A stretch of 31,205 bases of DNA, from IMG/VR virus record IMGVR_UViG_3300042564_003160, positions 1-31,205 of that record, one strand, 5' to 3'. The notes beneath the pieces were generated by a model. The model was not told the origin of the DNA, did not search any database, and was given only the letters and a program-made list of their open reading frames with translations. This document shows, piece after piece, positions 1-31,205 of this stretch (position 1 is the stretch's first letter; each line of letters opens with the position of its first letter). A program made the position numbers and the translations under genes. Source of the stretch: a virus.

Positions 1-1
1 G

Positions 2-409
2 AAGGCAGAAGTCCGTAAACTGTATGACATTATTGCTGAGAAAGATCAGAAATTGCGTAAAGCAATCGACATCACCCGTACTGCAAAGACCGTGGTGGAG
101 TCAAAAGAACGTGAACTGCGTATGATCAAAGAATCCAATGAGCGTGAAAGCACAATGGATGAATTGCTACGTCCCTTAAACCGGGAAAAGCAAGAAGTCA
201 TGCGTAATTTACTCGAAAGCGTTCAAACACCCCGTTTGAAAAACGCTTTTGAAAAGTATCTACCAGCAGTGTTGGAAGATAGATCTGCAAAAGCCCGTAA
301 AGTAATTGCAGAATCTGTCACCTCAGTAACTGGTGATAAAACTACTGTTCCCAGTGTGTCGGAAGATCGCAGCAACGTGATTGACCTCAAGCGCCTGGCA
401 GGTCTTTAA
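2..409 (+). CDS. Prohead core scaffolding protein, gp22-like (3' part)
   Basis: The reading frame is open from the first bases of the window, so this is the C-terminal part (about 135 residues) of a longer protein; an internal TTG at 53 is not the real start. The visible part is highly charged and predicted helical or coiled-coil (runs of K/R/E, such as ESKERELRMIKESNERES), and ends in the short basic-hydrophobic tail DLKRLAGL. In T4-like phages the gene directly before the major capsid gene is the scaffold gp22, which forms the core around which gp23 assembles and is then degraded by the prohead protease. The capsid gene follows 19 bases later with a good Shine-Dalgarno, so the two are probably co-transcribed. 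Identification rests on position, composition and tail. No full-length comparison is possible because the N-terminus lies outside the window. Confidence 0.72.
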   Translation, partial: KAEVRKLYDIIAEKDQKLRKAIDITRTAKTVVESKERELRMIKESNERESTMDELLRPLNREKQEVMRNLLESVQTPRLKNAFEKYLPAVLEDRSAKARKVIAESVTSVTGDKTTVPSVSEDRSNVIDLKRLAGL

Positions 410-428
410 TCTTAACAAGGAGACTTAA

Positions 429-1625
429 ATGTCACAAGAACTATTAGAAAGTCGTTGGGGCGAAACCAAAGAGGCACTGTTAGAAGGTCTTAATGGAACT
501 CGACGCAATAGCATGAACGTAATCCTCGAGAATACTCGTCGCTATTTGAAAGAGAATGCAAGCGCAGGTTCAACTGCTGCTGGTAACATTGCCACACTTA
601 ACCGTGTTATTCTGCCTGTTATCCGTCGTGTTATGCCTACCGTTATTGCTAACGAGTTGGTTGGCGTTCAGCCCATGACTGGTCCAGTTGGTCAAATCCA
701 CACCCTGCGTGTGCGTTATGCCCAGAGTTTGACAGATACTTCCGCAGCCGCTACTTCTGTAACAGCTGGTGAAGAAGCATTGAGCCCATTCAAAATTGCT
801 CAAGCATATTCTACTGTGCCACAAAACACAGCAACTGCTACCAACTACACTGGTAACAACACAGCTACCATGGAAGGTACTGGCGGTAAGCAAATTAGCG
901 TTCAGATCCTGAAACAAGCCGTTGAAGCTCGCACACGTAAGTTGCAAGCTCGCTGGACATTTGAATCTGCACAAGACGCACAAGCCATGCATGGTATTGA
1001 CGTTGAAGCAGAAATCATGGCAGCATTGGCTCAAGAGATTACAGCTGAAATCGACCAAGAGATTCTCTTGAGCTTGCGTTCACTGGCAGCTACTGAGTTC
1101 ACATACAACCAAGCTACCGTTTCTGGTACAGCAACATTTGTTGGTGACGAACACGCCGCACTGGCTGTGTTGGTTAACCGTGTTGCTAACTTGATTGCTC
1201 AACGCACACGTCGTGGCGCTGGTAACTACGCTGTAGTTAGTTCAGCTGCTTTGACAGTGTTGCAAAGTGCAACTACTTCTGCTTTTGCTCGCACTACAGA
1301 AGGTACATTTGAAGCACCTACCAACACCAAGTTTGTTGGTACATTGAACGGCGCTATGCGTGTGTTTGTTGACAGCTATGCTGCTGACACACAAAGCGTA
1401 TTGGTTGGTTACAAAGGTTCTTCAGAAGCTGACGCACCAGCATTCTACTGCCCATACATTCCTTTGATGAGCAGCGGTGTTGTGCTTGATCCTTCAACAT
1501 TCGAACCAGTCGTGTCATTCATGACACGTTATGGTTACATCGAATTGACCAACACTGCTAGTTCATTCGGCAATGCCGGTGACTACGTTGGTGAGATCGC
1601 AGTTTCCAACTTGTCATTCTCCTAA
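429..1625 (+). CDS. Major capsid protein, gp23-like
   Basis: A 398-aa HK97-fold capsid protein of the T4 gp23 family. The diagnostic stretch is near residues 60-100 (RRVMPTVIANELVGVQPMTG, then GPVGQIHTLRVRYA), and typical later signatures are AFYCPYIPL and SFMTRYGYIEL near the C-terminus. T4 gp23 (521 aa) loses its N-terminal segment to the gp21 protease at an (I/L)-x-E site. Here LKE at residues 40-42 is the best candidate, followed by a small-residue linker (NASAGSTAAG). The protein is shorter than T4 gp23, so it probably lacks much of the surface insertion. The start is supported by AAGGAGA at 417-423, five bases upstream. The gene is followed by a strong intrinsic terminator, as expected for one of the most abundant late mRNAs. 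Family assignment is secure; the cleavage site is inferred. Confidence 0.96.
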   Translation: MSQELLESRWGETKEALLEGLNGTRRNSMNVILENTRRYLKENASAGSTAAGNIATLNRVILPVIRRVMPTVIANELVGVQPMTGPVGQIHTLRVRYAQSLTDTSAAATSVTAGEEALSPFKIAQAYSTVPQNTATATNYTGNNTATMEGTGGKQISVQILKQAVEARTRKLQARWTFESAQDAQAMHGIDVEAEIMAALAQEITAEIDQEILLSLRSLAATEFTYNQATVSGTATFVGDEHAALAVLVNRVANLIAQRTRRGAGNYAVVSSAALTVLQSATTSAFARTTEGTFEAPTNTKFVGTLNGAMRVFVDSYAADTQSVLVGYKGSSEADAPAFYCPYIPLMSSGVVLDPSTFEPVVSFMTRYGYIELTNTASSFGNAGDYVGEIAVSNLSFS

Positions 1626-1657
1626 TCAGAGAAGCCAACCCAGGGATGGGAAGGACG

Positions 1658-1682
1658 AAAAAGCCCCGCAAGGGGCTTTTTT
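1658..1682 (+). terminator. Rho-independent terminator after the capsid gene
   Basis: GCCCC (1663-1667) pairs with GGGGC (1672-1676) around a GCAA tetraloop and is followed by six T. The A-run at 1658-1662 extends the stem, so the element could also work on the other strand. It lies 33 bases after the capsid stop codon and ends 17 bases before the methyltransferase start, insulating the accessory genes from capsid transcription. Confidence 0.93.
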
Positions 1683-1699
1683 GTTGGCTAAGTATTTGC

Positions 1700-2560
1700 A
1701 TGAATGTATGGAACAATTTTTACCAGAATATACGTGATCCCAGTTGGCCAGAATGTGCAACTGAGCACGAATTTTTTAAATTACCCACTTACATACAAAA
1801 TGAAATTTTAACAATATTTAATGGTGCTGAATATTTAAAATTGTCTGAATCACACATAACTGAATTGCCGTTGATTTGGTCCCAGCCTATACATAAAAAT
1901 ACAAATGATTTTTCACTAAAATTTGCAGTAGCCAATGATTTTTTTGTTTACTACAATCAAAACATAGAAGGTGGCGGCACTGGCCATGGGCAAAATTATC
2001 CAAGAGTGTTAAAGTATTTGTACCCTGACAGAGTGTTTGATCATTGCCTGGAATGGGCAGCAGGTCACGGTGCCATTGGTTTTCGATTGTTGGCAGACTC
2101 TGTATGTAAAAAATTACATTTGGTAGATTGTGAACAGCAAGCAATTGACGCATGTGTTAAAACAATCAATAATATGCCAGACAGATTTGCTGACTCTGTT
2201 GCAATAACACAAACAAAAACTCTGTCTAATTTAGACAATAAATTAATGTTTGATTTGGTAGTAGCAAACCCACCTACATATAATTCTATTGTTTGGGGAC
2301 AGCCAATGTACAGTACTGTGTCGTTAAGTGATTGGGACAGAATAAGTTTTGATCAAGACTGGCAAGCCCATCAAGATTTTTTTAAAAACATCAAAAGCCA
2401 TTTAACACCAAATGGCGTAATTTTACTTCAAGAACAAATGCACGGGTCTAGTGTGGTTGAGTTTGAAAAATTTGTAGATGCTAGTGGATTAAAAATAGTT
2501 CGAGCGTTTATAGAAAAATTTGCACTCAGTGTTTGGTACTTAGAGTTAACTCACAAGTAA
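1700..2560 (+). CDS. Class I SAM-dependent methyltransferase
   Basis: A 286-aa protein with a Rossmann-type methyltransferase core in its second half. The glycine-rich SAM loop is CLEWAAGHGAIGF (residues 116-128), the acidic end of strand 2 is LVDC (D143), and the catalytic-type motif IV is NPPTY (190-194), preceded by FDLVVA. An NPP-aromatic motif is typical of enzymes methylating amide or exocyclic nitrogens (HemK/PrmC, RsmC, N6-adenine methylases); here a threonine separates NPP from Y. The substrate is unknown. The frame is open back through the upstream terminator to 1646, but the ATG at 1700 is the sensible start because anything earlier would translate the hairpin. No clear Shine-Dalgarno is present, and only a weak late-like CTAAGTAT lies just before the ATG. 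Codons are visibly AT-richer than in the capsid gene, suggesting separate acquisition. The stop is one base from the convergent gene's stop. Confidence 0.8.
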   Translation: MNVWNNFYQNIRDPSWPECATEHEFFKLPTYIQNEILTIFNGAEYLKLSESHITELPLIWSQPIHKNTNDFSLKFAVANDFFVYYNQNIEGGGTGHGQNYPRVLKYLYPDRVFDHCLEWAAGHGAIGFRLLADSVCKKLHLVDCEQQAIDACVKTINNMPDRFADSVAITQTKTLSNLDNKLMFDLVVANPPTYNSIVWGQPMYSTVSLSDWDRISFDQDWQAHQDFFKNIKSHLTPNGVILLQEQMHGSSVVEFEKFVDASGLKIVRAFIEKFALSVWYLELTHK

Positions 2561-2561
2561 T

Positions 2562-3731
2562 TCAAACTTTAAACCAAGTTAGATACTGTTCTATTTTTTT
2601 TGTAACGCTAGCCCAGTCGCCCATGGCAGGCTGCCGGAATATGCGCACAGTGCTGTACCAGGGGCTTGAGTCTCGATCCAACATCCAACGCCAGTCTGTG
2701 GCAAACCACTGCAACATCAACCAGGTGGGTCGACCCATAGCACCAGCCAAATGTGTAATAGCAGTATCAACAGATATAACCACGTCCATGCAGTTAATCA
2801 GCGCAGCAGTGTCAGCAAAACTCTGTACAGTGCCAGGGTAGCATGTAACTCCGACTGCTGCCAGCGCCTGTGACTCTTCAGGGGTGGCATCAACCTGTAA
2901 GTTGATCCACTCATACTGTGGATTGTTTTTGACCAGTTCAAATATTGTTTCAAAAGGCACACTTTTGTGACGATTTAGCCAGGCATCTCTGCGACCACTC
3001 CATGAAAATCCCACACGCATGCGTTTTTTAGGACCCAGAAGTTTCAACCAAGCAGCAGACTTGTCAGACACGGTGGTGATGTATTGCACTTGTCTAGGTA
3101 AATTGTCCAAAGTAATGCCCAGCACACCGGGCAGACTCATGATAGGAATCCAGTAATCAAAATCTGGCGGTGTATCAGTGTAAGTTCCAATCCAAGAAAT
3201 TATGTCGCTGTTGCCCAGCAATGGAATCAATCCTTTAGTGGTTTGAAATAATACTTGTGCTCCCCCAGCATGCAAATTGTGTAAGAATCTACAAAACTGT
3301 ATGTTGTCACCATGACCTTGCTCGCCTACCACAAGAATAGTTTTATCTTTCAAGTCCTGCCCAGTCCAACGAGGTTGAGAGTGTTGCGGCAAACTGCCAG
3401 CCAAGTGTTCGTATTGCCAACGTGCTTCATAGGCCGGCCAACCGCGAGCATAGTCTCCCATGATCAAATAACTCACGGCCAGGTTAAACTTGGCAGTAAT
3501 ACTAGTAGGGTCAAGTATAATTGCATGTTCTAAAAATGGAATGCCACGACGTGGATGACCACATTCACGTAATACATTGCCATAGTTGTTGAATGCTGCT
3601 GACGAGTCAGGATCGTGACACATGGCCAGCATGTAGCATTTGAGTGCCTGATCTGGGCGGTTTTCACCGCGCAGTCGGTTGCCTTCTTCGATAAGTTTGG
3701 CAGGGTCTATAATTTGTTCAGTTGTGCTCAT
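2562..3731 (-). CDS. TPR protein fused to a GT9/heptosyltransferase-like glycosyltransferase
   Basis: A 389-aa protein from the ATG at 3731; the frame extends 21 codons further upstream, but that would cover the promoter. Residues ~10-105 are tetratricopeptide repeats (A-x-x-Y/N-x-G-N motifs such as AAFNNYGNVL and AKFNLAVSYL). Residues ~130-385 look like a family 9 (LPS heptosyltransferase-type) GT-B enzyme: GEQGHGDNIQFCRFL (136-150), GFSWSGRRDAWLNRH (241-255) and the C-terminal nucleotide-sugar region VISVDTAITHLAGAMGRPTW (318-337). In bacteria this architecture adds sugars to surface glycans or proteins. In a phage it could modify host LPS or a virion protein; that role is inference. It is transcribed against the flanking structural genes from its own sigma70-type promoter, behaving like an independently expressed accessory gene. 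It converges on the methyltransferase with no terminator between them. Confidence 0.86.
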   Translation of the reverse strand: MSTTEQIIDPAKLIEEGNRLRGENRPDQALKCYMLAMCHDPDSSAAFNNYGNVLRECGHPRRGIPFLEHAIILDPTSITAKFNLAVSYLIMGDYARGWPAYEARWQYEHLAGSLPQHSQPRWTGQDLKDKTILVVGEQGHGDNIQFCRFLHNLHAGGAQVLFQTTKGLIPLLGNSDIISWIGTYTDTPPDFDYWIPIMSLPGVLGITLDNLPRQVQYITTVSDKSAAWLKLLGPKKRMRVGFSWSGRRDAWLNRHKSVPFETIFELVKNNPQYEWINLQVDATPEESQALAAVGVTCYPGTVQSFADTAALINCMDVVISVDTAITHLAGAMGRPTWLMLQWFATDWRWMLDRDSSPWYSTVRIFRQPAMGDWASVTKKIEQYLTWFKV

Positions 3732-3765
3732 GGCAATATTTACAATATATACAGTATGGTTTATT

Positions 3766-3794
3766 ATTTTACTACATCCATAAATAAAAGTCAA
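3766..3794 (-). promoter_or_regulatory. Sigma70-type promoter for the TPR-glycosyltransferase gene
   Basis: On the minus strand, TTGACT (3794-3789) is followed by exactly 17 bases and then TAAAAT (3771-3766), a near-consensus -35/-10 pair. The predicted start is near 3760, giving a leader of about 28 bases. No strong Shine-Dalgarno precedes the ATG at 3731. The spacer contains the plus-strand late-promoter core at 3779-3786, so the two promoters physically overlap. Confidence 0.7.
3779..3786 (+). promoter_or_regulatory. T4-type late promoter core, CATAAATA
   Basis: CATAAATA matches the T4 late core TATAAATA at seven of eight positions. By T4 spacing the transcript would start near 3792, immediately at a perfect six-base-pair hairpin (AACGCA 3793-3798, TGCGTT 3803-3808), giving a 5'-terminal stem-loop and a leader of about 83 bases before the structural gene at 3875. 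The Shine-Dalgarno AAGGAG begins at 3861. The leader is GC-richer than its surroundings and could hold further short stems, but I see no known riboswitch. Confidence 0.58.
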
Positions 3795-3874
3795 CGCAAT
3801 TCTGCGTTTTATGCGGTTTAACCCGCCGCGTAGCGACTAGAACTCGCATCGGACTTCTTTAAGGAGAAACAAAA

Positions 3875-4657
3875 ATGGGACGTCCTCTTAAAATACAAAA
3901 AACAAGCACAGGGTCTGGCAATGGCGGCGCAGCCGTCAGTGTGGATCTTGGCTTTCCTAACTTTGGGTCATTGACCGCACCGGTAGTAAACACAGCTGAT
4001 ACACTCAACACTACTGAATATCTAGGTGTTGTGGGCGGTGCAGCACCAACTGATACCCCCTCAGCAACCAATCCCAGAGTTGATGTAACAGTCAATATTT
4101 CCAATCCGTCAGGCACAGGGCTTGGTGTGGCACAAGGTTATATTATCCGCCAAAAAGGTTCTCACAAATATCTAGTTGGTGATGTAACTGGTGTTACCGA
4201 TGGAAGTTTTTTGGTTGGTCAGGCTTATCAAATCGTGTCCGTGGGTACTACTGATTGGACAGCAGCAGGTGCTCCTAGCAACTACGGGGTAGGCACAATT
4301 TTCACAGCAACTTCTGTTGGGGGAGCAGGCAACGGTACTGCCAATTCAGTAGGCGTGTGTGTGCTGGCTGACGATGTTACTCCAGCGGCTGGACTCATGT
4401 CCATTACTTTTACCTTTGGTGATAGTACTGCTACCACAATCAGCAAACTCACCAACAAATTCTTGTTGGACTGGACTGGCGGGTCAACTTATGCACCCAC
4501 TTCGGTTGTTGCAGACAAACGATATGCCACCAACTTCTTCACTGACGAAGGCACAGTGATCAAGTCAGGAACCACAGCCGCTGCCAATACCGGCACTGTG
4601 ACCTCTGGTCAACAAAACTTGTTGGATCTAGCCATTGTGGACAACGTTACTTCTTAA
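3875..4657 (+). CDS. Probable virion structural protein
   Basis: A 260-aa protein rich in G, T, S, A and V, with no membrane segment or catalytic motif. The N-terminus (MGRPLKIQKT) runs into beta-rich sequence. Residues ~120-155 contain a module of the form YQIVSVGTTDW followed by a small linker and GTIFTAT..GNGTA, which I recognise from tail-fibre and adhesin-like virion proteins of many phages. The composition and the position at the head of the fibre cluster suggest a structural or tail-associated role; a specific function cannot be assigned. Translation signals are good (AAGGAG, nine bases before the ATG). A late-type promoter lies upstream and an intrinsic terminator downstream (4675-4705), so it looks like a single-gene late transcript. 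Confidence 0.62.
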   Translation: MGRPLKIQKTSTGSGNGGAAVSVDLGFPNFGSLTAPVVNTADTLNTTEYLGVVGGAAPTDTPSATNPRVDVTVNISNPSGTGLGVAQGYIIRQKGSHKYLVGDVTGVTDGSFLVGQAYQIVSVGTTDWTAAGAPSNYGVGTIFTATSVGGAGNGTANSVGVCVLADDVTPAAGLMSITFTFGDSTATTISKLTNKFLLDWTGGSTYAPTSVVADKRYATNFFTDEGTVIKSGTTAAANTGTVTSGQQNLLDLAIVDNVTS

Positions 4658-4674
4658 TTTGTAACACAACCAAG

Positions 4675-4705
4675 TCCTCCCAGCTACATACTGGGAGGAT
4701 TTTTT
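4675..4705 (+). terminator. Terminator whose 3' arm is the next gene's Shine-Dalgarno
   Basis: TCCTCCCAG (4675-4683) pairs perfectly over nine bases with CTGGGAGGA (4691-4699) around CTACATA, and six T follow directly. The ATG at 4706 starts right after the T-run. The only Shine-Dalgarno for that gene, GGGAGGA (4693-4699), is the right arm of the stem, so read-through transcripts would carry a masked ribosome site. Confidence 0.87.
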
Positions 4706-5293
4706 ATGAGCGCAGCATTTGTATTGGGCAACGGCGTCAGCCGATTAAGTGTGGACTTGGATCAGTTAAAACCGCATGGACGAATCTACGGATGTAATGC
4801 CTTGTACAGAGAGTTTGTTCCGGATGTGTTGATCAGCACAGATCGAGGTATTGCCCAGGAAATACAAAATTCTGGGTACGCACAAAACAACACAATGTAC
4901 ACTAGAAAACCCTTACCTGGACTAGGCGCTCAGACAGTGCCTCAAAGTTATTTTGGATTCAGTTCAGGCCCTATTGCTGTGGGACTAGCAGCTAGGGACA
5001 AGCATCTGGCAGTATATTTGATTGGGTTTGACATGGGTCCGAGTGCCACCAACAAGTTCAACAATGTGTATGCTGACACAGAATTTTACAGAAAAAGTTC
5101 TAGTTTGCCCACATTTACCGGCAATTGGGTGAGACAAATTGTAACTATTTGCAAAGACTTTTCTAACACCAGTTTTCATCGTGTGATGGGAGATACAACT
5201 GCTAGTATTCCAGAGTTAAACAACATTAACAATTTGAGAAATATGCCTATGATAGACTTCCTTGACCGTATAAATAACGCAAAGGACCTTTAA
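4706..5293 (+). CDS. Small GT42/DUF115-like putative glycosyltransferase-fold protein
   Basis: A 195-aa protein. It opens with VLGNGVSR (residues 6-13), a glycine-rich nucleotide-binding-type turn, continues with IYGCNALY (27-34), and has FSSGPIAVGLAA (85-96) followed by VYLIGFDMG (103-111). This order (GNG-S, then a C/R-N-x-x-Y element, then SG..A..A...G...IYLxGxDF) is what I remember of family 42 sialyltransferases and related MAF/DUF115 proteins. Resemblance is limited to these motifs, so the enzyme class is tentative. The neighbouring fibre genes make glycosylation of a virion or host glycan plausible, but nothing here shows it. The start follows a terminator directly and has a masked Shine-Dalgarno. 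The 3' end contains the late promoter of the next gene, and the stop codon touches that gene's ATG. Confidence 0.45.
   Translation: MSAAFVLGNGVSRLSVDLDQLKPHGRIYGCNALYREFVPDVLISTDRGIAQEIQNSGYAQNNTMYTRKPLPGLGAQTVPQSYFGFSSGPIAVGLAARDKHLAVYLIGFDMGPSATNKFNNVYADTEFYRKSSSLPTFTGNWVRQIVTICKDFSNTSFHRVMGDTTASIPELNNINNLRNMPMIDFLDRINNAKDL
5269..5276 (+). promoter_or_regulatory. T4-type late promoter, exact TATAAATA
   Basis: An exact TATAAATA sits inside the last codons of the preceding gene, 17 bases before the ATG at 5294. By T4 spacing transcription starts near 5282, so the Shine-Dalgarno AAAGGA (5281-5286) would lie at the extreme 5' end of the mRNA. This is the presumed main late promoter of the fibre operon. 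Confidence 0.78.
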
Positions 5294-6778
5294 ATGTCAA
5301 CAGTCAAACGAGTCAGTGGCGACTACACCATAGAAACCATAAATGCAGGTGACGTAGTTAATCTCAGTTCACCATTTGTAAACATAGTAGGCAACCTCAC
5401 AGTGACTGGCAATGCTGTGCTGGTGGGCAACATCAACGCTGACAAAATCTTCAACGGTACCACCAGCATTGAAATCCCTGTGACCAATGGCAATGCCAAC
5501 GTCACAATTGGTGGAACAAGCAATGTTGTAGTTTGGGCAACCACAGGTGAGTATGTGACTGGATTACAAAGTGTCACTGGAAACATCATTGGTGGCAATA
5601 TCAACACTGGGGCTCAAGTGGTGGCCACAGGCAACATCACAGGGGCCAATATCAATGTTGCTGGCAACGTATTGATTTCTCGAGATGCCAGTGTAGGGCA
5701 ACCAACCATTCGTTTCACAGACACTGATACCACAGTGACTGACGGACAAGTGCTGGGTGCAGTAGAATGGTTTACCAGTGACGCCACACCAGGTGCAAGA
5801 GTCACAGCCGGAATACATGCAGTAGCGTCTGGCGTACTAGGCAACGCTAACATACAAATTTTAACTTCAACCAATGGTGCTGCTGCCACAGCCAAGGTTG
5901 TAGTGGACAATGTGGGCAACGTGGGCATTGCCAATGCTGCACCCTTGGATACTTTGGCTGTGACTGGAACAATGTACGGTAGTTCTACATTGACTGCTGT
6001 AGGTACTGTAACTGGTGGAAATTTATCCACAGCTGGATTTGTAACAGCCACAGGCAATATTACTGGTGGCAACTTGATCACTGCAGGCAATGTCACGACC
6101 ACAGGCAATGTAACTGGTGGCAATGTCATAAGTGTGGGAGCTGTGAGTGCAGGGGCACTTGGTGTTAGTACCACAGGCAATGTCACTGGTGGCAACGTCA
6201 ACAGCAATGGATTGATTTCAGCCACGGGCAACGTGACTGGCGCTAATATAGTGGCCACTCAAGGCATGTTCACAGGCAATGTGTCAGCCACAGCCAACAC
6301 TGTTACATCAAATCTGCAAGTCACTGGCAACAGTTCGGGCACAGGCATTGGGGTGGAAAATATTGTGTGGCAACCTACCACAGTGGCATTCGACAGCGCA
6401 GTACAGGCCAATGTGGGCACTCTAGGGTTTTTGGTTTTAGGTGGATACACCTACAAATATGAAGCGTATTTGCCCATATTAATAGATGGTGGTGGTGCCA
6501 CTACAACTGGATTTAGCACATATTTTGATGCAGGCATTTGTTATTACACCGTAGAATTTCAAACTGCTCAAACATCCACATTTAACACTGCAACATCTAA
6601 TGTGTCAGGAACTGCGCCAGCCACAGCTTCCATGTCTGGCGCTACCCCTAGAACAGCAAGAATTACAGGCACCATCTACAGTGCTGGCAATGCCAATGTT
6701 GCAATTCAGGCGCAGACCAGTGTAGCAAATATCAACATTCAATCTGGTGCATATTTGTCATACACTAGAATCAGCTAA
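5294..6778 (+). CDS. Tail-fibre-like protein 1 (GNxTGGN repeats, globular C-terminus)
   Basis: A 494-aa protein. Residues ~1-95 form an N-terminal region (MSTVKRVSGDYTIETINAGD...) with VTGN-type strands. Residues ~95-120 and ~235-330 carry the TGN[IV]TGGN[IVLM] solenoid repeat shared with the two larger fibres. Between them, residues ~130-220 form a different module (FTDTDTTVTDGQVLGAVEWF, and later NVGIANAAPLDTLAVTG) of a type common in phage fibres, where a structured domain interrupts the shaft. The last ~140 residues are repeat-free, aromatic and hydrophobic (LGGYTYKYEAYLPILIDGGG), as expected of a terminal knob or receptor-binding/trimerisation domain. This is probably a virion fibre or fibre-associated protein. 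Its late promoter is at 5269. The role is inferred from architecture; the receptor is unknown. Confidence 0.78.
   Translation: MSTVKRVSGDYTIETINAGDVVNLSSPFVNIVGNLTVTGNAVLVGNINADKIFNGTTSIEIPVTNGNANVTIGGTSNVVVWATTGEYVTGLQSVTGNIIGGNINTGAQVVATGNITGANINVAGNVLISRDASVGQPTIRFTDTDTTVTDGQVLGAVEWFTSDATPGARVTAGIHAVASGVLGNANIQILTSTNGAAATAKVVVDNVGNVGIANAAPLDTLAVTGTMYGSSTLTAVGTVTGGNLSTAGFVTATGNITGGNLITAGNVTTTGNVTGGNVISVGAVSAGALGVSTTGNVTGGNVNSNGLISATGNVTGANIVATQGMFTGNVSATANTVTSNLQVTGNSSGTGIGVENIVWQPTTVAFDSAVQANVGTLGFLVLGGYTYKYEAYLPILIDGGGATTTGFSTYFDAGICYYTVEFQTAQTSTFNTATSNVSGTAPATASMSGATPRTARITGTIYSAGNANVAIQAQTSVANINIQSGAYLSYTRIS
5570..6290 (+). repeat. GNxTGGN repeat region of fibre 1
   Basis: An interrupted array coding for TGN[IV]TGGN-type units of about 17 residues (51 bases), with degenerate third codon positions. 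It is the shortest array of the three fibre paralogues. Confidence 0.72.
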
Positions 6779-6790
6779 AAATACAAACAA

Positions 6791-6817
6791 GTCCTTTTGG
6801 TAAATACACCAGAGGAC
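6791..6817 (+). promoter_or_regulatory. Hairpin masking the fibre 2 Shine-Dalgarno, late-promoter core in the loop
   Basis: GTCCT (6791-6795) pairs with AGGAC (6813-6817). The stem continues through T-G and T-A pairs to GG/CC (6799-6800 with 6809-6810). The right arm contains the Shine-Dalgarno AGAGGA (6811-6816) of the gene at 6829. The loop is TAAATACA, and GGTAAATA (6799-6806) matches the T4 late core at six of eight positions. A transcript started there (near 6812) lacks the left arm and would be freely translatable; a read-through transcript from 5282 would be masked. Confidence 0.52.
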
Positions 6818-6828
6818 ATTGTAGATCT

Positions 6829-9800
6829 ATGGCACAACAGATTATTGACATTGGTGCAGCAGCAAATGACGGCACTGGTGAACCGTTACGTGATGCATTT
6901 AACGCTGTAAATGAGAATTTCACTGAGATTTATACTGCTGGCCCGGTAGGCAGCAATGTTGTCATCTCCGGAAATACCATCACAGTCACTGGCACCAACA
7001 ACAACCTGGTGCTGCGAGCCAATGGAATTGGCAATATCCAAGCAAACAGTTCAATCATGCCCAGCATTGATGCTGTGTATGACATTGGTAGCCCTACTGC
7101 AAGAATTGACACAGTCTATGCTGCATATTTTGTGGGCAACGGATCTGGCATAACTGGCATAACCACTGCTGGTACCAGCATAAATTCGGGCACATCCAAT
7201 GTAACAATTGTCAGTGCAAATGGTAATGTAACAGTCAGCGTGGCCGGAACCAGTAATGTTGCTGTGTTTGGCGCAACTTCTTCAAATATCAAAGGCAATC
7301 TAGCAGTTGGTAGTCTTTCAACTGCTGGTCAAATTTCGGCCACCAGTAATGTCACTGGCGGCAATATTAGAACTGTTGGCTCAGTCAGTGCCACAGGCAA
7401 CATCACTGGCAATTATATTCTAGGCAATGGTGCATTGTTATCGGGTATTATCACTTCTGTATCTAATATTAACAACGGAAACAGCAATGTAAACATTCAA
7501 AACACCGGTGCCAACATCACTGTGTCTGTTAACGGTGTGGCAAATACTGTGGTGTTCGGTCCTGCAGCCACCACATTCACAAGCAACATTGTTCCTGGTG
7601 CCAACAACATATACACACTGGGCACAGCCACCCAAAGATTTAAAAATATTTACTTGAGTGGTAACACAATCACTCTTGGTGATTCAACATTCACGGCCAA
7701 TGCTGATTCCGTTGTTTTGACCAATCCCGTTGGTGGAGTCTTTACATTGCAAGGAACAAGTCAACTCAGCGGATCGTCTATTATCAATGGACTCAGTCAG
7801 ATGGCCATTCCGGTGGCTAACGGCAATGTACAGGTCAGTATTGGAACCACAGCCAATGCATTTGTGATCAGCAATGCTGGTGTTCAGAGCATTGGTAACA
7901 TACGGTCCAACAGCCAAATTAGTGCTACTGGTAATATTGTTACTGATCAGTTTTTTGTTGGTAACTTTTCTGGCAACATAACTGGCAACTTTGTTGTACC
8001 TGGTGTCAACACACAGATTCTTTACAACAATTTTGGCAATGCCGGAGCCAGTGCTGCTTTTAGATTTGATAGCACAAGCAATGTATTAACATTAACTGGT
8101 AATGCACAAGTTGGAAACATATCGTCCACAGGCAATGTCATTGGCAGTTATATATTAGGCAATGGTAGCCAACTCACAGGACTACCTGCCACTTACAGCA
8201 ATGCCAACGTGGCAACATATTTGGCCAGCGCCACCAACACATCAAACATTATTACCACAGCAAACATTGCTGGCGGTAACTTGTCTTTAACTGGAGCATT
8301 TGGTGCCAGTTCGTTAAGTTCAGCAGGCAATGTAACTGGTGGCAACTTAAAAACATTGGGCATAATAAGTTCTGCAGGCAATATCACAACCGACGGGTAC
8401 TTTGTTGGTACTTTTGCCGGCAACATCACAGGTAATTTGACAGTACCTGGATCAAACACACAAGTTATTTTTAATAACGCTGGCAATGCTGGAGCCAGTG
8501 CTGGATTGAGATTTGACACAGCAGGGCCTAACTTGCTCACAGTCAATGGCAATATACAAACCATTGGATTGTTAGCGTCTGGCAATGTATCGGCAGCTGG
8601 CAATGTATTGACTGGTAATGTTATAACCACTGGTGCTGTAATTGCAACTGGTAATGTAAACAGTTTGGCCAATGTCAATGGCGGTAATTTGGCCACTGAA
8701 GGATCAATCACAGCCACTGCCAACGTAACAGGTGGCAATTTGATCACTGCTGGAGCACTGTCAGTTGGCACTACAGTCAGCACAACTGGTAATATCACTG
8801 GTAGTAATATCATCACTGCAGGATCAGTCAGTGCCGGTGGCGATGTTAGCCTAATAGGCAATGTCACCGGCGGAAATATTCACACTGTTGGGCAAGTTAG
8901 TGCAACCGGTAATATAACTGGTAACAACATTCAGTTTGGCATATTCAAATTACTTAATAATGGTGATGCACAAGTTGGTAATTTAACTGTTAGCAATGGC
9001 CCAGGTGTTGGCAATCTTCTTGTTGGTAATATTATAAGTGCAACTGGCAACATACTAACTGGCGGTAATATCATCGCAACCACCAACGTCATTGGCGGTA
9101 ATGTGCTGGCTGGATCAGGTGTTATTACCACAACTGGCAACATCACAGGCGGTAATATATTGGCTGGGTCAGGTGTGATCAGCACTGGTGGCAATGTCAA
9201 TGGCTCAGTATTCAATGGCAATGTGGCATTCAGCACTGGCACAGTGTCAGGCACTGGCAACATCACTAGTGGTAACATAATACTTGCAGGTGTGGTATTG
9301 TCCACCAACACAGTTTCTGCCGCCGGCAATGTGATTGGTGGCAACATCAACACAGGTGGAAATGTTTCTACTTCGGGCAATGTCATAGCTCAAGACGTCA
9401 GAGTTGGCCCGGGCATCACTGGCGGTACCATAAGCGCATTAGGCAACATTACTAGTGCCAACACATTGAACGCAGTTAGTTTGAGTTTGAGTGGAAATGT
9501 TGTATCACCATTCAATGTCACAGGCAACATCACTGGTGGTAATATTATTGCTGTGGCAGCAGTCAATGCTGTTTCAATTAGTGCAAGTGGCAACATCACT
9601 GGTGGTAACATACTTGGCGGAGCCAACGTCAATGCCACGACTCACACAGGTACCACCGTTTCAGTAACTGCCAATATCACTGGCGGTAATGTAAATGCAG
9701 CAGGATTGAGTTTGAGTGGCAATGTGGTATCACCACTCAATGTCACTGGCACTGTAACTGGTGGCAATATTATCAGCGTGGCAGCAATGTCAGCGGCCAC

Positions 9801-12060
9801 AATGACCACTACAGGAAATGCCATAGTTGGCGGTGACTTGATTGTCAACGGTAACTTGACATATCTCAATATATCATCGTTCAATGTTGAAGATCCCATA
9901 ATTGGTCTTGGTCGTGGACCCAACAACGCACCACTAATCTCCGATGACAACAAAGATCGCGGTACAGATTTATTTTATTTTGACACAACAGAAAAACAAG
10001 CCTTTGTTGGATTCAAAGACTCAACTGGTAAAATGTTTGCTGCAACTGATGTCAGCATTGCCAACGAAGTGGTCACAGTCAACAGTTATGGAAGTTTTGT
10101 AGTTGGACAGTTAGAAGGTGCAACAGTAAGCACCACAGGCAATATCACAGGTAATTATTTTGTTGGTAATGGATCTGCCTTGACCGGTGTAGTAGCAACC
10201 AGCATTGGTGTGTTGCCAAGTTTGAGTGTGACCGGCAATATCATCACAGGCAACTTGAACTCGTTAGGACAAGTCAGTGTAGTGGCCAATGTTGTTGGTG
10301 GTAATGTTAGTACCGCAGGATTGATCACTGCAACTGGTAACATCACAGGTGGCAACATTGCCACAGGTGGACTGATCACCGCCGCTGGCAATATCACAGG
10401 TGGTAACATCATGGGTGGTGCCAATGTCAATGCCACATTGTTTACAGGTACCACTGTCAGTGTAACTGGAAATATCACAGGTGGTAATGTGCTTGGTGGC
10501 GCCAATGTCAATGCCACACTGTTTACTGGTACTACAGTTTCAGTAACTGGCAACGTCACAGGTGGTAATTTAAATGCTGTGGGATTGAGTTTGAGTGGTA
10601 ATGTTGTATCACCACTCAATGTCACTGGCAACATTGCAAGCGGTAATATAACAACTCCTGGGTTGATCAGTTCAACTGGTAACATCACTGGTGGCAACAT
10701 TATTTCCGTTGCAGCGGTCAGTGCTGTATCTGTAGTGGCCACAGCAAATGTTGATGGTGGTAACATCAATGCAAGTGGCAACGTCACTGGTGGTAATATT
10801 ACCACTGCAGGATTGGTCACTGTCACTGGCAATGTGATTAGCGGTAATATTACTACAACAGGACAAGTGAGTGCCACTGCCAACGTCACAGGTGGCAATT
10901 TGATCACTGCTGGCCTGGCCACTGTGGCAGGCAACATAATTGGCGGCAATATCACCACTGCAGGTCTAGTAACTGCTACAGGCAACATTGTGTCAGGTGC
11001 GTTGATTTCGGCCGCAGGTAATGTTTCAGCCGCAGGCAATGTGTTTGCTCAATACATTTTTGGTAACTTGGTCGGTAGTTTTTCACTGGCTACTGCCAAC
11101 AGTCAAGTGTTATTTGACAACAATGGATCAGTGTCTGGCGATTCAGGATTGATATACGATTTTTCAGCCAATGCACTTACTGTTGGTGGCGCAGTAACAA
11201 CCACCAATGGCGGAAGTTTGACCGTGGCAGGTGCTGCCGCAGTAACTGGCAATATCACAACTTCAATTGGTAACATTGGCGGCGGCAACATCATAGCCAC
11301 AACACTGGTCAGTGCAGGTGGTAACGTGGTTGGTGGAAATATTACCACAGGTGGTGCGGTAAGTGCAACCGGCAATGTCATTGGCGGCAATATCAATTCA
11401 GGCGGCGTGGCCAGCATAACCGGCAATGTTGTTGGTGGCAATGTTAGCACTGCAGGATTGATTACTGCGACTGGTAATGTCACTGGTGGAAACATTATAA
11501 CAGCCGCATTGGTGCAAGGACTCACAGTAAGTGCAACAGCCAACGTGATTGGTGGCAATATCAGCACAGGTGGATTGATCACAGCCACAGGCAACGTCAC
11601 TGGTGGTAACTTGATCACTGGTGCACAAGTTATTTCTGTAGGTAACGTGAGTGGTGGCAATATCAACACAGTAGGATTGATCTCTGCAACTGGTAACATC
11701 ATTGGTGGCAACCTGTCGGGCACCAGCATTGTGGGCACGTTGACCACAGCCGCCCAAACCAACATCACCTCAGTAGGCACATTGGACAGTTTGGCAGTGA
11801 CTGGCAACGTGGTAGGTGGCAACTTAATAACCAATAGTGGATTTGTGTTTGCCACTGGCAACATCACTGGCGGCAATTTGAATGCAGCAGGATTGAGTTT
11901 GAGTGGAAATGTGCTCAGTGCAATCAACATGATCGCAAACATCACAACAACAGCCAATGTTAATGCCAACAATATCAGTGCTACAACCTCGATAAATATT
12001 GCAGGAGCACAGGTAGCAACTATAGATGATGCGGCTGCATTGGCAATAGCTTTAGGATAA
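6829..12060 (+). CDS. Giant tail-fibre-like protein 2 (1743 aa solenoid)
   Basis: The N-terminus MAQQIIDIGAAANDGTGEPLRDAFNAVNENFTEIY is the attachment-type leader found on long fibres of many T4-like phages. Then come YxxYFVGNGSGITGI-type elements and several dozen copies of a ~17-residue unit, TGN[IV]TGGN[IVL]xTAGLISA, expected to build a beta-solenoid shaft. About residues 1000-1085 hold an interruption domain (VNGNLTYLNISSFNVEDPII, then DDNKDRGTDLFYFD) that recurs in phage fibres. Further modules include NTQ[IV][LI][FY]NN.GNAGASA (near 400 and 550) and SIVGTLTTAAQTNITSVGTL near the C-terminus. There is no repeat-free knob: the protein ends shortly after the last repeats in a small helical tail (INIAGAQVATIDDAAALAIA), so a partner protein may supply the tip. 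The Shine-Dalgarno AGAGGA is in a hairpin, 12 bases from the ATG. Confidence 0.82.
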   Translation: MAQQIIDIGAAANDGTGEPLRDAFNAVNENFTEIYTAGPVGSNVVISGNTITVTGTNNNLVLRANGIGNIQANSSIMPSIDAVYDIGSPTARIDTVYAAYFVGNGSGITGITTAGTSINSGTSNVTIVSANGNVTVSVAGTSNVAVFGATSSNIKGNLAVGSLSTAGQISATSNVTGGNIRTVGSVSATGNITGNYILGNGALLSGIITSVSNINNGNSNVNIQNTGANITVSVNGVANTVVFGPAATTFTSNIVPGANNIYTLGTATQRFKNIYLSGNTITLGDSTFTANADSVVLTNPVGGVFTLQGTSQLSGSSIINGLSQMAIPVANGNVQVSIGTTANAFVISNAGVQSIGNIRSNSQISATGNIVTDQFFVGNFSGNITGNFVVPGVNTQILYNNFGNAGASAAFRFDSTSNVLTLTGNAQVGNISSTGNVIGSYILGNGSQLTGLPATYSNANVATYLASATNTSNIITTANIAGGNLSLTGAFGASSLSSAGNVTGGNLKTLGIISSAGNITTDGYFVGTFAGNITGNLTVPGSNTQVIFNNAGNAGASAGLRFDTAGPNLLTVNGNIQTIGLLASGNVSAAGNVLTGNVITTGAVIATGNVNSLANVNGGNLATEGSITATANVTGGNLITAGALSVGTTVSTTGNITGSNIITAGSVSAGGDVSLIGNVTGGNIHTVGQVSATGNITGNNIQFGIFKLLNNGDAQVGNLTVSNGPGVGNLLVGNIISATGNILTGGNIIATTNVIGGNVLAGSGVITTTGNITGGNILAGSGVISTGGNVNGSVFNGNVAFSTGTVSGTGNITSGNIILAGVVLSTNTVSAAGNVIGGNINTGGNVSTSGNVIAQDVRVGPGITGGTISALGNITSANTLNAVSLSLSGNVVSPFNVTGNITGGNIIAVAAVNAVSISASGNITGGNILGGANVNATTHTGTTVSVTANITGGNVNAAGLSLSGNVVSPLNVTGTVTGGNIISVAAMSAATMTTTGNAIVGGDLIVNGNLTYLNISSFNVEDPIIGLGRGPNNAPLISDDNKDRGTDLFYFDTTEKQAFVGFKDSTGKMFAATDVSIANEVVTVNSYGSFVVGQLEGATVSTTGNITGNYFVGNGSALTGVVATSIGVLPSLSVTGNIITGNLNSLGQVSVVANVVGGNVSTAGLITATGNITGGNIATGGLITAAGNITGGNIMGGANVNATLFTGTTVSVTGNITGGNVLGGANVNATLFTGTTVSVTGNVTGGNLNAVGLSLSGNVVSPLNVTGNIASGNITTPGLISSTGNITGGNIISVAAVSAVSVVATANVDGGNINASGNVTGGNITTAGLVTVTGNVISGNITTTGQVSATANVTGGNLITAGLATVAGNIIGGNITTAGLVTATGNIVSGALISAAGNVSAAGNVFAQYIFGNLVGSFSLATANSQVLFDNNGSVSGDSGLIYDFSANALTVGGAVTTTNGGSLTVAGAAAVTGNITTSIGNIGGGNIIATTLVSAGGNVVGGNITTGGAVSATGNVIGGNINSGGVASITGNVVGGNVSTAGLITATGNVTGGNIITAALVQGLTVSATANVIGGNISTGGLITATGNVTGGNLITGAQVISVGNVSGGNINTVGLISATGNIIGGNLSGTSIVGTLTTAAQTNITSVGTLDSLAVTGNVVGGNLITNSGFVFATGNITGGNLNAAGLSLSGNVLSAINMIANITTTANVNANNISATTSINIAGAQVATIDDAAALAIALG
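7310..12000 (+). repeat. Main GNxTGGN solenoid array of fibre 2
   Basis: Dozens of imperfect 51-base units (17 aa), interrupted near 9830-10130 by a non-repeat domain. A distinct 81-base tandem (27 aa, beginning GGANVNATLFTGTTVSVTGN) starts at 10414 and 10495; a relative, GGANVNATTHTG, starts near 9616. A second recurring insert, LSLSGNVVSP[FL]NVTGN, appears near 9480, 9705 and 10585. Confidence 0.85.
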
Positions 12061-12063
12061 CAA

Positions 12064-12396
12064 ATGGCAAATACTTTTACACGAAAAACTTCGCAAAACA
12101 TTGGTGCAACAGCTACTCAAATAGGTGCATATACTGTGCCCTCTGCTACAACTGCCATTGCAATTGGGCTTACTTGTACCAATACCACAGGCAGTGCAAT
12201 CACAGCCAATGTGTTTTTGGCCAATGCCACCGCCAACACTTACATAGTGGCCAATGCGCCCATCAGTTCGGGGGCATCGTTGATCCCCATTGGCGGAGAT
12301 CAAAAGATTGTGCTGATCACTGGGGACAAAATATACGTGCAAAGCAGTGCTGCCACCAGCATTGATGCAATTTTGAGCATAATGGAAATCACCTAA
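12064..12396 (+). CDS. Small virion structural protein
   Basis: A 110-aa protein without repeats or catalytic motifs, predominantly beta (NIGATATQIGAYTV, TNTTGSAITANVFLAN, PIGGDQKIVLITGDKIYVQS) and ending IDAILSIMEIT. Small proteins of this composition between fibre genes are common in aquatic T4-like phages, where they are listed as structural; I know of no assigned role. Possible jobs are a fibre joint, a cap or a chaperone-like partner. AGGATAA precedes the ATG by a few bases, overlapping the end of the 1743-aa fibre gene. Its stop and the next start overlap as TAATG, so it is translationally coupled to fibre 3. Confidence 0.62.
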   Translation: MANTFTRKTSQNIGATATQIGAYTVPSATTAIAIGLTCTNTTGSAITANVFLANATANTYIVANAPISSGASLIPIGGDQKIVLITGDKIYVQSSAATSIDAILSIMEIT

Positions 12397-15300
12397 TGGC
12401 ATATCTTGGTCTTCAACCCAACACACCACTGCTGAATACCAGTACTCAAACGTTCAGTGGCAACAGTGTGGCCACACAGTTTAGCCTGGCTAGATCAGTG
12501 GCATCAGCGTCTGATCTGGATGTGATGATTGGCAGCACACTGCAAAGACCATTCACAGATTACACTGCTGGCAACGTAAGTTTACAATTTATTTCTGCAC
12601 CCGGTGCTGGCGCAAACAACATCACAGTTACCTATCGAGGCGGTGCATTGAACAGTCTTGATCTTACAGCATCGGTGTTTAATGCAGGCACAGTGGCTGC
12701 ACCCAGTGTTGTGAGTTTGGCAGCCAATAACACAGGTATCTACTGGGCCAATGCCAGTTCAATGAGTGTCACAGTGAGCGGCACCAATCGTGCCACATTC
12801 ATGGCCAATGCTACCTCAATCAGCACAGACACAGGTGCACTGATTGTGGATGGCGGCCTGGGAGTGGATGGCAATGTCAACATTGGTGGAGTCGTTGGTA
12901 TTACTGACGCCACTGAGAGTACCAGTGTTTCAACTGGCGCCTTCAAACTTAGTGGCGGCGCCGGCATTGTAGGCAACTTGAATGTAGGCGGTGATATTAC
13001 CTGTGTGGGCGACTTCACAGTGAATGGTACATTTACCACAACAGGTACAGACAGCCTGGCTGTGACTGATCCGTTTATCTTTTTGGCTGAAAACAATCCT
13101 GGCGACACATATGACTCGGGTGTAATTAGTCAGTATTACGACGGTGCCAACCTTCGTTACACTGGCTACTTCCGTGATATAACAGATGCCAAGTACAAGT
13201 TGTTTACCAATTTGTTGACTGAGCCTACCACCACAGTTGATACCACAGACCCCAGTTTTCAATATACTGATTTGATCCTGGCCAATTTGAGTGCCACTGG
13301 CAACGTGTCAGGCACATACTTTATTGGTAACGGTTCTGCACTCACAGGTATTTCAACAACCACCAGCAATATTTTCAATGCCAACACATCAGTGGCCATT
13401 GCCGCAGTCAATGCCAATGTCAACATGGTGGTCAACAGTGTACAAATTGCCAATGTGTGGTCAGGTGGTATTAGTGTAGTGGGGGCAGTAGCAGCCTCAA
13501 CCACACTCAGTGCCACTGGCAATGCTATCGCTGGCAATATTTCAACAGCAGGGGTGATCACAGCCACAGGCAATATTACATCAGCAGCCAACGTATCAGC
13601 CGGCAACGTATTAACTGGTGGCGCAGTAAGTTCCACGGGCAACATCACAGGTGGCAACGTTATTGGTACCACTGCTGTTTCAACTGGTGGCAACGTGGTC
13701 GGTGGCAACGTTCGTACCAATGGAACTGTTTCGGCTGCTGGAGACGTATATGGCAATAACATCAACGCTACTTCAACATTAACAGCAGGAACTACCATCA
13801 GCGCAATAGGCACAATCACAGGCGGAAACATCCTAACTGGTGGTCAAGTCAGTGCCGCAGGTAATATTACAGGCAGTTATTTCCTTGGCAACGGATCTGC
13901 ATTAACTGGTATAAGTTCAAATAAAATTTTCAATGGTACCAGTGAAGCTAATATTGGTGCCTCTGGTGGCAATGCTAATATATCAATTGGCGGCACATCA
14001 AACGTAGCGGTGTTCAGCACACTGGGTGCCAATGTAACTGGTTGGATTGGTGCTACTGGCAACTTAGATGCTGCTGGCAACGTTGCGTTTACCGGTACCG
14101 TACAAAACATCACTATTGGTACCAGCCAAACCACAGGCAATGTAACAGTAGGTGGAGCAGTACAAACTGGCACAATTTTAATTGGTCAAAGCACAAACCC
14201 ACAGACCATAAACATTGGCCATGGTGCCACAGGCACAGGCAATACAAAAACCATTCAAATTGGCGAAAACGGTTTGGCTGGGTCCACCACACTGATTGAC
14301 ATTGGTCCTGTCTCAGCGACCACAGCCGCTGGCACAGTGACATTCAACACTGCCACCATAGTGGCCATTAGCAATACTGGTGGCACAGCACTCAGTGTGG
14401 CTGGCAATGTGACAGGTGGTAATGTATTAACTGGTGGATTGATCAGTGCCACAGGCACAATCACTGGTGGTAATTTGGCCACAGGTGGTACAGCCAGTGC
14501 TGTGGGCAATGTCACAGGTGGTAATATTATCACCGCGGCAGCAGTAAGTGCTGCCTCAGTCAGTGCCAGTGGCACAGTTATTGGTGCTGGTAACATCACT
14601 GGCGCCAACATCAACACTGGAGGTTTGGTCACAGCCACAGGTAATGTCACCGGTGGCAACATTGCCACAGCCGGATTGATCACTGTCACAGGCAATGTGC
14701 AAGCAGTGGGCAATGTGTCAGGCGGTAACATACTCACAGCCAATATGGTGCAAGGTGCCACAATCAGTGCCACAGCCAATGTATTGGCCACAGCCAATGT
14801 CAGCGGCGCATACTTCTTGGGCACTGGCATTAGTTTGAGTGGCAACGTGATTTCTGGTATCAGTACCACTGCCAATATAACTGGTGCCAATATTATTGCC
14901 ACTGCCGCAATGAGTGCAGTATCAGTATCAGCAAGTGGCAACATCACAGGCGGCAATGTACTAGGTGGAGCCAATGTCAATGCCACATTGTTTACTGGTA
15001 CTACAGTTTCAGTAACTGGCAACATCACTGGTGGTAATGTGTTGGGCGGAGCCAATGTCAATGCTACTACACACACAGGTAGCACAGTTAGTGTTACTGG
15101 TGCAATTACTGGTGCAGGCATTACTGGTACAAGTTTAACAGTATCCACTGGCACAGTTACATTGGGCAACATTGTCAATGCCAACGGCAATGGTGTGGGC
15201 AACATTGGTAATAGTACAGTTTACTTCGACACAGTTTTTGCCAAAGCAACATCAGCACAATACGCTGACTTGGCAGAATGGTACGAAGCAGATGCTAACT

Positions 15301-15635
15301 ATGCTCCAGGCACAGTGTTGGTATTTGGCGGCAGTCGAGAAGTTACTGAAGCAATTGGTATCAACGATGTACGTGTGGCAGGTGTGGTCAGTACAAATCC
15401 AGCACACATCATGAACTCAGGACTCAAAGCTGAACACACAGCAGCCGTGGCATTAACAGGTCGTGTACCAACTCTGGTGGTCGGTGCTGTGGCCAAAGGT
15501 GACATGATGGTCACAGCTGGTGGTGGCCGAGCACAGGCCTGTGCAGAACCTAAACTGGGCAGTGTGATTGGTAAAGCAGTACAAGACCACCCAGGTGGAC
15601 AAGGCGTGATTGAAATTGTTGTGGGAAGATTATAA
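12396..15635 (+). CDS. Tail-fibre-like protein 3 (1079 aa, conserved C-terminal domain)
   Basis: The N-terminal ~100 residues (MAYLGLQPNTPLLNT..., QFSLARSVASASDLDVMIG) are a short attachment-type domain typical of phage adhesins. Residues ~150-300 contain a recurring fibre module (VDGGLGVDGNVNIGG, FTVNGTFTTTGTDSLAVTDP, then an aromatic SQYYDGANLRYTGYF section). Residues ~300-905 are solenoid repeats like those of fibre 2, with YFLGNGSALTGIS elements. The last ~130 residues are repeat-free: SAQYADLAEWYEADANYAPG, VLVFGG, AGVVSTNPAHIMN, VALTGRVP, GVIEIVVGRL. I recognise this as a recurrent C-terminal domain of phage fibres, usually thought to cap the shaft. It overlaps the preceding gene by one base and the next gene likewise (TAATG both times), giving a tightly coupled operon. 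Confidence 0.8.
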   Translation: MAYLGLQPNTPLLNTSTQTFSGNSVATQFSLARSVASASDLDVMIGSTLQRPFTDYTAGNVSLQFISAPGAGANNITVTYRGGALNSLDLTASVFNAGTVAAPSVVSLAANNTGIYWANASSMSVTVSGTNRATFMANATSISTDTGALIVDGGLGVDGNVNIGGVVGITDATESTSVSTGAFKLSGGAGIVGNLNVGGDITCVGDFTVNGTFTTTGTDSLAVTDPFIFLAENNPGDTYDSGVISQYYDGANLRYTGYFRDITDAKYKLFTNLLTEPTTTVDTTDPSFQYTDLILANLSATGNVSGTYFIGNGSALTGISTTTSNIFNANTSVAIAAVNANVNMVVNSVQIANVWSGGISVVGAVAASTTLSATGNAIAGNISTAGVITATGNITSAANVSAGNVLTGGAVSSTGNITGGNVIGTTAVSTGGNVVGGNVRTNGTVSAAGDVYGNNINATSTLTAGTTISAIGTITGGNILTGGQVSAAGNITGSYFLGNGSALTGISSNKIFNGTSEANIGASGGNANISIGGTSNVAVFSTLGANVTGWIGATGNLDAAGNVAFTGTVQNITIGTSQTTGNVTVGGAVQTGTILIGQSTNPQTINIGHGATGTGNTKTIQIGENGLAGSTTLIDIGPVSATTAAGTVTFNTATIVAISNTGGTALSVAGNVTGGNVLTGGLISATGTITGGNLATGGTASAVGNVTGGNIITAAAVSAASVSASGTVIGAGNITGANINTGGLVTATGNVTGGNIATAGLITVTGNVQAVGNVSGGNILTANMVQGATISATANVLATANVSGAYFLGTGISLSGNVISGISTTANITGANIIATAAMSAVSVSASGNITGGNVLGGANVNATLFTGTTVSVTGNITGGNVLGGANVNATTHTGSTVSVTGAITGAGITGTSLTVSTGTVTLGNIVNANGNGVGNIGNSTVYFDTVFAKATSAQYADLAEWYEADANYAPGTVLVFGGSREVTEAIGINDVRVAGVVSTNPAHIMNSGLKAEHTAAVALTGRVPTLVVGAVAKGDMMVTAGGGRAQACAEPKLGSVIGKAVQDHPGGQGVIEIVVGRL
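13280..15130 (+). repeat. GNxTGGN solenoid array of fibre 3
   Basis: Imperfect 51-base units as in fibre 2, plus the 81-base module starting at 14965 and 15046. Bases 14970-15023 match 10501-10554 in fibre 2 at 53 of 54 positions, far closer than protein-level conservation of a degenerate repeat would require. Confidence 0.85.
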
Positions 15636-16027
15636 TGAGTTACTTAGGCAATACACCGCAGATTGGTCAGTATCGTAAGATGGACAACCTGACCTTTGAT
15701 GGAGTACAACAAACATTTGACATCAACATCAGTGGAGTTCCATTCAACCCGCCCACAGCATTTGCCATGATGGTGAGTTTGAACGGCGTGATACTAAACC
15801 CTGGTGTTAGTTTTTCAATATCAGGATCACAGATCAGTTTTGCAACACCTCCAGTGGCATTGACACCGTTCTTTGGCTTGCTGTTCGGAGATACGCTATA
15901 TACAGGTACACCCAGCGATGCCACAGTCACAAACAGCAAAATCGCACAGGGTACAATCAATTACGACCGATTCAGTGTCAACACACAAGCAACGTTGACA
16001 GCAAATCAAATTATATTTGGAGTTTAA
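15635..16027 (+). CDS. Small virion structural protein (fibre N-domain-like)
   Basis: A 130-aa protein whose N-terminus (MSYLGNTPQIGQYRKMDNLTFDGVQQTFDI) and following beta-rich segment (MMVSLNGVILNPGVSFSISGSQISFATPP) resemble the attachment domain found at the start of many phage adhesins. Here it stands alone, without any shaft, and ends in ATVTNSKIAQGTINYDRFSV..., the segment that in longer proteins leads into the fibre. It may be an adaptor or a remnant of a longer fibre whose shaft was lost. The start overlaps the stop of fibre 3 (TAATG). GGGAAGA upstream provides a ribosome site, and the next gene begins three bases after its stop codon. Confidence 0.62.
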   Translation: MSYLGNTPQIGQYRKMDNLTFDGVQQTFDINISGVPFNPPTAFAMMVSLNGVILNPGVSFSISGSQISFATPPVALTPFFGLLFGDTLYTGTPSDATVTNSKIAQGTINYDRFSVNTQATLTANQIIFGV

Positions 16028-16030
16028 GAA

Positions 16031-19000
16031 ATGGCAAGAAAAAGAATATACGAGTACGTATTCACACCAGGCACAGCAGGTCTAGGCACTGTACAAGTCC
16101 AGGATCGTATCAACCTGGAGGACTTCTTGGCCATATACGATACCACAACCAACACGTCAATATACAACTTTGGAGCACCCACACAAGGTGGCACAGTGAG
16201 TTTTAGCACAGGCACCATTGCTGGTTTGCCCACAGCCTATGCAGGCGTGACCACATTGACTTTGGACTTGGACACCAGCAGTTTGAGTGCCAACGATAAA
16301 CTGGCCATCTATGTGGAAGATCGCAACATCAACATGCAACCCTGGGAGTTTGGACTTGACGCCATTGGTCGTCAACGTGTGAGCAATCCAGAAAGTTTGA
16401 TTGACGCTGACTTTGAATATGGCCTGCAAAATACCAAATGGCAAAACGTCAGTACCATCAACAACATTCCTAGTTTCTACGAAGATGTTGGATCAGATCT
16501 AGTGTACAATACCAATGGTTATGTGTCATTGTTGGCCAGCACAAATTTATTGACCGCCAATAACGATACCAGTATCAATGTGGAAAATCAAGGGTCATCT
16601 CAATATCTCACCAACGACTATGCATTGATTATTAGTCAAACACAAGGCAATGCCACACCTTTTGTGAGCAATTATCTCACTGCTGATGTGAACAGTTCAG
16701 CAGAGCGTACATTTACTGTGGCATCAACCACTGGTATCACAGCATTGGACAATATTTTGCTGATTGGTCGACCCACCACAGGTGGTACCACTATTGCAAC
16801 AGCCAACATTACCAGCAACGCCACCACCACTGTGAACGTGGCCAATGCAGCAGCCATAAGTGCTTCTGCTGGCATTTATGTAATTGCCGAAACTGTTACT
16901 GCCAATGTGTACGAGGTCATGGCTGTGACCAGTGTGGGTGCCAATGCACTCACAGTGGTGCGTCAAAGCAATGGCACCAATTCTGGTGCAGCCAACATTG
17001 TAATTGGTGCCAACATCTATCCAGTCAGCACAATCGAAGTTGCCCAGGTACAAGAAGTCACAGACTCAACCACACTGCAACTGAACCGTGGTTGGTACAA
17101 TATCACAGCGGCCAATTCATACGCGACAGGAACAGTGTTTCAGCGACTGAGCAGCAACGTGGAATTGGTCAAAATGACCACTGTGAGCACAGCAGTCAAC
17201 GGTACACAAACCATCAGTCGCAGTCAATTCAACACCACAGCACTCACAACTGCAGGCATTGGATCACCCTTGATCCGCATGACCGGCATGTTCTACGGTG
17301 GTTCAAACACCATTCCCACAGTCACAGTCAACCTCACAGATTCTCCATTGGCAGCCAATGACTATGTTAGTACACAGAATACTTCATCAACCAATGCTGA
17401 AGGTATCAACATTGTGTTCTTGGGCGAGACCAATAACTTTGCCTACTATCCACGCCGATCAGTTGCAGTGGCTGCAGGCTATCCATTAAACACCACTGAC
17501 ACTTCCATACGTCAAGCATTTGCTTACACTGGCGCCGACTTTGACATTGTGAGCGTGGCCAGCGATGGGGCCAACCCCAGTACCATCACTGTGACCACAC
17601 TTTATGCTCATGGCCTGTTCCCAGGATGCCCAATCACTGTGGACATGACCGCAGGCACCAATGCTGAATATGCTGAAGGTTCATTCATTATCAATGCCAT
17701 TCCCAGCACAACCACATTCCAGTTCACTGCTAGAACAGGCGCTGTTGTGAGTGGCAGCCTGGCAGCCACTATCAATGTGCGAAGCAATGCTGTGTTCCAA
17801 TCAAGACCGTTTGATGGCGGTGTGCTCATGGGACCAGGCACCCCCACACGTGGTGCAAGTGCAACTCGTGTGACCAAAAAATATTTCCGCTATCAATCTG
17901 GTAAAGGCATATTGTTCAGCACAGGTACTGTGTTGGCTCCTACCTTGGACGTGGCCACAATCTCATCCAGTGGTACTGCTGTCAACAGCAATATCACAAT
18001 CACCACAGACCTTGAGCACGGGCTCAATGCCGGTGCTACTGTTACATTGAGTGGTGTTACCACATCAGGTTATGACGCCGCAGGATACATTGTCACAAGT
18101 ATCACCAGTGACACTGCATTTGTGGTACAAGCACAAGGCACATTGGGCAGCGCAACTCCTGTGTTGGGGCAACAACCACGTATCAATGTCACTGGCTGGC
18201 AGGGTGCAAGTATTCGTGCAGGGTTGTTTGATGATCAAAACGGATTGTTCTGGGAAAATAACGGCATCACAGTGAATGCAGTACAACGTTCAAGCACATT
18301 CCAAACAGCAGGCTTGGTCAACGTCAGCGTTGGCTCCAATCTTGTGACTGGTGATGGCAACTGCCGTTTCCAAGATCAACTGAATGTGGGCGACGTTGTG
18401 GTGATCCGAGGTATGACACACAGTGTGGCGTCAATCACCAACAACAACAGAATGACAGTGGTGCCCACATTCCGTGGCGTTTCCAATCAAACTCGTGTGA
18501 AAATGACCTTGCGCAACGAAATTCGTGTGCGTCAGGCAGACTTCAACATTGATCCACTCAACGGCACAGGTGCTTCAGGCTTCACACTTGATGCCAGCAA
18601 GATGCAGATGTATGCCTTGGAATATTCCTGGTACGGTGCTGGTACAGTTATCTGGATGTTGCGTGGACAAAATGGTCAGTTCAACTGGGCACACAGACGT
18701 CCCAACAACAACTTGAACAATGAAGCATACATGCGTTCAGGTAACTTGCCTGCACGTTATGAAGCCATCAACGAAACTCCGGTGAACTCATTGAACGGTG
18801 CAATTACAGACATTCAAACCACAATCACATTGCGGGACGCCACAGACTACCCTCCAGCATCAGTGACATATCCTGCGTATGTGATGATTGACAGTGAAGT
18901 CATAAAGTATTCAGGCAAAGCAGGCAATGACCTAACTGGTTGTACACGTGCCGCAACATTTACACAGTGGGCCGAAGGGCAAAGTCGCAGTTATACCAGT

Positions 19001-19987
19001 AGTGCAGCCGCAAGTCATGCGGACAATTCAGGTGTGATATTGATTTCAAATACCTGTGTGCCGCTGGTAAGTCACTGGGGCAGTGCGGTTATCATGGACG
19101 GTAACTTCAACGGTGACGAAGGCTTCTCATTTGCCTATAACCGTAGCAACTATGGTTTGCCAGCCACAACTGGTGCCAGCCAGACTGCATTCTTGATGCG
19201 CCTGGCGCCCAGCGTTTCAAACAGCATCATTGGGGATCTAGGTCAACGTGACCTGATCAATCGTGCGCAGTTGACCTTGGACACGCTGACAGTGAATATC
19301 AGTGCAGGACGATACTTGATCACGGGTATTTTGAATCCCAATAACATTGACTCAGCCAACACTACTTGGGCTGGACTGAACAATGCTGGTGGTGGTTTCC
19401 AACCCAGCTTTACACAGTTTGCCGTTGCTCCTCGATACTCAGACGAAACCACAGGTGGTGTACAGGCTGCTCCGTTGAACACAGTGGGCGGTTTTACTCG
19501 TTCAGGAACTATGGTAAGTTCTAGTCGACTTAAAACTTTTGCCAATTTAACTCCCACCATAGTATCAAGTTCAGGTTCAGGTGCCAACTTGACTGTGCAG
19601 TTGCAGGCATTGAAAACAACTTATTCAACCACTACCACAAGTATCAGTGTGCAAAATCCTGGCACAGGATATGCTGTGGGTGATACCTTGAAGATTCTTG
19701 GTAATGCCCTAGGTGGATCAAATACAACTAATGATTTGTTTTTGACAGTGACTGCGGTGGATGCAGACATCACTGGTGGTGAACGATTGTTTGCCATCCC
19801 AATTCAAGGAACAGGTATTAACACATTGAACTTGGCGCAGATCAAGCAGATTGGACAAAGTTCAATTCCAGGAACAGGCACATATCCCAATGGACCAGAA
19901 GTACTGGCTGTGGTGATTACTGCGTTGAGCACAGTGACAAACCCAGTGGGTGAGATTCAGTTGAGTTTTCAAGAAAGCCAGGCCTAA
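16031..19987 (+). CDS. Very large virion structural protein (1318 aa)
   Basis: A long beta-rich protein without enzyme motifs. The N-terminus (RIYEYVFTPGTAGLGTVQVQDRINLEDFLAIYDTTTNTSIYNF) and QPWEFGLDAIGRQRVSNPESLIDADFEYGLQ (~110-140) match what I remember of large structural proteins of marine T4-like and jumbo phages. The middle repeats Ig-like units (PSTITVTTLYAHGLFPGCPI; NITITTDLEHGLNAGATVTL). A conserved core follows: FQSRPFDGGVLM, KKYFRYQSGKGI (~618), AGLFDDQNGLFWE (~733) and MQMYALEYSWYGAGTVIW (~858) with AYMRSGNLPARYEA. Near the C-terminus NPGTGYAVGDTLKI...GGSNTTNDLFLTV is a fibre-type module. A tail or baseplate location is likely; the exact T4 counterpart is not clear. GGAG (16019-16022) is eight bases before the start. 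Its stop overlaps the convergent Nudix gene's stop. Confidence 0.7.
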   Translation: MARKRIYEYVFTPGTAGLGTVQVQDRINLEDFLAIYDTTTNTSIYNFGAPTQGGTVSFSTGTIAGLPTAYAGVTTLTLDLDTSSLSANDKLAIYVEDRNINMQPWEFGLDAIGRQRVSNPESLIDADFEYGLQNTKWQNVSTINNIPSFYEDVGSDLVYNTNGYVSLLASTNLLTANNDTSINVENQGSSQYLTNDYALIISQTQGNATPFVSNYLTADVNSSAERTFTVASTTGITALDNILLIGRPTTGGTTIATANITSNATTTVNVANAAAISASAGIYVIAETVTANVYEVMAVTSVGANALTVVRQSNGTNSGAANIVIGANIYPVSTIEVAQVQEVTDSTTLQLNRGWYNITAANSYATGTVFQRLSSNVELVKMTTVSTAVNGTQTISRSQFNTTALTTAGIGSPLIRMTGMFYGGSNTIPTVTVNLTDSPLAANDYVSTQNTSSTNAEGINIVFLGETNNFAYYPRRSVAVAAGYPLNTTDTSIRQAFAYTGADFDIVSVASDGANPSTITVTTLYAHGLFPGCPITVDMTAGTNAEYAEGSFIINAIPSTTTFQFTARTGAVVSGSLAATINVRSNAVFQSRPFDGGVLMGPGTPTRGASATRVTKKYFRYQSGKGILFSTGTVLAPTLDVATISSSGTAVNSNITITTDLEHGLNAGATVTLSGVTTSGYDAAGYIVTSITSDTAFVVQAQGTLGSATPVLGQQPRINVTGWQGASIRAGLFDDQNGLFWENNGITVNAVQRSSTFQTAGLVNVSVGSNLVTGDGNCRFQDQLNVGDVVVIRGMTHSVASITNNNRMTVVPTFRGVSNQTRVKMTLRNEIRVRQADFNIDPLNGTGASGFTLDASKMQMYALEYSWYGAGTVIWMLRGQNGQFNWAHRRPNNNLNNEAYMRSGNLPARYEAINETPVNSLNGAITDIQTTITLRDATDYPPASVTYPAYVMIDSEVIKYSGKAGNDLTGCTRAATFTQWAEGQSRSYTSSAAASHADNSGVILISNTCVPLVSHWGSAVIMDGNFNGDEGFSFAYNRSNYGLPATTGASQTAFLMRLAPSVSNSIIGDLGQRDLINRAQLTLDTLTVNISAGRYLITGILNPNNIDSANTTWAGLNNAGGGFQPSFTQFAVAPRYSDETTGGVQAAPLNTVGGFTRSGTMVSSSRLKTFANLTPTIVSSSGSGANLTVQLQALKTTYSTTTTSISVQNPGTGYAVGDTLKILGNALGGSNTTNDLFLTVTAVDADITGGERLFAIPIQGTGINTLNLAQIKQIGQSSIPGTGTYPNGPEVLAVVITALSTVTNPVGEIQLSFQESQA

Positions 19988-20409
19988 GAACTGGCAGCAA
20001 GATAGCGCTCTACAGTGTCTATCTTGCTTTGCACTGCCTCAATGTTCACAGTTGACCACAAGCCAGGATGCATGGGTCTGGGCCATTGACCACGATCAAT
20101 CCAGGCATAGCCCATGTGTTCGTCATTTAACACAGGCACAAACTCATCTGCTACCACACACACCCAGGTGTTGTATTCAAATTGACCATCTGATGATGTG
20201 AATTTTTCCAAGGGAACCAGGCGTTGATACTCGGGCATACTGCCCAATTCTTCAATGCACTCACGTTCCATTGCACCCAGCAGTGTTTCACCTGTTTCTA
20301 CCTTGCCGCCTGGCAGTCCCCAGGATCCAGGATGTCGTGTGTCATTGCGTAGCAAGTATAGATAACGTCCTGTGGCACTGCTACGAAACCAAACTCCCAC
20401 GGCTTTCAC
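19984..20409 (-). CDS. Nudix hydrolase
   Basis: A 141-aa protein with a complete Nudix box at residues 35-57: G-x5-E41-x7-R49-E50-C-I-E53-E54-L-G56, fitting G-x5-E-x7-REUxEExGU. Such enzymes hydrolyse nucleoside diphosphates linked to another moiety (oxidised dNTPs, NDP-sugars, ADP-ribose, capped RNA); the substrate cannot be read from the sequence. The frame is open to 20478, but I choose GTG at 20409. It overlaps the gp15-like stop as GTGA, has GGAGG eight bases upstream, and begins directly with the first beta strand (KAVGVWFRS). The gene is thus translationally coupled to a tail gene, an unusual place for nucleotide metabolism. It converges with the 1318-aa gene with overlapping stops and no terminator. 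Confidence 0.88.
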   Translation of the reverse strand: MKAVGVWFRSSATGRYLYLLRNDTRHPGSWGLPGGKVETGETLLGAMERECIEELGSMPEYQRLVPLEKFTSSDGQFEYNTWVCVVADEFVPVLNDEHMGYAWIDRGQWPRPMHPGLWSTVNIEAVQSKIDTVERYLAASS

Positions 20410-21809
20410 AGCACAATCCTCCAGGTACCTCCTGGATATGCACCTTGATAGCTCTTGACCCAGGCATCGCCTACCCACTTGTATTGAATACCTGTGGTGA
20501 TGTTTGTGACATATTGAATATTGTTGGGTTCTGTGGCAGCACGGAACACCACACGCCAGTAGTTGTTTGAGTACTCGACGATGTCATTGGCCTGTGCCAC
20601 AAGACCGCGACCATTGGCACCTGTCCAGGCAGATGCTGGATTGGGATTGTTCAGCGATCCTGTGTCTTCTGTGAGTAAATAACGTTGCCCCTCCAATGCA
20701 GAATCCAATCCATCGCCAGGACCTGACGTCAGTGGATTGATCACAGCGTCAATGGGATCTAGGGTGTTTTGTGGAGTGGTGTCAATGTCCACATCAAACA
20801 ACAAAAATCTGTCATCGTTGGGATCTAGTGCAATGGTACCTACAACTTCAGTTTCGTCTGGCTGTATCAAACGTATTTGACTGATACCAGGACGTAGCGA
20901 ACCGTACAAGTCAATCACTGCTGGCCACAGCAGGTTTGAGTCAGGCACAATTTCTGTGGGGGTAACAGTATCATTACTGGGTTCTTGTGAAAGATATTTT
21001 TGTTGCAAACATTGCAGTTTGTTGCCAATCAACACAACAGCCCAGTTGAATGGGGTGATAACTTGTCTTGTACCCATCAACAGGTCCTCGTTGTCAATGG
21101 CATTGTTCAAGTCGCCTTGTGCATCGTACATTGAGGCAATCACACGTTCGATCACACCCAGTTTCAACACTTTGGCCGGAGGCGATATCCAGATTGGCAT
21201 GCTGAATTGCAGTGTGGCAATGTCAATGGGATTTTCTGTGCCAATTGGTACTGTGCGGCTTGACCAGGTGGTACGATCCAGGTACATCACACTCAAACTG
21301 GTCCAGTCAATGTAGTTGTCTGTGCTTTGAATTTCCAAACTGGGATTGAACAAGGTGAGCACCTGTTCCAACAACTGCAACTTTTGATTGGTGTTGGACG
21401 TCCAGATGTCCAGGTTGATGGTGAGTTTGAATGGTACAGGCATCAATCTCTCAATGGTGAATGCGTTGCCCTGTGTGGTCTCGTAAGTTTCTGTAGAAGG
21501 GTTATAGGTTTGTTGACGCACGTTGATTCTACTTACAAAATAAGGATCCTGCATGCGGCTTTGTTCATAGTCTAGGCCAGTGATGTAAAATGTCATCAGC
21601 GGAGTTGACGGCAAACTGTTGCGACTGTTTTCCTGCAAGATGGTTTGTGCATTGCGAGTGGCATCACCGTACCGCACAGGCACACGTATCAATGCGGCAG
21701 CATTAACACCGTCGTTTTCATTGGCATACTCTACTTGAAAGCCTGAAAAGATTCTTGTGAACTGCAACAAGAATCTGCGTATCTGTTCGTCATAAAAAAA
21801 TTGTTGCAT
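20406..21809 (-). CDS. Tail sheath terminator/stabiliser, gp15-like
   Basis: A 467-aa protein. The first ~240 residues fit the T4 gp15 (proximal tail sheath stabilisation) family: an FFYDEQIRRFLLQFTRIFSGFQV opening, IRVPVRYGD (~41-49), PLMTFYITGLDYEQSR (~70-85), then MPVPFKLTINLDIWTSN and QLLEQVLTLFNP (~130-155), ending with IATLQFSMPIWISPP (~202-216). T4 gp15 is 272 aa and caps the tail tube and sheath at the neck junction. Here ~200 extra C-terminal residues follow, with a repeat-like segment (SNNYWRVVF; YKWVGDAWVKSY) similar to small virion-decoration modules. The start overlaps the previous gene's stop (TAATG), with CAGGA upstream. It is in the same operon as the gp14-like gene, matching T4 order 14-15, but on the minus strand. 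Confidence 0.84.
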   Translation of the reverse strand: MQQFFYDEQIRRFLLQFTRIFSGFQVEYANENDGVNAAALIRVPVRYGDATRNAQTILQENSRNSLPSTPLMTFYITGLDYEQSRMQDPYFVSRINVRQQTYNPSTETYETTQGNAFTIERLMPVPFKLTINLDIWTSNTNQKLQLLEQVLTLFNPSLEIQSTDNYIDWTSLSVMYLDRTTWSSRTVPIGTENPIDIATLQFSMPIWISPPAKVLKLGVIERVIASMYDAQGDLNNAIDNEDLLMGTRQVITPFNWAVVLIGNKLQCLQQKYLSQEPSNDTVTPTEIVPDSNLLWPAVIDLYGSLRPGISQIRLIQPDETEVVGTIALDPNDDRFLLFDVDIDTTPQNTLDPIDAVINPLTSGPGDGLDSALEGQRYLLTEDTGSLNNPNPASAWTGANGRGLVAQANDIVEYSNNYWRVVFRAATEPNNIQYVTNITTGIQYKWVGDAWVKSYQGAYPGGTWRIVL

Positions 21810-23149
21810 TATGTTCCTGGCGGTAAGAAGCCACCTTGATCACCATTGTCTGCTCGGGGACGAAGAATTTCGCTCAAACTCTGACGACTTGGAATGTTGC
21901 CCAAGTCTTTGGTATTGACAGTAGCAGTGTTATTTACGAAGCCGCTGCGCAGTGTTTTATTTGTTGGACCATTGTTGAGATTGGTTCTGACTTTGTCGTC
22001 AACTTTGACCCAACGTACACCATCATAACGGAACAAGCGATTGGGTTTGTAGTCCAGGCGTAGCACATAAGCACCTGTGACAGGATTTGGCGGAAAGTTC
22101 ACAGCAGGAGTAACTGGCAAACCATTGGGTGCAGCACCGCCGCCAGTGAGGTACCCTGAGGCATAGCCTTCGCCTGTGGGTGTGGTGCTCATGCCGCCTT
22201 GTGTACCATCTACAGTGAGACTTTCGTCAGCAGTCAAACTGGTGGGATTAGCAGGTGTACCGGTGGGGGTAGTGGGCTCAATGTAGAACGTGGTATTGTC
22301 ATAGCCCGACAACGGAACTTCTGCATCTGCTTGTGCCAAGATGGCATCATTGATTTCGTAGTCTTTTTCACGAGTGCCTTGTACGTCACTGATGGTGTTT
22401 GGTGTATACTCTTGCCAGAAAGTAGCATTGGTGATATCAGTATCAGCAGGCACATTGCTTTGTGCTTGATAGTAGGTATCACCGTAGTTCACAACGGTAC
22501 CAGTGGGATAAAAGTTGCCTGGATCCCAGATGTTTTCTTGCACAAATGGTTTGTTGGTAATAGTGTTAAACTCTTGTTGATCTTTCATGGGCGTACATTT
22601 TACACGCCACAAGTGCGGCAACCAAGTTACTGAAAATCCTTCGCTGGCAAAGTCTGCGTCCTGGATCACATAGTATCTGGGCAGTGCCCGTGGTATGTTT
22701 TGATTCAGCGGATGATAATCTGTTAGGTTTGGAATCTCTATCACATCACCGTTCATGAGCTTGCGACCAAATGTGTCAATCATGGTGTTGTAGTGAAAGG
22801 TCATGAATATGGTGTCGTTGTTTAAGAACAACCCAAATTGTGTTAAATCAAAGTCCACATCCTGTGTGTTGTATACACCGCGCATGACATACACATCAGG
22901 ATCATATATTCTATCACGGTTTTCTAGCAACAGCAAATCTTGAATATTCAGCACATCCACATCTGCGTATGTGGGTTGAGTGGCATCAAAGTTGCCACTC
23001 AAGGCCGAATCATTACCTCCCGCTTGCGGTCCCATGTAACGGTGAATGTAGATGTCAAGGCCACCAACAGTGTACATTTCACGTATGGTGCGGTCCAGAA
23101 ATTGATAGTCTCTGGTGCGATTTGGGCGGTATAAACTTAGGCGGGGCAT
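21809..23149 (-). CDS. Neck protein, tentatively gp14-like
   Basis: A 446-aa protein starting MPRLSLYRPNRTRDYQFLDR and followed by IREMYTVGGLDIYIHRYMGP (~22-41). A central conserved-looking block runs from DPDVYVMRGVYNTQDVDFDL (~82) through FGLFLNNDTIFMTFHYN to NGDVIEIPNLTD (~135) and ends in LPHLWRVKC (~185). I recall this block in neck or tail-completion proteins of aquatic T4-like phages. The N-terminal G-x-D-x-Y pattern and a later GD-x-I-x-x-P motif fit T4 gp14, and the gene sits directly upstream of gp15 as gp14 does in T4. The C-terminal half is low-complexity and P/G/T-rich, with a short domain near FRYDGVRWVKVDD. Assignment is by order plus motifs, so moderate. The ATG lies four bases after a TATAAATA on this strand, with no room for a Shine-Dalgarno. 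Confidence 0.5.
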   Translation of the reverse strand: MPRLSLYRPNRTRDYQFLDRTIREMYTVGGLDIYIHRYMGPQAGGNDSALSGNFDATQPTYADVDVLNIQDLLLLENRDRIYDPDVYVMRGVYNTQDVDFDLTQFGLFLNNDTIFMTFHYNTMIDTFGRKLMNGDVIEIPNLTDYHPLNQNIPRALPRYYVIQDADFASEGFSVTWLPHLWRVKCTPMKDQQEFNTITNKPFVQENIWDPGNFYPTGTVVNYGDTYYQAQSNVPADTDITNATFWQEYTPNTISDVQGTREKDYEINDAILAQADAEVPLSGYDNTTFYIEPTTPTGTPANPTSLTADESLTVDGTQGGMSTTPTGEGYASGYLTGGGAAPNGLPVTPAVNFPPNPVTGAYVLRLDYKPNRLFRYDGVRWVKVDDKVRTNLNNGPTNKTLRSGFVNNTATVNTKDLGNIPSRQSLSEILRPRADNGDQGGFLPPGT

Positions 23150-23153
23150 GGTA

Positions 23154-23161
23154 TATTTATA
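23154..23161 (-). promoter_or_regulatory. T4-type late promoter, exact TATAAATA, for the minus-strand neck operon
   Basis: Minus-strand TATAAATA ends only four bases before the ATG at 23149. By T4 spacing (last A at -6) the start site would fall at or within a base of the start codon, predicting a leaderless or nearly leaderless mRNA. It is the only promoter candidate I see for the gp14/gp15/Nudix operon. Confidence 0.72.
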
Positions 23162-23187
23162 GTACTTTGGGTTTACCTTTTCTGGGG

Positions 23188-23216
23188 TTGACCAATAAAT
23201 CCAATTCTGCTATAAT
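23188..23216 (+). promoter_or_regulatory. Near-consensus sigma70 promoter with extended -10
   Basis: TTGACC (23188-23193), exactly 17 bases, then TATAAT (23211-23216) preceded by TGC, an extended -10 (TGCTATAAT). The start is predicted near 23223, followed by the Shine-Dalgarno AGGAG (23233-23237) five bases before the ATG at 23243. It is the strongest host-type promoter in the window and implies early expression of the downstream operon. Confidence 0.85.
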
Positions 23217-23242
23217 TACGTATAAATTCACCAGGAGCCCAC

Positions 23243-24379
23243 ATGAACGCCACACGAATAGTTGTCAAGCCATTGAATCCCCGCAGTCCTGATACCAAAT
23301 ACACAGGGTTGGAACCTGCATGGCGTGTGCAACCCACAGACGATCGCACCAGCCAACTGAGTGCTGCCTTTAGCTGGTACAATTACTTTTATGGCAAAAA
23401 GGATGCCCGTGAAATGCTGGTGGCATACTTGGAACACAATGGCCGCAAAGCAGATGTTCGTGCGCTAAAAGGTGTGCCAGATTCAGCAATTCGATTGACC
23501 ACTGCATGGCTGTGCCGCATGAGCATGGTAGGACTGGAACTCACAGACACTGAGACAGTTCGGTTAGAAGGCTATATACAAGAAATATTAACTGCACGTG
23601 AACCCGAAGTGGTGGTAGCAGAAGCCGCACCTGTTGCGGCCAAGCCCAACATTCAAGACCGGTTGCGTGAAAAGGTCAGCGAGTGTGCTGGTGAACTGGA
23701 TGGCATGTTTGATGAGTTTGTGACAGCAGGCGCCAAAATGTCAGCAGACTACAAGCCAATCATGGTGATCCGTGGCCTAAATGTAGCACCTCAAATGATT
23801 TCAGATATTGCTAATATTTGGAAAACTAAACTTGCAGAATTTGAAACAGTGATTGAGGGCAAGGATGCACAGTTGGTTGAGGGTTACGGCAACTTCAGCA
23901 AGATCCAAATGCGTAATCTTGTGAAGTTCTGCGAAGCAGTGATAAATGACTGTGGTGCTTATGTGCAGATCAAGAAAGTGGAACGCAAGCCACGCAAGGT
24001 CAAATCAGTGCCACCTGAGAAACGTGCCGCCAAGTTCAAAGTGTTAATGGACTTTGCTGAGCTCAAGCTCAAAGGTTTGCCAGCCGCAAGTCTTGTGGAC
24101 AAAGCCGAAGCCTGGTTATATGACACCAAAAAGCGCAAGTTGATTCACCTGGTGGCTGACAGTCACACACAGGCATTCACTGTGAAGTCAAACAGCATCA
24201 TTGGTTTTAGCACCATTGAGACCATGCAAAAAACTGTGCGCAAGCCAGCAGATGTTGTAAAGTCTGTGCAAGCCGCAGGCAAGCCGGCAGCACGTAAGAT
24301 CTACAAAGATCTTACCACAACTGAAACCCCGTTCAATGGACGCGGAACTGAAAACTTGGTCATACTTAAAGCCTGGTAA
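23243..24379 (+). CDS. Conserved hypothetical protein, early-expressed
   Basis: A 378-aa soluble protein I cannot assign to a function. The N-terminus (TRIVVKPLNPRSPDTKY, QPTDDRTSQLSAAFSWYNYFYGKKDAREMLVAYLE) is helical and aromatic. After an A/P/V-rich linker (~125-140) comes a mostly helical, lysine-rich region (VERKPRKVKSVPPEKRAAKFKVLMDF near 250-275). It ends with KAEAWLYDTKKRKLIHLVAD, a short beta section, and a tail of the form KIYKDLTTTETPFNGRGTENLVILKAW. The basic central part would suit nucleic-acid binding, but no motif proves it. I remember similar proteins of unknown role in aquatic T4-like phages. Expression signals are excellent: a sigma70 promoter, AGGAG, then ATG. The stop overlaps the next start (TAATG), so the two are a coupled pair. 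Confidence 0.75.
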   Translation: MNATRIVVKPLNPRSPDTKYTGLEPAWRVQPTDDRTSQLSAAFSWYNYFYGKKDAREMLVAYLEHNGRKADVRALKGVPDSAIRLTTAWLCRMSMVGLELTDTETVRLEGYIQEILTAREPEVVVAEAAPVAAKPNIQDRLREKVSECAGELDGMFDEFVTAGAKMSADYKPIMVIRGLNVAPQMISDIANIWKTKLAEFETVIEGKDAQLVEGYGNFSKIQMRNLVKFCEAVINDCGAYVQIKKVERKPRKVKSVPPEKRAAKFKVLMDFAELKLKGLPAASLVDKAEAWLYDTKKRKLIHLVADSHTQAFTVKSNSIIGFSTIETMQKTVRKPADVVKSVQAAGKPAARKIYKDLTTTETPFNGRGTENLVILKAW

Positions 24380-25095
24380 TGCAGGACATCCAAGTAACAG
24401 ATTATCTAACTTGGGAGTATTGTCACGACCCCGAAATACAATATTTAAATTGTTCTGCTCCTGAATCAGTCTTTAATCACATGCCACAGTGGTTTAAAGA
24501 TCAAAAGGCTCACAAAGAAGAAATTGTGTTAGGTGATGGATCAGGTCGACCGTTTGCTGATAAACAAACTATTAGAAACTGTTTGGGATTTCGAGGATTG
24601 GCAAAAATAGGATATACAATTCCTTTACCTGAATCCATTATCGGGCACGACACGTATTTTAGTCGGGGCAGGTTACATCCTGAAATGTTATACGGAACAC
24701 ACTGGGCCAACAAACCAGGCGGGCCATGGAAAGAGCCTGACGGCAATATGGACAATAGTCCATATGAATATCGAATAAAATTGTTACACTGGCCTTGGAG
24801 AGCTCGTATGGCCAGGGGCTGGCGCATATTAATCTTGCCATACTTGTTAGATTGGAGCAATGATTGGACAGAATTTTCTGGTGCAGTTGATCCAAACTAT
24901 GATGTTCAACATGGCACCAATATTGGATCAGCATTGCGTTGGACAACGCCAATTGATCCCTGTTACAATTATTATAATTTAGAAACAGTGGTTGCTTTTA
25001 AAAGGAACGTTATAATACCTGCAGGCACTCTAACCTTTTGCGCAGTCCCTTTGTATGACCCAGACCTTCTAGCTAGCCAACAGCAAAACTGCTAA
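24379..25095 (+). CDS. Conserved phage hypothetical (DUF6065-like)
   Basis: A 238-aa protein. Features are YLNCSAPESVFNHMPQWFKDQKAH near residues 23-46, KQTIRNCLGFRGLAKIGYTIPLPE near 62-85, a tryptophan-rich middle (GTHWANKPGGPWKEPDG, LLHWPWRARMARGWRILILPYLLDW) and FKRNVIIPAGTLTFCAVPLY near the end. The pattern of a P-x-WFK segment, then T-I-x-x-C..., then a GY-x-I-x-LP strand is one I recall from a widespread phage family of unknown function, tentatively DUF6065. It could be an oxygenase-like cupin or jelly-roll protein, but no metal triad is clear. The sequence is AT-richer than the gene before it. It is coupled to that gene by TAATG, and its stop codon lies within the next gene's late-promoter core. 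Confidence 0.6.
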   Translation: MQDIQVTDYLTWEYCHDPEIQYLNCSAPESVFNHMPQWFKDQKAHKEEIVLGDGSGRPFADKQTIRNCLGFRGLAKIGYTIPLPESIIGHDTYFSRGRLHPEMLYGTHWANKPGGPWKEPDGNMDNSPYEYRIKLLHWPWRARMARGWRILILPYLLDWSNDWTEFSGAVDPNYDVQHGTNIGSALRWTTPIDPCYNYYNLETVVAFKRNVIIPAGTLTFCAVPLYDPDLLASQQQNC

Positions 25096-25115
25096 ATACA
25101 GGGACTTGGAGTCCC
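25091..25115 (+). promoter_or_regulatory. Late-promoter core abutting a Shine-Dalgarno hairpin before the gp13-like gene
   Basis: GCTAAATA (25091-25098) matches the T4 late core at six of eight positions. Immediately after, GGGAC (25101-25105) pairs with GTCCC (25111-25115). The Shine-Dalgarno GGAG (25108-25111) lies in the TTGGA loop and the first base of the right arm. A late start near 25104 would remove GGG of the left arm and open the site; read-through mRNA would fold the full stem. Confidence 0.5.
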
Positions 25116-25117
25116 AC

Positions 25118-25888
25118 ATGCCAGAACAGCAACAACAATCACTGCCCACACTCAAGCAAAACTTAATTGAATATGTTAAACTTCAACTGGGCGGTGATAT
25201 CATTGACCTAGAATTAGATCCTGCACACTACGAAGCGGCTTATCAAAAGACCATTGGCACTTATCGCCAGCGAGCCAACAATGCCTACGAAGAGAGTTAC
25301 AGTTTTATGCAGTTAGTAGCAGACGTCAACATATACGAACTGCCCCAGGAAGTTGTGAGTGTGCGCCAAATATTCCGCAGAACATTTGGCGACAGTTCAG
25401 GTCCGTTTGCGTCAAATTTTGATCCGTTTGCACAAGCAAGTATCAACGTTTATCTAATGAACTTCAACGTGGCAGGTGGCCTGGCCACATACGACTTCTA
25501 CAGTCAGTACATTGAATTGGCTGGACGCATGTTTGGCGCATACATGAACTACACCTGGAATCCTGTGACAAAGAAACTGCAACTGATCCGTGATCCCAAA
25601 GGCTCAGGCGAAACTGTGTTGCTATGGAGTTACAACTTGAAACCTGAATTCAACCTGTTGAATGACTTCCAAATATCACAATGGATCCGAGACTACATGG
25701 TGGCCAACTGCAAAATGATAATTGGTGAAGCACGTGAGAAATTTGGCACTATCGCCGGACCGCAGGGTGGCGGTAGTTTGAACGGCGCCGCAATGAAATC
25801 TGAAGCCAAAGTGGAAATGGATCTGCTGATCAATCAATTGGTAATGTATGTGGATGGCTCACAGCCACTTACATTTGTTATTGGCTGA
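25118..25888 (+). CDS. Neck protein, gp13-like
   Basis: A 256-aa protein from the ATG at 25118, chosen over an in-frame TTG at 25106 because GGAG (25108-25111) is correctly spaced only for the ATG. The N-terminal part (LPTLKQNLIEYVKLQLGGDIIDLELDPAHYEAAYQKTIGTYRQRANNAYEES) matches the pattern of gp13 of T4-like phages: a short helix, a LG-x-x-x-x-x-x-LD strand, an x-x-x-Y-x-x-A-x-x-x-x-x-x-x-Y helix, then VNIYELPQEVVSVRQIF. The later SQWIRDYMVANCKMIIGEAREKFG is the usual C-terminal helical part. gp13 joins head and tail with gp14. In T4 genes 13, 14 and 15 are adjacent on one strand; here 13 is on the plus strand, about 2 kb from the minus-strand 14/15-like pair. It ends two bases before the SGNH gene. 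Confidence 0.78.
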   Translation: MPEQQQQSLPTLKQNLIEYVKLQLGGDIIDLELDPAHYEAAYQKTIGTYRQRANNAYEESYSFMQLVADVNIYELPQEVVSVRQIFRRTFGDSSGPFASNFDPFAQASINVYLMNFNVAGGLATYDFYSQYIELAGRMFGAYMNYTWNPVTKKLQLIRDPKGSGETVLLWSYNLKPEFNLLNDFQISQWIRDYMVANCKMIIGEAREKFGTIAGPQGGGSLNGAAMKSEAKVEMDLLINQLVMYVDGSQPLTFVIG

Positions 25889-25890
25889 CG

Positions 25891-26607
25891 ATGTTGTTAT
25901 TTGCTGGCTGTAGTTATACTGATAATCCTTATTTTCCTAGCATAGCCTTTGGTGAAAATGTATATAGCCATACTCATTGCAAAATATTAGCTCGAGGCGG
26001 AGCCAGCAATGCGTTTATTGCACAAAGCATATTAGATAATTTAACACCAGAAGTTGATAAAGTATTTGTACTTTGGTCAGGGTTTAGTCGCATTGATATT
26101 TCAGTTCCAAAACAAATGGAATATCAGTTCGATCTGTACGAGCATAGAAGTTTAACAAACGATGCAGTTTGGTTGCACTCAGGAGGGTTTGGGGGATCTT
26201 GGCATAGCCGTTCTAAATATCCTTATGCCCGGTGGATTTATGATTGTCTAGACACCCTATACAAGCCAATGGATTGGAATTATTTGGCCACTCAAAATTT
26301 AGTCACTATTTCTGGATGTTTGAATACTCTTGACAAACTTGGAATTGAATATAAATTTGGATTTATATATGATATATTTCAAGACTACTCTAGCGAAAAT
26401 ACCTCCCTAAGTGGACCAGTAAGTCGAGACCACCCGTTACTTAAACTAGTGCCTTGGGAAAAATGTTTAAGTTCGACTCCGTTTGAATTTTGTAGAGATC
26501 GAGGATTATTAGATCCTACTGAATCAACACCTTTTCATCCAAGTCAAATTGGATATCAAGAATGGTGGAACAGTGTAAAGCAGGAAGTACCATTTGAGTT
26601 GATTTAA
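25891..26607 (+). CDS. SGNH/GDSL hydrolase-like protein
   Basis: A 238-aa protein with scattered SGNH signatures: FAGCSYT at residues 4-10 (block I, S8 as candidate nucleophile), GGASNAFI at 36-43 (block II Gly, N40), LWSGFSR at 61-67 where block III normally has an Asn, and TPFHPSQIGYQEWW at 213-226 (block V, H216). An Asp is expected three residues before that His, but T213 is there, so the triad is incomplete or shifted; activity is uncertain. SGNH enzymes are esterases, often deacetylating glycans. Phages carry many such GCSxT...HPSxxGY proteins of unknown role. No Shine-Dalgarno is visible, so translation probably depends on coupling to the gp13-like gene. It is AT-richer than its neighbours. 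Its last codons form the -35 box of the next promoter. Confidence 0.66.
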   Translation: MLLFAGCSYTDNPYFPSIAFGENVYSHTHCKILARGGASNAFIAQSILDNLTPEVDKVFVLWSGFSRIDISVPKQMEYQFDLYEHRSLTNDAVWLHSGGFGGSWHSRSKYPYARWIYDCLDTLYKPMDWNYLATQNLVTISGCLNTLDKLGIEYKFGFIYDIFQDYSSENTSLSGPVSRDHPLLKLVPWEKCLSSTPFEFCRDRGLLDPTESTPFHPSQIGYQEWWNSVKQEVPFELI

Positions 26608-26627
26608 TAGTTTATTTGTGCTATAAT
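26599..26627 (+). promoter_or_regulatory. Sigma70-type promoter giving a probable leaderless mRNA
   Basis: TTGATT (26599-26604), 17 bases, then TATAAT (26622-26627) preceded by TGC (extended -10). The ATG at 26633 is only five bases after the -10 box, so normal start-site selection falls on or next to the start codon. There is no Shine-Dalgarno before that ATG. Confidence 0.75.
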
Positions 26628-26632
26628 CAAGC

Positions 26633-27151
26633 ATGGACTTAATGATCGACATTGAAGGGTTGGCTACAGGCCCTGACGCAACAATATTAACCATTGCGGC
26701 TCAGGCGTTTGATCCCGTTGGCCTGGGCTACTACCAGCACAAATACTATGCTAGAGTTGATCTTGAAAGCCAAGAGAACCGCACTATTGAACAAGGCACC
26801 ATCAACTGGTGGGCCACACAAGGCGCCGCACAGGATGAAGCCTTTGCAGAAGATGGACGCATACCCTTGGATCAGGCCCTGGATGAACTGCACCGGTTAT
26901 GTTGGAAGTGCAACCGCATCTGGATGAACGGTCCCACCTACGATGCCAACATACTTGAGCATGCTTACAAGAGTTATCACAAACCCCTGCCCTGGCAATA
27001 TTATAAGATCCGTGATGCAAGAACGGTATATAGTTTGTACCCAGGGTTGCCCAAACCGCCTACCAGTCACCATGCCTTGGAAGACTGTCGCAGGCAAATT
27101 GACATGTTGCAAGCAACCTTGGCACATTTAAATATCAAGGAACTGGCATGA
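26633..27151 (+). CDS. DEDDh 3'-5' exonuclease (DexA/ExoVIII-like)
   Basis: A 172-aa protein with all catalytic positions of the DEDDh fold: D6 and E8 in MIDIEG (motif I), D104 in NGPTYDANIL (motif II), and H146 with D151 in HHALED (motif III, H-x-A-x-x-D). GTINWW (55-60) is a further match to T4 DexA and exonuclease VIII-type enzymes. The likely role is degrading DNA or RNA ends to recycle nucleotides during early infection, alongside the dNMP kinase it overlaps by four bases (ATGA). The first ATG lies at the predicted transcription start; the alternative M4 (26642) has a weak GGA in front and would give MIDIEG as the N-terminus. Host-type promoter and partner both argue for early or middle expression. 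Confidence 0.87.
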   Translation: MDLMIDIEGLATGPDATILTIAAQAFDPVGLGYYQHKYYARVDLESQENRTIEQGTINWWATQGAAQDEAFAEDGRIPLDQALDELHRLCWKCNRIWMNGPTYDANILEHAYKSYHKPLPWQYYKIRDARTVYSLYPGLPKPPTSHHALEDCRRQIDMLQATLAHLNIKELA

Positions 27152-27795
27152 TCATTGGCGTTTGTGGATTTATTGGCTCGGGCAAAGATACCGTTGCGGA
27201 CTATCTTGTAAATCTACATCATTTTCGTAGAGAGAGTTTTGCCAACACACTCAAAGATGCTGTGAGCGCAGTGTTTGGATGGGACCGAACCATGCTGGAA
27301 GGACGCACCAAACAGGCTCGTGAATGGCGTGAACAGCAAGACAATTGGTGGACCAATCGATTAGGTATAGTAATTACTCCCCGTTGGGTTTTGCAAAATT
27401 GGGGCACTGAAGTATGCCGCAACGGATTCCATGATGATATCTGGATCGCCAGCTTGGAAAACAAACTGCGCAACAGCACAGATGATGTTGTGATCAGTGA
27501 CTGCAGATTTCCCAACGAAATTCAAGCTATCAAACAATCAGGTGGCCGGGTGGTGCGTGTGGTGCGTGGTCCTGAACCTGAGTGGTACAATGCGGCTGTG
27601 AGCCAAAACCGCGGACCCAATGGCAACAGCACCTGGGCACTGAGTGGGCGCCAACTAGAACAACTGGGCGTACATGAGTCAGAAACCGCCTGGGTAGGCA
27701 CTAAATTTGACGTGGTGCTGGACAACAACAGCACCCTGGATGACTTATATCAGCAGGTCAAGCGTCTGGTTCAAGATCACCCACCCGCCAAGTGA
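27148..27795 (+). CDS. Deoxynucleoside monophosphate kinase (T4 gp1-like)
   Basis: A 215-aa P-loop kinase. The Walker A is GFIGSGKDT (residues 7-15). Next comes FANTLKDAVSAVFGWDRTMLEG (31-52), which includes the nucleotide-binding helix of this family, TPRWVLQNWGTEVCRN (77-92), and the diagnostic ISDCRFPNEIQAIK (116-129). T4 gp1 phosphorylates dTMP, dGMP and 5-hydroxymethyl-dCMP; the substrate range here is unknown. The start overlaps the exonuclease stop (ATGA), so nucleotides released by the nuclease can be rephosphorylated by a coupled product. The 3' end overlaps the convergent zinc-finger gene by 38 bases. The operon's terminator lies ~120 bases beyond the stop, inside that opposing gene. 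Confidence 0.9.
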   Translation: MIIGVCGFIGSGKDTVADYLVNLHHFRRESFANTLKDAVSAVFGWDRTMLEGRTKQAREWREQQDNWWTNRLGIVITPRWVLQNWGTEVCRNGFHDDIWIASLENKLRNSTDDVVISDCRFPNEIQAIKQSGGRVVRVVRGPEPEWYNAAVSQNRGPNGNSTWALSGRQLEQLGVHESETAWVGTKFDVVLDNNSTLDDLYQQVKRLVQDHPPAK

Positions 27796-28102
27796 CTTCA
27801 GTCCGGGCAATTTCTTCTACACAGTTACGACAGACTGTTCGTAGATTTCTCACAGTGGCATTGTTGAGATCGCCATCAATGTGATACACCAACAACTGAC
27901 TAACAAGCCTGGCTCGAAACCCGCATCGGTCACATGCGGGTTTTTTCTTGTATCCTGAGGATTTCCACCGAGGTTCTCTAGGCTTGATTCCTCGACCCCT
28001 GCGTTGGCAAGTCTCGCATCTACTGCGATAGTGTGTGACATCTTCCCGGATGTAGTTTACGGCACAAGGTCGTTGATTGCAGGCTTTACATATGGGTCTC
28101 AT
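27758..28102 (-). CDS. Zinc-binding HNH-like protein
   Basis: A 114-aa protein from the ATG at 28102 (MRPICKACNQRPCAVNYI). The frame runs 25 codons further upstream but has no convincing start there. Cys pairs are C5/C8, C29/C32, C57/C60 and C91/C94, plus C13. The second half, from CDRCGF through VYHIDGDLNNATVRNLRTVCRNC (72-94), follows the zinc-framed HNH plan (H-I-D-G-D...N-N....N-L...C-x-x-C). However, the first His of the usual HH pair is Y73 and the final His is missing after C94. It is either a reduced nuclease or a zinc-finger DNA-binding protein derived from one. I recall closely similar small proteins in marine T4-like phages. A TAAATA lies four bases before the ATG, with no Shine-Dalgarno. 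The gene contains a plus-strand terminator. Confidence 0.78.
   Translation of the reverse strand: MRPICKACNQRPCAVNYIREDVTHYRSRCETCQRRGRGIKPREPRWKSSGYKKKPACDRCGFRARLVSQLLVYHIDGDLNNATVRNLRTVCRNCVEEIARTEVTWRVGDLEPDA
27918..27946 (+). terminator. Plus-strand terminator embedded in the antisense zinc-finger gene
   Basis: AACCCGCAT (27918-27926) pairs perfectly with ATGCGGGTT (27934-27942) around CGGTCAC, and the T-run continues to 27946. It follows the dNMP kinase stop by ~120 bases on the same strand. On the minus strand the same bases encode the zinc-knuckle segment KPACDRCGF, and the A-run encodes lysines. In that direction only three T follow, so it should not stop the zinc-finger mRNA. Confidence 0.88.
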
Positions 28103-28106
28103 CAGG

Positions 28107-28114
28107 TATTTAGT
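28107..28114 (-). promoter_or_regulatory. Late-promoter-like ACTAAATA for the zinc-finger gene
   Basis: Minus-strand ACTAAATA matches the T4 late core at six of eight positions and ends four bases before the ATG at 28102, the same spacing as the exact core before 23149. If used, the mRNA would be essentially leaderless. Confidence 0.45.
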
Positions 28115-28165
28115 GCATGGACCTTGGCCAAAGGGCAGTGTAAACTGGGGTTTTTTGGGTATGCC

Positions 28166-28173
28166 TATAAATA
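28166..28173 (+). promoter_or_regulatory. T4-type late promoter, exact TATAAATA, for the sheath gene
   Basis: Exact TATAAATA with a predicted start near 28179, a 20-base leader, and AAGGA (28187-28191) seven bases before the ATG at 28199. A conventional late-gene arrangement for an abundant structural protein. Confidence 0.85.
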
Positions 28174-28198
28174 TCAATAACTTGAAAAGGAATCAACC

Positions 28199-31100
28199 AT
28201 GGCACTAGTATCACCAGGCGTAGAAGTAACAGTAATTGACGAGAGTCAATATATCCCTTCCGCTGTCAACACAGTACCCTATTTTTTGATTGCCACAGCA
28301 CAGAACAAAGCTGATGCTGCTGGAGTCGGAGTTGCAGCCGGTACAACCGCCGCCAATGCAAACAAAACTTATCTCATTACCAGTCAACGTGATTTGGCAG
28401 CAACATTTGGAGTGCCATTCTTTTACAACACCACAACAGGTACACCAATTAATGGTTACGAACTCAACGAGTATGGCTTGCTGGCAGCGTACTCAGCACT
28501 GGGTGTTACAAACCGTGCGTATGTTCAACGTGTGGACATTGACTTAACTGAGCTCACAGCCAGTTTGAGTCGTCCCACAGGCAATCCCAACAATGGCACA
28601 TATTGGTTAGATACCAGCACCAGTCTCTGGGGTATTTTTGAGTGGAATCAAGCCTCAGCAACATTTACCAATCAAGTGCCCATTGTGCTCACAGACACAG
28701 CAGATGTGGTTGATTATGCTGGAGGCGATTACACTCCTATCAGCACCATAGGCAGCATTGGCGACTATGCTGTCAGCGCTGTGAGTTTAAACAATCAAAA
28801 CTACTATAAAAATTCAGACAATGCCTGGGTGTTACTGGGCACAGATGCGTGGAAAAATTCATGGCCCACCTTGCAAGGCACAAACTCAGTGTCTGGCAGC
28901 GGATTAACTGTTGGTTCCAACATGTACATCAATGATACGTTGGCCACTGTTAGTGCAACCAACACTGTGGCAGGATTTGCCGCAGTGATCAATGGCTTGA
29001 ATATTCCTGGTGTCACTGCTGCCGCAGTCAGCAACAAGTTGACATTGTATGCAGACAGTGATGCTACCAATGACGGATCCACAGACAACGGTGGTGTTAT
29101 CAGTATTGTAACTGGCACCATTGGTGGTGCCGCACTGCTGACCACATTGGGTATTGCAGCCATTGAATATCGTGCCCCAAGTTACTTCCCAGGTTACAGT
29201 TATCAAGCACCACGTTGGAGAACCACAGACACAGGCACTACTGTAAGCACTGCACCTGCTCCAACAGGTTCTATTTGGCAAAACATCAGCCCTGCCAGCA
29301 ATGGTATGAGTTTGAAATTAAAACAATACAGTGCTGCATTGGATGTCTTTGTTGAACAAAGCAGTCCTGCATACTCATATGATGGCACAGCAAACTATGG
29401 TCTTGATCCCACAGGCGGTGGTAGAAATATTCCAGTTGGCAGCACATATGTACAATTTGATAATCAATTATACAATACAGAGCCAAATTCAAATGCTGCC
29501 TTTTTGCTGCTGGAAAGAATTGCGTTGGGGGCAACAGTTGTAACTGGTGACACTACTCCTGGATCTGGTGGAGATGCATTGTTTATACAAAACAATGTTT
29601 TTTATATCTTTGCCACACAAGCAGGCCAAACGGTAACAAACCCAGAGTTGGCAACCCCAAGTACACCTTATGTGGTGACATTGAGCGGCACCAGTGTTGC
29701 TTCTTTTATAACTTCTGTCAGTGCTGCCAACGTGCCTTATGTGAGTGCCAGCGTAAACAGTGCTGGTAATATTGTGTTTACACACAGCCAAGGCGGAACA
29801 ATATATTTACAAAACTTCACTGGTACCCCAGTTACCACTGCTGGATTTACTACCGCAACACCAAAAGTTCGTCAAGATCAAACAGCAGGCGTATTGTGCT
29901 TGAGTAACTGGGTCACAGCTGACTTGTTCTCATACACTGCAAGTGATGTTGCACCAGATCAGAATCCAGCTGATGGACGTTTGTGGTACTACAGTTCAGT
30001 TAGTGATGTGGACATCATGATTCAGGACAACGGCACATGGCAAGGTTATCAAAACGTCACAAACGACACCCGTGGATTTGATTTGAACTTGACCAATGCG
30101 TCTGGTCCTATTATTGCTGCCTCTGAACCACTGACACAAAATGATGCGGCTGAAAGTCCATTGCAATACGGCGATTTGTGGATTGACAGCAGTGATCTTG
30201 AAAACTACCCCTTGCTGTATCGTTGGGAGCAGGTTAGCGGCACAGATCAATGGGTTGCGGTTGACACCACAGACCAGACCACATCAAATGGTATTTTGTT
30301 TGCTGACGCACGTTGGGCACCCAATGGCACCACAGACCCTGTGGCAGATCCATTCCCCACAATTGAAAGTTTGTTGATCAGTGATTACTTGGACTTGGAT
30401 GCACCTGATCCTGCACTGTACCCCCAAGGTATGTTGTTGTTCAACACACGCCGTTCAGGTTACAATGTCAAGAGTTTCCAAAGCAATTATTTTAACTCAA
30501 CCACATTCCCTGATGACACATTGCCCGCAGAGAAAAATACCTGGCTCACAGCATCGGGCAACAGAGATGATGGCGCTATGTACGCTGGACGCTTGGCCCA
30601 ACGCAAACTGATTGTGGCAGCAATGAAGTCAGGAATTGACACTAGCCTGCCTGCACGTGAAGAACAGAATCAATTCAATTTGGTTGCTGCACCTGCTTAT
30701 CCTGAGCTGTTGGTCAACTTGGTTGCACTCAGCAACGAACGTGCCAACACATTGTTTGTTGTGGGCGATACTCCACTACGCTTGCCAAATACAGGCACTG
30801 CATTGGTAGAACATGCCACCAACAACAACGGTCTTGGTGTATCAACAGATGATGGATTGACCATTGGCAGTGCGTATGCTGCTGTGTTCTATCCCTCATG
30901 CCAGACCACAGACCTGTCAGGTAACACAGTTGTTGCACCTCCCACACACATGATGGTTCGCACCATATTGCGTAGTGATGCAGTGAGTTATCCATGGTTG
31001 GCACCTGCTGGTACACGTCGTGGTGTGGTAGACAATGCTGAAGCTATTGGTTATATCGATGCACAAACTGGCGAGTTCGTACAGTTGGCAGTGGGACAAA

Positions 31101-31205
31101 GTGTGCGTGACATATTGTATGAAAACAACATCAACCCAATTACTTTCATCCCAGGCATTGGTATCACCAACTTTGGTAACAAAACACGTCAAGGTGCAAC
31201 CACAG
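28199..31205 (+). CDS. Tail sheath protein, gp18-like (5' part)
   Basis: The frame is open from ATG at 28199 to the window end, 1002 codons without a stop; the 3' end is outside. The N-terminus (ALVSPGVEVTVIDESQYIPS, then TVPYFLIATAQNKADAAGV, YLITSQRDLAATFGVPFF, YGLLAAYSALGVTNRAYVQRVD) is a classic gp18 start. C-terminal sheath signatures are LLFNTRRSGYNVKSF (~746), YPELLVNLVALSNERANTLFVVGD (~830-855) and YPWLAPAGTRRGVVDNA (~930-945). T4 gp18 is 659 aa. The excess comes from a large insertion (~125-740) holding several G-x-x-W-x-x-x-S modules (GTYWLDTSTSLWGIFEWN, GRLWYYSSVSD, GDLWIDSSDL), which I recall from sheaths of aquatic T4-like phages and which should decorate the outside of the tail. 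Sheath contraction drives DNA delivery. Confidence 0.94.
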   Translation, partial: MALVSPGVEVTVIDESQYIPSAVNTVPYFLIATAQNKADAAGVGVAAGTTAANANKTYLITSQRDLAATFGVPFFYNTTTGTPINGYELNEYGLLAAYSALGVTNRAYVQRVDIDLTELTASLSRPTGNPNNGTYWLDTSTSLWGIFEWNQASATFTNQVPIVLTDTADVVDYAGGDYTPISTIGSIGDYAVSAVSLNNQNYYKNSDNAWVLLGTDAWKNSWPTLQGTNSVSGSGLTVGSNMYINDTLATVSATNTVAGFAAVINGLNIPGVTAAAVSNKLTLYADSDATNDGSTDNGGVISIVTGTIGGAALLTTLGIAAIEYRAPSYFPGYSYQAPRWRTTDTGTTVSTAPAPTGSIWQNISPASNGMSLKLKQYSAALDVFVEQSSPAYSYDGTANYGLDPTGGGRNIPVGSTYVQFDNQLYNTEPNSNAAFLLLERIALGATVVTGDTTPGSGGDALFIQNNVFYIFATQAGQTVTNPELATPSTPYVVTLSGTSVASFITSVSAANVPYVSASVNSAGNIVFTHSQGGTIYLQNFTGTPVTTAGFTTATPKVRQDQTAGVLCLSNWVTADLFSYTASDVAPDQNPADGRLWYYSSVSDVDIMIQDNGTWQGYQNVTNDTRGFDLNLTNASGPIIAASEPLTQNDAAESPLQYGDLWIDSSDLENYPLLYRWEQVSGTDQWVAVDTTDQTTSNGILFADARWAPNGTTDPVADPFPTIESLLISDYLDLDAPDPALYPQGMLLFNTRRSGYNVKSFQSNYFNSTTFPDDTLPAEKNTWLTASGNRDDGAMYAGRLAQRKLIVAAMKSGIDTSLPAREEQNQFNLVAAPAYPELLVNLVALSNERANTLFVVGDTPLRLPNTGTALVEHATNNNGLGVSTDDGLTIGSAYAAVFYPSCQTTDLSGNTVVAPPTHMMVRTILRSDAVSYPWLAPAGTRRGVVDNAEAIGYIDAQTGEFVQLAVGQSVRDILYENNINPITFIPGIGITNFGNKTRQGATT

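Follow-up and report, generated by a model that had tools for sequence, protein, structure and literature searches.

Genes at the locus

The window, i.e. the whole stretch of DNA that was analysed (31.2 kb), is a fragment of a T4-like phage from an uncultured virus record, and carries T4-like structural genes. A long run of plus-strand genes is closed by two ORFs that are arranged in an operon. The first of these (26633–27151, plus strand) encodes a 3'-5' exonuclease (Rv2179c-like/PHROG 255), which matched Pfam PF16473 with an E value of 1.1e-31 and PHROG 255 with 4.5e-45. Its end overlaps by 4 bp the start of the downstream partner (27148–27795, plus strand), a deoxynucleoside monophosphate kinase (dNMP kinase) gene assigned from PHROG 139 (E 9.4e-53) and Pfam DNMK (E 8.7e-13). 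In some relatives (L038, L044, L057–L060, L064–L068, L139–L143 and L157) inserts of roughly 0.7–2.2 kb lie between the two genes, which overlap in the others.

The kinase gene is met by a gene on the minus strand (27758–28102), predicted to encode a degenerate HNH-type zinc protein of 114 amino acids, and it is this gene that hosts the putative terminator on its opposite strand. The two coding sequences overlap tail to tail by exactly 38 bp (27758–27795), as stated in the initial annotation, and 38 bp is also the commonest kinase/HNH overlap among the relatives (96 loci). The first plus-strand gene past the hairpin is the tail sheath gene (28199–31205, open to the window end), whose identity was assigned from its position in the T4-like structural cluster and not from a profile search. 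A T4-type late promoter, TATAAATA (28166–28173, plus strand), lies 33 nt upstream of the sheath ATG. Among 186 distinct upstream regions of relatives, 145 carry NTAAATA at about the same place; the first T is often variable in late promoters of T4-like phages (PMC1524935).

About 400 related viral contig loci were retrieved, and 230 distinct HNH genes were used for the main counts. The HNH gene is conserved in more than 400 viral stretches, and the order kinase (plus)/HNH (minus)/tail sheath (plus) is kept in nearly all relatives with enough sequence. When GTDB species were searched with the HNH alignment, only two MAG contigs matched, and no cultured host context was obtained. A relative of the locus (L415) occurs on a 3.4-kb contig assigned to a MAG with the label Legionella; this is more likely a phage contig binned with that MAG than evidence of a host.

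The antisense HNH gene and its product

The start of the HNH gene is most likely the ATG at 28102, and not the TTG at 28177 given by mechanical ORF finding, because many homologues (50–70% identity) carry stop codons upstream of the ATG and because the residues 'IFIGI', which would then form the N-terminus, are the sheath late promoter read in reverse complement. A TAAATA late-promoter-like motif (28103–28115, minus strand) is located a few nucleotides before this ATG, and is present in most of the relatives inspected. If used, it would give an almost leaderless HNH mRNA.

The protein has two CxxC pairs and the C-terminus WxxGDLEPD, and both the cysteines and GDLEPD are invariant in the alignment. 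The conserved features CDRC, HIDG, NL and CRNC correspond to the zinc-binding cysteine pairs, the first histidine and the asparagine of HNH proteins. This layout (CxxC...HxDG...N...CxxC) is shared with the phage HNH endonuclease families PHROG 1571 and 10822, but the last HNH histidine (CxxCH) found in those families is replaced: the protein reads CRNCVEE here, and V, E, T, S, A or G stands at that position in the 20 aligned members; the histidine is present in eight distant phage homologues. With this residue replaced, the protein is probably not an active nuclease. The HNH profile matches were weak (E 1.2e-4; Pfam HNH score 15.4, below the cut-off of 21.4). An AlphaFold model (mean pLDDT 70.7, pTM 0.48) gave only partial Foldseek matches, to DotN, McrA, Cap5 and other HNH-like folds, none with E <0.001, and was used for the description 'HNH-like' and nothing further. 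Together these weak but consistent matches indicate an HNH-type zinc protein.

A terminator-like hairpin inside the antisense gene

Read from the plus strand, the HNH gene contains a hairpin of ten perfect base pairs plus one G-U pair (27916–27944), with a 7-nt loop and a predicted energy of -14.5 kcal/mol. Its 5' arm, AAACCCGCAT (27917–27926), covers on the minus strand the codons for F, G and C and the third base of that for R. The loop, CGGTCAC (27927–27933), covers the remainder of CDRC, and the 3' arm, ATGCGGGTTT (27934–27943), the first base of the C codon followed by the A and P codons and the third K codon. The tract TTTTTTCTT (27941–27949) is read on the minus strand as AAG AAA AAA, i.e. 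Lys-Lys-Lys. The initial annotation had described a perfect nine-base-pair stem with a T-run, with arms encoding P-A-C and C-G-F and a T-run encoding lysines. The stem is indeed perfect and followed by a T-run, and the codons read as described; the length was understated. The stem starts 122 nt past the kinase stop (27795), close to the 120 bases originally estimated, and in relatives this distance is most often 120–129 nt.

The stem is G+C-rich and the U-tract follows it directly, which is the form of an intrinsic (Rho-independent) terminator. It does not lie between the two stop codons; the genes overlap, and it is inside the HNH gene. On the minus strand the stem has an equal fold energy, and is followed by TTTCGAG and no U-tract. 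A search of Rfam with 2.3 kb around the hairpin gave no match.

Among 16 terminator-like sites in the last 6.2 kb (6.3 expected) the hairpin is the strongest, and it is the second strongest of the whole window. Forty dinucleotide shuffles of the whole window, counted on both strands, nevertheless yielded five sites at -14.4 kcal/mol with a T-run. As shuffled windows also give such sites, the hairpin in this window by itself is only suggestive, and the comparative evidence decides. Judged by the shuffles alone, such a stem is only mildly rare, and its near-palindromic form could be an accident of codon bias in a conserved protein motif; the evidence against this comes from the relatives, and is given below.

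When the same peptide was recoded synonymously, a terminator as stable arose in 0.1% of trials. Across the 230 HNH genes, a plus-strand terminator inside the antisense gene was found in 153, where shuffling of synonymous codons within single genes predicted 29.4; on the minus (sense) strand the same shuffling predicted 2.9 and two were found. Because both the protein and its codon usage are preserved by this procedure, the effect of the lysine run is already allowed for. In about one third of the relatives the convergent operon is present, and no terminator is recognisable in the HNH gene.

G-U wobble pairs were also tried as a test of strand, and were uninformative (21 on the plus strand and 20 on the minus strand), so that the case for a direction is made by the T-run and the strand counts. 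The palindrome might instead act in the HNH mRNA, or as a DNA-binding site with the HNH protein as one possible ligand; the equal energy of the minus-strand fold and the even wobble counts would allow this. Conservation of the T-run, however, is limited to one side of the stem, terminator-like sites on the minus strand do not exceed the expected number, and one position of the stem carries all four base pairs (see below), which is not expected of a DNA site. A role in the HNH mRNA or as a DNA site thus appears very unlikely.

Codon covariation across relatives

Where the stem exists, nearly all genes have Pro, Ala, Thr or Ser at the second residue before the knuckle. In the set of 230 distinct genes, the base that ends the Gly codon tracks the base that begins the codon six places before it, with the matched codon pairs CCC/GGG, GCC/GGC, ACC/GGT and TCC/GGA, so that all four base pairs are seen at one position. 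Pro CCC occurred with GGG in 95 of 100 cases and Ala GCC with GGC in 27 of 28; the rarer Thr ACC was paired with GGT in three of seven and Ser TCC with GGA in three of five. In all, the residue -2 and Gly codons were Watson-Crick matched in 140 of the 161 Pro/Ala/Thr/Ser cases, compared with a mean of 80.7 and a maximum of 99 in 20,000 shuffles. A second pair, between the first base of the Ala/Thr codon and the third base of the Cys codon, behaved similarly: GCA/TGC (68) and ACA/TGT (50) were common, and GCA/TGT (3) and ACA/TGC (4) rare.

Pair counts made on 76 distinct elements gave 46 doubly changed cells versus 13.6 in shuffles, with none of 500 shuffles as high, and 86% of cells were paired versus 14–58% when the partner was slid. 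Phylogenetic tests, in which the tree was built without the element columns and the independent events are few, agreed in direction with almost no contrary case. For GCN/TGC and ACN/TGT there were seven concordant and no discordant independent pairs (p 0.016), and in a larger tree about six versus none (median p 0.03). For Pro versus the other residues with GGG there were about five versus none (median p 0.06). These results indicate that the base pairing of the stem is maintained by selection. They strongly support the initial proposal that one stretch of DNA serves as an RNA structure on the plus strand and a metal-site block on the minus strand, and they bear out the suggestion that the near-palindrome arises from complementary codons on the two flanks of CDRC.

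Pro-type and Met-type lineages

In 95 distinct Pro-type genes the string AAG AAA AAA CCC GCA TGT .. GGG is almost invariant, while many neighbouring codons vary synonymously. The three lysine codons are AAG, AAA and AAA in 91, 92 and 94 of the 95 genes, respectively. Elements at -8 kcal/mol or better were found in 85 of the 95, against 6.1 expected by recoding.

In 45 Met-type genes, AAA and AAG at two of the lysines, and TGT and TGC, are used near evenly, and Gly is mostly GGA. Pairing of ATG with GGN is impossible, and these genes accordingly have no such stem. The convergent kinase is retained in the Met lineages, whereas the stem and most of the codon constraint are lost; the release of the codons thus follows the loss of the stem and not of the operon. 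That the same codons are freer in genes unable to form the stem, and that compensatory changes run through amino-acid changes, makes it extremely improbable that the palindrome is a coincidence of biased codons.

In the main (largest) Met clade only weak hairpins with poor T-runs were seen and no clear substitute terminator, which suggests that termination there is not indispensable or is brought about by another route. Another Met clade, characterised by the peptide RKNRGI (L217–L234, L251), has the stem TCGTGG/CCACGA followed by TTCTTCCT, still inside the HNH gene and 43–61 nt further downstream on the plus strand than the knuckle site. In one of its members both arms are changed (TCGCGG/CCGCGA). 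The Asn of RKNRG, in place of the Gly of RKG, lengthens the U-tract. In a few genes the register of the hairpin is shifted, e.g. AAATCCGCACTTTTCACAGTGCGGTTTCTTTTT.

We lean towards the view that the terminator confines the residue two before the zinc knuckle to the NCC-codon residues Ser, Pro, Thr and Ala, each with its own Gly codon, such that an RNA would be choosing metal-site amino acids encoded on the other strand. Lineages would move between stem and stem-less states, in some cases with another register or a second place in the antisense gene.

Relatives without the kinase or outside the family

A comparison of homologues with and without a convergent operon, which the initial annotation had suggested, is partial, as the gene order is almost invariant. 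A kinase-less marine group (L278, L286–L294) has Lys at the key residue and no stem; in L292, the one kinase-less member that was read, another gene is convergent. The Met lineages, within the family, are the better control. In eight HNH genes of cultured phages, with 30–37% identity and different neighbours, the key residue is Asp, Glu or Gly, with which the stem is impossible, and some distant HNH homologues also have a convergent neighbour. As the distant homologues are incompatible with the stem, the stem-compatible residue is characteristic of this family, not of HNH proteins at large.

Proposed mechanism

The structure, conservation, covariation, strand bias and gene context of the element at 27916–27949 suggest that it is very probably a unidirectional intrinsic terminator, read from the plus strand and coded inside the HNH gene. 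RNA polymerase coming from the exonuclease-kinase operon would run about 120–150 nt into the convergent HNH gene, the nascent RNA would fold (AAACCCGCAU/AUGCGGGUUU), and the complex would stop in the U-tract near 27944–27949. The benefit may be a limit on antisense transcription over the HNH gene and on read-through into the tail sheath gene, which has a T4-type late promoter of its own. The terminator would be coded inside the HNH gene because the convergent genes leave no free space between them. The knuckle block KKK-[P/A/T/S]-[A/T]-C-D-x-C-G-F would permit the stem, as NCC can pair with GGN and RCA with TGY, with AAA AAA supplying the U-tract. Selection on the RNA would then fix synonymous codons, and restrict the residue before the knuckle to those with NCC codons.

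The same plus-strand element could have a main role other than plain termination, either in setting the 3' end or the stability of the kinase mRNA, or in forming a defined antisense tail that regulates HNH expression. The latter would resemble the excludon or non-contiguous operon, in which an opposite-strand gene lies between two co-directional genes with overlapping transcripts (PMC7154746). The kinase/HNH/sheath locus shares this plus/minus/plus geometry, and the kinase transcript would carry about 150–190 nt complementary to the HNH mRNA before the hairpin ends. Unlike in an excludon, however, the plus-strand transcript is here expected to stop inside the opposite gene. A G+C-rich stem with a direct U-tract is the standard form of an intrinsic terminator, and stem and U-tract codons have become fixed jointly. 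The hairpin of different sequence with a T-rich stretch, found about 50 nt away in one clade, also fits a terminator better than a specific regulatory RNA. A main role other than termination is thus unlikely, though less so than action on the minus strand or as a DNA site.

Relation to known systems

The lambda tO terminator of OOP RNA, which lies inside cII, is a precedent for a terminator within an antisense coding sequence (PMC5869508). The RNA that ends at lambda tO is a short antisense transcript, and the site is close to the end of cII, whereas the hairpin described here follows a convergent protein-coding operon, lies on a zinc knuckle about 160 nt into the opposite gene, and covaries in hundreds of genomes. 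Convergent gene junctions are favoured sites of intrinsic terminators (PMC7566282), and T4-like phages keep a terminator at a conserved place downstream of uvsW.1, which is such a junction (PMC1524935). Bidirectional terminators between convergent genes, that of T4 uvsW.1 included, share the convergent junction with the present hairpin, but the latter is within one gene and appears to be one-directional.

Full-text literature searches found precedents for parts of this phage element and no report of the element itself. What is new is its mid-gene place on a zinc knuckle, together with evidence, with all four base pairs seen, which suggests that an RNA restricts amino-acid choice. In tightly packed phage genomes, the same letters may have to carry both a control signal and a protein. 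At this locus the sharing is directly readable, because the arms of the hairpin covary even where this alters amino acids of the opposite-strand protein. It offers a clean natural system for asking to what extent protein sequence can be dictated by an RNA signal. Elements of this kind will escape terminator finders in which coding sequences are masked, and likewise codon analyses in which the antisense strand is ignored. For further cases, the motif KKK-[PATS]-[AT]-C-x-x-C-G provides a ready-made place to search.

Other elements of the window

A palindrome is located between the HNH start and the sheath late promoter (28122–28134, plus strand). It reads CCTTTGSCAAAGG in many relatives, and its variants in others (CCTATATATAGG, CCTTACGGTAAGG, CCTTTCGAAAGG and CCTTGATCAAGG) mostly still have symmetric arms; the copy in the window, CCTTGGCCAAAGG, differs by one base. 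The palindrome appears to be a covarying element beside the late promoter. A T-run of 5–7 (28149–28156, plus strand, and in relatives) precedes the late promoter NTAAATA by an almost constant distance. The idea of a further, intergenic terminator before the sheath promoter was considered and rejected: the T-run is conserved, but the sequence preceding it folds no more stably than its shuffles (median z -0.33).

Two more strong intrinsic terminators were predicted on the plus strand, at 4673–4701 (-17.6 kcal/mol) and 1660–1679 (-13.4 kcal/mol). The latter is just past an ORF ending at 1625 and inside the mechanical ORF 1646–2560, suggesting that this gene probably starts further downstream. Two other exact TATAAATA motifs (23154–23161, minus strand, and 5269–5276, plus strand) are directly upstream of ORFs on the same strand. 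Very long repetitive proteins, made up of variants of SATGNVTGGNI, are encoded at 6829–12060 and 12396–15635 (plus strand), and are probably tail fibre or adhesin proteins.
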